Assembly: GCF_026008495.1 (NCBI RefSeq)
Contig: NZ_BQUN01000089.1
Location: 1-64,000 of the forward strand
Length of the DNA stretch: 64,000 nt
Direction: 5' to 3'
From: Streptomyces sp. A012304
GTDB taxonomy: Bacteria; Actinomycetota; Actinomycetes; Streptomycetales; Streptomycetaceae
The position numbers and the translations under genes were made by a program. Every line of letters starts with the position of its first letter. Position 1 is the first letter of the stretch. The notes under the pieces were generated by a model. That model was not told the origin of the DNA. It did no database searches and saw nothing but the letters and a program-made list of their open reading frames with translations. Of this stretch, positions 1-64,000 are shown one piece after another.

Positions 1-378
1 GGCATTCGCGGTGAACCGGATCGACTGCCGGTGGTCCTTGCGGGACTTCAAGCGCGGTGCGCCCGGTTTCGGACCTTTGCGGGTGCCGGTGCGGGAGGCG
101 AAGAAGTTGCGGTAGGCCCTCTCGGCGTCCCGCAGGGACTGCTGGAGGACCACCGCGGACACCTCGCCCAGCCAGGCACGCCCGGCTGTCTGCTTCGCCT
201 CGGTGATCAGCTTCCGGGACAGCTGTCCGGCCGTCGGGAACGGCCGCCCGGCCGTCCGGGCGTCCTCGCGGGCGCGGACCGCGTCGTTGAACACGACGCG
301 GGCGCACCCGAACGCCCTGGCCAGCGAGGCCTGCTGAGCGGCGTCCGGGTACAGGCGGAAGCCGTACCTGAGCTGCAT
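1..378 (-). CDS. tnpB: TnpB (IS605 OrfB) N-terminal part, cut by window edge
   Basis: Reading leftward from ATG at 378 gives MQLRYGFRLYPDAAQQASLA and then a region rich in Arg and Lys, typical of the N-terminal helix-turn-helix and first RuvC-type part of IS605 OrfB/TnpB. In this family TnpB is an RNA-guided nuclease that helps keep the element in the genome. About 126 codons are visible and the frame is open to base 1, so truncation cannot be judged. The gene is divergent from tnpA at 404, which is the IS605/IS608 arrangement. The DED catalytic residues and the omega-RNA region would lie outside the window. Confidence 0.85.
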   Translation of the reverse strand, partial: MQLRYGFRLYPDAAQQASLARAFGCARVVFNDAVRAREDARTAGRPFPTAGQLSRKLITEAKQTAGRAWLGEVSAVVLQQSLRDAERAYRNFFASRTGTRKGPKPGAPRLKSRKDHRQSIRFTANA

Positions 379-403
379 GACCGTCACCCTACATACTTGG
401 GTT

Positions 404-820
404 ATGGGTGAGATGCAGGAGATCAGAACTGGTCGTCACTGTGCTTTCGTGATGCACGTGCACTTGGTCTTCGTGACAAAGTTCCGGCACAAGGTGTTCA
501 TGGATGTCCACTTGAGGCGGATGGAGGACATCATGCGGTCGGTGTGTACCGACTTCGAGTGCGACCTGGTGGAGTTCAACGGCGAGGACAACCACGTCCA
601 CCTGCTGGTGAACTTCCCGCCCAAGGTCGCCGTGACCAAACTGGTCAACTCCCTCAAGGGTGTCTCCTCCCGCCGCCTCCGCCAGGAGTTCCCCGACCTG
701 GTGCGCCGTTACTGGCGAACCAACAAGCTCTGGTCCGGGTCCTACTTCGCCGGAACCGTCGGCGGCGCCCCGTTCTCCGTGGTCAGCCAGTACATCGAAC
801 AGCAGAACCGGCCGGTGTGA
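404..820 (+). CDS. tnpA: IS200/IS605 family transposase TnpA (Y1 HUH)
   Basis: This is a single-strand DNA transposase of about 138 residues, the usual family length. The HUH metal-binding motif is seen as HVHLL, and the catalytic tyrosine lies near the C-terminus in SQYIEQQ. The N-terminal block MHVHLVFVTKFRHKVF is strongly conserved in IS200-type TnpA. I chose ATG at 404; ATG at 413 is equally possible, and the frame is open upstream to 377 only because it runs into the divergent tnpB start. It carries out the peel-and-paste movement of the element using end hairpins. The gene looks intact. Confidence 0.9.
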   Translation: MGEMQEIRTGRHCAFVMHVHLVFVTKFRHKVFMDVHLRRMEDIMRSVCTDFECDLVEFNGEDNHVHLLVNFPPKVAVTKLVNSLKGVSSRRLRQEFPDLVRRYWRTNKLWSGSYFAGTVGGAPFSVVSQYIEQQNRPV

Positions 821-826
821 GCAACA

Positions 827-841
827 CCCGGCTCCGCCGGG
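827..841. repeat. Hairpin just after tnpA, candidate IS end structure
   Basis: CCCGGC-TCC-GCCGGG is a perfect 6-bp stem with a 3-nt loop, 6 bp after the tnpA stop. IS200/IS605 ends carry small subterminal hairpins that TnpA recognises, and this is the right place for one. It could instead be a simple terminator. In the remaining 842-1049 I see no gene or clear signal apart from the ribosome site of the next gene. Confidence 0.4.
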
Positions 842-1049
842 ACCAGCCCTCGCAACGCCCCGCGCCGCAGACGACAAACCGCGGTGTCCGGCGCCGCCGG
901 ACCTGAGTCTGCGACGCTCCGCATCGCCACTGTCAGATTCGCCTCACCACCAGCCTGAAGGCCGATGCACTGCGAATGAATTCCGGTAGCGCGGGAGCGG
1001 GAAAGACTTGCCTGGTCGCCTCGTACGTCACAGCCGCCAGGGAGTCCCC

Positions 1050-1976
1050 ATGCCGTTGCCCGCCCCGCTGACCGGTGTCGTCCCGCCGCTCTGCACGCCC
1101 CTGACACCGGAGCGGGAGGTGGACGTGCCCTCGCTGCTCAGGCTGGTCGACCACCTCGTGGCGGCCGGGGTGCGCGGCCTGTTCGTGCTCGGTACGACCT
1201 CGGAGGCGGCGTATCTGACGGACCGGCAGCGCCGGCTGGTGGTGGAGACGACCGTGACGCACGTCGGCGGTCAGCTGCCGGTGCTGGCCGGGGCGATCGA
1301 CATGACGACGCCCCGGGTGCTGGACCAGGTCGCGTCCGTCACACGGGCGGGCGCGGACGCGGTCGTGGTGGTCTCCCCCTTCTACACCGCCACCCATCCG
1401 GCGGAGATCGCCCGCCACTACCGTCTGGTCGCCGCCGCGAGTCCGGTCCCCGTGCTGGCCTACGACCTGCCGTCCGCCGTCCGCGGCAAGCTCCCCGCCG
1501 ATGTGGTCGTGGAGCTGGCGGCGGACGGGGTGCTGGCCGGGCTGAAGGACTCCAGCGGTGACCTGGCCGGCTTCCGCGAGGTCGTCGCCGGGACCAGGGC
1601 GCGCCCCGGCTTCAGCGTGCTGACCGGCTCCGAGCTGCTCGTCGACGCGGCGCTCGCGCTGGGCGCGCACGGGGCGGTGCCCGGCCTCGCCAATGTCGAC
1701 CCGCACGGCTATGTCCGCCTGGACCGTCTGTGCCGTACGGGCGATCCGGCGGCGGCGCGGGCCGAACAGGAGCGGCTGTGCGCCCTGTACGGCATGGTGC
1801 GGGCCGGCGACCCGGCCCGGATGGGCGCGAGTTCGTCGGCGGTCGGCGCGTTCAAGGCGGCCCTGCACCTGCTGGGCGTGATCACCTGCCCGGCGACGGC
1901 GGAGCCCCAGGTGCCGCTGTCACCGCAGGAGGTGGAGGGGGTGGAGGGCCACCTGATCGAGGCCGGACTGCTGTGA
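1050..1976 (+). CDS. DapA/NanA-superfamily lyase or dehydratase
   Basis: This 308-residue (beta/alpha)8 class I aldolase-type protein carries the signatures of the dihydrodipicolinate synthase superfamily. LGTTSEAAYLT sits near residue 50, in place of the GTTGE of true DapA. A YD.P motif carries the tyrosine, and the Schiff-base lysine is in GLKDSSGD. It makes or breaks C-C bonds next to a pyruvyl group, but the substrate cannot be read from the sequence. True DapA is unlikely given the altered GTTGE and the lack of lysine-pathway neighbours. A sugar-acid dehydratase or aldolase is possible. Start at ATG 1050 is supported by AGGGAG at 1039-1044. The gene stands alone and converges on the response regulator. 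Confidence 0.75.
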   Translation: MPLPAPLTGVVPPLCTPLTPEREVDVPSLLRLVDHLVAAGVRGLFVLGTTSEAAYLTDRQRRLVVETTVTHVGGQLPVLAGAIDMTTPRVLDQVASVTRAGADAVVVVSPFYTATHPAEIARHYRLVAAASPVPVLAYDLPSAVRGKLPADVVVELAADGVLAGLKDSSGDLAGFREVVAGTRARPGFSVLTGSELLVDAALALGAHGAVPGLANVDPHGYVRLDRLCRTGDPAAARAEQERLCALYGMVRAGDPARMGASSSAVGAFKAALHLLGVITCPATAEPQVPLSPQEVEGVEGHLIEAGLL

Positions 1977-1985
1977 GGCCGGGGG

Positions 1986-2030
1986 TCCTGATCCGGAATG
2001 GCATCCCCGGGGTGCCTTTCCGGATCAGGA
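1986..2030. terminator. Bidirectional terminator hairpin
   Basis: TCCTGATCCGGAA (1986-1998) pairs perfectly with TTCCGGATCAGGA (2018-2030). The loop itself can pair GGCA with TGCC. It lies between two convergent genes with only 9 bp and about 20 bp to their stops, so it probably ends both transcripts. Confidence 0.75.
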
Positions 2031-2050
2031 GCCGGTCGCACGAGACACCT

Positions 2051-2725
2051 CTAGGGCACCGCCCCCGGGGTCACCAGCCTCGACTCGTACGCGACGATCA
2101 CGAGCTGTGCCCGGTCGCGGGCGCCGAGTTTGCCCATGATGCGGCTGACGTGGGTCTTCGCGGTGAGCGGGCTGAGGCCGAGGGTCTCGGCGATCTCGGT
2201 GTTGGTCAGGCCGCGGGCGACGAGGGCGAGCACCTCGCGCTCCCGCTCGGACAGGCACTCCGGTCCGCCGGTCGGTGAGGGGGTCGCGGCCGGGCTGCGC
2301 AGGAAGCGGGCGATCAGCCGGGCGGTCGGCCCCGGCGACAGCAGCGCCTCCCCGGCGGCGACGGTGCGGATGGCGTCGAGCAGGTCGGCGGGCCGGGTGT
2401 CCTTCACCAGGAACCCGGAGGCGCCCGCGCGCAGCGCCTCGACGATGTGCTCGTCGGTGTCGTAGGTGGTGAGGACCAGCACCTTCACCCCGGCGAGGTC
2501 CTCGTCGGCGGCGATCAGCCGGGTGGCCTCGATGCCGTCGAGGTCCGGCATGCGGACGTCCATGACGACCAGGTCGGCACGGCGGGCGCGGGCCAGCTCC
2601 ACCGCCTCCCGCCCGATGCCGGCCTCCCCGACGACCTCCATGTCCGGCGCGGACTCCACCAGCAGCGCGAACGCGGCGCGCACCAGTGTCTGGTCGTCGG
2701 CCAGCAGGACCCGGATCGCACTCAT
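2051..2725 (-). CDS. NarL/LuxR-type response regulator
   Basis: This 224-residue protein has an N-terminal receiver domain with acidic pair DD at 10-11, phospho-acceptor Asp56 in VVMDVRMP, and the conserved Thr and Lys later in the domain. The C-terminal LuxR-type helix-turn-helix contains LSEREREVLALVARGLTNTEIA, split across the first two helices. It is the output partner of the histidine kinase encoded just upstream. The kinase stop and this ATG overlap as ATGA, so the pair is translationally coupled. The next upstream gene on the same strand is an MmpL-like exporter, a plausible target, though no operator can be read from the sequence. Confidence 0.92.
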   Translation of the reverse strand: MSAIRVLLADDQTLVRAAFALLVESAPDMEVVGEAGIGREAVELARARRADLVVMDVRMPDLDGIEATRLIAADEDLAGVKVLVLTTYDTDEHIVEALRAGASGFLVKDTRPADLLDAIRTVAAGEALLSPGPTARLIARFLRSPAATPSPTGGPECLSEREREVLALVARGLTNTEIAETLGLSPLTAKTHVSRIMGKLGARDRAQLVIVAYESRLVTPGAVP

Positions 2726-3867
2726 CGCCTCTCCCCCGTCGGCAGTACGGCACTCACCTGGAAACCGTTCCCCTCCCGCGGCCCCGCCTCCAGCGTGCCG
2801 CCCACGCTGCGGGCCCGCTCCCGCATCCCGACCAGCCCGAAGCCGGGCGGTCCGGTGCCGGCCCCGGCCCCGTCGTCGGTGACGGTCACCCGCAGGGCGC
2901 CGTCGTCGTCGTACACGCCCACCCGGACGCTCAGGTCGTCCCGGCCGCCGTGGCGGACGGCGTTGGTGAGGGCCTCCTGGACGATGCGGTAGGCGGCGGC
3001 GCCGACCGCGGGCGGGACCTCGGTGTGCCGCAGCGACAGTTCGACGCGCGCGCCCGCCGCGCGGGCGGTCTCGGCGAGGTCGGGCAGTCCGTGCAGCCCG
3101 GGCAGTGGGCCGCGGGCCTCGGGCGGACCGTGGTCGCGCAGCACCTCCAGCGTCGTACGGAGTTCGCCGCGGGCGGTGCGGCAGGTCTCCGCGATGTCGT
3201 CGAGGGCCTTGGCGACGGCCGCGCGGTCCAGGCGGTCGGGGTCGGCGTTCAGCACGTGCGCCGCGACGGAGGTCTGCACGCCGATCAGGGTGATGCTGTG
3301 GGCGAGCAGGTCGTGCAGGTCACGGGCGATGCGCAGCCGCTCCTCGGCGACCCGCCGGCGGGCCTCCTCCTCGCGGGTGCGTTCGGCGCGGTCGGCGCGT
3401 TCCAGGGCGGCGGTGACGTTCTCCCGGTGGACGCGCAGATAGCTGCCGAAGACGAGCACGGCGACGATCCACCCGGTGATGCGCAGGAACTCCACGATGC
3501 CGTCGAGGTTGGTGAGCGCGTTGAGGGTGAGCGTCGCACAGATCAGGACGAGGCCGGTGACCAGGGTGCGGCGGGCGGTGCCGGTCACGGCGACGGTGTA
3601 CAGCACGAGCAGGGTCGGCGCGATGGGCGCGGTGTGGTTGTAGTCGAGGGCGTGGTAGGGCGAGAGCAGGGCGACCATCAGGCAGAGCGCGAGCATCGGA
3701 CGCCGTCCGCGCCACACCAGCGGCACATGTCCGGCGAGCAGCAACGCCCAGCCGAGCGCGTCGGGTTCCCGCCCGTCGACGACGAGCAGGGCGATCGCCG
3801 AGTCCACGACGGCCAGTCCGGCCGCGAGCCAGGCGTCCGCCCGCGGGTGAGTGACCCAACGCCGCAC
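2722..3867 (-). CDS. Membrane sensor histidine kinase (HisKA_3 type)
   Basis: This protein has 381 residues when started at GTG 3867, which is preceded by GGGGGA at good spacing. The frame is open further upstream, but that extension is Arg/Gly-rich and unlike a kinase. Several hydrophobic segments fill about residues 10-145. A dimerisation helix with phospho-acceptor His185 in ARDLHDLLAH follows, and then a C-terminal HATPase domain with glycine-rich G1/G2 boxes (DDGAGAGTGPPGFGL). This is the usual Streptomyces NarX/DesK-like layout, working with the overlapping response regulator. No extracytoplasmic ligand domain is obvious, so the signal is unknown. The mmpL-like gene ends 71 bp upstream on the same strand. 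Confidence 0.9.
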   Translation of the reverse strand: MRRWVTHPRADAWLAAGLAVVDSAIALLVVDGREPDALGWALLLAGHVPLVWRGRRPMLALCLMVALLSPYHALDYNHTAPIAPTLLVLYTVAVTGTARRTLVTGLVLICATLTLNALTNLDGIVEFLRITGWIVAVLVFGSYLRVHRENVTAALERADRAERTREEEARRRVAEERLRIARDLHDLLAHSITLIGVQTSVAAHVLNADPDRLDRAAVAKALDDIAETCRTARGELRTTLEVLRDHGPPEARGPLPGLHGLPDLAETARAAGARVELSLRHTEVPPAVGAAAYRIVQEALTNAVRHGGRDDLSVRVGVYDDDGALRVTVTDDGAGAGTGPPGFGLVGMRERARSVGGTLEAGPREGNGFQVSAVLPTGERR

Positions 3868-3937
3868 CGTTCCCCCTCTCCCCCGTGACCATCCTGCACG
3901 AGCGGGCGCCCTTCCGGTGCGGAAGGGCGCCCTCCGG

Positions 3938-6013
3938 TCAGCTGCCGACCGGTTCACGTTCGCGCGCGCGGTCCTGCCCGGCCTCCGGCGCCCGCGACAG
4001 CCGCCCGGGCCACCACACCTTCCGGCCCAGCGCCACGCTCGCGCTGGTCACCAGGTAGGTGCGGACGAGGAAGGTGTCCAGGAGCACCCCGACGGCGATG
4101 ACGAAGCCCAGCTCGACGAGTTGCACGAGCCCCATGTTCATCAGCACCGCGAAGGTCGCGGCGAGCACCAGCCCGGCGGAGGCGATGACCCCGCCGGTGG
4201 TGCGCAGCGCGGTGAGGGCGGCGGCGGCCGGTTCGGCACCGCGCAGCGACTCCTCGCGCATGCGGTGCATCAGGAAGATGCCGTAGTCCACGCCGAGCGC
4301 GACCAGGAACACGAAGGACAGCAGACCCAGCCCCGGATCGGTGCCCTCGAAGCCGAGGACCGGCCCGAACACCAGCCCGCCCAGGCCCAGCGCGGCGCCC
4401 CACACCGCGACCACGGCGGCCACCAGCAGCAGCGGCGCGACCAGCGACCGCAGCAGCAGGACGAGGATCAGCAGGACGGAGCCGAGCACGAGCGGGACGA
4501 CGATCGCCCGGTCCCGGGCGTTGGTGTCCTCCAGGTCGATCTGCTGGGCGCTGGCCCCGCCGACGTAGGAGCCGTCGAGTGTCTCCCGCAGCCGCTCGAT
4601 GGTCGCGGTCTCGGCCGCCGACTGCGGCGGCGCGGACGCGGTCACGCTGATCTCCGTCCACCCGTGGCCGGTACGGCCCTCGCGCGCGTCGGCGACGCCG
4701 TCGGTGTCCCGGATCGCCGCGAGGGTGGCGTCGGCGCGGCCGGCCGGGGTCAGCACGTCGATGGGCTGCGCGGAACCCTCCGGGTAGGCCTCGGCGAGGG
4801 TCTCCAGCGCCGCGACCGACTCGGGCCGGTCGACGAAGGAGTCCTGCTGCTTGACGGTGCCGGGCAGGTTCAGCGTGCCCAGCGCGAGCGCGCCGAGCAG
4901 TACCGCGCCGGCCGCGAGGACCGTCCTCGGGCGGCGGCCGGCGGAGGTGCCCATCGCGGCGAACAGCGACCGGCGCGTGACGGGTGTGCTGCCGTGGGCG
5001 GGCACCAGCGGCCAGAACACCCGGCGGCCCAGCAGCACCAGGAGCGCGGGCAGCAGGGTCAGCATCGCGACCAGCGCGCACAGCACACCGACGGTGCCGA
5101 GCGGTCCCATCCCCCGGTTGGAGTTGAGGTCGGCGGCGAGCAGGCACAGCAGTCCGGCGGCGACGGTCCCCGAGGAGGCGAGCACGGCGGGCCCGCAGCC
5201 GCGCAGCGCGGCCCGCATGGCGTCGTAGGGCCGCTCGATCCGCCGCAGTTCCTCGCGGTAGCGGGAGACGAGCAGCAGTGCGTAGTCGGTGCCCGCGCCG
5301 AAGACGAGGATCGTCATGATGCCCGAGCTCTGTCCGGACACGGTGGTGCCGAAGGCCTGGTTGAGGCCGTAGGCCACGCCCATGGACAGGTAGTCGGCGA
5401 TGCCGGCGACGACGAGCGGCACCAGCCACAGCACGGGGCTGCGGTAGATGAGGATCAGCAGGACGGCGACCACGGCGACGGTGGTGTACAGCAGCGGCCC
5501 GCCGAGCGCGTCGTAGATCTTGCTGGCGTCGGTGGCGTACGCGCCCGTGCCGCCCACCTCGACGGTCAGCCCGCCCTCGCTGTGGGCGACGTCGCGCACG
5601 GCGTCGACGAACGCGTCGCGTTTCTTCTCGTCGGTGCCGGGCTCGTTGGTCGCGATCGGGTACATCAGGGTGGTGCCGTCCTCGGACGGGACGCCCTGCG
5701 GCGGTGCGGTCAGCGCGTGCTCCCCCGCGACTCGCGTGACCTGCTCCCGCGCGATCTCCCGGTCGGCGGCGGTCAGTCCGCCGTCGCGGTGGTAGACCAG
5801 CACCAGCTCGGTGCTCTCGCCGCCCGGCAGCTTCTCCTGGATCTTCGCCACCTGCGTGGAGTCGGCGTTCGCCGGCAGGTAGTCGGTGACCCGGTCACGC
5901 TGTACGTCGGCGAGCTTCGCGGCGAACGGCGAGGCCAGCGCCAGCACTCCCACCCACAGCGCGAGCACCACCCAGGGAACAGCGCGCTTGCCCTTCGTTT
6001 TCCCGGCCCCCAT
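3938..6013 (-). CDS. MmpL/RND-type membrane exporter
   Basis: This 691-residue protein shows the two-fold MMPL layout: a single N-terminal membrane helix (residues about 10-30), an extracytoplasmic loop, then a block of five membrane helices, repeated in the second half. The conserved GAGTDYALLLVSRYREEL lies in the first half and GVDYGIFLMHRMREE in the second; both carry the Asp-Tyr pair used for proton relay. It likely exports a lipid or hydrophobic small molecule with proton antiport. The start ATG 6013 has GGGAGG eight bases upstream. It is followed by the two-component genes on the same strand, so it may be co-transcribed with or controlled by them. Confidence 0.88.
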   Translation of the reverse strand: MGAGKTKGKRAVPWVVLALWVGVLALASPFAAKLADVQRDRVTDYLPANADSTQVAKIQEKLPGGESTELVLVYHRDGGLTAADREIAREQVTRVAGEHALTAPPQGVPSEDGTTLMYPIATNEPGTDEKKRDAFVDAVRDVAHSEGGLTVEVGGTGAYATDASKIYDALGGPLLYTTVAVVAVLLILIYRSPVLWLVPLVVAGIADYLSMGVAYGLNQAFGTTVSGQSSGIMTILVFGAGTDYALLLVSRYREELRRIERPYDAMRAALRGCGPAVLASSGTVAAGLLCLLAADLNSNRGMGPLGTVGVLCALVAMLTLLPALLVLLGRRVFWPLVPAHGSTPVTRRSLFAAMGTSAGRRPRTVLAAGAVLLGALALGTLNLPGTVKQQDSFVDRPESVAALETLAEAYPEGSAQPIDVLTPAGRADATLAAIRDTDGVADAREGRTGHGWTEISVTASAPPQSAAETATIERLRETLDGSYVGGASAQQIDLEDTNARDRAIVVPLVLGSVLLILVLLLRSLVAPLLLVAAVVAVWGAALGLGGLVFGPVLGFEGTDPGLGLLSFVFLVALGVDYGIFLMHRMREESLRGAEPAAAALTALRTTGGVIASAGLVLAATFAVLMNMGLVQLVELGFVIAVGVLLDTFLVRTYLVTSASVALGRKVWWPGRLSRAPEAGQDRAREREPVGS

Positions 6014-6131
6014 GGAACGGGCCTCCCTTCGGCACGGTCGTCCGGTTACGGGTTCCAGACTTCCGGCGCGGGACGGTCCGATCGTCGGACGTGCGGGCGA
6101 GTTCCGCGGTACTGCCCGGGGAGACGGGCCG

Positions 6132-6161
6132 GGCCCGTTACTCCCCGGGGAGTAACGGGCC
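6132..6161. repeat. 30-bp perfect palindrome between mmpL-like and TerB-like genes
   Basis: GGCCCGTTACTCCCC followed at once by its exact reverse complement, with no loop bases. It lies 86 bp after the stop of the TerB-like gene and 119 bp before the mmpL-like start, on the minus strand. Either a terminator for the upstream gene or a dyad operator for the exporter would fit. The lack of a loop and the AT steps (GTTAC/GTAAC) favour an operator slightly. Confidence 0.6.
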
Positions 6162-6247
6162 GACGGTCATGGGTGGGGAAGGGCCCTTGTGGGTGGGCGT
6201 CCCGGACGTCCGTGCCGTCGGCCGGTGCGACCGGGAGGCCGGCGGCG

Positions 6248-6946
6248 CTACGACGGTGTCCGGGCCGCCGTCAGCAGGCGGTCGACCTCGTCCGCGGGGA
6301 GGGTGAGCGCCGCGCCCACGGTGGCGAGGACCTCCCGTTCGGCGGGTGTGTAGGGGCCGTCGGCCAGGGCGATGCGGGCGCCTTGGAGGAGGATCGACTC
6401 GCGGCCCACGGGGGCGAGGTGCGGGGCGAGCGGGTCGAGGGCCTCGTGCAGCTCTATGGCCAGGCCGGCGCCGCCGCAGGGTTCGCCGTAGACGCGGCCG
6501 GTGTCGGCGGCGAGGGCGTCGACGAGCACGGCGAGCTGCTCGCGGGTGCAGTCGGTGAGGCCGGCCGCGCGCACCGCCTCGGCGGCCGTGTCCAGGGACG
6601 CACGGGCGCAGCTGCCGCCCGCGGAGAGGACCGCGAGGGCGACGGTGTGGACGGCGTCGCGGAGCATCGCGGAGAAGCGGGTGGTGGTGGGGTGGTCCAG
6701 CACGTCGGTGCCGAAGTGGCGGCGGCAGGCCGCGCACTCGACGACCGGCGCGCCGGCGCCGCGCGGCAGCACGGGCAGGCCCAGCAGGCAGAAGCGGCGC
6801 CGGCCGGTCAGCCGCTGGTAGTTGCGGTCGCCGCCGCAGCCGGGGCAGAAGAACTCGCCGTCCCCGACGGGTGTCCACGCGGTACGGGTGCCCAGGATGC
6901 GGGCAAGCCCGTCGGCACGGCCGTCTCGTCCCCGTCCTGGCAGCAC
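6248..6946 (-). CDS. TerB-like protein with N-terminal zinc ribbon
   Basis: This protein has 232 residues from GTG 6946, chosen because GGAGG stands 6 bases upstream; the open frame extends further but without a ribosome site. The N-terminal third has two CxxC-type knuckles (FCPGCGG and VECAACRRHFG), consistent with a zinc ribbon. The rest is helical with acidic stretches and ends in a TerB-like domain (PYTPAEREVLATVGAALTL), a fold linked with tellurite resistance but of unclear biochemical role. It is transcribed in the same direction as the exporter downstream, separated by the palindrome at 6132. A specific function cannot be assigned. Confidence 0.65.
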   Translation of the reverse strand: MLPGRGRDGRADGLARILGTRTAWTPVGDGEFFCPGCGGDRNYQRLTGRRRFCLLGLPVLPRGAGAPVVECAACRRHFGTDVLDHPTTTRFSAMLRDAVHTVALAVLSAGGSCARASLDTAAEAVRAAGLTDCTREQLAVLVDALAADTGRVYGEPCGGAGLAIELHEALDPLAPHLAPVGRESILLQGARIALADGPYTPAEREVLATVGAALTLPADEVDRLLTAARTPS

Positions 6947-7129
6947 GTCGCACCTCCGTAACCCCGCGGCAGCATCGCCACGTCTGCGTGATGTTAGCCA
7001 CACGGATGAGGCGGAGTCAGCACCCTGGACGAGACCTTTCCGTGACCTCCACGGTCGGATGGCCGATAACCGACGGGGCCCCGACCGCCGTATCCAGCGG
7101 TCGGGGCCCGAAACTCCCGGTCAGGATGG

Positions 7130-8979
<1,850 letters not shown>

Positions 8980-8989
8980 AGTGCTCCGC

Positions 8990-8995
8990 ACTCTA
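8990..8995 (-). promoter_or_regulatory. Probable -10 box of the leuL-leuA promoter
   Basis: TAGAGT on the minus strand matches the actinobacterial TANNNT -10 element. Transcription would begin about 7 bases on, two or three bases before the leader ATG. No convincing -35 is visible at 16-19 bp. Confidence 0.5.
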
Positions 8996-9170
8996 GCCGA
9001 GCCGTTTCGGGCGGGCGGGCCTGTCCCAGTATGCGGGACCCGAGGGACGAAACGGGCAAAACGTGTGGCATACCACTCGTGGGCGCAGCCCAGGGCCCTA
9101 TGTCACCGTTTTTCACCAATCATGGTTGCCGCTGGTGACAAGGGGGTCACGCAGTGCGAGTGTTCCGTGC

Positions 9171-10241
9171 ATGACGACTCACGGGGGCTTCGAGCCCGTC
9201 TTCTGCACCGTCGTACCGCCCCACGTCCTGGACCGTCTGGCGCGCCACGACGACCCGGCACTCTCCGGCCCCGCCCGCCGCACCCTGGTGCGCGACAGCG
9301 AGCTGCGCTCCCGGCGCCGGGTGACCACCGAGTTCCGCATGGCGGCCGCCCCGACGGCGAAGGCACCGTCGGACCGGCCGCTGCGCACGGTCTACGACGC
9401 CGAGCACGGCACCGAGCTGCCCGGCACCAAGGTCCGAGGCGAGGGCGAGGAACCCGGCCGGGACGCCACCGTCAACCGCGCCTACGCGGGCCTCGGCTCC
9501 ACCTTCGAGCTCTTCCTCAAGGCCTACGGCCGCCACTCCATCGACGGCGACGGCCTGCCCCTGGACGCCACGGTCCACTACGACCGGGACTACAACAACG
9601 CCTTCTGGAACGGCGAGCAGATGGTGTTCGGCGACGGCGACGGCGAGATCTTCGTCGACTTCACCAACTCCGTCGACGTGATCGGCCACGAGCTGGCCCA
9701 CGGCGTCACCCAGTACACGGCGAACCTCACCTACTACGGCCAGCCGGGCGCCCTCAACGAGTCGATGTCCGACGTCTTCGGCGCGCTCATCAAGCAGTAC
9801 ACGCTCGGCCAGACCGCCGCCGAGGCCGACTGGCTCATCGGCGCCGAGCTGCTCGCCCCGGGCGTCACCGGCCGGGCCCTGCGCTCCATGAAGGCCCCGG
9901 GCACCGCGTACGACGACGACGTCCTCGGCAAGGACCCGCAGCCCGCGACCATGGACGACTACGTCCGCACCGGCCGCGACAACGGCGGTGTCCACATCAA
10001 CTCCGGCATCCCGAACCACGCCTTCTACCTGGCCGCCACCGCCATCGGCGGCTTCGCCTGGGAGAAGGCCGGCCAGATCTGGTACGACGTCCTGACCGGC
10101 GGCGAGCTGTCGGAGCGGGCCCTGTTCACCGACTTCGCGGGGCTGACGGTGAAGGCGGCACGCGAGCGCTTCGGTGACGGCGGCGAGGAGTTCCAGGCGG
10201 TGGAGAAGGCGTGGGAGCGGGTCGGGGTGCGGATCCTGTGA
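9171..10241 (+). CDS. Protealysin-like M4 metallopeptidase without signal peptide
   Basis: This 356-residue zinc peptidase of the thermolysin family has zinc ligands in HELAH (173-177) and Glu197 in NESMSD, and the catalytic-site His in NGGVHINSG. The first 50 residues hold a short propeptide of the protealysin type (VPPHVLDRLARHDDPAL), not the long FTP/PepSY propeptide of secreted thermolysins. No signal peptide is visible. It therefore probably acts in the cytoplasm or leaves by a non-classical route. ATG 9171 gives the full propeptide; the frame extends to 9063 without family likeness. The next gene, 20 bp downstream, encodes an emfourin-type inhibitor, which matches the known protealysin-inhibitor pairing. 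Confidence 0.9.
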   Translation: MTTHGGFEPVFCTVVPPHVLDRLARHDDPALSGPARRTLVRDSELRSRRRVTTEFRMAAAPTAKAPSDRPLRTVYDAEHGTELPGTKVRGEGEEPGRDATVNRAYAGLGSTFELFLKAYGRHSIDGDGLPLDATVHYDRDYNNAFWNGEQMVFGDGDGEIFVDFTNSVDVIGHELAHGVTQYTANLTYYGQPGALNESMSDVFGALIKQYTLGQTAAEADWLIGAELLAPGVTGRALRSMKAPGTAYDDDVLGKDPQPATMDDYVRTGRDNGGVHINSGIPNHAFYLAATAIGGFAWEKAGQIWYDVLTGGELSERALFTDFAGLTVKAARERFGDGGEEFQAVEKAWERVGVRIL

Positions 10242-10261
10242 CGGCGTACTAGACAGGGAGC

Positions 10262-10528
10262 ATGCGGATTCAGGTGAGGCGTACGGGCGGTTTCGCGGGC
10301 ATCGAGCGGCACGCCGAGGTGGACACGTCGGGACGGCCCGACGCACAGGAGTGGCACGACCTGGCCGAGCGCGCGCTCGCGTCCGGCCGGGGCGTGCCGC
10401 CCATCGGTGTCCCGGACGGCTTCAGCTACCAGATCACCGTGGACGGCAGGACCGTGTACGCGTCCGATCCCCGGCTCACGGACGACCAACGCAAGCTGAT
10501 CTCCCGGGTGTTGAAGGAAGGCGCGTAA
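10262..10528 (+). CDS. Emfourin-like inhibitor of the M4 protease
   Basis: This small protein of 88 residues starts MRIQVRRTGGFAGIERHAEVDTS and ends with a helical DDQRKLISRVLKEG. The pattern matches the emfourin (protealysin inhibitor) family, whose genes typically sit next to protealysin-like M4 peptidases. It is predicted to bind the protease active site and block it inside the cell. It follows the protease by 20 bp with AGGGAG before ATG 10262, so the two are very likely co-transcribed. There is no signal peptide, in line with a cytoplasmic pair. Confidence 0.8.
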   Translation: MRIQVRRTGGFAGIERHAEVDTSGRPDAQEWHDLAERALASGRGVPPIGVPDGFSYQITVDGRTVYASDPRLTDDQRKLISRVLKEGA

Positions 10529-10586
10529 CCAGCGGTTCCGGCCGGGACGTTGACTTCCTTTACCCGGGGTAAGCATGATCCCGCCC

Positions 10587-11897
10587 ATGGCGACGAACCC
10601 GATACCCCCCTTCCCGGCCGGCTTCCTGTGGGGTGTCTCCACCTCCGCCCACCAGATCGAGGGGGCGGCCGACGAGCGGCTGCCGTCCGTGTGGGACACC
10701 TTCACGGCCGAGCCCGGGCGGGTGAAGGACGGTTCCACGGCGGCGGTGGCCTGCGACCACTACCACCGCTATCCCGAGGACGTGGCGCTGCTGTCCGGCC
10801 TCGGCGTGGACGCCTACCGGTTCTCCGTGTCCTGGCCGAGGACCCGCTTCGACGAGGGACGGGGCCTGGACTTCTACGACCGTCTGGTGGACGAGCTGTG
10901 CGCGGCCGGGGTACGGCCCGTGCCGACCCTCTTCCACTGGGACCTGCCCGACGGGCTGGACTGGCTGGAGCGGGACACCGCGCACCGCTTCGCCGAGTAC
11001 GTTTCGGTGGTCGCGGAGCGGCTCGGCGACCGGGTGAAGAAGTGGATCACCATCAACGAGCCGGCGGAGCACACCCTGCTGGGCCATGCGCTCGGCACCC
11101 ACGCCCCCGGCCGGCAGCTGCTGTTCGACGCGTTGCCGGCGGCCCACCACCAGCTCCTGGCGCACGGCCTGGCGGTACGGGCGCTACGGGCGGCCGGCGC
11201 GACGGACATCGGCGTCGCCAACTCGCACGGCCCGACCTGGCCCGCCTCGGAGGAACCGGCCGATGTGGAGGCGGCGGCCTTCTACGACCTGCTGCTGAAC
11301 CGGCTGTTCGCCGACCCGCTGCTGCTGGGCGCGTACCCGGAGGGCCTGGGCGAGCTGATGCCCGGGGACGTGCGGTCCGACCTGAAGGTGATCGCGGAGC
11401 CGATCGACTTCTACGGCGTCAACTACTACGCCCCGACGAGGGTCGGCGCCCCGCAGGGCACCGAGATCGACTTCGGCGGGGTGCGGATGCCGGCCGAACT
11501 GCCTTTCTCCGTGCGGGAGATCGAGGGCGTCCCGGTGACGGACTTCGGCTGGCCGGTGGTCCCGGAGGCCCTGACCGAACTCCTCACCACCTTGAAGTCC
11601 CGCTACGCCGACCGTCTGCCGCCCGTCGTCATCACCGAGAACGGCTGCAGCTACCCCGGCGTCGACGACCAGGACCGCATCGCCTACCTCGACGGCCACA
11701 TCCGGGCCCTGCACCGGGCCGTGGAGGCGGGCGTGGACGTACGCGGCTACTTCGTCTGGTCGCTCCTGGACAACTTCGAGTGGGCGGAGGGCTACGAGCG
11801 CCGCTTCGGCCTGGTCCACGTCGACTTCGAGACCCTGGAGCGCACGCCGAAAGCGTCGTACACCTGGCTGCGGGACGTCCTGAAGGCTCAGCGCTGA
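10587..11897 (+). CDS. GH1 family beta-glucosidase
   Basis: This protein has 436 residues, normal for family 1. The acid/base Glu158 is in TINEPAEH and the nucleophile Glu351 in VITENG. Substrate-site blocks FLWGVSTSAHQIEG and FHWDLP are also present. It lacks a signal peptide, so it hydrolyses imported beta-linked disaccharides in the cytoplasm. TTGACT at 10550 with CATGAT 18 bases on suggests a promoter so close to the gene that the mRNA may be almost leaderless. An imperfect dyad CTTTACCC-GGGGTAAG at 10558-10573 overlaps it and could be a sugar-repressor operator. ATG 10575 is an alternative start, 4 codons longer. Confidence 0.92.
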   Translation: MATNPIPPFPAGFLWGVSTSAHQIEGAADERLPSVWDTFTAEPGRVKDGSTAAVACDHYHRYPEDVALLSGLGVDAYRFSVSWPRTRFDEGRGLDFYDRLVDELCAAGVRPVPTLFHWDLPDGLDWLERDTAHRFAEYVSVVAERLGDRVKKWITINEPAEHTLLGHALGTHAPGRQLLFDALPAAHHQLLAHGLAVRALRAAGATDIGVANSHGPTWPASEEPADVEAAAFYDLLLNRLFADPLLLGAYPEGLGELMPGDVRSDLKVIAEPIDFYGVNYYAPTRVGAPQGTEIDFGGVRMPAELPFSVREIEGVPVTDFGWPVVPEALTELLTTLKSRYADRLPPVVITENGCSYPGVDDQDRIAYLDGHIRALHRAVEAGVDVRGYFVWSLLDNFEWAEGYERRFGLVHVDFETLERTPKASYTWLRDVLKAQR

Positions 11898-11919
11898 CCG
11901 ACGAGCGGGGACGGCGGCC

Positions 11920-14693
<2,774 letters not shown>

Positions 14694-14730
14694 GCGGGGG
14701 AAACCCCGGCAGGTGTTCCTGAGGGAGGGC

Positions 14731-15738
14731 TCATGACCCGCGAACCGCTGCCCGCCGCTCCCCGGGCGCGGCGGCGGTGGCGCGGGGTGCCGGCCGGCCG
14801 GTGGATCCGCGTGCCCTGATCCACAGCGTCGTGCCCAGGGCCGTCGCGAGGCCCAGGACCACCGCCGCGAGCCACGGCAGCGCGAAGAAGGACACGCTCG
14901 CCGACTCCCGGGTGTCCTGCGCGCTCGCCGTCAACGTCACCTCGCCCCAGTCGAGTTGGGGCGCGCCCCGCCATGGCTCGCTCAGGCGGACCCGCTGGCC
15001 GGGCAGCAGCTCGGCGGGGATCCGGGTCAGGTCGCGGGTGAGGAGGGTGCGGCCGAACAGGCCCCGCGCCGTGAGCTCCACCTTCGGGTCGAGGGTGACG
15101 TTGCCGGTGTTGTGCAGGGTGTAGGAGATGGTGGCCGTGCTGTCGCCGAGGCCGGGCACGAGCGGCCGGTCGTGGCTGAGGCGGACGTCCTCGACGGTGA
15201 GCGCGGGCAGCGCCGGCCCGCTGACCTGGAGGTAGATCCGGGCGCCGACGGCCCGCTGGATGCCGAGCCCGACTCCGCCGCCGCCCTTGTCGACCCGCTC
15301 GTCGAGCGCCACGATCGCCCCGGGGTGGTCGCCGGGCTCGGCGCCCTCGGGCACCCGGAGGGTGAACGGCACGGTGACGGACGCGCGGCCGGGCACGGTC
15401 ACCCGGTCCTTCGCGGGCTTCGCCCACGCGCCCACGCCCCGCATCCGCTCCCCCGCGCTCCGCACGGCGAACCCGCCGTCACGGGGGGTGTTGTAGGCGT
15501 CGGCGGCGTAGAGCCGGAAGGTGAGCGGCGCGTCGGTCTTGTTGGTGACGACGACCTTGTCGCTGACGCTCTGCCCGGGATCGGCGGTGACGTAGAAGTA
15601 CGGCCGCGCGGCGACGGCCGTGGCGACGGGGTGCACCGACCAGCTGCCGTTGTCGGCGGCCCGGGCGGGCGCGGCCACCAGCGGCGACAGCAGCAGCGTC
15701 GGAAGGAGCGTCAGGAGGAGGACGTACGGCTTGCGCAT
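14731..15738 (-). CDS. Secreted DUF916-like protein with C-terminal membrane anchor
   Basis: This protein has 335 residues from ATG 15738. A Sec signal peptide (RKPYVLLLTLLPTLLLSPLV, cleaved after APARA near residue 28) is followed by two beta-sandwich regions. The first (FYVTADPGQSVSDKVVVTNK) is characteristic of the DUF916/WxL-interacting family. A single C-terminal membrane helix (LPWLAAVVLGLATALGTTLW) and a short basic tail place it outside the cell and anchored. It is the last gene of a three-gene minus-strand set with a WxL-like protein and a small secreted protein. In Firmicutes, DUF916 proteins bridge WxL proteins to the peptidoglycan; the same job here is inference. Confidence 0.7.
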   Translation of the reverse strand: MRKPYVLLLTLLPTLLLSPLVAAPARAADNGSWSVHPVATAVAARPYFYVTADPGQSVSDKVVVTNKTDAPLTFRLYAADAYNTPRDGGFAVRSAGERMRGVGAWAKPAKDRVTVPGRASVTVPFTLRVPEGAEPGDHPGAIVALDERVDKGGGGVGLGIQRAVGARIYLQVSGPALPALTVEDVRLSHDRPLVPGLGDSTATISYTLHNTGNVTLDPKVELTARGLFGRTLLTRDLTRIPAELLPGQRVRLSEPWRGAPQLDWGEVTLTASAQDTRESASVSFFALPWLAAVVLGLATALGTTLWIRARGSTGRPAPRATAAAPGERRAAVRGS

Positions 15739-15824
15739 GGGTGCGGACCCCCCACGGGCGACGGATGACGGGGTGGTCGGGCGGCCCCGTGCTGGGGACG
15801 CCCGGCCACCGGTGGACGGGTGGG

Positions 15825-17153
15825 TCAGGTGAGGGTGAGGGTCAGGACGCCGGAGTAGCTGCCCGCGGGCGTGAACGCCGGTACGTCGAGGGAGAGTCGG
15901 GCGTCGGCGGTGAACTCGCCGCCGGTGAGCGTGGCGTCGGGCGCGGAGGCCAGGGTCGCCCCGGCGGCGCCGACCACGCCCGCCGAACCGGCCCGGCAGG
16001 TGCTGGGGCTGCCCGCCTTGGTGGCACACGCCGGCGTCCAGCTCAGCTTCCCGGCCGCGATCTTGGCGCCGGGTCCGGTGAAGTCGGTGACCTTGCCGGT
16101 CAGGGACCAGCCCGCGGGCCCGCCGCGGAAGTCCTTGACGGTCACCGTCTGAAGAGCTCCGGTCGAGGCGCCGCCGGTGCCGAAGTCGACCGCCGAGAGC
16201 CGCACGGCGTCCCCGGCCTGGGCCATCGACAGGGTGCCCGCCTTCACGGTCGTGGTCAGCTTCTGACTGCCGTCCGGTACGGGCGTGTCGTCGACGACGA
16301 CGTACGCGACGGGCCCGGCGCCCTTCTCCGCGCTCCACGCGCCGCCCTCGTACGCCACGATCCCGGTCGTCGTACGGTCGTTGACGACGAGGGAGCCGCT
16401 GATGGCGCCCTGGGCGTTGGCGGTGACGGTCGCCGTGTCGGCGGTCTGGACCGCCCCGGCGCGGCCGGCGAGGGTGACGGTCGCGCCCGGCGTGAAGTCG
16501 CTGCCGGTGACGGTGACCGTGTCACCCGGCCCGCCGGAGGCCGAACCCAGCGAGATGGCACGGGTGTTGGCCGGCGGGTTGTCGCCCGCGGTGATCGTCT
16601 CCGACACCGGTGCGGGCGGGTCGGTCACCGTGCAGGGGGTGTCCAGTTCCAGGATGTAGCTGGTGTGGATGTTGTAGTCGCCGGGCGAGAGGGTGATCGC
16701 GCCGGGCGCGGTGACCGTGAAGGTGCCGGTCATGGAGAACGACGGGAAGGGGCCCTTGCCGGGAACCGGATCGTTCTTCTTCGGCCCCGCGACGGTGACG
16801 CTGCCGCTCTGCGCCCCGCCGAGGGTGACCTTGCCGGTCGGCGTCATGATGTCGGCCGGCAGGGCCAGGTCGGTGGGGTTGCTCGCGGCGGGCTTGACCA
16901 CCGTGTACGTCACGGTGACGGTGTCACCGACCTTCGGGGTGGCCTTGTCCACCGTGATCTTCCCGGTGGTGGTGCCGTCGATCGGCGGGATGCCCGCGAT
17001 GGGCGGCGGGACGCAGTGCGTGGGGTAGTCCACGTCGACGGACGCGGCCGTGGCGGGCGCCGCCAGCGCCCCGCCGCCGGCGACCGCGAGCGCGGCGGCC
17101 CCGAGCAGCGCGCTCCAGCGCCGTCTTCGGGAACTTCGGGGTGTCGAACCCAT
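15825..17153 (-). CDS. Secreted WxL-domain-like surface protein
   Basis: This protein has 442 residues. An N-terminal signal peptide (residues 14-37, cleavage near APATAA) precedes an Ig-like domain (KATPKVGDTVTVTYTV), an IPT-like segment (GGPGDTVTVTGSDFTPGATV, near 207-226) and a C-terminal region. That region contains TVTVKDFRGGPAGWSLTG, with the W349-S-L351 signature of the first WxL motif, and ends YSGVLTLTLT. The second tryptophan of classical WxL domains is absent. Four cysteines may form disulfides. It is Thr/Val/Gly-rich and probably non-covalently cell-wall bound. The DUF916-like gene lies 86 bp downstream and a small secreted protein upstream. Confidence 0.65.
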   Translation of the reverse strand: MGSTPRSSRRRRWSALLGAAALAVAGGGALAAPATAASVDVDYPTHCVPPPIAGIPPIDGTTTGKITVDKATPKVGDTVTVTYTVVKPAASNPTDLALPADIMTPTGKVTLGGAQSGSVTVAGPKKNDPVPGKGPFPSFSMTGTFTVTAPGAITLSPGDYNIHTSYILELDTPCTVTDPPAPVSETITAGDNPPANTRAISLGSASGGPGDTVTVTGSDFTPGATVTLAGRAGAVQTADTATVTANAQGAISGSLVVNDRTTTGIVAYEGGAWSAEKGAGPVAYVVVDDTPVPDGSQKLTTTVKAGTLSMAQAGDAVRLSAVDFGTGGASTGALQTVTVKDFRGGPAGWSLTGKVTDFTGPGAKIAAGKLSWTPACATKAGSPSTCRAGSAGVVGAAGATLASAPDATLTGGEFTADARLSLDVPAFTPAGSYSGVLTLTLT

Positions 17154-17256
17154 TGGTGCCCCCTCCTCCAGGGTGCGGGCGCAGCGGCTCTTCTGCGCCG
17201 ACAGGGGGCATTGACGGGCGGATCGCGTGAGAAGTCAATGGATGTGCCGGGTTACG

Positions 17257-17274
17257 CTGATGGACCGTCAGATG
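17257..17274 (+). promoter_or_regulatory. Dyad motif upstream of the WxL-like gene
   Basis: CTGATGGACCGTCAG is a 15-bp near-perfect dyad (one mismatch) followed by ATG. The core GGACCGTCAGAT recurs upstream of the small secreted protein gene at 17872-17885 on the other strand. A related CTGACGGCCCATTA lies at 17294. A shared operator or promoter element is likely, but I do not recognise the regulator. Confidence 0.4.
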
Positions 17275-17315
17275 GCCTTTAACGCACAGCCACCTGACGG
17301 CCCATTACGCGCTTC

Positions 17316-17789
17316 TCAGTCGTACACGAACGGTCCCGGCGCCTGCGCCGCGTTCGCCGTGCAGGTGACGGTGATGCCGAAGACGACCATCTTCAGGGAG
17401 CCCTGGCGGAAGTCGAGCTTGTCACCGGAGGCCACGGTCCCGTTGAGCGGGCCGATCACGATCGGGGCGCCGGTGGCCATGGCGGGGTTCACCGTGCCGG
17501 TGAAGACCCTGGCCGCGCCGGTCGAGTTCGCCATCGTGAGCGTGGAGTTGATGGTGTTCGCACCGAGCGGGATCGGCGCGGTGATCGCGGTGGACGAGAG
17601 GGTGAGGGTGGCCGAGGTGCCGCTCTGGGTGGCCGTGAGGGTGGCGGCCCCGCCGCCGAACAGACCGCAGTTCGCGGTGACGGTCGCCGACGCCGGGGCG
17701 ACGGCGGCGGCGGAGGGCGCGAGCGCCAGCCCGGTGACCGCGAGGGCCCCGGCCAGCAGTGCCGCACCTGTTCCGATTCGCTTGCGCAT
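17316..17789 (-). CDS. Small secreted protein, function unknown
   Basis: This protein has 157 residues from ATG 17789, with AAGGAG about 11 bases upstream. A clear signal peptide (RKRIGTGAALLAGALAVTGLA, cleavage near APSAAA) leaves a mature beta-rich, Ala/Thr/Gly-rich domain of about 125 residues. It has two cysteines, one near each end, that could form a disulfide. It belongs to a small-secreted-protein type common in streptomycetes for which I know no function. It is the first gene of the WxL/DUF916 set on the minus strand and shares an upstream sequence motif with the next gene, which supports a common role at the cell surface. Confidence 0.7.
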   Translation of the reverse strand: MRKRIGTGAALLAGALAVTGLALAPSAAAVAPASATVTANCGLFGGGAATLTATQSGTSATLTLSSTAITAPIPLGANTINSTLTMANSTGAARVFTGTVNPAMATGAPIVIGPLNGTVASGDKLDFRQGSLKMVVFGITVTCTANAAQAPGPFVYD

Positions 17790-17871
17790 GGGGATTCCGG
17801 CTCCTTCCCGGATCTGCGAAGACGGACGGCCGGACGGGGCGGCGGGTGCGGGCACCGGCCCCGGTGGGGAA

Positions 17872-17887
17872 TCTGACGGTCCGTCGG
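17872..17887 (-). promoter_or_regulatory. Second copy of the GGACCGTCAGAT motif
   Basis: On the minus strand GACGGACCGTCAGAT reads toward the small secreted protein gene, 83 bp before its start. The plus strand shows the overlapping dyad CTGACGGTCCGTCGG, then GTTACGGTCCATTGA. It matches the element before the WxL-like gene. Confidence 0.4.
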
Positions 17888-17973
17888 TTACGGTCCATTG
17901 AGGAGCCGGGGACGGGGCACGGCAAGGTTGAAATCCGGCCTAAATCGCGGCGGTCGCGTTCCCTCCCACCGGG

Positions 17974-18087
17974 ACCGGTGAGCGGCCGCGGAAACGTGGG
18001 TCCAGGGGGGCGGGCCCCCTGGTGGGTCAGCACCGGTGAGCGGCCGCGGAAACCGGGGTCCAGGGGGCGGGGCCCCCGGTGCGTCAG
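17974..18087. repeat. Two tandem copies of a 56-57 bp GC-rich unit with stem-loops
   Basis: Copy 1 is 17974-18030 and copy 2 is 18032-18087. Both begin ACCGGTGAGCGGCCGCGGAA, contain GGTCCAGGGGG and end GTCAG. Copy 1 folds CCAGGGGG-GCGGG-CCCCCTGG. Copy 2 ends within the stop codon of the cytidine-deaminase-like gene, so the unit looks like a duplicated gene-end terminator of a kind frequent in Streptomyces genomes. Confidence 0.75.
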
Positions 18088-18437
18088 CCCGCGGAGAGGG
18101 TCAGCCGGACGGCGCCGTCGGGTCCGGCCAGCAGGACCGGGACGCCCGCACCGCCCAGGTCCGCGACGGCCGCCCGGTCCTCGTCAGGGACACCCTCCGC
18201 CTCCGACACCACCGCCGCCGCCTCCAGCGACCTCGCCCCGGACGCCACCGCCATCGCCACCGCCGTCCGCAGCGCGCTCAGCTTCAGCGACGGCAGGTCG
18301 ACGGTCCCGGCGACATAGGTACGTCCCGTCTCGTCCCGTACGGCCGCCCCCTCGGGCACACCGTTGCGGGCACGCGTGGCACGGGCCAGGGTGATGATCT
18401 TGCGGTCCTCGGGGTCGAGCGCGTTGCTGTCGGTCAT
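18084..18437 (-). CDS. Cytidine-deaminase-like protein lacking catalytic residues
   Basis: This 117-residue protein follows the cytidine deaminase fold pattern: GVPEGAAVRDETGRTYVAGTVDLPSLKLSALRTAVAMAVASG aligns, in two parts, with the usual G.AL....G....G.N.EN.....ICAERTA. Where active enzymes have Cys-Ala-Glu, this one has Ser-Ala-Leu, and no PCxxC zinc motif is present. Catalysis by the normal mechanism is therefore unlikely despite the annotation such proteins usually get. It may bind a nucleoside or act as a partner of the conserved genes around it (phoH-like, ybeY, corC-like and era lie on the same strand). The start is ATG 18437. Confidence 0.65.
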   Translation of the reverse strand: MTDSNALDPEDRKIITLARATRARNGVPEGAAVRDETGRTYVAGTVDLPSLKLSALRTAVAMAVASGARSLEAAAVVSEAEGVPDEDRAAVADLGGAGVPVLLAGPDGAVRLTLSAG

Positions 18438-18465
18438 GAGGTGAGCATACGGAGCACGGGCCGCG

Positions 18466-19353
18466 TCATCCGGCCACGGGGTACATCGCGCCCCGGCGCC
18501 CCTCCGGCGAGGCCAGCCACTCCAGCTTCCGCGCGGTGTTCGCCTCGTCCAGCGGAGTGTGCAGCACGATCATCAGATCGGGCCGCGCCGGCACCTTCAT
18601 CGCCGTCGACTCCAGGACCAGCAGCCCGGCCAGCGGATGGTCCAGTTCCTTGCGGATCTGCCCGGCGTCCTCGATGTCCCGCTCCGCCCACAGGGCCGCG
18701 AACTCGCCGCTGGCCTCCTTCAGCTCCGCCAGCACCGCCTGGAACCCCTCGTCGTCCGGGCAGGCCGAGCACGCGGCCCGGAACTGGGCCACGACCGTAC
18801 GGGCGTTGCGCTCCCAGCTCTTGGAACGGGAGCGGTACATCGGGTCGGTGAAGAAGTCGATGACGCAGTTCTGCGTGATGCCGGGCCGCATGCCGAGCAC
18901 CATCGCGGCGGCGTCGTTGTACATCACGCAGTTGTAGTACATGTCCATGATGTGCGCCGGATACGGCATCCAGGTGTCGATCACCCGCCGCAGCCCGTCG
19001 CCCATGTCCCGCTTCTCGGGCGCGACCTCCGGCGCCGGCGGGTTCAGCCCGGACAGGACGTACAGGTGGCGCCGCTCGGCGTTGCTGAGCCGCAGCACCC
19101 GCGCGACGGAATCGAGGACCTGCGACGAGACGGAGATGTCCCGGCCCTGCTCCAGCCACTGGTACCAGGAGACGCCGACCCCGGCGAGGACCGCGACCTC
19201 CTCGCGCCGCAGACCGGGCGTGCGCCGCCGCGCCCCGCCGTCCGGCAGGCCCACGTCGGCCGGGCTCACCCGGGCCCGTCTGCTCATCAGGAACTCACGC
19301 AGTTCCCGCAGCCGGTGACTCTTCAGCGCGTCCGTCGTCGCGACCTCGGGCAC
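18466..19353 (-). CDS. XRE-type regulator with MmyB-like ligand domain
   Basis: This protein has 295 residues from GTG 19353. The N-terminal helix-turn-helix (about 48-85) contains RRTPGLRREEVAVLAGVGVSWY, a motif nearly fixed in the MmyB-type regulators of actinomycetes. The C-terminal 180 residues are a PAS-like ligand domain (DTWMPYPAHIMD onward) thought to bind fatty acids or other small molecules. It is divergent from an MFS exporter with a 91-bp spacer that holds a 19-bp perfect dyad, so it very likely controls that exporter and itself. Confidence 0.88.
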   Translation of the reverse strand: MPEVATTDALKSHRLRELREFLMSRRARVSPADVGLPDGGARRRTPGLRREEVAVLAGVGVSWYQWLEQGRDISVSSQVLDSVARVLRLSNAERRHLYVLSGLNPPAPEVAPEKRDMGDGLRRVIDTWMPYPAHIMDMYYNCVMYNDAAAMVLGMRPGITQNCVIDFFTDPMYRSRSKSWERNARTVVAQFRAACSACPDDEGFQAVLAELKEASGEFAALWAERDIEDAGQIRKELDHPLAGLLVLESTAMKVPARPDLMIVLHTPLDEANTARKLEWLASPEGRRGAMYPVAG

Positions 19354-19375
19354 GGACCGGTCCCCCTCGTCGTGT

Positions 19376-19394
19376 CTGGTGGTGCCACCACCAG
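19376..19394. promoter_or_regulatory. 19-bp perfect dyad, likely operator of the divergent regulator/MFS pair
   Basis: CTGGTGGTGCCACCACCAG has 9-bp arms around a single central C. It lies 23 bp before the regulator start and about 50 bp before the MFS start, in the only shared upstream region. Confidence 0.6.
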
Positions 19395-19444
19395 CACAAC
19401 TTGCCGCTCCCCACGGCTATTCCACCGCCCGCAGGCTCGTCCCC

Positions 19445-20893
19445 ATGGCGATCGACACCACCTCCCCCGTACGAGAAGCGCCCGACACCCCCCGGATGTC
19501 GACGCGCGACGCACTCGTCCTGTTCGTGCTGTGCGCGGCCCAGTTCATGGTCGCGCTCGACTTCTCCGTCCTCAACGTGGCGCTGCCCGTCCTCGGCGCC
19601 GACCTCGGCATGAGCCCGTCGGCGTTGCAGTGGGCGATCACCGTGTTCGCGCTGCCGTCCGGCGGTTTCCTGCTGCTCTTCGGCCGCGTCGGCGACCTGT
19701 ACGGCCGCCGTCTGCTGTTCCTCACCGGCCTCGCCCTGTTCGCGGCGGCCTCGGTGCTCGCGACGTTCGCCTGGAACCCGGCGTCCTTCCTCGCCGGGCG
19801 CGCGCTGCAAGGGCTCGGCGCGGCGGCCATCGTCCCGACGGGCATGTCGCTGCTGACCACGACCTTCCCCGAGGGGCCGACCCGGGACCGGGCGCTGGGC
19901 ATCTCGGGCACGCTGATGTCGCTGGGCTTCACCGTCGGCATGGTCTCCGGCGGGGTCCTCACCGACACCCTCGGCTGGCGCTCCACGATGGGCCTGCTCA
20001 CCGTGTTCGCCCTGATCGTGCTGCCGCTCGCGCCCGGTCTGCTGACCGAGTCCCGCACCCCCGAGCGCCCGCGCCTGGACGTGCCCGGCGCGGTCACCGT
20101 CACCGGCGGCCTGCTCGCCCTGATCTACGGCCTGTCGACGGCCGCCGACCACGGCTTCGCCCGAGCCGACGTCATCACCTCGCTGATCACCGGATCCCTG
20201 CTGCTGACGGTGTTCGCGGTCGTCGAGTCCCGCACGGCCGCGCCCCTGGTCTCCCTGCCGATGCTGCGCCGCCGCACGATCGCGTGGGGCAACCTGGGCG
20301 GTCTGGTCACCTTCTCGATGATGTCCACGGTCGTGTTCGTGCTGACCCTGTACCTCCAGGAGATCCTGGGCCTGTCGGCCTTCGAGACCGGCCTGGTCTT
20401 CGGCGTCCAGGGGGTGCTGTCGGTGATCGCGGGCTCCCTCACCCCGAAGGTCGTCGGCCGCTTCGGCGCCCGCCGCACCCTCGTCGGCTCCCTCGCCGGC
20501 CAGGGCGCGCTGGTCGCCGCGCTGCTCGGCCTGAACGCCGACACCTGGTCGGTGTGGCTCGCGACGGCCGCCGTCTCCCTGGCCAGCATGTGCCACCTGG
20601 GCGCGATCATCTCCTACGGCCTGATGGCCACCTCCGGCGTCCCCGACGAGGAGCAGGGCCTGGCCACCGGACTGGTCACCTCCACCCAGCAGGTGGCGCT
20701 CACCGTCGGCATCCCGCTGCTCGGTGTGCTGGCCACGACCTCCGACGACCTGCTGACCGGCGTCCGCACGGTCGTCGCGCTGGACGCGGCGATCGTCCTG
20801 GCGGCGGCGGTGCTGATCGGGCTCGGCCTGCGGCGCCGTACGACGGACCCGGCCTCAGGGGCGGTCGAGGCGGAGCCAGTCGGCGCGCGGTAG
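19445..20893 (+). CDS. MFS multidrug exporter (DHA2 type)
   Basis: This protein has 482 residues and a hydropathy pattern consistent with fourteen membrane helices, as in EmrB/QacA exporters. The motif A region (LLLFGRVGDLYGRRLLFLTG) follows helix 2, and motif C-like glycine and proline spacing occurs in GISGTLMSLGFTVGMVSGGV. It likely extrudes hydrophobic drugs by proton antiport. ATG 19445 is preferred to the upstream open frame. It is divergent from the XRE/MmyB regulator. Its last 39 bp overlap the end of the MmcQ-like gene on the opposite strand. Confidence 0.9.
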   Translation: MAIDTTSPVREAPDTPRMSTRDALVLFVLCAAQFMVALDFSVLNVALPVLGADLGMSPSALQWAITVFALPSGGFLLLFGRVGDLYGRRLLFLTGLALFAAASVLATFAWNPASFLAGRALQGLGAAAIVPTGMSLLTTTFPEGPTRDRALGISGTLMSLGFTVGMVSGGVLTDTLGWRSTMGLLTVFALIVLPLAPGLLTESRTPERPRLDVPGAVTVTGGLLALIYGLSTAADHGFARADVITSLITGSLLLTVFAVVESRTAAPLVSLPMLRRRTIAWGNLGGLVTFSMMSTVVFVLTLYLQEILGLSAFETGLVFGVQGVLSVIAGSLTPKVVGRFGARRTLVGSLAGQGALVAALLGLNADTWSVWLATAAVSLASMCHLGAIISYGLMATSGVPDEEQGLATGLVTSTQQVALTVGIPLLGVLATTSDDLLTGVRTVVALDAAIVLAAAVLIGLGLRRRTTDPASGAVEAEPVGAR

Positions 20894-21214
20894 TCCGGCG
20901 ACCACCAGGTCGTAGGAGTCCTCGATCAGCTCCCGGACCAGGCGGTCCGGGAGTTCGCCGTCGACGGTCACCGTGTTCCAGTGGCGCTTGTTCATGTGCC
21001 AGCCGGGGACGATCAGGCCCGGGTGCTCGGCACGCAGCCGGACCGCGTCCTCCGGGTCGCACTTGAGGTTCACGGTCAGGGGCCGCGCGTCCAGCGTCGA
21101 CAGCGCGAACAGCCTGCCCTGGACCTTGAAGACGGAGATCTCCGGCCGGAACGGGAAGTCCTCCACCGCCGCTTCGAACGACAGGCAGAAGGCGCGCAGC
21201 TCCTGCGGGGTCAC
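20855..21214 (-). CDS. MmcQ/YjbR family protein
   Basis: This 119-residue protein is of the MmcQ/YjbR fold (double-wing, DNA-binding-like). It shows the family blocks LTVNLKCDPEDAVRLR and PGWHMNKRHWNTV and the final D.LIEDSYDLVV. The biochemical role of the family is unknown. Start GTG 21214 overlaps the corC-like stop as GTGA, so it is the downstream member of the phoH-ybeY-corC set. Its 3' end overlaps the MFS gene tail-to-tail by 39 bp. Confidence 0.82.
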   Translation of the reverse strand: MTPQELRAFCLSFEAAVEDFPFRPEISVFKVQGRLFALSTLDARPLTVNLKCDPEDAVRLRAEHPGLIVPGWHMNKRHWNTVTVDGELPDRLVRELIEDSYDLVVAGLPRADWLRLDRP

Positions 21215-22506
21215 GCGGGCTCTTCCTCCTCCGGCTTCGGCACCGGCTCCACCAGCACCGTCACGATCTTGTTCCGGCGGCCGGCGGCGGCCTCGGCGGT
21301 CAGCCGGAGCCCGCGCCCGTCGGGCAGGTCGACGACGCTCGCCGCGCCGGCGATGGGCACGCGGCCCAGCGCCTTGGCGAGGAGCCCACCGACGGTCTCC
21401 ACGTCCTCGTCGTCGTACTCCTCCAGGCCGTACAGCTCGCCGAGGTCGGTGATGTCGAGGCGGGCGGTGACCCGGTAACGGTCCTCGCCGAGCTCCTCCA
21501 CCGGGGGCAGCTCGCGGTCGTACTCGTCGGTGATCTCACCGACGATCTCCTCCAGGATGTCCTCGATGGTGACGATGCCGGCGGTGCCGCCGTACTCGTC
21601 GATGACGACGGCGACGTGGTTGCGCTGCTGCTGCATCTCGCGCAGCAGGTCGCCGGCGTTCTTGGTGTCGGGGACGAAGGCGGCGGGCCGCATGGCCGTG
21701 GAGACCAGTTCGCTCTCCGCCTCCCGGCTGATGTGCGTCCTGCGGACCAGGTCCTTCAGGTACACGATCCCGACGATGTCGTCCTCGCTCTCGCCGGTGA
21801 CCGGGATGCGGGAGAAGCCGGAGCGCAGGGCGAGGGTGAGGGCCTGGCGGATGGTCTTGTACCGCTCGATGACGACGAGGTCGGTGCGCGGGACCATCAC
21901 CTCCCGCACGAGCGTGTCGCCGAGTTCGAAGACGGAGTGCACCATGCGGCGCTCCTCGTCCTCGATCAGCGACTCCTTCTCGGCGAGGTCGACCAGCGCG
22001 CGCAGCTCCGCCTCGGAGGCGAAGGGACCCCGGCGGAAGCCCTTGCCGGGGGTGAGGGCGTTGCCGATGAGGATGAGCAGCGACGGGATCGGGCCCATGA
22101 TCCTGGCCAGCGGCAGCAGGACGTACGCGGCCGCCGTCGCCGTGTTCAGCGGGTGCTGGCGGCCGATGGTGCGCGGGGAGACGCCGACGGCGACGTACGA
22201 GACGAGGACCATGACGCCGATGGCGGCGAGCAGGGCGGGGGCGGTGCCGTCGATCTCCCGCAGGCAGGCGTGGGTGACCAGCGCGGCGGCGGCCATCTCG
22301 CAGCCGACGCGGACCAGCAGCGCCACGTTGAGGTAGCGGGTGGGGTCGGCGGCGACCTGGGCGAGCTTGGCGCTGCCGCGTCTTCCGCCGCGGACGGCCT
22401 CCTCGGCGCGGAAGCTGGAGACGCGCGCGAGGCCCGCCTCCGCGCAGGCGGCGAGCCACGCGACGACGACCAGGGCGATCGCGCCGGAGACCAGCGCGGG
22501 GCTCAT
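21211..22506 (-). CDS. CorC/HlyC-type membrane protein (CNNM + CBS + CorC)
   Basis: This 431-residue protein has four N-terminal hydrophobic segments of the CNNM/DUF21 domain and a CBS pair (about residues 205-325, including [13 protein letters not shown] and [20 protein letters not shown]). The C-terminal CorC_HlyC domain holds [15 protein letters not shown]. The family is linked with magnesium or cobalt efflux and was once called hemolysin C. Start ATG 22506 overlaps the ybeY stop as ATGA; the open frame beyond belongs to antisense of ybeY. The order phoH-ybeY-corC is widely conserved in bacteria. Confidence 0.92.
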
Positions 22507-23000
22507 GAGACGGTCGGCGCCGGAGACGGACCGGTGAGCCCCTTCTCCTCCCGCCACCCGTCGACGATGGCCGCCTGGAGACCGAACATCTCGGCCTTCT
22601 CGTCGGGCTCCTCGTGGTCGTAGCCGAGCAGGTGCAGCACACCGTGGACGGTGAGCAGCTGGAGCTCCTCGTCCATGGTGTGCCGCGTCGGCGCTTCCCT
22701 GCCCTGCTTCTCGGCGACCTCCGGGCACAGCACGATGTCGCCGAGCAGCCCCTGCGGCGGCTCGTCGTCGTCCTTGGACGGCGGCCGCAGCTCGTCCATG
22801 GGGAACGACATCACGTCGGTGGGACCGGGCAGGTCCATCCACTGGATGTGCAGCTGCTCCATGGCGTCGGCGTCCACGACGATCACCGAGAGCTCGGAGA
22901 GCGGGTGGATGCGCATCCGTGCCAGCGCGTAGCGGGCGATGTCGAGGATCGCCTGCTCGTCGACCTCGGTTCCGGACTCGTTGTTGACGTCGATCGACAT
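22503..23000 (-). CDS. ybeY: Endoribonuclease YbeY
   Basis: YbeY is a metal-dependent RNase in 16S rRNA 3' maturation and ribosome quality control. This 165-residue protein has the metal-binding signature [14 protein letters not shown] near residues 119-132 and the substrate-side TDVMSFP motif. It is slightly longer than most YbeY owing to an acidic insert ([11 protein letters not shown]) after [12 protein letters not shown]. It starts 15 bp after the phoH-like stop and overlaps the corC-like start. The neighbouring Era and PhoH-like proteins also act on rRNA, so the cluster has one theme. Confidence 0.96.
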
Positions 23001-23014
23001 GGTGCTGTGTCTGT

Positions 23015-24085
23015 CTACTTCCCCTTGTGCCCGGACTTCCCCCGGCCGCCCTTGTGCGCGCCGTTCTCCGTGCCGTGCTTGCTGTCGTACAGCTCGTACG
23101 CGTCGACGATACGGCCCACCAGCTTGTGCCGTACGACGTCGTGGGACGACAGCCGGGCGAAGTGGACGTCGTCGACGCCCTCCAGGATCTCCTGCACCTG
23201 CCTGAGGCCCGACTTGGTGCCGGTCGGCAGGTCGACCTGCGTCACGTCACCCGTGATCACGATCTTCGAGTCGAAGCCGAGGCGGGTGAGGAACATCTTC
23301 ATCTGCTCGGGGCTCGTGTTCTGGGCCTCGTCCAGGATGATGAAGGCGTCGTTCAGGGTGCGGCCCCTCATGTACGCCAGCGGCGCCACCTCGATGGTCC
23401 CCGCCGCCATCAGTCGCGGGATCGAGTCCGGGTCGAGCATGTCGTGCAGCGCGTCGTACAGCGGGCGCAGGTAGGGGTCGATCTTCTCGTAGAGCGTGCC
23501 CGGGAGGAAGCCGAGCCGCTCGCCCGCCTCGACCGCCGGCCGGGTCAGGATGATGCGGTTGACCTGCTTGGACTGCAAGGCCTGCACCGCCTTGGCCATG
23601 GCGAGGTAGGTCTTGCCGGTACCGGCGGGGCCGATGCCGAAGACGATCGTGTGCTTGTCGATCGCGTCGACGTACCGCTTCTGGTTGAGGGTCTTGGGTC
23701 GGATGGTGCGGCCGCGCGAGGACAGGATGTTCTGCGTCAGTACCTCGGCCGGGGTCTCCTGGCCGTCGCTCGTCCCGTTCTCGCTCGCCCGCAGCATGGC
23801 GATCGAGCGTTCCACTGCGTCCTCCGTCATCGGCTGCCCGGTGCGGAGCACCAGCATCATCTCGTCGAACAGGCGCTGCACGAGGGCGACTTCCCGCGCC
23901 TCGCCGGTCGCGCTGATCTCATTGCCCCGGACGTGGATGTCGGCCGCCGGGAAAGCCGTCTCGATCACGCGCAGCAGCGAGTCGCCGGATCCCAGCACGG
24001 TCACCATGGGGTGCTGGGCGGGGACAGTGAACTGTGCTCTCGCCTTCCCCTGCGCGGGGGTCTGAGCGGTGGGTGTCTCAGTCAT
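23015..24085 (-). CDS. PhoH-like ATPase/helicase-type protein
   Basis: This 356-residue protein has the PhoH NTPase domain with Walker A GPAGTGKT near residue 155 and Walker [11 protein letters not shown]. The N-terminal part matches the KH-like domain found in PhoH-like (YbeZ) proteins. The C-terminus is basic and Gly/Lys-rich ([13 protein letters not shown]), suited to RNA contact. YbeZ partners with YbeY in rRNA processing, and ybeY is the next gene here. The start is ATG 24085 ([13 protein letters not shown]). The spacer 24086-24213 to the sugar kinase holds its promoter, but I see no clear box. Confidence 0.93.
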
Positions 24086-24213
24086 AGGCCGGCCCGAAGG
24101 CCTCTTGGTCCTCCCGGATGCGTCTCGCCTGCCACGAGGGCGGCCTGGCGAGTTCCAGGGTACGCCAGGGGGCCGACAACGCCGTAGGAGTTTTCGAACG
24201 GGCGGGTGGGCCG

Positions 24214-25353
24214 CTACGCCGAGCGGCGGAAGCCGATGGTCGGGACCGCGCGGCGGCGGGGCCAGGGGGTGGCGTCGTGGGCGGGGAGGAGGGAGGTGAG
24301 GGAGGTCAGGAAGGCGTAGCGGCGCAGGGCCTCGGGGTCCTGCGACTCGACCGACTGCACCTTGTGCCACCAGGCGGCGATCTCGGACCAGCCGGGAGCG
24401 GAGAGGGAGCCGCCGAACTCCTGGACGGAGAGCGCGGCGGTGAGTCCGGCGAAGGCGAGGCGGTCGGCGAGCGGCCAGTCGGCGAGGGTGCCGGTGACGA
24501 AGCCGGCCACGAAGACGTCCCCGGCGCCGGTGGGGTCGAGGGCCTCCACGGCGATCGCGGGGACCTCGGCGCTCTCGCCGGTGCGCCGGTCCACCGCGTA
24601 CGCGCCCCGCGGGCCGAGGGTGACGACCGCGCACGGAACGTACTCGGTGAGGGCGTGCGCGGCGGCGCGCGGGCAGGTGGCGCCGGTGTAGCGCATGGCC
24701 TCCTCCGCGTTCGGCAGGAAGGCCTCGCAGTGCTTCAGGTCGGCGAGGCCCGCCAGGTCCCAGGCGCCGGTGTCGTCCCAGCCGACGTCGGCGAAGACGC
24801 GGGTGCCCCGGCTCGCGGCCTGGGCGATCCAGGGGGCGCTCCGGCCGGGCGTGAGGGAGGCCACGGCGGCGCGGGCGTGCGGCGGGGAGTCGGGGGCGAG
24901 CTCCTCGGTGGGCGGTTCGTGGCCGTGGGAGACCATCGTGCGCTCGTCCTCGTAGGCCATGGAGACGGTGACCGGGGAGTGCCAGCCGGGGACCGTGCGG
25001 GAGGCGGTGAGGTCGATGCCCTCGCCCTGTTCCAGGGCGTCCCAGCAGTACTCGCCGTAGTGGTCGTCGCCGAAGGCCGCCGCGAGGGACGTCCGCAGCC
25101 CGAGGCGGGCGAGAGCGGTGGCCATGTTGGCGACGCCGCCGGGGCTCGACCCCATCCCGCGCGCCCAGGACTCGGTCCCGCGCACCGGGGCGGAGTCGAG
25201 CCCGGTGAAGATGATGTCGAGGAAGACGGTGCCGGTGAGGTAGACGTCCCAGGGCGGGTCGCCCGGCGCGCGCAGGGCGGCCAGGGGGTCGACCTGGGCG
25301 TGGCGTGGGTGTCGGTGGTGTCCCTCTCCGGTGGACGCGGTGGACGCGGTCAC
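24214..25353 (-). CDS. PfkB-family carbohydrate kinase
   Basis: This 379-residue ribokinase-like protein has signature 1 in SPGGVANMATALARLG and signature 2 in DPTGAGDVFVAGF, with the catalytic Asp in the latter. The substrate could be a sugar or a nucleoside and cannot be read off. GTG 25353 has AGGGAG 7 bases upstream. It stands before a promoter gap (25354-25460) next to the glucarate genes on the same strand, so a role in sugar or sugar-acid use is plausible but not shown. Confidence 0.88.
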   Translation of the reverse strand: MTASTASTGEGHHRHPRHAQVDPLAALRAPGDPPWDVYLTGTVFLDIIFTGLDSAPVRGTESWARGMGSSPGGVANMATALARLGLRTSLAAAFGDDHYGEYCWDALEQGEGIDLTASRTVPGWHSPVTVSMAYEDERTMVSHGHEPPTEELAPDSPPHARAAVASLTPGRSAPWIAQAASRGTRVFADVGWDDTGAWDLAGLADLKHCEAFLPNAEEAMRYTGATCPRAAAHALTEYVPCAVVTLGPRGAYAVDRRTGESAEVPAIAVEALDPTGAGDVFVAGFVTGTLADWPLADRLAFAGLTAALSVQEFGGSLSAPGWSEIAAWWHKVQSVESQDPEALRRYAFLTSLTSLLPAHDATPWPRRRAVPTIGFRRSA

Positions 25354-25460
25354 GGTGCGCTCCCTGACGTGGTGCCGATCTGGCCAGTGTGCACCACGCC
25401 GCCGACAACACGCCGTGCGTCACCGCGGGAGCGGGGGCGCGTCAGCGCGGGAAGGGGCTC

Positions 25461-26756
25461 TCACCAGCGCGGAACCACCGGTGTCACCCACTCCGGATCG
25501 GCGACGCGCATGGCCGCCTCGTCGTCCCGCTCGCGCAGCGCGCCGTCGTCGTCCAGCCATCGCCGGTGCAGCGCGGCCAGCCGGTCCCGGTCGAGCCGCA
25601 CGCCGAGCCCGGGGGCGTCGGAGACGACGACGAACCCGCCGTCGAAGGCCGGCCGCTCGGTGAGGACGTCCTCCGTCTGCCAGGGGTAGTGGGAGTCGCA
25701 GGCGTGGTGCAGACCGGGGACGGTGGCCGCGACGTGGGTCATCGCGGCGAGCGAGATCCCCAGGTGGGTGTTGGAGTGCATGGACACACCGACGCCGAAC
25801 GTGTGGCAGATCGCGGCGAGGCGCTGGGTGTTGCGCAGCCCGCCCCAGTAGTGGTGGTCGGAGAGCACGACCTGCACGGCGCCGCGGGTGAACGCCTCCG
25901 GGATCTCGGCGAACGTCGTCACGCACATGTTGGTGGCGAGCGGCACGTCGGTGCCCGCGGCCACCTCGGCCATGGCGGGGGTGCCCAGCGCCGGGTCCTC
26001 CAGGTACTCCAGGACGTCCCCGAGTTCCTTCGCCACCTTCAGCGAGGTCTGCACGCTCCACGCCCCGTTGGGGTCCAGCCGCAGCGGATGCCCGGGGAAG
26101 GCCTGTGCCAGGGCCCGTACGGCGGCGATCTCCTCGTCCGGCGGGAAGACCCCGCCCTTGAGCTTGAAGGAGGTGAACCCGTACCGCTCCTTGAAGCGGC
26201 GGGCCTGCGCCACGATCCCGGCCGGGTCGACGGCGGCCCCCCAGTCGTCCTGCTCGCAGGCCACGCCCTCGGGGTGGGCGGCCCACTTGTAGAAGAGGTA
26301 CGCGCTGTACTCGACGGCGTCGCGCACCTTGCCGCCGAGCAGCGCGTGCACGGGCAGCCCGAGCGCCTTGCCGAGGGCGTCGAGGCAGGCCACCTCGAAG
26401 GCGGAGACGACCGACAGCCGCAGCTTGTCGGCGGTCTGCACGCCCCGCAGTCCGCCGACGTCGACCTGTCCGGACACCCGCGACCGGTCGACGGCGAGCT
26501 CGTCGGCGATCGTGAACAGGCCGTTGAGGTCACTGACCCGGTGGCCCGTCAGCCGTTGGGCGAAGGGGCGGGCGAGTTCGAGGTACTTGGTGTCGCCGTA
26601 GGTCTCGCCGAGGCCGGTCGTGCCGTCGGCGGTCACCACCTCGACGATGAGCCGGGGGGTGTACGGCTGGTGCACGCCCTGGGTGTTCAGCAGTGGCGGG
26701 TCGGCGACCAGGATCGGGGTCAGCCGTACCTCGGTGATGGTCAGGTCGCGGGTCAC
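25461..26756 (-). CDS. gudD: Glucarate dehydratase-like enolase-superfamily enzyme
   Basis: This 431-residue protein dehydrates D-glucarate (or galactarate) to 5-dehydro-4-deoxyglucarate. The KxK motif is in FKLKGG, the metal-ligand Asp in RLDPNGAW, and the glucarate-dehydratase-type block SMHSNTHLGISLAAMTH holds the catalytic His/Asn region. Start GTG 26756 overlaps the stop of the upstream kdgD as GTGA, so the two consecutive pathway enzymes are translationally coupled. Confidence 0.88.
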   Translation of the reverse strand: MTRDLTITEVRLTPILVADPPLLNTQGVHQPYTPRLIVEVVTADGTTGLGETYGDTKYLELARPFAQRLTGHRVSDLNGLFTIADELAVDRSRVSGQVDVGGLRGVQTADKLRLSVVSAFEVACLDALGKALGLPVHALLGGKVRDAVEYSAYLFYKWAAHPEGVACEQDDWGAAVDPAGIVAQARRFKERYGFTSFKLKGGVFPPDEEIAAVRALAQAFPGHPLRLDPNGAWSVQTSLKVAKELGDVLEYLEDPALGTPAMAEVAAGTDVPLATNMCVTTFAEIPEAFTRGAVQVVLSDHHYWGGLRNTQRLAAICHTFGVGVSMHSNTHLGISLAAMTHVAATVPGLHHACDSHYPWQTEDVLTERPAFDGGFVVVSDAPGLGVRLDRDRLAALHRRWLDDDGALRERDDEAAMRVADPEWVTPVVPRW

Positions 26757-27697
26757 AGGGCGGCTCCTACGAGGTCGAGTCCGGTGGTGAGGACGGCCTT
26801 GAGGTCGGCCAGGTCGGCGGCCGACGGGTCGGTGAGCGGGGCCCGCACCGGGCCGACCGGGCGGCCGCGCAGCCGGGCGGCGGCCTTCACCAGGGACACG
26901 GCGTAGCCGGGCACCCGGTCGCGCAGTTCGACGAGGGGGACGTAGAAGTCGCGCAGCAGCCGGTCGGTGGTCTTGTCGTCGCCGTCGCGCAGGGCGGCGA
27001 AGAAGGCGTTCGCGATCTCGGGGGCGAAGGCGTGCACGGCGGAGGAGTAGGCGGGGACGCCGACGGTGGCGTAGGCGCGGGCCTGGATCTCGGCGGTGGC
27101 GGCGCCGTTGAAGAAGAGGAAGCCCTGGGGGGCGGCGAGGGTGAGGCGCTGGAGGCGGTCGAGGTCGCTGTGGCCGTCCTTGAGGCCGATGACGTTGGGG
27201 ATCGCGGCGACGCGGCGGAGGGAGGCCGCGGTGAAGGCCACCGGTCCGCGCTGGTAGGCGATGAGCGGCAGCGGGGTGCGGGCGGCGATGTGCTCCAGCT
27301 GGGCGACGAGGCCGTCCTGCGGGGCGGTGACGAGGTAGTGCGGCAGGACGAGGAGGGCGTCCGCGCCCGCTTCCTCGGCGACGCGGGCGAAGCGGACGGC
27401 CTGGGCCCAGCCGTAGCCGATGCCGGCGACGACGGGGACACGGCCGGCCGCCTCCTCGACGGCGGTCGAGACGACCTGCCGGTACTCGTCCTCGTCGAGG
27501 GAGAAGAACTCGCCGGTGCCGCAGGCGGGGAAGACGGCGCCGGGGTCGGTGGCGAGCTGGGCGGCGAGATGGGCGCGCAGGCCCTCGGGGTCGAGGGTGC
27601 CGTCCGCGCGGAAGCTGGTCAGCGGGAACGACAGCACGCCCCGCGCCATGCCCTCTCTCAGCCGTCCGGCCGTGTCCGTGTCCAGGTTCACCGGCAT
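26753..27697 (-). CDS. kdgD: 5-dehydro-4-deoxyglucarate dehydratase
   Basis: KdgD converts the GudD product to 2-oxoglutarate semialdehyde and CO2. This protein of about 314 residues has the DapA fold, the Schiff-base Lys in IGLKDGHSD and the Tyr in IAYQRGP. The family N-terminus GVLSFPLTSF is present. ATG 27697 is used, but AGGGAG is right against it and stands 6 bases before GTG 27691, which may be the true start. It is read with gudD and is divergent from an IclR-type regulator. Confidence 0.9.
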   Translation of the reverse strand: MPVNLDTDTAGRLREGMARGVLSFPLTSFRADGTLDPEGLRAHLAAQLATDPGAVFPACGTGEFFSLDEDEYRQVVSTAVEEAAGRVPVVAGIGYGWAQAVRFARVAEEAGADALLVLPHYLVTAPQDGLVAQLEHIAARTPLPLIAYQRGPVAFTAASLRRVAAIPNVIGLKDGHSDLDRLQRLTLAAPQGFLFFNGAATAEIQARAYATVGVPAYSSAVHAFAPEIANAFFAALRDGDDKTTDRLLRDFYVPLVELRDRVPGYAVSLVKAAARLRGRPVGPVRAPLTDPSAADLADLKAVLTTGLDLVGAAL

Positions 27698-27792
27698 CTC
27701 CCTATGTAGATGACATCCACGTATGAAGATGGAGGCTAGATATGCGAACGCCACCCGTCAATGGGCCCGCCGGCGCGCACTACCATCGGCGC
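27698..27792. promoter_or_regulatory. Divergent kdgD/IclR promoter region
   Basis: This 95-bp spacer is unusually AT-rich for the window (ATGTAGATGACATCCACGTA). CATC and GATG arms at 27714 and 27728 form an imperfect dyad suited to an IclR-type repressor. TAGATA at 27737-27742 fits a -10 box for the iclR-type gene. Confidence 0.5.
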
Positions 27793-28584
27793 ATGTCGGA
27801 GACAGCAGGCGCGGGCGGCGTCCGTGAGGTGAAGTCCGCGGCGCGCACGGTGGAGCTGCTGGAGCTGCTCGCGGCGCGCGGCGACCGGCCGGCCCGGCTC
27901 CAGGAGCTGGCGGACGAGCTGGGCGTGCCGCGCAGCTCGATGTACGCGCTGCTCCAGACCCTGATCGGCCGGGGCTGGGTCCGCACGGACGTCACCGGCT
28001 CCCTGTACGGCATCGGTATCCACGCCCTGCTGACCGGCACCAGCTATCTGGACTCCGACCCGCGGGTGCGGCTCGTCCGGCCCTACCTGGACGAGGCGTC
28101 CGAGGCGCTCGGCGAGACCATCCACCTGGGGCGGCTGGACGGGCGGGACGTGGCCTACCTGGCGACCCGCGAGTCGCACGAGTACCTGCGCACCATCAGC
28201 CGCGTCGGACGACGGCTGCCCGCGCACGTCGGCGCGCTCGGCAAGGCCCTGCTGGCGGAGCGCCCCGACGAGGACCTCCCCGAGGGCCCCTACGAGGCCC
28301 TCACCCCGCACTCGCACACCACCCGCGCGGCGCTGCTGGCGGACCTCGCCGGGGTACGGGCGCGGGGCTACTCGGTGGACCGCGAGGAGGGCGTCCTCGG
28401 CATCGTCGGCTTCGGCTTCGCGCTGCGCTACGAGCTGCCCGCGCAGGACGCGATCAGCTGTTCGGTGCCGGTGGCGCGGCTGACGCCTGGGCACGAGGAG
28501 CGGATCGTCGCGGTGATGCGGGAGATCCGGGCGAAGATCGAGGCGACGGCGCCGGGCGCGGCCGGGGCCGTCAACTGGCGCTGA
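27793..28584 (+). CDS. IclR-family regulator of glucarate genes
   Basis: This 263-residue protein has an N-terminal winged helix (AARTVELLELLA to TLIGRGWV) and a C-terminal IclR effector domain with the typical VGRRLPAHVGALGKALLA and a conserved aspartate/cysteine-containing end (AISCSVPV). It probably represses kdgD-gudD in the absence of a sugar acid. Start ATG 27793; the frame upstream to 27742 overlaps the promoter. Confidence 0.9.
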   Translation: MSETAGAGGVREVKSAARTVELLELLAARGDRPARLQELADELGVPRSSMYALLQTLIGRGWVRTDVTGSLYGIGIHALLTGTSYLDSDPRVRLVRPYLDEASEALGETIHLGRLDGRDVAYLATRESHEYLRTISRVGRRLPAHVGALGKALLAERPDEDLPEGPYEALTPHSHTTRAALLADLAGVRARGYSVDREEGVLGIVGFGFALRYELPAQDAISCSVPVARLTPGHEERIVAVMREIRAKIEATAPGAAGAVNWR

Positions 28585-28759
28585 AACGCGCTCTTCTACC
28601 CGTCTTCCCGCACCACAAACCCGAAGTGATCCACATCACCACCCCCGCGCTTCTTCGCGCACCGCGTGCTTGATACAAATTTCCCGCGCGTTCCCGTCCG
28701 TCGACGGCCGTCGCCCTCCCCCTCTTCGAGCCACTTCTTCGCATGCCCTGGGAACGCCC

Positions 28760-30106
28760 GTGTTCGCCCCCCGCACCACCCCCTGGCCCCTCGTCGCCCT
28801 TTTCACGGCCGGGTACCTCGCCCCCTATCTGCTGCCGACCGTCGTCGGCCGGCTCGACAGCGGGCTGCCGCTGACGGCCACCGAGGCGGGCGCCGTCGGC
28901 AGCGCGCTGCTGCTGAGTTCGGCGTCGGCCGGTTTCGCGCTGGCCTCGCGCGTGGAACGGATCGGGGCACGCCTGCTGGCCCGCACCGGCCTCGCGCTGG
29001 CGGTGCTCGGATACGGCGGCGCCGCCCTCGCCGCGAGCGTGCCCGCGGTCGTCGCGGGCGCGGTCCTCGGCGGGTTCGGATCCGGAACGGCCACCGCGGT
29101 CGCCGCCACCCGGATCGCCGCCCAGCCCGACCCGCACCGCGCTTCCACGCTCGGTCTGCTCGGGGTGTCCGCGCTGGCCGGCGCGGTGTATCTGACGGTC
29201 CCGCACCTCGGCGCCGGGCACGGGCAGCCGCTGGCCGCGATCGCGCTGACCGCGCTCGTCGTCTGGCCGCTGACGGCCCGTCTGCCCGGCCCCGCGCCGA
29301 CCGCGCCGGCCCGGCGGGACCCGGCGGGCGGCACCCGGCCGCCCCACCTGCGCTCGGGGCTCGTGCTGGCCGCCGCCATGCCCTGCTGGTCGCTCGTGCA
29401 GAACTCCCTGTGGGGGGTCAGCGGGCGCATCGGCCTGACGCAGGCTCATCTCACCGAGGCCACCGTCGGCGTGATCTTCGCGGTGGCGCTGGGGGCCGGG
29501 CTGCTGGGCGTCCTCGGCGCGGGGGCGCTGGGGGCGCGGCTGGGCCGGGCGCTGCCGATCGGCGGCGGGACCGTGCTGATCGCCGGGTGCGTGGTGCTGA
29601 GCGCCTCCGCGACCGGGCCGGCCACCTTCGCCGCCGGTGAGATCGCCTGGAACGCCCTCTACCCGATCGTCCTGTCGTACCTGATCGGTCTGGCCGCGTC
29701 CCTGGACCCGCGCGGCCGTTGGGCGGTGCTGGTCGGTTCGACGTCCTCCCTGGGGACGGCGGCGGGACCGCTGACCGGCAGCCTCCTGTCCGCGCACGCC
29801 GGGTTCCCGGTGATGGGCTGGGTCCTGGGCGCCGCCCTGCTGGTCGTCGCCGTACCCATGACCGCCGTCGCCCTGCACACGTCCGGCCGACCCCTGCTGC
29901 CCGGCACGGTCCGCCGCCGGGGCGGCACCCCGACCGCCGTGGTGGCCGCCGCGACCGGTGCCCGGGCCGGCTCGGTCCCGCCGGTCGGCGCACCGGAGCA
30001 GCCGGTGGTGGAGATCGAGGTGGACGCCCCGCCCGTACCCGCCCGGCGCGCCTTCGACACGGCGGGCCCCCGGCCGACGGCCACCGCGCCGGGGTCCGCG
30101 GACTGA
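28760..30106 (+). CDS. MFS-type permease
   Basis: This 448-residue protein with 12 predicted membrane helices has an Ala/Gly/Leu composition and weak MFS motifs (RVERIGARLLARTGLAL resembles motif A after helix 2). The C-terminal 60 residues are a soluble Pro/Ala/Val-rich tail. GTG 28760 has GGGA upstream; ATG 28670 is in frame but gives a Pro/Arg-rich, non-membrane leader. The substrate is unknown. The gene ends beside heme-uptake relics, so its former partners may have been lost. Confidence 0.75.
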   Translation: MFAPRTTPWPLVALFTAGYLAPYLLPTVVGRLDSGLPLTATEAGAVGSALLLSSASAGFALASRVERIGARLLARTGLALAVLGYGGAALAASVPAVVAGAVLGGFGSGTATAVAATRIAAQPDPHRASTLGLLGVSALAGAVYLTVPHLGAGHGQPLAAIALTALVVWPLTARLPGPAPTAPARRDPAGGTRPPHLRSGLVLAAAMPCWSLVQNSLWGVSGRIGLTQAHLTEATVGVIFAVALGAGLLGVLGAGALGARLGRALPIGGGTVLIAGCVVLSASATGPATFAAGEIAWNALYPIVLSYLIGLAASLDPRGRWAVLVGSTSSLGTAAGPLTGSLLSAHAGFPVMGWVLGAALLVVAVPMTAVALHTSGRPLLPGTVRRRGGTPTAVVAAATGARAGSVPPVGAPEQPVVEIEVDAPPVPARRAFDTAGPRPTATAPGSAD

Positions 30107-30140
30107 GGACCGGCCGGCTCCCGGCCGCGGTCCGCGCGCG

Positions 30141-30230
30141 GCGGTGGCGGCCTCCGGCGCGACGGGCGGCACGCCCGCCGCCACGGGCAGCGGCAGCCTC
30201 GCCGCCACCGGCGCAAGCTTGGCGTCCTGC
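30141..30230 (+). pseudogene. Relic of a sortase-anchored surface protein C-terminus
   Basis: In frame with 30159 the translation reads SGATGGTPAATGSGSLAATGAS and then degenerates to CRRRG. LAATGAS after a Gly/Ser/Thr spacer is the sorting-signal pattern (LAxTG) of Streptomyces surface proteins such as HtaA-domain heme binders, but the expected hydrophobic helix is replaced by Arg-rich sequence. No start or complete domain is present. The neighbouring HmuT-like relic supports a heme-locus origin. Confidence 0.4.
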
Positions 30231-30304
30231 CGTCGGCGGGGCTGCCGACGTAGACAGTGGTGCCGCCGGGGGCGACTGCGAGGCCGGCCCAGGACGCGGG
30301 CACG

Positions 30305-30424
30305 GCGGCCGGCCTGGACAGGCCCTTCACCCTGATCACCACCGAGGCGCTCGCCCAGTCCCAGCCGGACATCGTGCCGATGATGACGAAGGGCCTCGAG
30401 TCGGTCGGCGGCAGCGACGGGCTG
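30305..30424 (+). pseudogene. Fragment of a heme ABC transporter binding protein (HmuT-like)
   Basis: Forty codons read AAGLDRPFTLITTEALAQSQ and PDIVPMMTKGLESVGGSDGL. This matches the central part of HmuT-type periplasmic heme-binding proteins, in which TPEALA.S.PD....M..GL.S.GG.DGL is conserved. The likeness stops at both ends, with no start codon and no C-terminal lobe. It follows the sorting-signal relic in the same direction, as hmuT follows HtaA genes. The rest of 30107-30458 has no gene that I can support. Confidence 0.6.
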
Positions 30425-30458
30425 CAGCCTGGTGGAGCGCGTCCGCCAGGCCTGCTGG

Positions 30459-31454
30459 TCAGGAGCGGAACTCGTAGGCCGCCACCTCGGCGAGATACCG
30501 CGCCCGCCGCTCCTCGTCGTCCTCCAGGAAGGAGGCGAGGAAGGAGTTGCGGGCGAGCTCCCGCAACCGCTCCTCACCGAGGCCCAGTTCACGGCGTACG
30601 GCGTCGAAGTTGTCGCCGGCGTACCCGCCGAAGTAGGCCGGGTCGTCGGAGTTGACCGTGCACACCAGCCCGGCGTCGAGCATCGCGGGCAGCGGGTGCG
30701 CGGCGAGGGCGTCGACGGCCCGCAGCCGGACGTTGGACAGCGGGCACAGCGTCAGCGGGATCCGCTCCCGCACCAGCCGCTGCACCAGCGCCGGGTCCTC
30801 CACGCACCGCAGCCCGTGGTCGACGCGCTCGACGCCGAGCACGTCCAGGGCCTCGGTGATGTACTCCGGCGGCCCCTCCTCCCCGGCGTGCGCCCCCCGC
30901 CGCAGCCCGAGCGCCGCGGCGGCGGCGTACACCTCGCGGAACTTCACCGGCGGGTGCCCGACCTCGGCCGAGTCCAGCCCGATGCCGGTGATCCGGTCCA
31001 GGTACGGCCGGGCCGCCTCCAGGGTCTCCATGGCCGACTCGGCGGACTCGTCGCGCAGGAAGCACAGGATGAGCCGGGTGGAGACGCCGTGGTTCGCCTC
31101 GCTCGCGCCCAGCGCCCGCCACAGCCCCTCGACGACCGTGCCCATCCCGACCCCCCGGGACAGATGGGCCTGCGGGTCGAAGAAGATCTCCGCGTGCCGC
31201 ACGCCCTGCGCGGCGGCACGGGCCAGGTAGGCGTTGGCGAGGTCCTCGAAGTCCCGCTCGGTCCGCAGGACGGCCATCAGCTCGTAGTACAGGTCCAGGA
31301 AGGACTGGAGGTCCTCGAACCGGTACGCCTCGCGCACCTCGTCCGTGTCCGCGTACGGCAGTTCCACACCGTTGCGGGCGGCCAGCTCGAAGGCCAGCTC
31401 CGGCTCCAGGGTTCCTTCGATGTGCAGGTGCAGTTCAGCTTTGGGGAGGGGCAT
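30459..31454 (-). CDS. Adenosine/adenine deaminase family protein
   Basis: This 331-residue metal-dependent TIM-barrel deaminase has the N-terminal metal motif HLHIEGTLEP, then GAHAGEEG and VDHGLR, and SDDPAYFGG with the catalytic and metal-binding Asp pair. HLHIEG instead of HLHLDG, together with the overall length, points to the adenine-deaminase-like branch (type 6) rather than classical adenosine deaminase. I chose ATG 31454 over the preceding TTG. It is followed downstream by the relic region and is read in the same direction as rnz, 21 bp away. Confidence 0.85.
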   Translation of the reverse strand: MPLPKAELHLHIEGTLEPELAFELAARNGVELPYADTDEVREAYRFEDLQSFLDLYYELMAVLRTERDFEDLANAYLARAAAQGVRHAEIFFDPQAHLSRGVGMGTVVEGLWRALGASEANHGVSTRLILCFLRDESAESAMETLEAARPYLDRITGIGLDSAEVGHPPVKFREVYAAAAALGLRRGAHAGEEGPPEYITEALDVLGVERVDHGLRCVEDPALVQRLVRERIPLTLCPLSNVRLRAVDALAAHPLPAMLDAGLVCTVNSDDPAYFGGYAGDNFDAVRRELGLGEERLRELARNSFLASFLEDDEERRARYLAEVAAYEFRS

Positions 31455-31474
31455 CAAAGCATCGTACGGCCGTT

Positions 31475-32380
31475 TTACCGCCGTTTCGGGACCGGCACTC
31501 GCAGCAGGTCGTGCGCCACGGTCAGCTCCCCCTCGAACCCGGCGGCCCGCGCCTGCCGCTCGAATTCGTCCCGATCGGAATACCTTTGACTGAAGTGGGT
31601 GAGCACGAGGTGCCGCACACCGGCGTCACGGGCCACCGTCGCCGCCTGACCTGCCGTCAGGTGTCCGTGCTCGATGGCGAGTTGGATGTCGTCGTCGAGG
31701 AAGGTGGACTCGATGACGAGCATGTCGCAGCCCTCGGCGAGCGCCTGCGCGCCCTCACACATCCGGGTGTCCATCACGAACGCGAACCGCTGCCCGCGCC
31801 GCACCTCGCTCACGTCCTCCAGGGACACCCCGCCGATCGCGCCCTCCCGCTGGATGCGGCCCACGTCCGGCCCCTTGATGCCGTGCGCGGCGAGCCGCTC
31901 GGGCAGCATGCGGCGGCCGTCCGGCTCGACCAGCCGGTAGCCGTAGGACTCGACCGGGTGGGACAGCTTGCGCGCCTCGAGCGTGTACGAGGCCGTCATG
32001 GCCAGCGGCCCGTCCCCGTCGACCGGCGCCTGGGTGATCCCGACGGTCTCGCGGTAGGCGGTGGCGTACCGCAGCCGGTCGAAGAAACGCTGCCCGGAGC
32101 GCGGGTAGTGGGCGACGACCGGGTGCGGGACCTTGTCGAGGTTGACGCGCTGGATGACCCCGGCGAGTCCCAGGGAGTGGTCGCCGTGGAAGTGCGTGAC
32201 GCAGATCCGGTGCAGGTCGTGGGCGGCGACCCCGGCGCGCAGCATCTGGCGCTGGGTGCCCTCGCCGGGATCGAAGAGGAGACCCTCGCCGTCCCAGCGC
32301 AGCAGGTAGCCGTTGTGGTTGCGGTGCCGGGTGGGAACCTGGCTGGCGGTGCCGAGGACCACCAGTTCACGGACGGACAC
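31475..32380 (-). CDS. rnz: Ribonuclease Z
   Basis: RNase Z trims the 3' trailer from tRNA precursors. This 301-residue metallo-beta-lactamase-fold protein has the zinc motif [11 protein letters not shown], the later Asp in FVMDTRMC and the final His of [10 protein letters not shown]. The exosite region lies around residues 150-185. GTG 32380 is the start, 6 bp after the HIT-gene stop, so the two are probably co-transcribed. Confidence 0.94.
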
Positions 32381-32386
32381 GGCGAA

Positions 32387-32740
32387 TCACCCGGGGGGCC
32401 AGGTCAGGCCGCGCCCGCCGAGGACGTGCGCGTGGGCGTGCCAGACGGTCTGACCCGCGCCGCTGCCGGTGTTGAAGACGATCCGGTAGCTCTCCAGCTT
32501 CTCCTCCTCGGCGACCGCCCGCGTCTCGCGCAGCACGTCCGCGGCGAGCTGCGGCGCCTCGGTGGCGAGGGCGGCGGCGTCCACGTGGTGCGCCTTGGGG
32601 ATCACCAGGACGTGGGTGGGCGCCTGGGGGTTGATGTCGCGGAAGGCGACGGTCGTCTCGGTCTCCCGCACGATGGTCGCGGGCACATGGCCCGCGACGA
32701 TCTTGCAGAACAGACAGTCGTCCTGCGGCTCCCCTGCCAT
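32387..32740 (-). CDS. HIT-family hydrolase (HINT type)
   Basis: This 117-residue protein has the histidine triad as HAHAHV near the C-terminus and the N-terminal CLFCKIVAG pattern common to HINT proteins. It hydrolyses nucleoside phosphoramidates or similar AMP conjugates. One histidine-triad position differs from the commonest HVHxH (A for V), a conservative change. It lies directly upstream of rnz on the same strand. Confidence 0.93.
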   Translation of the reverse strand: MAGEPQDDCLFCKIVAGHVPATIVRETETTVAFRDINPQAPTHVLVIPKAHHVDAAALATEAPQLAADVLRETRAVAEEEKLESYRIVFNTGSGAGQTVWHAHAHVLGGRGLTWPPG

Positions 32741-32819
32741 ACGGATGCCTCCTCACGCCTTGTCGATCAGTACGGTGGGCATGCTATCGCCGCCACGTTC
32801 GCCGCCGCGGGCAGTAATG

Positions 32820-32850
32820 CCACCCGTGCCGCCCGGGGCGGCACGGGTGG
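32820..32850 (-). terminator. Strong hairpin after the Tricorn-type protease gene
   Basis: CCACCCGTGCCGCC pairs perfectly with GGCGGCACGGGTGG around a 3-nt loop. It begins 45 bp after the protease stop and lies before the HIT gene, so it probably ends the protease transcript. Confidence 0.75.
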
Positions 32851-32894
32851 GCGCGACGACACCCGGCTGCGCACCCCCGGTACCGGCCGGACGG

Positions 32895-35800
32895 CTACGG
32901 CAGAGCGGGCGGCACCTTCGCCGGCGTCTCCTCCAGAGCGGCCAGCGCCAGCCTCACCGCCTCGTCCAGCTGCACGTCCCGCCCGTCGGCGTGATCCTGC
33001 GGCCGGGCGACGACCTCCACATCGGGATCCACGCCGTGGTTCTCCACCCCCCACTCGTAGCCCTCCAGCCAGATCGCGTACTTGGGCTGCGTGATCAGCG
33101 TCCCGTCGACCAGCCGGTACCGGCTGTCGATGCCGACCGTCCCGCCCCACGTGCGGGTACCGACCACCGGCCCGATCCCCAGCGCCTTGATCGCCGCGTT
33201 GACGATGTCCCCGTCGGACCCGGAGAACTCGTTGGCGACGGCGACGACGGGCCCCCGGGGCGCGTCCATCGGGTAGCTGAACGGCCGGGTCCCCCGCGGC
33301 ACGTCCCAGCCGACGATCCGCCGCGCGAGCTTCTCGACGACCAGCTGCGAGGTGTGCCCGCCCCGGTTCTCCCGGACGTCCACGACGAGCCCCTCGCGGG
33401 CCACCTCCACCCGCAGGTCGCGGTGGATCTGCGCCCAGCCCGGCGCCTGCATGTCCGGCACGTGCAAATAGCCGAGCCGTCCGCCGGACACCTGGTGGAC
33501 ATAGGCCCGCCGGTCGGCGACCCAGGCGTGGTAGCGCAGCGCCTCCTCGTCGGCGACGGGCACGACGACGGCGTGCCGCGGCTCGCCCCCGCCGGACGGC
33601 GAGACGGTCAGCTCCACGGCCTTGCCCGCCGTGCCGACCAGCAGCGGGCCGGGTCCGACGACCGGGTCCACGGGGTGGCCGGCGACGGCGACGATCGCGT
33701 CCCCGGCGCGCACCGCGACACCGGGGGCGGCGAGCGGGGAACGGGCGTCGGGGTCGGAGGTCTCCGGCGGCAGGACGCGGTCGATGCGCCAGGTGCCGTC
33801 CTCGTGACGGGAGATGTCGGCGCCGAGCAGGCCCTGGCGGGGGCCGTTGCCGTAGCCGCCACCGGGGATGACGTAGGCGTGCGAGGTGCCGAGCTCGCCG
33901 TGCACCTCCCACAGCAGGTCGACCAGGTCGTCGTGGGTCGCGACCCGCTCCAGGACCGGGCGGTAGCGGTCGAGGACGCCGTCCCAGTCGACGCCGCCGA
34001 GGTCGGCGCGCCAGAAGTTGTCCCGCATGATGCGGCCGGTCTCGTCGTACATCTGCCGCCATTCGGCGGCCGGGTCGACGATCTGCCGGACCCGGCCGAG
34101 GTCGACGGTGATGTTGGTGTCGCTGTCCTCGTCGCCGGAGGCGCGCCGGTCGCTGGGCACGACCTTGAGCTTGCCGTCGGTCCACAGCAGCAGCCGTTTG
34201 CCGTCGCCGCTGACGTCGAATCCGTCGACGTCGACGGCGAGGTGTTCCAGGCGGTGCTGGGCGAGGTCGTAGCGCTCCAGCTCGGTGTGCGGGTCGGGGT
34301 CCTCGGGGGTGGCGCGGGAGGCGCCGAGGACTCCGCGCACCGGGTGGCGCAGCCACAGCACGCCGTCCTTCGCGGCGCACAGCCCGGAGTAGCGGCCGGC
34401 CTCGACGGGGAAGGGCACTATCCGGTCGGCGAGGCCCTCCAGGTCGATCCGGGTGGCCGGGGCGCCCTCGCTGTCGGGGGTCTCGTCCTTCTCGGGCGCG
34501 TCGGAGGGCCGGCCGTGCCGCTGCGGCCCGAAGGGCGAGGGGGTGGTGGCGGCCAGGGTGATCAGGTGCGGGCGGGCGCCCTCGACGAAGGAGAGGTCGA
34601 AGGCGTGCTGGTCGTAGACCGGGTCGAAGGCGCGCGTGGACAGGAACGCCAGGTGCTTGCCGTCGAGGGTGAACGCGGGCGCGTAGTCGTGGAAGCGCAG
34701 CGGGGTGGCCTCGGTGACGGACAGGTCGGTGACGTTGGCGAGCCTGAGCTGGCTGAGCGGGCGGGGGCCGGGATGGGACCAGGCCAGCCAGCCGGAGTCG
34801 GGCGAGAAGACGAGGTCGCCGACGTCGCCGTCCTCGCTGCGGTCGACCTCGCGGACCTCGCCGGTCTCCCGTTCGACGAGCAGCAGCCGCCCGTCGTGCG
34901 CGGCGACGGCGGCCCGGCTGCCGTCGGGGGCCATGGCCAGCTCCAGGACGCGGCCGAGGCGTCCGGCGGCGAGGCGGCGCGGGGTGGTGCCGGGGGCGAG
35001 GCCGGTGGCGGGGGCGAACTCCAGGGCGTCCTCGCCCTCGGCGTCCGTCACCCACACCACCCACTCCTCGCCGTCCGTGCGGAAGGTGCGCGGCAGCCGG
35101 GCGCGGACGCCGGGTTCGGCGGCGAGCGCGCGGGCGGGGCCGGAGCGGTGGGTGACCCAGTGGACGGCGCCGCGCACCTCGACGGCGCTGCCGCGCGCGG
35201 TGTGGTCGGGGGTGGCGGAGCCCAGCCAGCGGGCGGCGGCCACGGGGCGGGGGCGGCGGTCGACGCGCTGCCCGCCGAGCCGGATGTCGAGCCGGCGCGG
35301 CTCGGTGCCGTCCAGGTCGTCCAGCAGCCACAGTTCACCGGCCGAGGCGTAGACGACCCGGGTGCCGTCCCCGGCCGCGTGCCGGGCGTAGAAGCCGTCG
35401 AGCGGGGTGTGGCGGCGCAGGTCGGAGCCGTCGGCGAGGGAGGAGTAGAGCGCGCCGGTGCCCTCGTGGTCGGAGAGGAAGGCGATCCGGTCCCCGGCCC
35501 ACACCGGGTACTCGAGGTTGCCGTCGAGTTCCTCGTGCAGCCGGACGAACTCCCCGGTGCCGTCCCGGTCGATCCACAGCTTGCCCGCCGTGCCGCCCCG
35601 GTAGCGCTTCCAGTGGGCGGCCTCGCGGCCCATCGTCGCGGACAGCAGCACGGTGTGCGGGCCGTACGCCACGTTCCCGACGGGCCCGTAGGGCAGGGTG
35701 GTGGCCGGTCCGCCGTCGACCGGGACGGCGCGGGCCCAACTGCGGCGCAGGGTGGCCTGGTCGTGGGTGCTCAGGGCGAGGACCCGGCCGTCCGGTGTCC

Positions 35801-36095
35801 AGCCGCGCACCCGGGTCTGCCAACTGCCCCAGTGGGTCAGCCGGGTGGCGGGGCCGCCGTCGACGGGCGCGATGTGCACCTCGGGGGCGCCGTCGCGGGT
35901 GGAGGTCCAGGCGACGGTGGTGCCGTCGGGCGAGACGCGGGGCAGGGTGACCGGCATGTTGTCGGCGCTGACCCGCCAGGCGCGGCCGCCGTCGAGAGGC
36001 GCGAGCCAGACGTCGTCCTCGGCGGTGAAGGTCACCAACTCGCCGTGCAGATGGGGGAATCGGAGGTATGCGGCAGACGTCGCGGACTGTGTCAC
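32895..36095 (-). CDS. Tricorn-type S41 protease
   Basis: This 1066-residue protein follows the Tricorn layout. The N-terminal half (to about residue 660) is a chain of beta-propeller blades with many PD40-like turns (RVSPDGTTVAWTSTRDG). A helical C1 region follows (MYDETGRIMRDNFWRADLGG), then a PDZ domain (about 755-855) and a C-terminal S41 tail-specific protease domain. The nucleophile serine is expected in EFSGSDGD. Tricorn degrades short peptides released by the proteasome, and streptomycetes carry proteasomes. No signal peptide is seen, so it is cytoplasmic. Start GTG 36095. Confidence 0.9.
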   Translation of the reverse strand: MTQSATSAAYLRFPHLHGELVTFTAEDDVWLAPLDGGRAWRVSADNMPVTLPRVSPDGTTVAWTSTRDGAPEVHIAPVDGGPATRLTHWGSWQTRVRGWTPDGRVLALSTHDQATLRRSWARAVPVDGGPATTLPYGPVGNVAYGPHTVLLSATMGREAAHWKRYRGGTAGKLWIDRDGTGEFVRLHEELDGNLEYPVWAGDRIAFLSDHEGTGALYSSLADGSDLRRHTPLDGFYARHAAGDGTRVVYASAGELWLLDDLDGTEPRRLDIRLGGQRVDRRPRPVAAARWLGSATPDHTARGSAVEVRGAVHWVTHRSGPARALAAEPGVRARLPRTFRTDGEEWVVWVTDAEGEDALEFAPATGLAPGTTPRRLAAGRLGRVLELAMAPDGSRAAVAAHDGRLLLVERETGEVREVDRSEDGDVGDLVFSPDSGWLAWSHPGPRPLSQLRLANVTDLSVTEATPLRFHDYAPAFTLDGKHLAFLSTRAFDPVYDQHAFDLSFVEGARPHLITLAATTPSPFGPQRHGRPSDAPEKDETPDSEGAPATRIDLEGLADRIVPFPVEAGRYSGLCAAKDGVLWLRHPVRGVLGASRATPEDPDPHTELERYDLAQHRLEHLAVDVDGFDVSGDGKRLLLWTDGKLKVVPSDRRASGDEDSDTNITVDLGRVRQIVDPAAEWRQMYDETGRIMRDNFWRADLGGVDWDGVLDRYRPVLERVATHDDLVDLLWEVHGELGTSHAYVIPGGGYGNGPRQGLLGADISRHEDGTWRIDRVLPPETSDPDARSPLAAPGVAVRAGDAIVAVAGHPVDPVVGPGPLLVGTAGKAVELTVSPSGGGEPRHAVVVPVADEEALRYHAWVADRRAYVHQVSGGRLGYLHVPDMQAPGWAQIHRDLRVEVAREGLVVDVRENRGGHTSQLVVEKLARRIVGWDVPRGTRPFSYPMDAPRGPVVAVANEFSGSDGDIVNAAIKALGIGPVVGTRTWGGTVGIDSRYRLVDGTLITQPKYAIWLEGYEWGVENHGVDPDVEVVARPQDHADGRDVQLDEAVRLALAALEETPAKVPPALP

Positions 36096-36168
36096 CCGAT
36101 CACTCTAGGCAAGGGCCGCGCCCCTGGGCAGGGGTTTGACCGGTTCCGCGGTCCCGGTGGTGCGGTGC

Positions 36169-36705
36169 TCACTTGCCGTCGGCGGACCCGCAGTCCGAGT
36201 CGTGGCTCGCGCACCGGACGGTCTCGGTCACCGTCACCGTCACGGTGACCGTGGGCCGCCCCGGCTCGGCCGGCCGCCCCGATCCGGGCGGCTGGACGGG
36301 CGAGGGCGTCGCGGACGCGCAGTCGCCGAGGCCGCTGACCCGGAACAGCTGCTTCTTCCCCACGTCCGCCCTGAGGTCGCCGCGCACACAGGAGCCGTCG
36401 ACCGCGCGCGTGACCTGGCCGGCGACGGTGATGTCCCGTCCGTCACCGGTCTCGCCCTCGCAGTCGACGGAGGCCACGGTCTGCTCCTCGGCCGAGGAAC
36501 CGTCGTCGCCGTAGTCGGCCGTGCAGGTCAGCCACTGCACGTCCACGTCTCGGCGTTCGATCTCCGCCGTCGCCGTCTCGTCGGTGGTGTACGCGACGGC
36601 GGCGGCACTCACCCCGCCCGGCTCGCACGCCACGACCCCGCCGACGGCCAGGGCGACGAGCCCCGCCGCGAGCGCCCCGACCCGAATGCGTCTCAACGCC
36701 GCCAT
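36169..36705 (-). CDS. Putative lipoprotein, unknown function
   Basis: This protein has 178 residues from ATG 36705. A basic N-terminus, hydrophobic stretch and lipobox-like VVAC near residues 28-31 suggest lipidation and surface location. The mature part has several cysteines and resembles small DUF4333-type beta domains, though weakly. The C-terminus is Pro-rich and then carries a TVTVTVTVTETV run, encoded by a CACCGT repeat at 36229-36250. The longer open frame to 37014 is antisense to the next gene. Confidence 0.6.
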   Translation of the reverse strand: MAALRRIRVGALAAGLVALAVGGVVACEPGGVSAAAVAYTTDETATAEIERRDVDVQWLTCTADYGDDGSSAEEQTVASVDCEGETGDGRDITVAGQVTRAVDGSCVRGDLRADVGKKQLFRVSGLGDCASATPSPVQPPGSGRPAEPGRPTVTVTVTVTETVRCASHDSDCGSADGK

Positions 36706-36783
36706 GCACGGCAGCGTGCCACCGCCCGGGCGGCCGCGGTAGGGCACATACCGCCATCCGCCGCCGCCCTCTACCGTGAACCC

Positions 36784-37140
36784 ATGCGCAACCGCCGCCG
36801 CCCGAGGAAGCTCACCGTCGACGCGACCACCACCTACTGGTGGACGGTCCGTCACCACCACACGGACGGAACGGACTGCCGGGAGGTCCTCACCCTGCGA
36901 CGGGACGACGTGCGCACCCGGATCGTGTTCCGGGACGGCCCGGGACGGGCCCTCGCGGGCGGCACCCTCCACACCGGCGGCGTCGTCAGCGGCGACCACT
37001 ATCTGAACCTGCACGAGCCCGGCACGGTCCGCGCCCTCGTCGACGAGGCCCTGCGGCGCGGTCCGCTCCCGCCCGGCGGCGAGCTGGACGGCTGGGAACT
37101 GCTCCCCGCCGCCGCCGTCAGCAGGCGGCGAAGTCGGTGA
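36784..37140 (+). CDS. Hypothetical protein, 118 aa
   Basis: ATG 36784 opens a 118-residue protein with a basic N-terminus (MRNRRRPRKLTVDATTTYWW). It has alternating beta-like segments (HHTDGTDCREVLTLRRDDVRTRIVF) and the helical TVRALVDEALRRG near the C-terminus. There is no membrane segment or signal peptide. I do not recognise the family. It is divergent from the lipoprotein gene with a 78-bp spacer and converges on rsmE. The codon pattern is typical of the window, so it is probably real. Confidence 0.6.
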   Translation: MRNRRRPRKLTVDATTTYWWTVRHHHTDGTDCREVLTLRRDDVRTRIVFRDGPGRALAGGTLHTGGVVSGDHYLNLHEPGTVRALVDEALRRGPLPPGGELDGWELLPAAAVSRRRSR

Positions 37141-37192
37141 CCGGCGGCCGCGGCCGGCCGCGTCCCACGGCGCCCTCGGGCAGCCCGGGGCG

Positions 37193-37939
37193 TCAGGACC
37201 AGCGGCCGGTCCTGCCCAGGATCAGGGCGGCGGCCGCCGTCCCGGCGGTGGAGGTGCGCAGGACACTGCGCCCGAGGCGGTAGGCCTTCGCGCCCGCCTC
37301 CTCGAAGAGCGCCAGTTCCTCGGGGGACACGCCGCCCTCGGGCCCGACGACGAGCACGATGTCGCCCTCGGCGGGCAGCGGGGCGGTGGCCAGGGGCTCA
37401 CTGCCGTAGTCGCGGTCCTCGTGGAGCACGGCGGCGAAGTCGGCCCGCGCGAGAAGCTCCGCGACCTGCCGTGTGGTGGCCGCGTCGGCGACCTCCGGGA
37501 AGCGGACCCGGCGGGACTGCTTGCCGGCCTCGCGGGCGGTGGCCCGCCACTTGGCGAGCGCCTTCAGCCCGCGCTCGCCCTTCCACTGCGTGACGCAGCG
37601 GGAGGCGGCCCACGGCACGATCGCGTCGACGCCGGTCTCGGTCATCGTCTCCACGGCCAGCTCACCCCGGTCGCCCTTGGGCAGCGCCTGCACGACGGTG
37701 ATCCGGGGCGACTCGGCGGGCTCCTCCACGACGTCCTTCAGGGCGACGACCAGCCGGTCCTTGCCCTCGGCGGCGACCACCTCGCCCTGCGCCCAGCGGC
37801 CGGCCCCGTCGGTGAGGACGACCGCCTCACCGGGCCGCAGCCGCTTCACGGAGACCGCGTGCCGCCCTTCGGGACCGTCCAGCACGAACTCCGAGCGGCC
37901 GGCCGGGAGTTCCCCGACGACGAACACCGGAGCCGTCAT
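37193..37939 (-). CDS. rsmE: 16S rRNA m3U1498 methyltransferase
   Basis: This 248-residue SPOUT-class enzyme has an N-terminal PUA-like domain and a C-terminal knot with VVGPEGGVSPEELALFEEAG and the final LRTSTAGTAAAALI, the SAM-binding signature. It methylates N3 of U1498 in the decoding region of 16S rRNA. Start ATG 37939 overlaps the stop of the nitronate-monooxygenase-like gene as ATGA. Confidence 0.95.
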   Translation of the reverse strand: MTAPVFVVGELPAGRSEFVLDGPEGRHAVSVKRLRPGEAVVLTDGAGRWAQGEVVAAEGKDRLVVALKDVVEEPAESPRITVVQALPKGDRGELAVETMTETGVDAIVPWAASRCVTQWKGERGLKALAKWRATAREAGKQSRRVRFPEVADAATTRQVAELLARADFAAVLHEDRDYGSEPLATAPLPAEGDIVLVVGPEGGVSPEELALFEEAGAKAYRLGRSVLRTSTAGTAAAALILGRTGRWS

Positions 37940-39012
37940 CGGCCCTCACCCCGTTCCCCCGGCGCGGTGCGCGCCGCGTCGAGTTCGGCCAGCAGGACCT
38001 CCACCAGCTGCCCGGCGGGCAGGTCCCGGGCCATCCGGTGCCCCTGCCCCGCCCACAGCGCCATGCCCTGCGCGTCGCCCGCCTTCGCGGCCGCCTTGCG
38101 CAGCGGCGAGGTGAGGTGGTGGACCTCCGGGTAGGCGGCCGGCGCGTACGGGCCGTGCTCCCGCAGGAAACGGTTGACCAGGCCGCGGGCCGGGCGGCCG
38201 GAGAAGGCCCGGGTCAGCTCGGTGCGCACGAAGAGCGGGTCGGTCAGCGCCTGCTTGTGCACGGCCGCCGCACCGGACTCCGGCGTCGCCAGGAAGGCCG
38301 TGCCCAGCTGGGCCGCGTCGGCGCCCGCCGCGAGGACCGCGGCGATCTGGCTGCCGCGCATGATGCCGCCGGCGGCCACCAGCGGCAGGCTCACCGCCTC
38401 GCGGACCTGCGCGACCAGCGACAGCAGGCCGATGCCCGAGCCGTCGTTCTCCTGGATGTCACGGTGGGTGCCCTGGTGGCCGCCGGCCTCCACGCCCTGC
38501 ACGATCACCGCGTCCGCGCCGGCCCGCTCCACGGCGACGGCCTCGTCGACGGTGGTCGCGGTGACCAGCGTGAACGTTCCGGCGCGGCGCAGCGACTCCA
38601 GGGCCTGGGCGGTGGGCACGCCGAAGTGGAACGACACCACCGGCACCGGGTTGTCCAGCAGCACCGCGAGCTTGGCGTCGTAGCCGTCGTCCCGGCCGCT
38701 GTCCGGGTCGCCCAACTCCGTCTCGTACCAGGCGGCCTCACCGGCCAGCTGGTGGGCGTACACCTCGACGGCGCCGGTCTCGGCCGACTCCGGCTGCGGC
38801 ATGAAGAGGTTCACGCCGAAGGGGCGGGTGGTGAGCCCCCGCAGCTGCTTGATCTCCTGGTACATGCCGTCGGCGGTCTTGTAGCCGGCGGCAAGGAACC
38901 CGAGCCCGCCGGCCTCGGACACGGCGGCGGCGAGCTCCGGCACGGAGACGCCGCCCGCCATGGGGGCCTGCACGATCGGATGGGGGAAGAGATCGGTCAG
39001 CGCGGAGGACAT
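37936..39012 (-). CDS. Nitronate monooxygenase-like FMN protein
   Basis: This 358-residue TIM-barrel flavoprotein of the NMO/2-nitropropane dioxygenase family has IVQAPMAGG at the N-terminus, GVEAGGHQGTH, and LVAAGGIMRG with ADAAQLGTAF for FMN-phosphate binding. Family members oxidise alkyl nitronates, but an enoyl reductase-like role is possible. It is the promoter-proximal gene of the pair with rsmE. It is 78 bp downstream of dnaJ on the same strand. Confidence 0.88.
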   Translation of the reverse strand: MSSALTDLFPHPIVQAPMAGGVSVPELAAAVSEAGGLGFLAAGYKTADGMYQEIKQLRGLTTRPFGVNLFMPQPESAETGAVEVYAHQLAGEAAWYETELGDPDSGRDDGYDAKLAVLLDNPVPVVSFHFGVPTAQALESLRRAGTFTLVTATTVDEAVAVERAGADAVIVQGVEAGGHQGTHRDIQENDGSGIGLLSLVAQVREAVSLPLVAAGGIMRGSQIAAVLAAGADAAQLGTAFLATPESGAAAVHKQALTDPLFVRTELTRAFSGRPARGLVNRFLREHGPYAPAAYPEVHHLTSPLRKAAAKAGDAQGMALWAGQGHRMARDLPAGQLVEVLLAELDAARTAPGERGEGR

Positions 39013-39089
39013 GACGGCATGTTGTCACGTCCTCCGAACAAGTCCGAATCGGGCTGTCCCCTTGGCATGTGCCGGATGACGCCGACCCG

Positions 39090-40226
39090 TCACCGCCCGT
39101 TGAACGCGTCCTTCAACCGCGAGAACAACCCCTGCTGCCCCGGCTGGAACTGGCCCTGTGGCCGCTCCTCGCCCCGCAGCTTCGCCAGTTCCCGCAGCAG
39201 CCGCTCCTGCTCGGGGTCGAGCTTCGTCGGCGTCTGGACCTCGACGTGCACGATGAGGTCGCCGCGTCCGCCGCCCCGCAGGTGCGTGACACCGCGCCCG
39301 TGCAGCGGGATCGACTGGCCGGACTGGGTGCCGGGCCGGATGTCGACCTCCTCCAGGCCGTCCAGCGTCTCCAGCGGCACCTTTGTGCCGAGGGCCGCCG
39401 CGGTCATCGGGATGGTGACCGTGCAGTGCAGGTCGTCGCCGCGCCGCTGGAACATCGGGTGCGGCAGCTCGTGGATCTCGACGTACAGGTCACCGGCGGG
39501 ACCACCACCGGGGCCGACCTCGCCCTCGCCGGCGAGCTGGATGCGGGTGCCGTTGTCGACACCGGCCGGGATCTTGACCGTCAGCGTCCGCCGGGAGCGG
39601 ATACGGCCGTCGCCCGCGCACTCCGGGCACGGGGTCGGCACGATCGTGCCGAAGCCCTGGCACTGGGGGCAGGGCCGGGAGGTCATGACCTGACCGAGGA
39701 AGGACCGGGTCACCTGCGACACCTCGCCGCGGCCGCGGCACATGTCACACGTCTGCGCGCTGGTCCCCGGCGCGGCGCCCTCGCCGTTGCAGGTGGAGCA
39801 GACGACCGCGGTGTCGACCTGGATGTCCTTGGTCGTGCCGAACGCCGCCTCCTCGAGGTCGACCTCCAGCCGGATCATCGCGTCCTGGCCCCGACGGGTG
39901 CGCGAGCGCGGCCCGCGCTGGGACGCCGTGCCGAAGAAGGCGTCCATGATGTCGGAGAAGTTGCCGAAGCCGCCGGCCCCGAAACCGCCCGCGCCGGCGC
40001 CGCCGGACTGCGAGAGCGGGTCGCCGCCGAGGTCGTAGACCTGCTTCTTCTGCGGGTCCGACAGCACCTCGTAAGCGGCGTTGATCTCCTTGAACCGCTC
40101 CTGGGTCTTCGGATCGGGGTTGACGTCCGGGTGCAGCTCGCGGGCGAGCCGCCGGAAGGCCTTCTTGATCTCTTCCTGCGACGCGTCGCGGCGCACGCCG
40201 AGAACGGCGTAGTAGTCCGTGGCCAC
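39090..40226 (-). CDS. dnaJ: Chaperone DnaJ (DnaJ2)
   Basis: This 378-residue type I J-protein has the J domain at 1-70 with HPD in RELHPDVN, a Gly/Phe-rich linker ([16 protein letters not shown]) and four CxxCxGxG zinc repeats at about 140-205. The C-terminal client-binding domains follow. It stimulates DnaK ATPase. Start GTG 40226 follows the hrcA stop with no gap. Grouped with hrcA under CIRCE, it is heat-inducible. Confidence 0.96.
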
Positions 40227-41243
40227 TTACGACTCCGCCAGGATCTGTCCGACGTACCGTGCCACTGCGCGTACCGCTCCCATCGTTCCCGGGTAATCCA
40301 TGCGGGTCGGTCCGACCACGCCGAGTTTGGCGACTGCCTCGCCGCCCGAACCGTAGCCGACCGACACCACCGAGGTGGAGTTGAGTCCCTCGTAGGCGTT
40401 CTCGTGGCCGATGCGCACGGTCATGCCCGAATCCCCCGCCTCGCCCAGGAGCTTGAGGAGCACGACCTGCTCCTCCAGTGCCTCCAGGACGGGCCGGATG
40501 GTGAGAGGGAAGTCATGTCCGAAGCGGGTGAGATTGGCGGTGCCGCCGATCATCAGCCGCTCCTCGTTCTCCTCGACGAGGGTCTCCAGCAGGGTGGAGA
40601 GCACCGTCGAGACCGTGCCGCGGTCCTCGACCTCGAAGGCGTCCGGCAGATCCTCCACCAGACGCGGCACGTCGGTGAACCGGCGGCCCGCGATCCGGCT
40701 GTTCAGCCGGGCGCGCAGGTCCGCCAGCGAGGCCTCGCCGAACGGCGCGGGGCAGTCCACCATCCGCTGCTCGACCCGGCCGGTGTCCGTGATCAGCACG
40801 AGCATCAGCCGGGCGGGCGCGAGCGACAGCAGTTCCACGTGCCGCACGGTGGACCGGGTCAGGGACGGGTACTGCACGACGGCGACCTGCCGTGTGAGCT
40901 GCGCGAGCAGCCGTACCGTCCGGGCCACGACGTCGTCGAGGTCGACGGCGCCGTCGAGGAAGTTCTGGATGGCCCGCCGCTCGGGGGCCGTCATCGGCTT
41001 GACGCCGGCCAGCTTGTCGACGAACAGCCGGTAGCCCTTGTCGGTGGGGATGCGCCCGGCGCTGGTGTGCGGCTGGGCGATGTATCCCTCGTCCTCCAGG
41101 GCGGCCATGTCGTTGCGGACCGTCGCCGGGGAGACGCCGAGGTTGTGCCGTTCGGTGAGCGCCTTGGAGCCCACCGGCTCCTCGGTGCCGACGTAGTCCT
41201 GGACGATGGCGCGCAGTACCTGGAGCCGTCGTTCACTCAGCAT
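40227..41243 (-). CDS. hrcA: Heat-inducible transcription repressor HrcA
   Basis: This 338-residue repressor binds CIRCE and needs GroEL for activity in known cases. The N-terminal winged helix has the family block [24 protein letters not shown], followed by [17 protein letters not shown]-like and dimerisation regions come after. The start is ATG 41243 ([10 protein letters not shown]); upstream frame extension has no likeness. A 9-9-9 CIRCE dyad lies 42 bp before it, so it represses itself and dnaJ. Confidence 0.96.
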
Positions 41244-41284
41244 GGGCGCACACACCTCCAGAAGTCGTCCCCTTGGCGCCTCGC

Positions 41285-41311
41285 CTGGCACTCGTCACTT
41301 CCGAGTGCCAG
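41285..41311. promoter_or_regulatory. CIRCE operator
   Basis: CTGGCACTC, 9 bp, then GAGTGCCAG: a perfect 9-9-9 dyad. The consensus is TTAGCACTC-N9-GAGTGCTAA; here the outer TTA/TAA is CTG/CAG, as expected in high-GC genomes. It is placed upstream of hrcA. Confidence 0.93.
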
Positions 41312-41385
41312 CGTTCCCCGGGCCAGTGTACGGCGGTGGGGTACACCCGGGGCAAGGTCGGCCCCGGGGGCGGGGTCACAAGAGC

Positions 41386-41391
41386 TAGCGT
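41386..41391 (+). promoter_or_regulatory. -10 box of a probably leaderless MBL gene
   Basis: TAGCGT lies 6 bases before ATG 41398, so transcription should begin at the A of the start codon. No ribosome site precedes the ATG. Confidence 0.55.
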
Positions 41392-41397
41392 CGCGGT

Positions 41398-42132
41398 ATG
41401 ACGGTGACTTGGGAAGAGCTGGGGTGGGAGCGGGTCGCTGCGGGCGTCGGACGGTGCCGGCTGCCGGTCTGGGACTGCACCGCCGGGCTGGTCGTCGGGG
41501 CGGAAGCGGCCCTTGTGGTGGACGCCGGGTCGAGTCTCGCGGAGGGGGCGACGCTGCGGGCGTGGGCCGAGCGGCTGGCCGGTCACCGTGTGACTCATCT
41601 CGCGCTGACCCACCCCCATTTCGATCATGTCTTCGGTGCGGCGGCGTTCGCGGACGCGGAGGTGTTCGCGGCGGTGGGCGCGGAGTCGGTGCTGACGCGG
41701 GGCGGCCTCGGGGCCGAGGAGCTGCGCGCGGACGCGGTGCGCAACGGTCTGGACGGGACCACGGCGGCGGAGGCGGCGGACACCCTCGTCCGGCCCCGCC
41801 ACCCGGTCTCCGGCGAGTGGACGCTCGACCTGGGCGGCGGCCGGCAGGTGCTGCTGGCGAACGTGGGCCCCGGCCACACGGCCCACGACCTGGCGGTCCT
41901 GGTCCCCGGTTCCCCGGAGGTCGTCTTCTGCGGTGACCTGGTGGAGGAGTCGGGGCAGCCGCAGGCCGGGCCCGACGCCGTCCCGTCCCACTGGCCGGCC
42001 GCCCTGGACCGGCTCCTCGACCTCGGCGGGCCGGACGCGCTGTACGTGCCGGGCCACGGGGCGGTGGTGGACGCGGCCTTCGTCCGCGCGCAGCGCGACG
42101 CGCTGGCGGCGCGTTTCGGCGTGTCGCCCTGA
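41398..42132 (+). CDS. Metallo-beta-lactamase fold hydrolase
   Basis: This 244-residue MBL protein has the zinc motif THPHFDHVFG near residue 72, a second histidine in NVGPGHTAHDL, the bridging Asp in FCGDLVEES, and the final His in VPGHGAVVD. HxHxDH has Phe at the x before Asp. No signal peptide is seen. The substrate is unknown; glyoxalase II-like thioester or lactone hydrolysis is possible. The start codon is 6 bases after a -10 box, so the mRNA is probably leaderless. It is divergent from hrcA. Confidence 0.88.
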   Translation: MTVTWEELGWERVAAGVGRCRLPVWDCTAGLVVGAEAALVVDAGSSLAEGATLRAWAERLAGHRVTHLALTHPHFDHVFGAAAFADAEVFAAVGAESVLTRGGLGAEELRADAVRNGLDGTTAAEAADTLVRPRHPVSGEWTLDLGGGRQVLLANVGPGHTAHDLAVLVPGSPEVVFCGDLVEESGQPQAGPDAVPSHWPAALDRLLDLGGPDALYVPGHGAVVDAAFVRAQRDALAARFGVSP

Positions 42133-42150
42133 TCGGGTCCCGGCTTCTCC

Positions 42151-42156
42151 TATCGT
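42151..42156 (+). promoter_or_regulatory. -10 box of a probably leaderless DUF3097 gene
   Basis: TATCGT lies 7 bases before ATG 42164, with no ribosome site between, which indicates a leaderless transcript as for the gene before it. Confidence 0.55.
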
Positions 42157-42163
42157 CATCCGA

Positions 42164-43036
42164 ATGCGCCCACCCGTCTCCCGCCCCCGCCCTTCCGACG
42201 AGGGCCCTGCGGGCCCGCGCCCTCGTACGTACTCCGCCGATCTGACCCCTCCCTGGAAGAAGCAGCGGCCCGTCCCCGAGGTCCCGGCGGAGCCCGGCCT
42301 GGTGGTGGAGGAGCCCGGCACCGGCTTCTGCGGCGCGGTGATCCGCTGCGAGGCGGGCACGGTGACCCTGGAGGACCGCTTCGGCAAGCACCGGGTGTTC
42401 CCGCTGGAGCCCCGCGGCTTCCTGCTGGAGGGCCGCGCGGTGACGCTCGTACGGCCCTCGTCGGGCGGCCCGGTACGACCCACGCGTACGGCGTCCGGTT
42501 CGGTCGCCGTCCCCGGCGCACGCGCGCGTGTGGCCCGCGCCGGGCGCATCTATGTCGAGGGCCGGCACGACGCCGAGCTGGTGGAGAAGGTGTGGGGCGA
42601 CGACCTGCGCATCGAGGGCGTGGTCGTGGAGTACCTGGAGGGCGTGGACGACCTGCCGTCCGTCGTCGCCGACTTCGCCCCCGGCCCCGACGCCCGGCTG
42701 GGCGTCCTGGTGGACCACCTGGTGCCGGGTTCCAAGGAGTGGCGCATCGCGCAGGAGGTGACCAGCGAACACGCCCTGGTCGTGGGCCACCCGTACATCG
42801 ACATCTGGGAGGCGGTGAAGCCGTCGTCCCTGGGCATCGAGGCGTGGCCGCGCGTCCCGCACGGGCAGGACTGGAAGACGGGGGTGTGCCGGGCGCTGGG
42901 GTGGCCGTCGGAGAACACGGGCGCGGTGTGGCAGGCGATCCTGAAGCGGGTCGGGTCGTACAAGGACCTGGAGCCGGCGCTGTTGGGCAGGGTCGAGGAG
43001 CTGATCGACTTCGTCACGGGTGACGGTGGGGCCTGA
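42164..43036 (+). CDS. DUF3097 family protein
   Basis: This 290-residue protein is of an actinobacteria-restricted family of unknown function. The first 35 residues are Pro/Arg-rich and disordered. A small beta domain follows, and then a conserved region ARAGRIYVEGRHDAELVEKVWGDDL and LGVLVDHLVPGSKEW, split by about 40 residues. The EGRHDAE and LVDHL pair resembles the Glu and Asp motifs of a TOPRIM nucleotidyl-transfer fold, which I infer only from spacing. Start ATG 42164 is set by the -10 box at 42151. It converges on hemW. Confidence 0.8.
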   Translation: MRPPVSRPRPSDEGPAGPRPRTYSADLTPPWKKQRPVPEVPAEPGLVVEEPGTGFCGAVIRCEAGTVTLEDRFGKHRVFPLEPRGFLLEGRAVTLVRPSSGGPVRPTRTASGSVAVPGARARVARAGRIYVEGRHDAELVEKVWGDDLRIEGVVVEYLEGVDDLPSVVADFAPGPDARLGVLVDHLVPGSKEWRIAQEVTSEHALVVGHPYIDIWEAVKPSSLGIEAWPRVPHGQDWKTGVCRALGWPSENTGAVWQAILKRVGSYKDLEPALLGRVEELIDFVTGDGGA

Positions 43037-43045
43037 CGCTGCCGA

Positions 43046-43093
43046 GGGTGCCGCAGCAGGAACCATGCGGACCGGCCTCCGGTATCGGCACCC
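43046..43093. terminator. Candidate terminator between DUF3097 and hemW
   Basis: GGGTGCCG (43046-43053) pairs with CGGCACCC (43086-43093) around a 32-nt loop. It is placed between convergent stops. The large loop lowers confidence. Confidence 0.4.
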
Positions 43094-43103
43094 GCCGGAG
43101 TGA

Positions 43104-44345
43104 TCAGTCCACCAGATCCCTGACCACCGCGTCCGCCAGCAACCGCCCCCGCAGCGTCAGCACCGCGCGCCCCTCGGCGTACGGTCCTTGCTGCAGGAGT
43201 CCGTCCGTCAGGGCGCGGCGGGACGCCTCAAGGCCCTCTTCGCGGAGGAGATCCAGCGGTGCGCCTTCCCTCAACCGCAGCTCCAGCAGAATCCGCTCGA
43301 CCCGCCGGTCCTCCTCCGACAGAAGCTCCCGCCCCGCCCCCGGCGACCGCCCCTGCGCGAGCGCCGCCGCGTACGCGCCCGGATGCTTCACGTTCCACCA
43401 GCGCACCCCGCCGACGTGGCTGTGGGCGCCGGGCCCCGCGCCCCACCAGTCGGCGCCCCGCCAGTACAGCTCGTTGTGCAGGCAGCGTCCGGCCTCGGAG
43501 GTGGCCCAGTTGGAGACCTCGTACCAGTCGTAGCCCGCTGCTGACAGCGTCTCCTCCGCGATCAGGTACCGGTCCGCGTGCACGTCGTCGTCCGTCATCG
43601 GGACCTCGCCCCGGCGGATACGGCGGGCCAGCTGGGTGCCCTCCTCCACGATCAGGGCGTAGGCGCTGACGTGATCCGGCCCGGCGCCCAGCGCCGCCTC
43701 CAGCGACGCCCGCCAGTCGTCGTCCGACTCGCCCGGTGTGCCGTAGATCAGGTCCAGGTTCACGTGCTCGAAGCCCGCCGCGCGGGCCTCCGCCACGCAG
43801 GCCTCGGGGCGGCCGGGGGTGTGGGTGCGGTCCAGGATCTTCAGCACGTGCTGTCTGGCGCTCTGCATGCCGAAGGAGATCCGGTTGAAGCCGCCCCGGC
43901 GGAGGGTGTCGAGGTAGGCCGGGTCGACCGACTCGGGGTTCGCCTCCGTCGTGACCTCCGCGTCCGCCGCCAGCCCGAACTCGTCGCGGATCGCGCCCAG
44001 CATCCGCACCAGGTCACCGGCGGCCAGCAGGGTCGGTGTACCGCCTCCGACGAACACCGTGCGGACCTCGCGCGGGTCGTCGCCGAGGACCTTGCGGGCG
44101 AGGCGGATCTCGTCGATCAGGGTGTCGGCGTAGTTGTCGCGGGAGGCGAGGACACCGCCGGTGCCGCGCAGTTCGGTGGCGGTGTAGGTGTTGAAGTCGC
44201 AGTAGCCGCAGCGGGTCGCGCAGTAGGGGACGTGCAGGTAGAACCCGAGCGGGCGGTCGGCGGCCCCGGTGAGGGCGTGCGCCGGGAGCGCGCCGTCGTC
44301 GGGGACCGGCTCGCCGTCGGGAAGTGCGGAAGGCATGCCTTCCAT
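43104..44345 (-). CDS. hemW: Heme chaperone HemW (radical SAM)
   Basis: This protein of about 413 residues has the radical-SAM CxxxCxxC in YCATRCGYCDFNTYT, then VFVGGGTPTLL and RISFGMQSA, and the C-terminal HemN-like domain. The Cys directly after the cluster motif that marks coproporphyrinogen oxidase HemN is absent (Phe here), as in HemW, which transfers heme rather than oxidising coproporphyrinogen. ATG 44345 is used; ATG 44336 (MPSALPDGEP) is as likely. It follows the phosphatase gene by 21 bp. Confidence 0.9.
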   Translation of the reverse strand: MEGMPSALPDGEPVPDDGALPAHALTGAADRPLGFYLHVPYCATRCGYCDFNTYTATELRGTGGVLASRDNYADTLIDEIRLARKVLGDDPREVRTVFVGGGTPTLLAAGDLVRMLGAIRDEFGLAADAEVTTEANPESVDPAYLDTLRRGGFNRISFGMQSARQHVLKILDRTHTPGRPEACVAEARAAGFEHVNLDLIYGTPGESDDDWRASLEAALGAGPDHVSAYALIVEEGTQLARRIRRGEVPMTDDDVHADRYLIAEETLSAAGYDWYEVSNWATSEAGRCLHNELYWRGADWWGAGPGAHSHVGGVRWWNVKHPGAYAAALAQGRSPGAGRELLSEEDRRVERILLELRLREGAPLDLLREEGLEASRRALTDGLLQQGPYAEGRAVLTLRGRLLADAVVRDLVD

Positions 44346-44366
44346 TGTCCAGCACCCGCGGATGTA

Positions 44367-46238
44367 CTACTCCGCCTGGAGCACCAGCAGCGCCAGGTCG
44401 TCCTCCGGCGGCTCGCCGCCGAACTCGTGCACCAGCCGCCGGATGCGCTCGGCGATCAGGTCCGCGTCGAGGCCCGCGCAGCCCGCGAGCGCGATCGCGA
44501 GACCGTCGCCGTCGTCGAACTGGCGGGAGCCCGAGCGGCGCTCCGTGACGCCGTCGGTGACGCACAGCAGGCTGTCGCCCGGGCACAGTTCCAGGGTCTC
44601 GCTGACGTAGGTGGCGTCCTCGACGACCCCCAGCAGGGTCTGCGGATGGGCGGCCGTGCCGACCGTGCCGTCGGGGCGGAGCAGCAGCGGCAGGGGGTGG
44701 CCGGCGGAGGCGAGGGTGCAGCGGACACCGCCGTCGTAGGGCACCAGCTCGCCGTAGAGGAGGGACAGGAAGCGGGTCTGGGGGCCGTCGCCGGGGTCGG
44801 CGGGCCCGACGAAGGCGCGGGCGGCGGCGTCGGCGGCCTCGGTGGCGTCGTCGAGGAGGAGCTGGTTGAGGCGGTCGAGGACGTCGGCGACGCCGTAGCC
44901 CTCGCGGGCCAGCAGCCGCAGCCAGGGCCGGGCCAGACCGATGACGACAGCCGCCTCGGGGCCCTTGCCCTGGACGTCGCCCACCGCGAAGCACCAGCGG
45001 CCGTCGCCCGCCGGGAACAGGTCGTAGAAGTCGCCGCTCGGCCCGCCCTGCTCGCGCGGCTCGTGCACGAGGGCGCTGCGCAGGCCGGGGATCTCGGCGA
45101 CCGCGCCGGGCAGCAGCCCCCGCTGGAGGACGGCGCTGATGGTGGCCTGGCGGGCGTACTGGCGGGCCGCGCCGATGGCGAGGGCCACCCGGCGGCCGAG
45201 GTCCTCGACGAGCCCGGTGACCTCGTCGGGGAAGCGCAGCAGCCCGGCCCGCCCGATCACCAGGGTGCCGAGCGGGCGGCCGCCCGCGATCAGCCGGTAG
45301 GCGAGGGCGGCGCCGTGCGGGCCCAGCGCGGCGGCGGGCCACGGGTAGGCGGCCGGGCCGGAGCACAGCGCGTCGGCGGGGCGGGGCGGCTCCTTCTCCA
45401 GGGCCCGGCGCAGTTCCTCGACGCGGTGCTCGCTGCCGTGCCAGACGCGGGCCGGCCCCGGCCCGGTCCGTAACCCGCCCGCCCCGTCGCCCCGCCCGCT
45501 CAGCTCGTCCTCCAGCCACACCGCGCACCAGTCGGCCAGGCGCGGCACGATCAACTGGCCGGTGAGCGCCGCGACCAGCTCCTCGTCGAGCTGCCCGGCG
45601 AGCAGGTCGGAGGCCTCGGCGAGGAAGGACAGCGCGCCGCGGCCGAGCCAGTCCCCCTCGCGGACGGCGGGCTGCGGATCGGGGGCGAGGACCTCCGGGA
45701 GGCCGCCGGTGGCGCAGGGCGGCCCGGGCTCGTCGTCGCCGGTGCCGTGGGGCGGCAGCCGCGCCCACACGGTCTTCGCGCCCCTGCGGTACGTCACTCC
45801 CCAGGCGTCGGCGAGCGTCGCGACCAGCCGCAGGCCCCGGCCGTACTCCGGCGTCTCGTACGACGGCTCGGGCGTGCCGTCCCGGGGAGCGCGGGAGGGG
45901 TGGTGGTCGGACACCTCCACGACGACCGCGCAGCCGTCGGGCTCCTCCTCCAGCCGGCACAGCAGCTCGATGTCGGTGCCCGCGTGCACGACGGCGTTGG
46001 TGACCAGCTCGCTGACCACGAGGGTCGCGTCCTCGGCGAGCCGGCCGGCGAGCTCGTCGCCGCCGGGCGGGCCGAGCTCCGCCCACCGCGTCAGCGCGGC
46101 GCGGACGAGGTCACGGGCGGCACCGGGGGCGAGGGGGCCGCCGGCCAGGGTCGCCCGCACGTGCGGCTGCCCGTCCGCGTGCGCGGGCGCGCCACCGGCC
46201 CGGGACACGATCTCCCGTTGCGTCGGAATGGCCCCCAT
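44367..46238 (-). CDS. PP2C/SpoIIE phosphatase with RsbW-like ATPase and GAF domains
   Basis: This 623-residue protein has three parts. An HATPase_c_2 domain (about 30-165) carries VVSELVTNAVVHAG and YGRGLRLV. A GAF-like domain spans about 200-370. A SpoIIE-type PP2C phosphatase (about 390-623) has SGDFYD, VGDVQGKG, VTDGVTE and EDDLALLVL. The first metal motif is SGD rather than GGD, but the Asp is kept. Such proteins switch anti-sigma/anti-anti-sigma partners in Streptomyces stress and development, and this one could both phosphorylate and dephosphorylate an STAS protein. No partner is encoded next to it. Confidence 0.9.
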   Translation of the reverse strand: MGAIPTQREIVSRAGGAPAHADGQPHVRATLAGGPLAPGAARDLVRAALTRWAELGPPGGDELAGRLAEDATLVVSELVTNAVVHAGTDIELLCRLEEEPDGCAVVVEVSDHHPSRAPRDGTPEPSYETPEYGRGLRLVATLADAWGVTYRRGAKTVWARLPPHGTGDDEPGPPCATGGLPEVLAPDPQPAVREGDWLGRGALSFLAEASDLLAGQLDEELVAALTGQLIVPRLADWCAVWLEDELSGRGDGAGGLRTGPGPARVWHGSEHRVEELRRALEKEPPRPADALCSGPAAYPWPAAALGPHGAALAYRLIAGGRPLGTLVIGRAGLLRFPDEVTGLVEDLGRRVALAIGAARQYARQATISAVLQRGLLPGAVAEIPGLRSALVHEPREQGGPSGDFYDLFPAGDGRWCFAVGDVQGKGPEAAVVIGLARPWLRLLAREGYGVADVLDRLNQLLLDDATEAADAAARAFVGPADPGDGPQTRFLSLLYGELVPYDGGVRCTLASAGHPLPLLLRPDGTVGTAAHPQTLLGVVEDATYVSETLELCPGDSLLCVTDGVTERRSGSRQFDDGDGLAIALAGCAGLDADLIAERIRRLVHEFGGEPPEDDLALLVLQAE

Positions 46239-46507
46239 GCACAGCTCCCCGGGCAGCTCGGGCGGTTACGCCTCGGACAATGCCGCCAGGGTGACAGACC
46301 GGCCACGCCCCGCAGCGGGGGGTGACGGAAGTGGGGCGTCATGGGTGAGGGGGGAGTGCCGGATGTGCTCGGATCGAGAGCGGAGCCCCTCCACTTCTGA
46401 CCGGGGTTGACCAAACCTGCCGGGGGCGCGGGTTGTGGCACCGGGGTCGCGGCACTGGCGCGGGGGCGCGAACCGGCCAACTGACCGCGCACGCGCCCCC
46501 TTGTACG
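46239..46507. other. Intergenic spacer, no gene seen
   Basis: Upstream of the phosphatase. It includes CCCCGC-AGCGGGG near 46303 and several GGGG/CCCC runs, but no box I would call. Part of it must hold the phosphatase promoter (minus-strand ATTGTCC near 46277). Confidence 0.5.
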
Positions 46508-46565
46508 GACCTACGCCTCCCGCGTCCCCGCGTACAGACCTACGCCTCCCGCGTCCCCGCGTACA
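46508..46565. repeat. Perfect 29-bp tandem duplication at the acyl-CoA ligase 3' end
   Basis: GACCTACGCCTCCCGCGTCC plus nine bases (46508-46536) is repeated exactly at 46537-46565. The second copy encodes the last codons YAGTREA and stop of the ligase. Because 29 is not a multiple of 3, a frameshifted ribosome would meet the same YAGTREA-stop again in the first copy. Confidence 0.9.
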
Positions 46566-48414
46566 TCTCGTCGATCAGGTGCTGGTACTCCCGCTCCACG
46601 ACCGGCCGCTTCAGCTTCAGACTCGGCGTGATCTCCCCGTGCTCCACGTCGAGATCCCGGGGCAGCAGCCGGAACTTCTTGATCGTCTGCCACCGCTGGA
46701 GTCCGGCGTTGAGCTCCTCGACGTACCCCTCGATGAGGGACACGGTCGCGGGCGCGGCGACGACGTCCGCGTACGGCTTGCCGCCCAGCCCGTTCTCCTC
46801 CGCCCAGGCCAGGATGGACGCCTCGTCCAGGGCGATGAGGGCCGTGCAGAAGTTCCGGTCGGCGCCGTGCACGAGGATGTTGGAGACGTAGGGGCACACC
46901 GACTTGAACTGGCCCTCGATCTCGGTCGGCGCGATGTACTTGCCGCCGGAGGTCTTGAAGAGGTCCTTCTTGCGGTCGGTGATGCGCAGATAGCCGTCGG
47001 GCGACAGCTCGCCGATGTCGCCGGTGTGGAACCAGCCGTCCGGCTCCAGGACCTCGGCGGTCTTCTCCGGCAGTCCGTGGTAGCCCTCCATGATGCCGGG
47101 GCCGCGCAGCAGGATCTCGCCGTCCTCGGCGATACGGACCTCGGTGCCGGGCAGCGGCTTGCCGACCGTGCCGGTGCGGTAGGCCTCGCCGGGGTTGACG
47201 AAGGAGGCCGCGGAGGACTCCGTGAGGCCGTAGCCCTCCAGGATGTGGATGCCGGCGCCGGAGAAGAAGAAACCGATCTCGGGGGCGAGCGCCACGGAAC
47301 CGGAGACACAGGCGCGCAGCCGGCCGCCGAACGCCTCACGGATCTTGGCGTACACCAGCGCGTCGGCGACCTTGTGCTTGGCGGACAGTCCGAAGGGGAC
47401 GCTCGCGGTGCCGGTGCGGCGGAAGTTGTCCTGGCTGGCCTTGGCGTACTCGCGGGCGACCTCGGCGGCCCAGCGGAAGATCTTGTACTTGGCGGGGCCG
47501 CCCGCACGCGCCTTGTTGGCGATGCCGTTGTAGACCTTCTCGAAGATGCGCGGCACGGCCGCCATGTACGTCGGCTGGACGACCGGCAGATTCTCGATGA
47601 TCTTGTCGACGCGGCCGTCGACGGCGGTGACGTGCCCGACCTCGATCTGCCCGGAGGTCAGCACCTTGCCGAAGACGTGCGCGAGCGGCAGCCACAGGTA
47701 CTGCACGTCCTCGGCGCCGATCAGGCCGGTCGCGGCGATCGCCTTCGCCATGTACGCCCAGTTGTCGTGCGGCAGGCGCACGCCCTTGGGGCGGCCGGTG
47801 GTGCCCGAGGTGTAGATGAGGGTGGCGAGCTGGTCCCGGGTGATCGCGCCGACCCGCTCCTTGACCAGGTCGGGGTCCTTCTCCAGGCGGGCGGCTCCGC
47901 GCTTCTCCAGCTCGTCGAGGGTGAGGACCCAGTCGGAGGTCTCCACACCGGCCGGGTCGATCACCACCACATGGGTGAGGTCGGGCAGCTCGGCGCGCTT
48001 CTCGACCGCCTTGGCGAGCTGGGCCGCGTCCTCGGCGATCAGCACCCGGCTGTCGGAGTCGGAGAGGATGAACGCCGACTCCTCGGCGTTGGTCTGCGGA
48101 TAGACCGTCGTCGTGGCCGCCCCGGCGCACATGATGCCGAGGTCGGCGAGGATCCACTCGATCCGGGTGGACGACGCGAGCGCCACCCGCTGCTCGGGCC
48201 GCACGCCCAGCTCGATCAGACCGGCGGCGACGGCGTAGACCCGTTCGGCGGCCTGCGCCCAGCTCAGCGACTTCCAGTCGTCCGGCCCCTGCCCGGACGC
48301 CGCCGGCACCGGATAGCGGTATGCCTCCCCGTCCGGCGTGGCCGCCACGCGCTCCAGGAAGAGCCCCGCGACGGACGGCGGACGGTTCTCGATCTGTGTC
48401 TGTGTGTCGCTCAC
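46540..48414 (-). CDS. Long-chain acyl-CoA synthetase (FadD type)
   Basis: This 624-residue AMP-forming ligase has the P-loop TLIYTSGTTGRPKG near residue 190 and EGYGLTESS. It also shows the hinge/adenylate motif WFHTGDIGELSPDGYLRITDRKKD and the C-terminal lysine region (GEITPSLKLKRP). It activates fatty acids with ATP and CoA. Start GTG 48414. The length and the motif FKTSGGKYIAP place it with actinobacterial long-chain FadD rather than peptide-synthetase domains. A dyad ACTCGCGAGT 54 bp upstream may be a TetR-type operator. Confidence 0.93.
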   Translation of the reverse strand: MSDTQTQIENRPPSVAGLFLERVAATPDGEAYRYPVPAASGQGPDDWKSLSWAQAAERVYAVAAGLIELGVRPEQRVALASSTRIEWILADLGIMCAGAATTTVYPQTNAEESAFILSDSDSRVLIAEDAAQLAKAVEKRAELPDLTHVVVIDPAGVETSDWVLTLDELEKRGAARLEKDPDLVKERVGAITRDQLATLIYTSGTTGRPKGVRLPHDNWAYMAKAIAATGLIGAEDVQYLWLPLAHVFGKVLTSGQIEVGHVTAVDGRVDKIIENLPVVQPTYMAAVPRIFEKVYNGIANKARAGGPAKYKIFRWAAEVAREYAKASQDNFRRTGTASVPFGLSAKHKVADALVYAKIREAFGGRLRACVSGSVALAPEIGFFFSGAGIHILEGYGLTESSAASFVNPGEAYRTGTVGKPLPGTEVRIAEDGEILLRGPGIMEGYHGLPEKTAEVLEPDGWFHTGDIGELSPDGYLRITDRKKDLFKTSGGKYIAPTEIEGQFKSVCPYVSNILVHGADRNFCTALIALDEASILAWAEENGLGGKPYADVVAAPATVSLIEGYVEELNAGLQRWQTIKKFRLLPRDLDVEHGEITPSLKLKRPVVEREYQHLIDEMYAGTREA

Positions 48415-48467
48415 GACATCCTCCGGGGCCCGCGACGGCGCGGCTGGCTCAATACGACTGTTGTTTA

Positions 48468-48477
48468 ACTCGCGAGT
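48468..48477. promoter_or_regulatory. Candidate TetR-type operator upstream of the acyl-CoA ligase
   Basis: ACTCGCGAGT is a perfect 10-bp palindrome inside TTTAACTCGCGAGTAACTA, an AT-rich spot in a GC-rich spacer. Fatty-acid genes in actinobacteria are often under TetR repressors with such dyads. Confidence 0.45.
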
Positions 48478-48561
48478 AACTATCGAGCAGAGATCAGACT
48501 AGAGCGCGACTGGCCAGCGCGTAAGGGGCGGCGGGCCCTCACTTCCTCCGGATGGCAGGCA

Positions 48562-48595
48562 CAGGGCCCGCCGCGCGACAGCGCGACGGGCCCTG
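48562..48595 (-). terminator. lepA terminator
   Basis: CAGGGCCCG and CGGGCCCTG (9 bp) with inner CGCG/CGCG pairs, starting 20 bp after the lepA stop. Confidence 0.8.
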
Positions 48596-48614
48596 AAGAT
48601 CGGCGTCCGGATGG

Positions 48615-50483
48615 CTATTTCTTGCCCTTGGCGGCACCGCCGCCGTCATCGCTGCTCAGCACGGCGATGAAGGCCTCCTGCGGAACCTCCACCGAACCCA
48701 CCATCTTCATCCGCTTCTTGCCTTCCTTCTGCTTCTCCAGCAGCTTGCGCTTACGGGAGATGTCGCCGCCGTAGCACTTGGCGAGGACGTCCTTGCGGAT
48801 GGCGCGGATGGTCTCGCGGGCGATGACCCGCGAGCCGATGGCGGCCTGGACCGGCACCTCGAAGTTCTGCCTCGGGATCAGCTCCTTCAGCTTGGCGACG
48901 AGCCGTACGCCGTACGCGTACGCCTGGTCCTTGTGGGTGATCGCCGAGAAGGCGTCGACCTTGTCGCCGTGCAGCAGGATGTCGACCTTGACGAGGCTGG
49001 AGGACTGCTCGCCGGTGGGCTCGTAGTCCAGCGACGCGTAGCCGCGCGTCTTCGACTTCAGCTGGTCGAAGAAGTCGAAGACGATCTCCGCGAGCGGGAG
49101 GGTGTAGCGGATCTCGACGCGGTCCTCGGAGAGGTAGTCCATGCCGAGGAGGGCGCCGCGCCGGGTCTGGCACAGCTCCATGATCGCGCCGATGAACTCG
49201 GTGGGCGCGAGGATCGTCGCCCGCACAACCGGCTCGTACACCTCGGCGATCTTGCCCTCGGGGAATTCACTCGGGTTGGTGACGACGGCCTCGGTGCCGT
49301 CCTCCATGATCACCCGGTAGACCACGTTGGGCGCGGTGGCGATCAGGTCGAGGCCGAACTCGCGCTCCAGCCGCTCCCGGATCACGTCCAGGTGCAGCAG
49401 GCCGAGGAAGCCGACGCGGAAACCGAAGCCGAGGGCGGCGGAGGTCTCCGGCTCGTAGACCAGCGCGGCGTCGTTGAGCTGGAGCTTGTCCAGGGCCTCG
49501 CGCAGCTCGGGGTAGTCGGAGCCGTCCAGCGGATACAGACCCGAGAAGACCATCGGCTTCGGGTCCTTGTAGCCGCCGAGGGCCTCGGTGGCGCCCTTGT
49601 GCTGGCTGGTGACGGTGTCACCGACCTTGGACTGGCGGACGTCCTTCACACCGGTGATCAGATAGCCCACCTCACCGACGCCGAGGCCGTCGGCCGGCAG
49701 CATCTCGGGCGAGTTGGTGCCGATCTCCAGCAGCTCGTGCGTGGCGCCCGTCGACATCATCCGGATCCGCTCACGCCTGTTGAGCTGGCCGTCGATGACC
49801 CTGACGTACGTCACCACGCCCCGGTACGAGTCGTACACGGAGTCGAAGATCATCGCGCGGGCGGGCGCGTCCTTGACGCCGACGGGGGCCGGGATCTCGC
49901 GGACGACCTTGTCCAGCAACGCGTCGACGCCGACGCCGGTCTTCGCGGAGACCCGCAGCACGTCGTCCGGCTCGCACCCCACGAGGTTCGCCAGCTCCTC
50001 GGCGAACTTCTCCGGCTGCGCGGCCGGCAGGTCGATCTTGTTGAGCACGGGGATGATGGTGAGGTCGTTCTCCATCGCCAGGTAGAGGTTGGCGAGGGTC
50101 TGCGCCTCGATGCCCTGGGCGGCGTCGACGAGGAGGATGGTCCCCTCGCAGGCGGCGAGCGACCGCGAGACCTCATAGGTGAAGTCGACGTGCCCCGGGG
50201 TGTCGATCATGTTGAGGATGTGCGTGTTGCCCGGGTCCTGGGTGGGCGCCCAGGGCAGACGCACGGCCTGGGACTTGATCGTGATGCCGCGCTCACGCTC
50301 GATGTCCATGCGGTCGAGGTACTGAGCACGCATCTGCCGCTGCTCGACCACACCGGTCAGCTGGAGCATCCGGTCGGCGAGCGTGGACTTGCCGTGGTCG
50401 ATGTGCGCGATGATGCAGAAATTGCGGATCAGAGCCGGGTCGGTACGGCTCGGCTCGGGCACATTGTTAGGGGTCGCGGGCAC
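48615..50483 (-). CDS. lepA: Elongation factor 4 (LepA)
   Basis: This 622-residue translational GTPase has G1 AHIDHGKST (near residue 26), G3 DTPGH and G4 NKID. The unique LepA C-terminal domain contains [20 protein letters not shown]. It back-translocates stalled ribosomes or aids 30S biogenesis. GTG 50483 is the start. It is divergent from rpsT, a conserved pairing in actinobacteria. Confidence 0.97.
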
Positions 50484-50596
50484 GCAGGGTCCTGTCTCTT
50501 GAGGCGCCTTATGCCTCGGGTCGGATCAATACGTAGGTTCCATGGTCCCACGGGCGCCGACCGGGGACCGGTTTGGGCTGTTCTCCGGCCCACTGG

Positions 50597-50602
50597 TAGC
50601 CT
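50597..50602 (+). promoter_or_regulatory. Probable rpsT -10 box
   Basis: TAGCCT lies about 113 bp before the rpsT start, leaving a leader of about 105 nt, long enough for autoregulatory binding by S20. No -35 is clear. Confidence 0.4.
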
Positions 50603-50714
50603 GGGTGGCTGTGTCTCATGCCCTCTCAGCGCGAGGCACATCTCAAGAAATCACCCGGTACGGGAACCGTGCGGCACCGTGCGGCCCTGTGCCTGAACCT
50701 GAAAAGGCTCATTC

Positions 50715-50981
50715 GTGGCGAACATCAAGTCCCAGATCAAGCGGATCAAGACCAACGAGAAGGCCCGGCTGCGCAACAAGGCCGTCAAGTCCTCCCTGAA
50801 GACCGCGATCCGCAAGGCCCGCGAGGCCGCCGCCGCGGGTGACGTCGAGAAGGCCACCGAGCTCCAGCGCGCTGCCGCGCGTCAGCTCGACAAGGCCGTC
50901 TCCAAGGGCGTCATCCACAAGAACCAGGCCGCCAACAAGAAGTCGGCGCTGGCTTCCAAGGTCTCGTCCCTCAAGGGCTGA
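50715..50981 (+). CDS. rpsT: Ribosomal protein S20
   Basis: This 88-residue basic helical protein ([20 protein letters not shown]) has the conserved [17 protein letters not shown]. It binds the 5' domain and helix 44 of 16S rRNA. GTG 50715. Two strong hairpins follow the gene at 51053 and 51107. Confidence 0.98.
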
Positions 50982-51052
50982 ACTCCACCCCTGGACTGAT
51001 CGCCGGGAGGACCAGAGCGGGCCCTCTCTCATCCGCTCCCGACCGGCACCCA

Positions 51053-51094
51053 GGAGTCACGCGCGGCCTGCGTTCGCCACGCGGGCGTGACTCC
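51053..51094 (+). terminator. First hairpin after rpsT
   Basis: GGAGTCACGC (51053-51062) and GCGTGACTCC (51085-51094) pair perfectly over 10 bp around a 22-nt loop that has some pairing of its own. Confidence 0.6.
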
Positions 51095-51106
51095 ACCGAG
51101 CGTGAA

Positions 51107-51158
51107 CCGAAGGCCCCGGCACCCCGCCCTTCCCCAGGACGGGAGCCGGGGCCTTCGG
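51107..51158 (+). terminator. Second hairpin after rpsT
   Basis: CCGAAGGCCCCGGC (51107-51120) pairs over 14 bp with GCCGGGGCCTTCGG (51145-51158). It is the stronger of the two and is followed by the 34-bp repeats. Confidence 0.75.
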
Positions 51159-51178
51159 CGTGCCGACGCGGAATCCGG

Positions 51179-51294
51179 GCTGGTGCGCGCCGGATGCCGG
51201 CGCGCGATACGGGCTGGTGCATGCCGGATGCCGGTGCGACATCAGGCGTGGTGCATGCCGGATGCCGGTGCGACATCACGCGTGGTGCACGTCG
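51179..51294. repeat. 34-bp tandem repeat, 3.4 units, hairpin core
   Basis: Units start at 51179, 51213, 51247 and 51281, exactly 34 bp apart, built on GTGGTGCATGCCGGATGCCG with small changes. Each holds CCGG-ATG-CCGG. In unit 1 the stem extends to GCGCGCCGG/CCGGCGCGC. The array lies between the rpsT terminators and the 3' end of the NTF2-like gene. Confidence 0.85.
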
Positions 51295-51298
51295 GCCG

Positions 51299-51697
51299 TC
51301 ACGACCAGAAGTCGTTGCCCTTGTCGATGTCCTCGACGCACTCGTCGAGATCGGTGATCTTGTCCCCGACGATCCGGAAGACGATGCCGCCCATCTCGTC
51401 GATGTGCTTGTCACCCCGGTCCGCGGTGAACCGGTGCACGGAGACGGCGTGCCCGCGGCCGTCCACGAACACGTTCCGCAACTCGACGCGGAACGATCCG
51501 CCCGTCTCCGAGTAGAGCCGGCCGTAGTAGCCGTCGAGGATGTTGTCTATCCCCTTGTAGTCCCCCGACAGCGGGTGGGAACCGGGCACGTGGTGTGTAC
51601 AGTCCCCGGTCATCATGCCGCGCAGCGTCTCCATGTCCCCGCGCTGGAAGGCCTCGTAGCCCTCGCGGACGAGCATGGCATGCGGGTGCTCGGTCAT
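51299..51697 (-). CDS. SnoaL/NTF2-like protein
   Basis: This 132-residue alpha+beta barrel protein fits the pattern of SnoaL-like polyketide cyclase/ester-dehydrase folds: LVREGYEAFQRGDMETLRGM, HHVPGSHPLSGDYKG, HRFTADRGDKHIDE, FRIVGDKITDLDE. Active-site acid/base residues of SnoaL are not clearly kept, so it may be a binding protein or an enzyme of unknown substrate. ATG 51697 is used; GTG 51709 is also possible. Its upstream region carries three GATACG boxes. Confidence 0.8.
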   Translation of the reverse strand: MTEHPHAMLVREGYEAFQRGDMETLRGMMTGDCTHHVPGSHPLSGDYKGIDNILDGYYGRLYSETGGSFRVELRNVFVDGRGHAVSVHRFTADRGDKHIDEMGGIVFRIVGDKITDLDECVEDIDKGNDFWS

Positions 51698-51724
51698 GGC
51701 GCTCGCCACCTTTCCTGATCAGGC

Positions 51725-51749
51725 GATACGACTGATACGTCGTGATACG
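51725..51749. promoter_or_regulatory. Triple GATACG repeat before the SnoaL-like gene
   Basis: GATACG occurs at 51725, 51734 and 51744 (9- and 10-bp spacing, about one helical turn). ACGAC and GTCGT arms within it form a small dyad. It is probably a regulator site for the gene on the left. Confidence 0.4.
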
Positions 51750-51813
51750 TCTGATTCTCCTCCCTGTGGACGAGGGAGCCAGTGGATCACCCCACGGTGA
51801 CGGGCCGGACCGG

Positions 51814-52800
51814 TCACCGTCCTCTGGAACGGGCCGCCCGCGCGATCGCCACCACGGCCTTCTCCAGCGCGTACTCGGGGTCGTCCCCGCCGCCCTTCAC
51901 ACCCGCGTCCGCCTCGGCCACCGCCCGCAGCGCCACGGCGACCCCGTCCGGCGTCCAACCGCGCATCTGCTGGCGTACACGGTCGATCTTCCACGGCGGC
52001 ATGCCCAGCTCCCGCGCGAGATCGGCCGGCCGGCCCCCGCGCGCGGCGGACAGCTTCCCGATCGCCCGCACGCCCTGGGCGAGCGCGCTGGTGATCATCA
52101 CGGGCGCGACCCCCGTGGCCAGCGACCAGCGCAGCGCCTCCAGGGCCTCCGCGGCCCGCCCCTCGACGGCCCGGTCGGCGACGGTGAAGCTCGACGCCTC
52201 GGCCCGCCCGGTGTAGTACCGCCCGACGACGGCCTCATCGACGGTCCCCTCCACGTCCGCCACCAGCTGGGACACCGCCGACGCCAGTTCCCGCAGATCG
52301 CTCCCGATCGCGTCGACCAGCGCCTGGCAGGCCTCGGGCGTGGCCGACCGCCCGGTCGCCCGGAACTCGCCCCGCACGAACGCCAGCCGGTCCGCCGGCT
52401 TGGTCATCTTCGGACAGGCCACCTCCCGCGCCCCCGCCTTGCGCGCGGCGTCCAGCAGCCCCTTGCCCTTGGCCCCGCCCGCGTGCAGCAGCACGAGGGT
52501 GATCTCCTCGGCGGGCGCGGTGAGGTAGGCCTTCACGTCCTTGACCGTGTCGGCGGACAGGTCCTGCGCGTCGCGCACGACCACGACCTTGCGCTCCGCG
52601 AAGAGCGAGGGGCTGGTCAGCTCGGCGAGCGTGCCGGGCTGCAACTGGTCCGGGGTGAGGTCACGCACGTCCGTGTCGGCGTCGGCGGCCCTGGCGGCGG
52701 CCACCACCTCCTGCACGGCACGGTCGAGCAGCAGGTCCTCCTGGCCCACGGCGAGCGTCAGCGGGGCGAGAGGGTCGTCATTCGCGGTCTTCCTGGCCAT
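51814..52800 (-). CDS. holA: DNA polymerase III subunit delta
   Basis: HolA opens the sliding clamp as part of the clamp loader. The 328-residue protein (from ATG 52800, MARKTANDDPL) has the AAA+-like delta fold without a P-loop and the family blocks LAVGQEDLLLDRAV, FAERKVVVVRDAQDL and the C-terminal MPPWKIDRVRQQMRGW. ATG 52812 is an alternative start, 4 codons longer. It converges on nothing; the next upstream gene ends 61 bp away on the same strand. Confidence 0.93.
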   Translation of the reverse strand: MARKTANDDPLAPLTLAVGQEDLLLDRAVQEVVAAARAADADTDVRDLTPDQLQPGTLAELTSPSLFAERKVVVVRDAQDLSADTVKDVKAYLTAPAEEITLVLLHAGGAKGKGLLDAARKAGAREVACPKMTKPADRLAFVRGEFRATGRSATPEACQALVDAIGSDLRELASAVSQLVADVEGTVDEAVVGRYYTGRAEASSFTVADRAVEGRAAEALEALRWSLATGVAPVMITSALAQGVRAIGKLSAARGGRPADLARELGMPPWKIDRVRQQMRGWTPDGVAVALRAVAEADAGVKGGGDDPEYALEKAVVAIARAARSRGR

Positions 52801-52860
52801 CGGGGTAAGCATGGCACGGGGCACTGACAGTGGCCCCGCCTCCACCCCCGCTCCCCCTCC

Positions 52861-53106
52861 CTACGGCTCCTCCCGCCAGCCCTCCCACTCCCCGGCGAAG
52901 GCGTCCAGCTCCCCCGCGTCGAGCCGGCCCTCCTCGTCCCGCAGCACCACCAGCCACTGGGCGTCCTCCGCGTCGTCCTCCCCGGCCAGCGCGTCCCGGA
53001 CGACCTGCGGCTGCTCACGCACCCCGAACCGCTCCCCGAGCGCCTCCACCACTTCGTCCGCGGAGTCCCGATCGGGCAGCACCAGCACATGTCTCACATC
53101 ACTCAC
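52861..53106 (-). CDS. Small acidic hypothetical protein
   Basis: This protein has 81 residues from GTG 53106 (VSDVRHVLVLPDRDSADEVV). An alternating hydrophobic N-terminal strand and helix are followed by an acidic part (GEDDAEDAQWLVVLRDEEGR) and a helical end with three Trp. It resembles a small ferredoxin-like alpha/beta fold of about 80 residues, but I recognise no family. Read leftward, it lies between the YceI-type gene and holA. Strong third-position GC supports coding. Confidence 0.6.
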   Translation of the reverse strand: MSDVRHVLVLPDRDSADEVVEALGERFGVREQPQVVRDALAGEDDAEDAQWLVVLRDEEGRLDAGELDAFAGEWEGWREEP

Positions 53107-53139
53107 CCGGCCATTTTCCGGCACGCGCCGACACGTCGG

Positions 53140-53277
53140 AACAGCGCGGGTCCCGAGGACAACAGCACGGGTCCCGAGGACGCCGCCCCACGGGTGAGCA
53201 CTACGGCACGACGGGGCAGCCCTCCGGAACGAGGGAGCAGCCCACCGGCACGGGGCAGCAGCCCACCGGCACGAGGA
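53140..53277. repeat. Two families of 21-bp tandem repeats
   Basis: AACAGCGCGGGTCCCGAGGA plus C at 53140-53160 is repeated with one change at 53161-53181. Further on AGCAGCCCACCGGCACGGGG plus C (53236-53256) repeats at 53257-53277 with a weaker copy at 53215. They lie in the spacer between two minus-strand genes. The 21-bp period is seven codons, but no convincing gene runs through. Confidence 0.7.
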
Positions 53278-53321
53278 GCGGCAGCGCTGAGACGCGATGA
53301 GGCAGCGCTGCCGCAGGGCGG

Positions 53322-54212
53322 TCAGCCCTTCGGCACGATCTGCACGTCCAGGTCGATCCGGATGCTCGGACCCACCACGGCGATCCCCCGCGCCAGCATC
53401 GTCTGCCAGCTCACGGTGAAGTCGTCCCGGTGCAGCTCCGTGCGCGCCCGGCAGGCCGCCCGCGTCTCGCCGCCCATGCCGTTGCCCAGCCCGAGGTACT
53501 CGGTGTCGAGGGTGACCGTCCGCGTCACGCCGTGCAGCGACAGCGCCCCGGTGACGGCCCACCGGTTGCCGCCCTTGTGCACGAACCGCTCGCTGTAGAA
53601 CTCGAGCGTCGGAAACCGCGCCACGTCCAGGAAGTCCGCGGACCGTAGATGGTCGTCCCGCATCCTGACGTTGGTGTCGATGGACGACGCGTCGATCACC
53701 ACGTGCATCGCCGTCTGCTCCACCCGCTCCCCGATCCGCACCACCCCGGCGAACGAGTTGAACCGACCGTGGATCCGGGCGAGCCCGATGTGTCGCGCGG
53801 TGAAGGCGATCGACGAGTGCGTCGGCTCGATCTCCCAGTCCCCCGGCGCGGGCAGCTCGGGCGGCTGCGCCACCTGGAGGGTGACGTCACCGAGCGAGGC
53901 CAGCGTGTTCTCCCCGACCGTCGCCGTCGCCCGGTACGGCGTGTAGCCCTCGGCGGACACGGCCAGCCGGTACTCCCCCGCGGGGACCGTCGTCACGAAC
54001 GACCCGAACGGATCCGTCCCGCCGCTCACCACCGTGCGCCCCATCGTGTCGCTCACCGCGTACTCCGCGTGCGGCACGGGCTCGTTGACCGGATCGAGCA
54101 CCCGGCAGCTCAGCACCCCAGCGTTCGCCGGAGTCCGGAGCGCCGCGAGGGGGCTCGTCCGTTGCACCCGGTTCGTACGGCTTCCCAGCCAGCGGCCCAA
54201 CATCCACGACAC
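53322..54212 (-). CDS. YceI-domain protein fused to a CnaB/carboxypeptidase-regulatory-like domain
   Basis: This 296-residue protein has residues 30-115 resembling a beta-sandwich of the carboxypeptidase-regulatory or CnaB kind (GVLSCRVLDPVNEPVPHAEYAV to YRLAVSAEGYTPYRATATV). From about 125 a YceI lipocalin-like domain follows (WEIEPTHSSIAFTARHIGLARIHGRFNSFAG), which binds isoprenoid-like molecules in known members. No signal peptide is seen. GTG 54212 is used; ATG 54203 would also serve. The 54213-54395 spacer contains GGATCTGGCGGATCTGG but no box I would call. Confidence 0.82.
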   Translation of the reverse strand: MSWMLGRWLGSRTNRVQRTSPLAALRTPANAGVLSCRVLDPVNEPVPHAEYAVSDTMGRTVVSGGTDPFGSFVTTVPAGEYRLAVSAEGYTPYRATATVGENTLASLGDVTLQVAQPPELPAPGDWEIEPTHSSIAFTARHIGLARIHGRFNSFAGVVRIGERVEQTAMHVVIDASSIDTNVRMRDDHLRSADFLDVARFPTLEFYSERFVHKGGNRWAVTGALSLHGVTRTVTLDTEYLGLGNGMGGETRAACRARTELHRDDFTVSWQTMLARGIAVVGPSIRIDLDVQIVPKG

Positions 54213-54395
54213 CCCTGTGCGACTCGACCTACCTGCTGCCGAAGACGCATTCGATCACCGATGCGGCTTTCGAGGCAAGACGAGCGCACATCACGGGAAA
54301 CCAACGGATCTGGCGGATCTGGACCATGTGGCCGCTGTGGACGCTCTAGCCGGAATTCCCCCTTCCGTTCCTCGCCCGCTCCTGACCACCGCCGA

Positions 54396-55217
54396 CTACC
54401 GCCGCACCACCTCCGGCACCCGGTCCAGCACGATCCCGAACCGCTCCCGGTACGCCGCGAGCACCTCCTCGTCGTCCGTCAGCTCCCACTCCTCGACCGC
54501 CCCGTCCGGCGCGGTCACCTTGAGCCGCCGCTCGCTGAGCGTGACCCTCCCTCCGTCCTCCGTGATCCGCGAACAGACCAGCGACCGGGTGAAGTGCGCG
54601 GTGGGAGAGGTGCACTGCCACCACGCCCCGACCACGAAGTCCTCGAGCACCCGTGGCCGCAGGTCCAGCCGGTACTCGGGCTTGCCGTTGCGGACGACGT
54701 CCAGGTCCACGCCCCCGCCCGCCCCGCCTCGCGCGCCCGCCGGGTCCGGCCCCGCCTCGGCGATCCGGAACACCCCACCCGGCTCGGTCTGCTCCCCTCG
54801 CTCCCCGAACCTCAGCGGGAAGTGGCTGTGCACCCCGAACCCGACGTCCGCCAGCCACTCGCTCCCGTCCGCCGCCCGCACCCGCAGCGCGAGATGGTCG
54901 TACGGGATCCCGAGCCGCCCCTCCTCCGTGTACACCCGCGCCGCGAGCAGCGTGACCTCGAACCCGAGGGCGCCGAGCAGCGCCCCGAACGCCCCGTTCA
55001 GCTCGTAACAGAACCCTCCCCTGTGCGCGCCCACCAGCTTGTCCAGCAGCCGCTTCTCCTCCAGCACGACCTCCTCGCCGAGATGGATCGACAGGTTCTC
55101 GAACGGCACGCTCCGCAGATGGCGCAGATGCAGGTCGTGCAGCGCGTCGACGGTCGGCCGCGCGGGACGTTCGGCCCCCAGGCGGCGGAGGTAGGCGTCA
55201 ACCTGTTCGGCGTTCAT
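54396..55217 (-). CDS. Arylamine N-acetyltransferase
   Basis: This 273-residue NAT transfers acetyl from acetyl-CoA to arylamines or hydrazines. The catalytic triad is seen as Cys in RGGFCYELNG (near residue 70), His in PYDHLALRV and Asp in WLADVGFG. The N-terminal block PFENLSIHLGE is also conserved. Start ATG 55217 is 4 bp after the comEC stop, so the genes are probably co-transcribed. Confidence 0.93.
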   Translation of the reverse strand: MNAEQVDAYLRRLGAERPARPTVDALHDLHLRHLRSVPFENLSIHLGEEVVLEEKRLLDKLVGAHRGGFCYELNGAFGALLGALGFEVTLLAARVYTEEGRLGIPYDHLALRVRAADGSEWLADVGFGVHSHFPLRFGERGEQTEPGGVFRIAEAGPDPAGARGGAGGGVDLDVVRNGKPEYRLDLRPRVLEDFVVGAWWQCTSPTAHFTRSLVCSRITEDGGRVTLSERRLKVTAPDGAVEEWELTDDEEVLAAYRERFGIVLDRVPEVVRR

Positions 55218-55221
55218 GCCC

Positions 55222-58005
55222 TCAGTCTCCCGCCACGCGCAATCCCCTGCCCGCACCCGTCACGGCCAGCGCCCCGTCCCGGTCCGTGCGCAGCACCACC
55301 GCGCCGGTGGCCCGCAGCGCCGCGACCGTGCCGGGCGCGGGGTGGCCGTAGGGGTTGTCCGCGCCGCAGGAGATCAGCGCCACCCGTGGCGCCACCGCGC
55401 GGAGCAGGTCCGGATCCTGGTAGGCGGAGCCATGGTGCGCCACCTTCAGGACGTCCACGCCATCGAGCAGCGCGGCCGCCGGTGACCGTGCCAGCGCCCG
55501 CTGCGCCGGCGGTTCCAGGTCCCCCAGCAGCAGCATCCGCAACCCGGCCGACCGCACGAGCAGCGTCACACTCGCGTCGTTCGGCCCCTCGGGTTCCGGC
55601 ATCCCCCGCGCCGCCGGCGTGGGTCCGCCCGCGAGGGTCCGAGAGCTCGGGGGAGGCCACAGCACCTCCCAGTCGAGGTCACCGAGCCGCCGCCGCTCCC
55701 CCAGCACGGCCCGTCTCAGCGGAACCTCCCGGGCCCGCGCCTCCTTCCGTACGAACTCCACCTGGTCGGCGGGTTCCTCGAACCCCGTCGTCTCGATCGC
55801 GCCCACCGCCCGCCCCCGCAGCACTCCCGGCAGCCCCGCCACATGATCGGCGTGGAAGTGGGTCAGCACGACGAGCGGGATCCTGGTGATGCCGAGGGTG
55901 CGCAGGCATCGGTCGGCGAGGGCCGGATCGGGTCCCGCGTCCACCACCACACCGGCGCCGTCGCCCGCCGCGAGCACCGTCGCGTCCCCCTGTCCCACGT
56001 CGCACATGGCGAGCCGCCAGCCCGGCGGCGGCCAGCCGGTGATCACCCGGGTCAGCGGCGGCGGCTGCACCACCACGAGCAGCAGCAGCGCCCCGCAGAC
56101 CCCGCACAGCCACGGACGGCGCACCAGCCGCCGACCGAGCAGCACCAGCCCGCCGATGACGAGGGCGAGCAGCAGTGCCCCGCCCCAACCGCCCGGCCAG
56201 TCCACTCCCGCTCCGGGCAGCGCCGCGCCGGTCCACGCGACACCCGCGATCCACTCGGCGGGCCAACTCGCGCACCAGGCCAGCGCCTTGGCCACCGGCA
56301 TCGCCACGGGCGCCGTGGCCAGCGCCGCGAAGCCCAGCACCGTGGCCGGCGCCACCGCGAACTCCACGAGGAGGTTGCACGGCACCGCCACCAGGCTCAC
56401 CCGCGCCGACAGCACCGCCACGACCGGCGCGCACAGGGCCTGCGCGGCCCCGGCCGCCGCCAGCGCCTCCGCCAGCCGCGGCGGAACCCGGCGCCGGCGC
56501 AGCGCGGCGCTCCACCGCGGCGCCACCGTCAACAGCGCCCCCGTCGCCAGCACCGACAGCAAGAACCCGTAACTCCGGGCCAGCCACGGGTCGTACAGCA
56601 CCAGCAGCAGCACCGCCGTCGCCAGCGCAGGGATCAGGGATCTGCGACGGCCGGTCGCGAGAGCCAGCAGCACCACGGCCCCGCAGGCCGCCGCCCGCAG
56701 CACACTCGGGTCGGGCCGGCACACCACGACGAACCCGAGGGTGAGCGCTCCGCCGAGCAGCGCGGTCAGCCGCAGCGGAATGCCCAGGCGGGGCGCCAGC
56801 CCGCGCCGCTCCGCCAACTGGGCCATGCCAGGCGGCCCGAGCAGCAGCGCGAGCATGATGGTCAGGTTGCTCCCCGACACGGCCAGCGTGTGCGCGAGGT
56901 CCGTCTCCTTGAAGGCCTCGTCCAGTTCCGGTGTGATCCGCGAGGTGTCCCCGACGACCAGCCCCGGCAGCAGCGCCCGCGCGTCCGCCGGCAGTCCGTC
57001 GGTGGCCGCCCGCAGTCCCGCCCGCAGCCGGCCCGCCACCCGCTGAGCCGTCGACGGCCCCCGCAGGACCACGGGACCCGCCCGCCGTTCCCGTACCCGC
57101 AGCACGGCCGCGATCCGGTCCCCGCCGGTCAGCGCGGGGGCCAGCCGCCCGGTCACCCGCACCCTCGTGGACGGCAGCAGCCCGAGCCACGTCTCCCCCG
57201 CCGGACGGCGGGCGAACCTGGCCGGTCCGCCGCTCTCCCGGCCGTCCACGACCAACAGCACCGGCGCCCGTGTCGCCACCGCCGCCCCGGTCGTCGCCTC
57301 GACCCGGCGGACCTCCGCGTCGATCAGCACCGAGTCCGCAGTGACGTGGTCGCCCTTCACCCGGGGCCGGGAGCGCCGGGGGTCGGAGGTGATCTCCACC
57401 TCCGCGGTGACCGTGGCGTACTCCCGCGCCCACCCCGGCACGGGCCCCCGCCGCAGATCGGCCCCGTGCAACCCGGCCGAAGCGGCGGCCCCGGCCACAC
57501 ACAGCAGCACCGCGGCGACAACCACCCGAGCCCGACCGATCTTCCTTCCCGACTCCGGCTCACCTCGCGCCCGACCGACGGTCCTCCCCACCTCCCGCTC
57601 ACCTCGCAGCCGACCGAGCGTCCTTCCCGACTCCGGCACATCCCCCGCCCGCCCATGCGCCCGTTCCTCCGGCTCACCCCGCGCGCGACCAAGCACCCCT
57701 CCCGACACCCCCTCACCCCGCACCGGCCCCCGCCGCACGCCCAGGAGAACACCGGCCGCGAGTACGCAGCCGAGGGCGACGCAGGTCACCAGCTCCGGCG
57801 GCGCGTCGAGTGCCAGCGCCGCCGTCGCCCAGGCCGCGAGGGCGGGCGGTACCAACCGCAGGTCCACCGGCCCTTCCTGACGCGGGTGGGCCGATCCCAG
57901 CCGTTTCCCGGAGGCGAGGTGCACGGCCTGCCGGGGACGCGAGCCGGAGACGGCGCGGTCCCCGGAACCCGGGTACGCCGACGAGGCGTTGGTCTCCTCC
58001 CTCAT
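55222..58005 (-). CDS. comEC: ComEC/Rec2 family DNA-uptake membrane protein
   Basis: This 927-residue protein has N-terminal membrane helices (about 51-90 and 161-177), a soluble OB-like domain (DUF4131), and then the competence domain with about eight helices (AHTLAVSGSNLTIMLALLLG). A C-terminal metallo-beta-lactamase domain (CDVGQGDATVLAAG, LTHFHADHVAGL, LKVAHHGSAYQDP) completes the protein. It is the DNA-conducting channel and nuclease partner in competence. ATG 58005 overlaps the comEA stop as ATGA. A 13-aa repeat expansion lies between helices 1 and 2. Its usual partner ComEA is cut by the inserted element. Confidence 0.93.
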   Translation of the reverse strand: MREETNASSAYPGSGDRAVSGSRPRQAVHLASGKRLGSAHPRQEGPVDLRLVPPALAAWATAALALDAPPELVTCVALGCVLAAGVLLGVRRGPVRGEGVSGGVLGRARGEPEERAHGRAGDVPESGRTLGRLRGEREVGRTVGRARGEPESGRKIGRARVVVAAVLLCVAGAAASAGLHGADLRRGPVPGWAREYATVTAEVEITSDPRRSRPRVKGDHVTADSVLIDAEVRRVEATTGAAVATRAPVLLVVDGRESGGPARFARRPAGETWLGLLPSTRVRVTGRLAPALTGGDRIAAVLRVRERRAGPVVLRGPSTAQRVAGRLRAGLRAATDGLPADARALLPGLVVGDTSRITPELDEAFKETDLAHTLAVSGSNLTIMLALLLGPPGMAQLAERRGLAPRLGIPLRLTALLGGALTLGFVVVCRPDPSVLRAAACGAVVLLALATGRRRSLIPALATAVLLLVLYDPWLARSYGFLLSVLATGALLTVAPRWSAALRRRRVPPRLAEALAAAGAAQALCAPVVAVLSARVSLVAVPCNLLVEFAVAPATVLGFAALATAPVAMPVAKALAWCASWPAEWIAGVAWTGAALPGAGVDWPGGWGGALLLALVIGGLVLLGRRLVRRPWLCGVCGALLLLVVVQPPPLTRVITGWPPPGWRLAMCDVGQGDATVLAAGDGAGVVVDAGPDPALADRCLRTLGITRIPLVVLTHFHADHVAGLPGVLRGRAVGAIETTGFEEPADQVEFVRKEARAREVPLRRAVLGERRRLGDLDWEVLWPPPSSRTLAGGPTPAARGMPEPEGPNDASVTLLVRSAGLRMLLLGDLEPPAQRALARSPAAALLDGVDVLKVAHHGSAYQDPDLLRAVAPRVALISCGADNPYGHPAPGTVAALRATGAVVLRTDRDGALAVTGAGRGLRVAGD
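57526..57696 (-). repeat. 39-bp (13-aa) repeats inside comEC
   Basis: Residues 104-160 read as degenerate units such as TLGRLRGEREVGR and TVGRARGEPESGR. At DNA level the 39-bp units are close copies (CTCACCTCGC and CCGACCGA recur). They lie in the loop between two membrane segments, where ComEC proteins normally have a short link. Confidence 0.75.
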
Positions 58006-58055
58006 GGCCGCACCAGGTTCCGCAGATCGGCGAAGCGCCGCTCGCCGAGAGGCAC
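58002..58055 (-). pseudogene. comEA: 3' remnant of comEA at the element junction
   Basis: Minus-strand codons VPLGERRFADLRNLVRP-stop end at 58002. This is the typical end of ComEA (last helix-hairpin-helix, usually GIGERRFADL.NLVR), and the TGA overlaps the comEC start, as comEA-comEC pairs do. Upstream of GER the likeness stops (PL where GI is expected), so the gene is broken at about 58046-58050. The missing 5' part would lie beyond the far end of the element. Confidence 0.65.
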
Positions 58056-58082
58056 CCGGCAACCTAGCAAAGCATGCAAAGC

Positions 58083-58118
58083 GGCCCCGAACCGGTGCTA
58101 CCAACACCGGCCGGGGCC
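58083..58118 (+). promoter_or_regulatory. Leader hairpin 1 of the element operon
   Basis: GGCCCCG and CGGGGCC, then CCGGTG and CACCGG, form a two-part stem capped by the loop CTACCAA. The stem is strong enough to terminate, but the identical loop in hairpin 2 suggests a recognised RNA structure. Confidence 0.55.
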
Positions 58119-58128
58119 TGACGGAACA

Positions 58129-58143
58129 CCTGCTACCAACAGG
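58129..58143 (+). promoter_or_regulatory. Leader hairpin 2, same loop, covers the ribosome site
   Basis: CCTG-CTACCAA-CAGG; the right arm is part of AGGAG (58141-58145), the ribosome site of the gene at 58153. Folding would hide it, so this may be a translational switch sharing its loop with hairpin 1. Confidence 0.5.
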
Positions 58144-58152
58144 AGACCCGCT

Positions 58153-58536
58153 ATGGCACATGCTGCCACCCGCCGCGAGCACCGCGCCAAGCGCCGTGCC
58201 CTTCGCGCCACCCTCCGCCGTCGTACGGCCGAAACCCGCGCCACCCGGCGCGCCGTTCGCGCCGTCGCCACCGGCACCCCGCAGCCCGTCCGTACCCGCC
58301 TCGTCGCGGCCGGCCTCGACGACGCCACCGCCCGCCGCTTCGCCGGCGCCTTCTCCCGGGGCCTGGTCGCCGACGACGTCCGCGAGACGAAGATCAAGCT
58401 GAAGGCCCGCGTCACCCGCCGCGTGCAGGTGAAGCTGTTCACCGCCCGCACCTTCGCCGCCCGCCTGGCCACCTACCGGCCCAAGGACCGCGTCGTCGCC
58501 GCCCGCTTCGAGCTGCTGGCGGGGGTGGCCGCGTGA
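58153..58536 (+). CDS. Arg-rich small protein, first gene of the element operon
   Basis: This 127-residue protein is extremely basic at the N-terminus (RREHRAKRRALRATLRRR), with Ala-rich helices and no membrane segment. A nucleic-acid-binding role is suggested by charge only. I do not recognise the family. ATG 58153 has AGGAG at 58141. The stop overlaps the next start (GTGATG). Confidence 0.65.
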   Translation: MAHAATRREHRAKRRALRATLRRRTAETRATRRAVRAVATGTPQPVRTRLVAAGLDDATARRFAGAFSRGLVADDVRETKIKLKARVTRRVQVKLFTARTFAARLATYRPKDRVVAARFELLAGVAA

Positions 58537-59084
58537 TGTCGAACTCCCGCCGCCGTACCACCGGCAACCGCTTCGGTCTCCTGGCCACCCCGCACCCGGC
58601 CGACATCGCCGCCGAGCACGCCGAAGCCCTCGACACCCTCGACTTCGACAAGCTCATCGCCGCAGTGCCCGACGCCGTCGACACCGCAATGCAGCAGGCG
58701 ATCCCCCACCGCTACAACCCCACCATCGCCGCCTCGATCGCCGCCGACATCACCGCCCGACTGTGCAAGGCGCGGCAGGGCGACGCCTACGAGTGCCCCG
58801 TCTGGCCCGGCCTCTGCGTCGAGACCGAGCCCGGCCACTACGACCACCACAACCACCGCAACTTCGTCACCGACAAGCGCGGCGAGCGCATGCTCGACAT
58901 CGGGTTCATCCAGTTCTCCGACGAGGAGGGCGCGGCACCGCCCAAGATCTGCATCTCCGGCATGGGCAGCGAGGACTACGACCCGTCCGAGGTGCGTGAG
59001 AAGACGGCCGAGATCCGGCGCATGCTCGACGAGGCCGACGCCATCGCCGACCGGATCATCGCGCAGCGCCGGGACGGCGCGTGA
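58536..59084 (+). CDS. Conserved element protein with a His/Cys cluster
   Basis: This protein has 182 residues from ATG 58536 (GTG 58533 also possible). The middle holds ECPVWPGLCVETEPGHYDHH, a Cys/His pattern that could bind a metal, followed by acidic DEEGAAPPKICISG. The last 40 residues form a helix. It resembles Streptomyces element proteins of the DUF6907 kind in having a Cys-Trp-His segment, but the match is uncertain. Coupled to both neighbours. Confidence 0.55.
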   Translation: MSNSRRRTTGNRFGLLATPHPADIAAEHAEALDTLDFDKLIAAVPDAVDTAMQQAIPHRYNPTIAASIAADITARLCKARQGDAYECPVWPGLCVETEPGHYDHHNHRNFVTDKRGERMLDIGFIQFSDEEGAAPPKICISGMGSEDYDPSEVREKTAEIRRMLDEADAIADRIIAQRRDGA

Positions 59085-59608
59085 CCTCCCGTAAGGCCGA
59101 GCAGGCGCCCACCCTCGCCGGGGTGGGCGCCGTGCCCCCGGCCTCTCCCAGCATCGCCGCGCTCGCCGCCTGCAACAGCGAGCTGGAGACCGCGGTCCGG
59201 GTCGCCCGTACGCTGCTCGCCGACTACGGCGACTCCAGCCGGAACGGCTTCTCCTACCCGGAGGGATACGGCGCCATCTCCGAGGCCCTCCGCCTCGTGC
59301 TCCGCGCCCTCGACGCCGAGCCGGAAGGGTCCGCAATGGTGCGGACCCCTGGCGGTGACCAGCGCTGCCCGGCCGCGCACCCCGAGGACCCCACCCCGTG
59401 CGGCGGTCCGGTCGTCGTCACCATCCTCGACCGCGACAACGGCGGCGCCGACGGGTGTGAGCACCACGGCGCCCGGCTCCTCGCCTCCCTCGACGGAGGA
59501 CGCGTCTACGCCCTCCCCGACGCCCCGGCCGGCGCTGCCATCCGCACCTTCAAGGTCGCGGGCAGCCTCCGCCCCTTCTGCTGGATGGAGCGGGGTGAGC
59601 GCCCGTGA
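59081..59608 (+). CDS. Hypothetical element protein, 175 aa
   Basis: GTG 59081 overlaps the previous stop as GTGA. The first 90 residues form an amphipathic helical region (ALAACNSELETAVRVARTLL). The second half has CPAAHPEDPTPCGGPV and DGCEHHGARLLASL, a CxxH/CxxH-like arrangement that may bind zinc. No known family comes to mind. It lies within the operon of small accessory genes and looks intact. Confidence 0.6.
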   Translation: MTSRKAEQAPTLAGVGAVPPASPSIAALAACNSELETAVRVARTLLADYGDSSRNGFSYPEGYGAISEALRLVLRALDAEPEGSAMVRTPGGDQRCPAAHPEDPTPCGGPVVVTILDRDNGGADGCEHHGARLLASLDGGRVYALPDAPAGAAIRTFKVAGSLRPFCWMERGERP

Positions 59609-59979
59609 GCAGCGAACAGCCCATGGTCACCCTCGACACCGAGGACTACGGGCCGGTCACCCTGCCCGAGCCCGGCTGGTGCGCCGGCCACACCGACCAC
59701 CGGACCGACAGCCAGCGCATCGACCTCGACCACAAGGGACACGAGCACCGCCTCACCCACGACGGCGAACTGCTGTGGACCGCATTCCTCGCCCAGGCCC
59801 CCTACGCCAGCAGCCCGCAGGCCCGCGCCCTCGGCGTGTACGTCGAGCAGGGCAGCTACGCCCACACCCTCGACGCCACCGGCCTGTACGACCTGGCCGC
59901 CTCCTTCGACGCGCACGCCGACCGGCTCCGCGAACTCGCCGACCAGCTCACCCAACTCCACGACAGCGAGGGCCAGTGA
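59605..59979 (+). CDS. DUF6907-like element protein
   Basis: This 124-residue protein starts GTG 59605, overlapping the previous stop. PEPGWCAGHTDHRTDSQRID has the Trp-Cys-x2-His pattern of small actinobacterial element proteins (DUF6907 type). A C-terminal helix with leucine heptads follows (LYDLAASFDAHADRLRELAD), able to form a coiled coil. The function of the family is unknown. Coupled to the following membrane-protein gene. Confidence 0.6.
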   Translation: MSSEQPMVTLDTEDYGPVTLPEPGWCAGHTDHRTDSQRIDLDHKGHEHRLTHDGELLWTAFLAQAPYASSPQARALGVYVEQGSYAHTLDATGLYDLAASFDAHADRLRELADQLTQLHDSEGQ

Positions 59980-60422
59980 CCACCACCGAGCAACTGTCCA
60001 CCGCGCACGCCGAGGTGAAAGCCGAGATCACCCGGACCGACACCAAAACCGGACTCCTCCTGGCGTTCGTCGGCGCCGTCCTCGCCGGAACCTGGACCGT
60101 CGCCCGCGGCCTCCCCCTGAACCTCCCCGCCTACCTCGCCGGCGGCACCGGTATCGCGCTGCTGGTCGCGGCGGCCGGACTGCTGCTGCGGTCGGTGCGC
60201 CCCAACCTGCACGGCCGCCACGGCTTCCCCCTGTGGGCCACCCTCACCCCCGAGGAGATCACCACCACCCTGACCGGCAGGGACCTCGCGGCCGACGTCG
60301 CCGGCCTGTCCCGGCTCGCGATGGTGAAGTACACCGCCCTGCGCCGCGCGGTCGACCTCACCATGGCCGGCGGCGCCCTGCTCGTCCTTGCCGCCCTGCT
60401 CGCGGCGGGCGGTGCCCTGTGA
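59976..60422 (+). CDS. Membrane protein resembling Pycsar TM effectors (PycTM)
   Basis: This protein has 148 residues from GTG 59976. Two membrane helices (about 30-50 and 55-75, TKTGLLLAFVGAVLAG and YLAGGTGIALLVAAAGLLL) are followed by a soluble segment. That segment contains LTPEEITTTLTGRDLAADVAGLSRLAMVKYTALRRAVDL, split here at AADV, and a last helix to the end. The D-TK-GLLL start, LSR.A..KY..LRRAV and C-terminal helix match the Pycsar effector TM family. No pyrimidine cyclase gene is in the window, so an Spd-like spread function in transfer is also possible. Confidence 0.6.
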   Translation: MTTTEQLSTAHAEVKAEITRTDTKTGLLLAFVGAVLAGTWTVARGLPLNLPAYLAGGTGIALLVAAAGLLLRSVRPNLHGRHGFPLWATLTPEEITTTLTGRDLAADVAGLSRLAMVKYTALRRAVDLTMAGGALLVLAALLAAGGAL

Positions 60423-60619
60423 AGCGCTCGGTAGTGGCGCGCCCGACCGAGACGGCCGCCATCCGCGCCGCGGCCCTCTCGGCCCGGCCCATCCCCCCGG
60501 TCCACACGATCCTCGCCGACATGGTCACCGCCCACCGGGCGGGCGACCAGCACGGCGTCAACCTCTGCGCGCACCTCGCCGTACGCGCCGCCGCCCCCAC
60601 GGAGGTGGGCGAAGCATGA
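60419..60619 (+). CDS. Small element protein, 66 aa
   Basis: GTG 60419 overlaps the previous stop, and the stop overlaps the next start (ATGA). The protein (VKRSVVARPTETAAIRAAAL) is Ala-rich and helical with one Cys, and has no membrane segment. No family is recognised. Its coupling on both sides supports expression. Confidence 0.55.
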   Translation: MKRSVVARPTETAAIRAAALSARPIPPVHTILADMVTAHRAGDQHGVNLCAHLAVRAAAPTEVGEA

Positions 60620-61560
60620 ACAAGCTCAAGCACGCCAGCACCTGGGCGCTGCCGGTCCTGCTGACCGTGATCGCCGTCGTGTGGGCCGTCGCCGCCATCG
60701 GCGGCATCCTCACCGCCACCGCGCACCCCGCGTTCGCGTACTCCGTCGCCGTCCTCTACGACGCCGTCTGGCTGTACGGGCTCGCGATGGAGACCGCCCA
60801 CCGCCGGCAGGGATCCAACGCCCGGCTCCCCGAGGTCGTCGGGTGGGTGTTCCTCCCCCTCACCGTCGCGGTCCTCGCCGTGCACGGCGTCCTCGCCGGG
60901 GATGCCCTCGCCGCGGCGGTCGGCGCCATCGTTCCCGTCCTCGCCAAGATGACGTTGGTCATGGCCATCGACCGCGACCGCACCCGGATCAGTCCGAGGG
61001 CGCAGGCCGCCATCGACCGCACCCGCGCCGTCACCCGTGACCGCATCGCCGTCTCCCGGGCCGTCGCCGCCGCACGCGCTGACGAGACCGTGGCCGCCGC
61101 CGGCATCATCAAGGCCTCCCGGGAGGCCGAAGCGGAAGCCATCACCACCGCCCACGACGCGTACGAGACGTACGCCGAGATCGTCGACCAGCACCCCGTG
61201 CCGGACTGGCACACCGACCTTCCCGCCCTGGTCTCGGACCGCGAGTTGGAAGCCCTCCTTGCGGGGGGTGTGCCAGAGGGTGATTCCGCTGGTGGCACGG
61301 GGGGTTTCCCGCTCACGGTCACACCCGGCGGTCACGGTTCTGGCACGCCCCCGCTGGAGGGGCCCAGGGAGGCCAACTCCCGGGCGGTCGCGCTGCTCGC
61401 CGTCGAGCTGTACGCGACCGATCCGCCGCCCTCGAAGCGGAAGTTCCGGGAGGCGATGCGGGCCGGGATGAAGGCGCGCGGGCTGACCGGCGGGTGGGAC
61501 GTGATCGACGCCCTGTACGACCGGGAGAAGGCACTTGCCGAGGGTGGTGACCCGTCGTGA
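60616..61560 (+). CDS. Spd-like transfer protein with four membrane helices (DUF2637-like)
   Basis: This protein has 314 residues from ATG 60616, with GGAGG 10 bases upstream. The first 125 residues hold four hydrophobic helices (ALPVLLTVIAVVWAVAAIGG, YSVAVLYDAVWLYGLAM, VGWVFLPLTVAVLAVHGVL, AVGAIVPVLAKMTLVMAI). A long helical region follows (about 130-195, many Ala/Arg), and then a Gly/Pro linker and a small C-terminal helical domain. This is the layout of SpdB-type proteins that help plasmid spread between mycelial compartments. Confidence 0.7.
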   Translation: MNKLKHASTWALPVLLTVIAVVWAVAAIGGILTATAHPAFAYSVAVLYDAVWLYGLAMETAHRRQGSNARLPEVVGWVFLPLTVAVLAVHGVLAGDALAAAVGAIVPVLAKMTLVMAIDRDRTRISPRAQAAIDRTRAVTRDRIAVSRAVAAARADETVAAAGIIKASREAEAEAITTAHDAYETYAEIVDQHPVPDWHTDLPALVSDRELEALLAGGVPEGDSAGGTGGFPLTVTPGGHGSGTPPLEGPREANSRAVALLAVELYATDPPPSKRKFREAMRAGMKARGLTGGWDVIDALYDREKALAEGGDPS

Positions 61561-61676
61561 AGCCGCTCACCGTCCCGGCCGTGGTCGTCTCGGCGGTCGT
61601 CCAGCCGGTCACCCTGGCGTTCGCCGCCGGTCTCCTCGCCCGCCCGCACCTGACCCGTAGGGGGTGGTCGAGGTGA
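61557..61676 (+). CDS. 39-aa membrane peptide in the transfer operon
   Basis: GTG 61557 overlaps the previous stop as GTGA and its own TGA overlaps the next GTG. VKPLTVPAVVVSAVVQPVTL forms most of a single membrane helix, followed by basic ARPHLTRRGWSR. It is shorter than most gene finders accept, but exact coupling on both sides supports it. Probably a small Spd protein. Confidence 0.55.
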   Translation: MKPLTVPAVVVSAVVQPVTLAFAAGLLARPHLTRRGWSR

Positions 61677-61993
61677 CCGAGGAGAACCCGCTCCAGAAGG
61701 CGGAAGCCGCCGTCCGCGCGGCCGAGACCGACACCGACATGGTCCGGATCGTCGCCGCCGTCCTCGCCGCCCAACAGGCCACCCAGCCCCAGCCGCCGGC
61801 GCCGACGCCGCGGTCCGTGCAGCGGCCCGTGGGCCTGTACGTCGCGGCCGGTATCGGCGGCGCCATCGCCCTCACATTCCTCGCCATGGCCGCCGCGCTC
61901 CTGGCGGTCGCCGTCGCGGTCGGCGCTGTCTGCGCGACCGTCTGCCTGCTCGTCCTCAAGAACCTGCTCGCCGACTACCAGAAGGGCCGCTGA
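61673..61993 (+). CDS. SpdD-like small membrane protein
   Basis: This protein has 106 residues from GTG 61673. An acidic, charged N-terminus (TEENPLQKAEAAVRAAETDT) and a Pro/Gln linker precede two membrane helices (about 57-92). A short tail LKNLLADYQKGR ends the protein. The size, position directly before the translocase and topology match SpdD-type proteins of Streptomyces conjugative elements. Confidence 0.6.
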   Translation: MTEENPLQKAEAAVRAAETDTDMVRIVAAVLAAQQATQPQPPAPTPRSVQRPVGLYVAAGIGGAIALTFLAMAAALLAVAVAVGAVCATVCLLVLKNLLADYQKGR

Positions 61994-61995
61994 CC

Positions 61996-62172
61996 ATGGC
62001 CGACGACCTCAACTTCAGCGACTTCACGGCCGGGGAGAAGGTACGCGTCGCCGCCCTCGTCGCCCGTATGGCCAAGCGCGGCGCGGCCGGCCCCAACGTC
62101 GACACCAGCGACCTGAGGCGGCGCATCGAGCGCATCGAGCGCCAGGCGCTCCGCCGCAAGCACAAGAAGTAG
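61996..62172 (+). CDS. DUF6257-like small basic protein
   Basis: This protein has 58 residues from ATG 61996, 2 bp after the previous stop. FTAGEKVRVAALVARMAKRG and SDLRRRIERIERQALRRKHK match the small helical family common in Streptomyces elements (DUF6257 as I recall it). Its role is unknown; basic helices suggest nucleic-acid or protein contacts. Confidence 0.65.
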   Translation: MADDLNFSDFTAGEKVRVAALVARMAKRGAAGPNVDTSDLRRRIERIERQALRRKHKK

Positions 62173-62258
62173 CCGCGCCCCGGGGCGGCCGTCCACCGGC
62201 CAGGGAAGACCGGCCACCCCGGGCCTCCACACCCCTGAAAGAGGCAGGAGACCTCATC

Positions 62259-64000
62259 ATGACCGACACCTTGCCGCGGCCCGTGGTCAACGGGCACGCC
62301 GATCCGGCCGTGTCGCTGCTGAAGTTCGCCCCCGAGCCGCCGGCCTACGTCGCCGACGACGACGTCGTCGAGGCGGTCGACCGCCCGGACAACCCGCTCG
62401 CCGACTGGCTGACCGTGCCGGACGTGCCGATCCTGCCCGCGTGGGCCCGCTCCGCGGCATCCCTCAGGGCCAACACCGCGGCCCTCGGCCGACTGTGCGC
62501 GTGGCACGCCCGCTACCACACGCTCAGGGTGCCGAAGTACGCGTTCCGTCTCGCCTGGCTCGCCCTCAAGGGCGCCTGGCGTGGGATGCGCGGCTTGTGG
62601 CCGACCCTGGCCGCGCACGACCAGAGCGCCGCGGTGAAAGCCCTGCGCGCGCAGGTGAAGGCCAAGCCCGACGACGTCGACCTCGCCGTCCGGTACGCGC
62701 TGCTGCACCGGGAACGCACCCTTGCCCGCCGCTGGCGCTTCGGTGCCGCCGCCACGGCCGTCGCCGCCAGTGCGGTCGGCTGGTACCTGGCGCCGCCGCT
62801 GCTGCAGACCGCCGGCATGCTCGCCGCAGCCGTCCCGCTCGCCTACCTCGGGCGCGGCGACGACGCGCAACTGCTCGATAACCCGACGCCGCCCCTGCGC
62901 GTCGACATGTCCGCCCAGCAGCTCAACGACGCGCTGCGCGCCGCAGGCCTGCTCAAGCAGGGCAAGGGCGACGACGAGGGCCCCCGCGTCACCTGCGTCA
63001 TGGGCCCGGTACGCGACGGGCGCGGCTGGTCGGTCATCTTCGACCTGCCCAAGGGTGGCGGGAAGACCGCGGCGGATGTCCTCGCCAAGCGCACGGCGAT
63101 CGCCGCCGAGCTCGGAGTCGACGAGATCCAGGTCATCGCCTCCCGCGTCCGCGCGGCGGCCGGCGGCAACGCCGGGCGGGTGTCGATGTGGGTCGCCGAC
63201 GACGACCCCTACCTCGGCACGCCGAACCCGTCGCCGCTGGTCAAGGCGGAGACGTTCTCCGTGTGGGACCCGATCCCGTTCGGGCAGGACGCCCGCGGCA
63301 ACCGCATCACCGTGCCCGTGATGTGGCAGTCGCTGTTCTTCGGCGGCCTGCCCCGCCGCGGCAAGACGTTCACGCAGCGCCTGATGACCGCGGCCGGCCT
63401 GCTCGACCCTTTCGTCAGGCACTACGTCGCCGACGGCAAGGGCGGCGCCGACTGGATGCCGATGAAGGCCGTCGCGCACCGCCTGGTGATGGGCGCCGAG
63501 GACGACGCCGTCGAAGCGCTGAAGGCGATGCTGAAGGAGCTGCTGGCGGAGATGGAGCGCCGGTTCGTGCTGCTGCGCGGCCTGCCCGTCTCCGTCTGCC
63601 CCGAGGGCAAGCTGACCCCGGCCATCGTGGAGAAGTACAACCTGCCGGTCATCTTCGTGACCATCGACGAACTGCAGGAGTACTTCACCGCCATGGACCG
63701 CGAGGACCGTGAGCAGGTCATCAACGACCTGTGCCGCATCGCACGGCGCGGGCCGGCCGCCGGGTTCGTCTCCAACTTCGCCTCCCAGCGCCCCGACGCC
63801 GAGTCCGTGCCGACGAAGCTACGGGAGATCATCACCCTCAGATACTGCACGCAGGTCGTCGACCAGACCAGCTCAGACATGGTGCTCGGCAAGGGCAAGG
63901 CCGCCCAGGGCGCCGACGCCTCCGTGCTGTCCGAGGACCACCGTGGTACGGGCGTCCTCGTCACCGGGCCGGCGTCTTTCGTGACCGTGCGGGCCGACTT
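62259..64000 (+). CDS. traB: FtsK/SpoIIIE-type DNA translocase (TraB/TraSA), 3' end beyond window
   Basis: At least 580 residues are visible from ATG 62259 (AGGAG upstream). An N-terminal region with a membrane segment pair (about 165-205, FGAAATAVAASAVGWYLAPP) is followed by the FtsK-type ATPase domain. Walker A is GLPRRGKTF near residue 368 and Walker B VIFVTIDELQEY near 470, then ASQRPDAESVPTKLRE. Streptomyces Tra proteins of this kind move double-stranded DNA between cells without a relaxase. The frame is open to the last base. Confidence 0.85.
   Translation, partial: MTDTLPRPVVNGHADPAVSLLKFAPEPPAYVADDDVVEAVDRPDNPLADWLTVPDVPILPAWARSAASLRANTAALGRLCAWHARYHTLRVPKYAFRLAWLALKGAWRGMRGLWPTLAAHDQSAAVKALRAQVKAKPDDVDLAVRYALLHRERTLARRWRFGAAATAVAASAVGWYLAPPLLQTAGMLAAAVPLAYLGRGDDAQLLDNPTPPLRVDMSAQQLNDALRAAGLLKQGKGDDEGPRVTCVMGPVRDGRGWSVIFDLPKGGGKTAADVLAKRTAIAAELGVDEIQVIASRVRAAAGGNAGRVSMWVADDDPYLGTPNPSPLVKAETFSVWDPIPFGQDARGNRITVPVMWQSLFFGGLPRRGKTFTQRLMTAAGLLDPFVRHYVADGKGGADWMPMKAVAHRLVMGAEDDAVEALKAMLKELLAEMERRFVLLRGLPVSVCPEGKLTPAIVEKYNLPVIFVTIDELQEYFTAMDREDREQVINDLCRIARRGPAAGFVSNFASQRPDAESVPTKLREIITLRYCTQVVDQTSSDMVLGKGKAAQGADASVLSEDHRGTGVLVTGPASFVTVRAD

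What the first reader, a model, noticed from the sequence alone, without database searches (positions are those of the whole stretch)
58002..58082. Conjugative element appears to be inserted in comEA
Seen: the comEC start overlaps a minus-strand TGA that ends VPLGERRFADLRNLVRP, the expected ComEA C-terminus, but nothing upstream of GER matches ComEA, and plus-strand transfer genes begin 100 bp later. AICEs usually use tRNA genes, so a competence gene as target would be unusual, and it would knock out ComEA while leaving ComEC.
Basis: partly seen in the sequence, partly recalled or inferred. Interest (0 to 1): 0.65.

Follow-up and report, generated by a model that had tools for sequence, protein, structure and literature searches.

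The report
Conjugative element inserted in comEA
A 20 kb, probably self-transferring DNA element of a Streptomyces-type bacterium has inserted itself, by its own serine integrase, near the end of the DNA-uptake gene comEA, and close relatives of that integrase use the same spot in other actinobacteria.

Summary
The finding is right. Beyond the window the same contig holds the missing 5' part of comEA (C88:78142-79140) beside a 507-aa large serine integrase (C88:76608-78131). The element is 20,119 bp; its ends share only TCGGCGA (window 58042-58048; C88:78161-78167). Joining the flanks restores a normal ComEA end, as in all 29 relatives' loci read. Integrase, Prim-Pol and FtsK/SpoIIIE-type Tra score above Pfam cut-offs, the published AICE criteria. 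The target belongs to the integrase clade: of the 13 best relatives in public genomes 10 sit at comEA, one is an uninterrupted attP, one sits in a tetR-like gene, one is unreadable; none of the other 67 loci kept shows comEA, though some are cut by contig ends. A 14.8 kb circular contig with an uninterrupted attP suggests a free form. The crossover replaces ComEA's last 13 residues and cuts comEC off from comEA. Insertions into competence genes are known (comK, comYC, comFA, comM, comEC); my searches found no report of comEA as an AICE target. Whether DNA uptake is disabled, spared or switched is not shown.

The parts
55222..58005 (-). comEC, intact (927 aa), host gene downstream of the insertion
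   Evidence: ORF list; NCBIfam TIGR00360 ComEC_N-term 49.8 bits, cut-off 36.5; TIGR00361 ComEC_Rec2 E 1e-35 but 123 bits, below its cut-off of 190
58002..58043 (-). comEA 3' remnant (ERRFADLRNLVRP and stop), host side of attR; stop overlaps the comEC start
   Evidence: translation; same layout as the comEA tails of relatives
58042..58048 (-). attR core TCGGCGA; inferred crossover dinucleotide GA is 58043-58042. The second copy is C88:78161-78167, outside the window
58061..58066 (+). AACCTA, outer arm of the attP inverted repeat (TAGGTT-17-GA-17-AACCTA on the comEA strand when attP is rejoined)
58083..58118 (-). GC-rich hairpin at the tra-side end of the element; a hairpin is seen near the same end in 13 of 14 related element ends folded (by eye, own included); terminator function is inferred only
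   Evidence: no terminator pattern found in this copy
58153..58536 (+). first gene of the transfer-side operon, 127 aa, no Pfam family
58533..59084 (+). element gene, 183 aa, no Pfam family
59081..59608 (+). element gene, 175 aa, no Pfam family
59605..59979 (+). element gene, DUF6907 (PF21848); relatives near the tra-side end of G292, G409, G412, G408 and L175 elements (cluster c2)
59976..60422 (+). membrane protein of the PycTM type (PF18967 57.9 bits, cut-off 27.2)
60613..61560 (+). element gene, 315 aa, hydrophobic N-terminus by eye (spread-protein-like by recall only); no Pfam family above cut-off
61664..61993 (+). element gene, 109 aa, relatives in G091, G292 and G411 elements (cluster c8)
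62259..64000 (+). Tra (FtsK/SpoIIIE-type translocase), 732 aa, runs on to C88:64457. The rest of the element (GntR 64579-64851; tape-measure-like 65778-68477; Prim-Pol 73666-74610; integrase 76608-78131) and the comEA 5' part (78142-79140) lie beyond the window
   Evidence: PF01580 28.2 bits, cut-off 24; PHROG FtsK/SpoIIIE-like E 2.6e-27

Best explanation
It is an actinomycete integrative and conjugative element (AICE), 20,119 bp, that was integrated into comEA by its own large serine integrase. Shown from sequence: the split comEA, the 7-base core, the integrase at the comEA-5' end, Tra at the comEC end, and the same arrangement in other genomes. Inferred: the integrase recombines an attP (arms TAGGTT and AACCTA, each 17 bases from a central GA) with an attB formed by the codons for G-I-G-[D/E]-R-R-F near the 3' end of comEA. 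The central GA is the first two bases of the Asp/Glu codon; it is not palindromic, so orientation is fixed: integrase next to the comEA 5' part, transfer genes next to comEC. The result is a ComEA whose last 13 residues are replaced by DPTCRW, and a comEC separated from the rest of comEA. Excision would restore the gene exactly; Tra would then move the circular form to another mycelium, where the conserved comEA codons serve as the landing site.
For: Own contig: comEA 5' part and adjacent integrase; rejoined flanks give NGIGERRFADLRNLVRP*; the tail is uninterrupted in 29 of 29 relatives' comEA loci read (best 30 loci of 41 genomes searched, own excluded); a strict attB pattern is intact in 215 of 295 genus genomes, with 0 control matches in the 295 rows, and absent from the own genome, G091 and G292. 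AICE modules above Pfam cut-offs: Recombinase 48/21.1, Prim-Pol 104.2/22.8, FtsK_SpoIIIE 28.2/24 bits. Recurrence: 3 of 392 genus genomes (own included) have an integrase of at least 69% identity over most of its length, and all three sit at comEA with comEC at the far end. In the public genome scan 10 of the 13 best integrases sit at comEA; 0 of the other 67 loci kept show it. Nine elements with both ends read, own included, measure 11.7-28.4 kb. The change falls at the codon after G-[I/V]-G in 12 of 12 further split ends translated. attP symmetry peaks at the core dinucleotide in 10 of 14 attP sequences (some are close relatives). Free forms: L175, a 14,811-bp circle (127-base terminal repeat) with uninterrupted attP; L077, an attP in a bin (G410) that also holds an intact comEA.
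Against: No free form was seen in this genome's own assembly, so mobility in this strain is not shown. In 4 of 14 attP sequences the symmetry centre is not at the core (G091, G409, L077, L181). One clade member (L084, Planomonospora) sits in a tetR-like gene instead. Tra relatives were found by clustering in 7 of 9 fully read elements; of four other Tra proteins scanned, FtsK_SpoIIIE is above the Pfam cut-off in G292 and G414 and below it in G091 and G411, so not all occupants are plainly AICEs. On the quick tree the comEA label needs five changes, not one (free and unreadable rows counted as 'other'). No recombination directionality factor could be named. L077 may be mis-binned.
Confidence: 0.95

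Rival explanations
1. Harmless-address view (about the target, compatible with the main explanation): comEA is used only because its end is conserved and the insertion lies 42 bases from the gene's end, so the host pays little; ComEA stays functional or was not needed.
For: Only 13 of an inferred 339 residues change. A serine-integrase site near a gene end with varied occupants is known in Streptomyces: the phiJoe/SCO2603 site lies 74 bp from the end of a radical-SAM gene (PMC5311408, passages). Deleting comEA/comEC in Kitasatospora L-forms did not change their DNA uptake (PMC9500057, abstract and passages). In the two Nonomuraea ends the frame runs on for at least 27 residues, so some replacement is possible there.
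Against: In 10 of the 12 translated ends the frame stops within 6 residues of the G-[I/V]-G, so no replacement helix is supplied. The lost part aligns with the last matched segment of solved ComEA chains 8dfk and 8dss. The tail is kept in all 29 relatives' loci read. comEC is also cut off from comEA.
Confidence: 0.45
2. Anti-competence view (compatible with the main explanation): the site is favoured because disabling DNA uptake protects the element from being removed by transformation, as argued for comYC, comK, comFA and comM insertions.
For: The clade mostly keeps the same target across Streptomycetaceae, Streptosporangiaceae and Pseudonocardiales despite integrase identity down to 48%. In Nonomuraea the core dinucleotide (CC) fits a host codon for Pro instead of Asp/Glu. 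General case: PMC4774983 (abstract and passages).
Against: A competence role of these genes in streptomycetes is not established; PMC9500057 saw no uptake by walled K. viridifaciens. Only 3 of 392 genus genomes carry such an integrase. One clade member has another target (L084). Conserved targeting is also what a harmless conserved address gives.
Confidence: 0.35
3. Reversible switch view: the element leaves comEA under some condition without being lost, turning the uptake operon on, as phi10403S does at comK in Listeria.
For: Excision would restore comEA exactly. A free circle and a free attP in a bin with an intact comEA exist in relatives. The comK precedent also involves a competence gene (PMC6872733, passages).
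Against: No expression or excision data; no free form in this assembly. The free forms are equally explained by ordinary transfer or mis-binning.
Confidence: 0.12
4. Assembly or annotation artefact, or an old rearrangement that only looks like an insertion.
For: The assembly is in 227 contigs.
Against: Both junctions lie inside one 117 kb contig with a clean shared core, and the same kind of junction pair was read in nine genomes, own included.
Confidence: 0.01

Closest known systems
AICEs with serine integrases (e.g. Faln2929, Mmar2129; PMC3218068, passages)
   Same: Serine recombinase of the PF07508 type, AICE replication and FtsK/SpoIIIE Tra modules, and for some a site in a protein gene
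   Different: Target gene comEA, and an integrase clade that mostly keeps this target across families and element types; no comEA, competence or helix-hairpin wording in that paper's main text (its tables were not readable here)
Competence-gene insertions: prophages in comK (A118/phi10403S), comYC, comFA; islands in comM; cassette in comEC (PMC4774983, PMC6872733, passages)
   Same: Site-specific element splitting a competence gene; related integrases hit the same gene across species
   Different: comEA as target, Actinobacteria, conjugative element, insertion 13 codons from the gene's end; in PMC4774983 comEA occurs once, as the receptor, and Streptomyces and Actinobacteria do not occur in the main text
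phiJoe / SCO2603 integrase site (PMC5311408, passages)
   Same: Streptomyces serine-integrase attB near a gene's 3' end, occupied by elements of very different size and content
   Different: Different target (radical-SAM gene) and central dinucleotide (GG there, GA here)
pSAM2 and SLP1 type AICEs (recalled, and PMC3218068 passages)
   Same: Tra and replication logic
   Different: They use tyrosine integrases and tRNA genes, which (recalled) are restored on insertion; here the target is not restored

Membership tests
AICE (definition of PMC3218068) | Integrase, tyrosine (PF00589) or serine (PF07508) | tested here: met
   PF07508 48 bits, cut-off 21.1; PF00239 48.4, cut-off 23.3
AICE (definition of PMC3218068) | Replication module RepSA, RepAM or Prim-Pol | tested here: met
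   PF09250 Prim-Pol 104.2 bits, cut-off 22.8, followed by a DNA polymerase/primase-like gene (PHROG E 1e-24)
AICE (definition of PMC3218068) | FtsK/SpoIIIE-type Tra (PF01580) | tested here: met
   28.2 bits, cut-off 24
AICE (definition of PMC3218068) | Element bounded by attL and attR in the chromosome | tested here: met
   Core TCGGCGA at both ends; flanks rejoin to a normal comEA end
AICE (definition of PMC3218068) | Excision and intermycelial transfer | not testable with these tools
   Only indirect: circular relative L175 and free attP L077
Large serine integrase | Catalytic domain, recombinase domain, zinc ribbon | tested here: met
   PF00239, PF07508, PF13408 all above cut-off; PHROG 95 integrase E 1.7e-70
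Large serine integrase | Symmetric attP about a non-palindromic central dinucleotide | tested here: met
   Own attP: 15 of 25 arm positions complementary, best of all centres, 5 of 300 shuffles as good at any centre; across 14 attP sequences 10 agree and 4 do not
Prophage | Terminase, portal, capsid genes in the element | tested here: not met
   Ten of the element's ORFs (26 called) scanned against PHROGs: one tape-measure-like protein, no capsid, portal or large terminase; two HTH proteins with weak small-terminase hits, E 8e-4 and 1e-3. The other ORFs were not scanned against PHROGs
Competence-gene switch (active lysogeny, comK type) | Regulated reversible excision that restores gene function | not testable with these tools
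   Exact restoration is predicted; regulation unknown

The most novel reading that the evidence does not exclude
A comEA-addressed serine-integrase clade, shared by AICEs, small tape-measure-bearing circles and phage-like contigs across actinobacterial families, acts as a reversible off-switch of the ComEA-ComEC DNA-uptake operon; its persistence would mean that this operon is functional and under conflict in streptomycetes, where a competence role has not been established.
Probability: 0.13. Interest if true: 0.85.

Novelty: new variant of a known kind. Interest (0 to 1): 0.58.

Why it matters
Elements that break competence genes are a main line of evidence for a conflict between transformation and mobile DNA, and in the passages I saw they come from Firmicutes and Proteobacteria. 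An integrase clade that keeps landing on the same codons of comEA in Actinobacteria would extend that pattern to bacteria whose competence genes have no established use, and makes the question testable. It also gives a well-defined candidate serine-integrase/attB pair in a gene found in most streptomycetes (369 of 392 genus genomes match the ComEA end region), which could be useful for vectors.

Tried and rejected
Second genomic match at C96 (31 bases, 91%): a chance resemblance inside another sequence, not an att site (judged by eye). Second HHH_3 protein as a spare comEA: an S1-domain protein, Tex-like by recall. tRNA target: no tRNA in the window. Isolated phages or plasmids with a close integrase: 285 phage and 12 plasmid records match, all under 60% identity. 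Promoter and terminator patterns at window 57900-58300: none found. Hairpin covariation over 8 hairpins: 5 of 14 pairs show a kept two-sided change, but 7 of 14 have broken or gapped cells; weak. Rate of comEA interruption by any element from a 69-residue search: only the best rows are listed, so no rate can be read. Papers on tape-measure genes in conjugative elements or satellites of actinobacteria: one five-term search, no hit. The careful tree did not finish; the quick tree was used. NCBIfam: the split ComEA is below both comEA cut-offs (TIGR01259 65.3 against 152.35, TIGR00426 49.6 against 53.1); intact relatives were not scanned, so this shows nothing about the damage.

Mistakes: one search used wrong coordinates for two of three rows and is not used; searches scanned window 58143-58538 in the wrong frame, redone against Pfam in the right frame but not against NCBIfam; searches failed on wrong coordinates and were rerun with corrected ones.
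Full report
What was claimed and checked. The window is C88:1-64000 of a 9.66 Mb, 227-contig genome. The contig goes on to 117,095, so the test could be run. HHH_3 (PF12836) hits C88:78157-78312 on the minus strand. The ORF there, C88:78142-79140, has SLBB, HHH and HHH_3 domains above cut-off and ends NGIGDPTCRW*. It matches the NCBIfam comEA models below their cut-offs (TIGR01259 65.3 against 152.35, TIGR00426 49.6 against 53.1 bits). Ten bases away on the same strand is a 507-aa large serine recombinase at C88:76608-78131.

Junctions. On the comEA strand the 5' side reads GGCATCGGCGA then TCCGACATG, and the comEC side reads CCTCTCGGCGA then GCGGCGC. They share TCGGCGA, at window 58042-58048 and C88:78161-78167, 20,119 bp apart. 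Joining the flanks gives TRHGGFRSVDELREVNGIGERRFADLRNLVRP*. In 29 of 29 relatives' comEA loci read (L039-L067; the best 30 loci of 41 genomes searched, 39 of which matched, own locus excluded) the tail runs on uninterrupted. A strict degenerate attB pattern is intact in 215 of 295 genus genomes, with no match in the own genome, G091 or G292 and no control match in the 295 rows; the pattern misses some intact genes (for example G010 and G023, intact), so 215 is a lower bound. The HHH_3 search gave one other hit in this genome, in an S1-domain protein that I recognise as Tex-like, so no spare comEA was seen.

What the element is. Integrase, Prim-Pol and FtsK_SpoIIIE all score above their Pfam cut-offs, which is the AICE definition of PMC3218068 (passages). 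Transfer-side genes run on the plus strand from 58153 to 64457; replication and other genes run on the minus strand up to the integrase. One gene is odd for an AICE: C88:65778-68477 encodes an 899-aa phage tape-measure-like protein (PHROG E 5e-103). No capsid, portal or large terminase was seen among the ten element ORFs scanned against PHROGs (26 ORFs were called).

The target belongs to the integrase clade, not to this one element. Of 392 genus genomes, three (own, G091, G292) carry an integrase of at least 69% identity over most of its length; only the three best candidates per genome were scored. All three sit directly after a comEA 5' part with comEC at the far end. A scan of public genome contigs found 132 relatives and kept the best 80. 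Of the 13 best (L075-L087, identity 48-73%), ten have comEA just before the integrase, L077 has an uninterrupted attP, L084 (Planomonospora) sits in a tetR-like gene, and L085 starts 40 bases before the integrase and cannot be read. None of the other 67 loci has a match to this ComEA by tblastn; seven of them have under 300 bases upstream of the match, and a strongly diverged comEA could be missed. Hosts with comEA hits are Streptomyces, Actinacidiphila, Streptantibioticus, Nonomuraea and a Pseudonocardiales MAG. Among 17 IMG/VR loci one more, L176, has comEA before the integrase. In a quick tree of 86 integrases (99 sequences had a match, short ones dropped; the careful tree did not finish), 12 of 13 comEA-labelled rows fall in one 20-row clade (SH-aLRT 99) with eight rows that are free, unreadable or viral-contig forms or L084. 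The 13th, L087, falls just outside with L179 and L088, which show no comEA. The label needs five changes on the tree (shuffled mean 12.1, 0 of 500 as low).

Site and geometry. Nine elements with both ends read measure 11,692 (G413), 16,142 (G292), 16,451 (G412), 16,799 (G411), 20,119 (own), 24,471 (G091), 25,349 (G409), 26,394 (G408) and 28,447 bp (G414). In 12 of 12 further split comEA ends translated, the change comes at the codon after G-[I/V]-G; in ten the frame stops within 6 residues, in the two Nonomuraea ends it runs on for at least 27. attP, rejoined in a script or read from free forms, is an imperfect inverted repeat whose best centre is the core dinucleotide in 10 of 14 cases (GA in nine, AC in L177); in G091, G409, L077 and L181 it is not. 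In Nonomuraea the junctions share GGCCC and the dinucleotide at the same codon position is CC, fitting Gly-Pro instead of Gly-Asp/Glu. So integrase and target codon seem to have changed together; this is inference, as no intact Nonomuraea comEA was read. In N. basaltis the integrase (40,910) and comEC (from about 121,870) lie about 80 kb apart on one contig.

Free forms. L175 from IMG/VR is 14,938 bases with a 127-base terminal repeat, hence a 14,811-bp circle, with uninterrupted attP and an integrase of 79% identity. It has a tape-measure-like gene and a DUF3987 helicase-like gene and no Tra relative by clustering. L077 lies in a MAG whose bin (G410) also holds an intact comEA; mis-binning cannot be excluded. 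In the window's own assembly no free copy was found.

Likely effects. Inferred: the last 13 residues of ComEA, most of which align with the last matched segment of solved ComEA chains 8dfk and 8dss, are replaced by DPTCRW; comEC is cut off from the rest of comEA. A GC-rich hairpin lies some 35-55 bases inside the comEC-side end in 13 of 14 ends folded, phage-like contigs included (by eye; G414 lacks a clear one). In L181 it is followed by a T run, so a terminator is plausible, but no terminator pattern was found in the window copy. TAACCT or TAATCT lies 6-7 bases before the integrase ATG in 14 of the 21 loci printed, which looks like a leaderless promoter carried by the element (inference), so the integrase need not depend on the comEA promoter.

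Known or new. Mobile elements in competence genes are established for comK, comYC, comFA and comM, with a cassette in comEC (PMC4774983, abstract and passages), and comK excision acts as a switch in Listeria (PMC6872733, passages). A serine-integrase site near a gene end with varied occupants is known in Streptomyces (phiJoe, PMC5311408, passages). Full-text searches for comEA with integrase/attB/Streptomyces, AICE terms, comEC/competence, serine integrase, large serine recombinase and insertion-site terms showed no report of comEA as an attachment site. Most hits were judged from title and start of abstract, and one search listed 15 of 189. Supplementary tables could not be read and subscription journals are mostly not held, so a listing elsewhere is possible. 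I therefore call it a new variant of a known kind.

What stays open. Whether ComEA is disabled, and whether the site is harmless, selected against competence, or a switch. Deletion of comEA/comEC in Kitasatospora L-forms had no effect on their DNA uptake, and walled cells showed none (PMC9500057, abstract and passages), so a competence role in these bacteria is not established.

Noticed in passing
C88:65778-68477 (L005:9779-12478); L175; L176; G408 element; L178: Tape-measure-like proteins (one blast cluster) occur in the AICE of this window and in four other loci with related integrases, including a 14.8 kb circle without a Tra relative; possibly phage satellites or AICE-phage hybrids.
   Followed up: partly
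L177, L178, L181 (IMG/VR): Contigs with related integrases and uninterrupted attP-like sites; L178 carries phage-type genes (RecE-like, DnaB-like, tape measure) and L177 an exonuclease and a replication-initiation gene, so phages may use the same integrase clade; L177 and L181 have AC rather than GA at the core.
   Followed up: partly
window 59976-60422: PycTM-type membrane protein (Pycsar effector family, PF18967 57.9 bits) in the transfer operon; a cyclase partner was not looked for.
   Followed up: no
L084 (Planomonospora parontospora): A clade member of 53% identity sits in the start of a tetR-like gene (named by eye) instead of comEA: a possible target change.
   Followed up: partly
L083 contig NZ_VCJS01000005.1 (Nonomuraea basaltis): About 80 kb lie between the comEA-site integrase and comEC on one contig, far more than in the nine elements measured; content not examined.
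   Followed up: no
loci L096-L109 and L115: Near-identical serine recombinases (about 38-40% to the query) are spread over several actinobacterial families, with a close relative in a Spirochaetia bin; looks like a recently spread mobile element.
   Followed up: no
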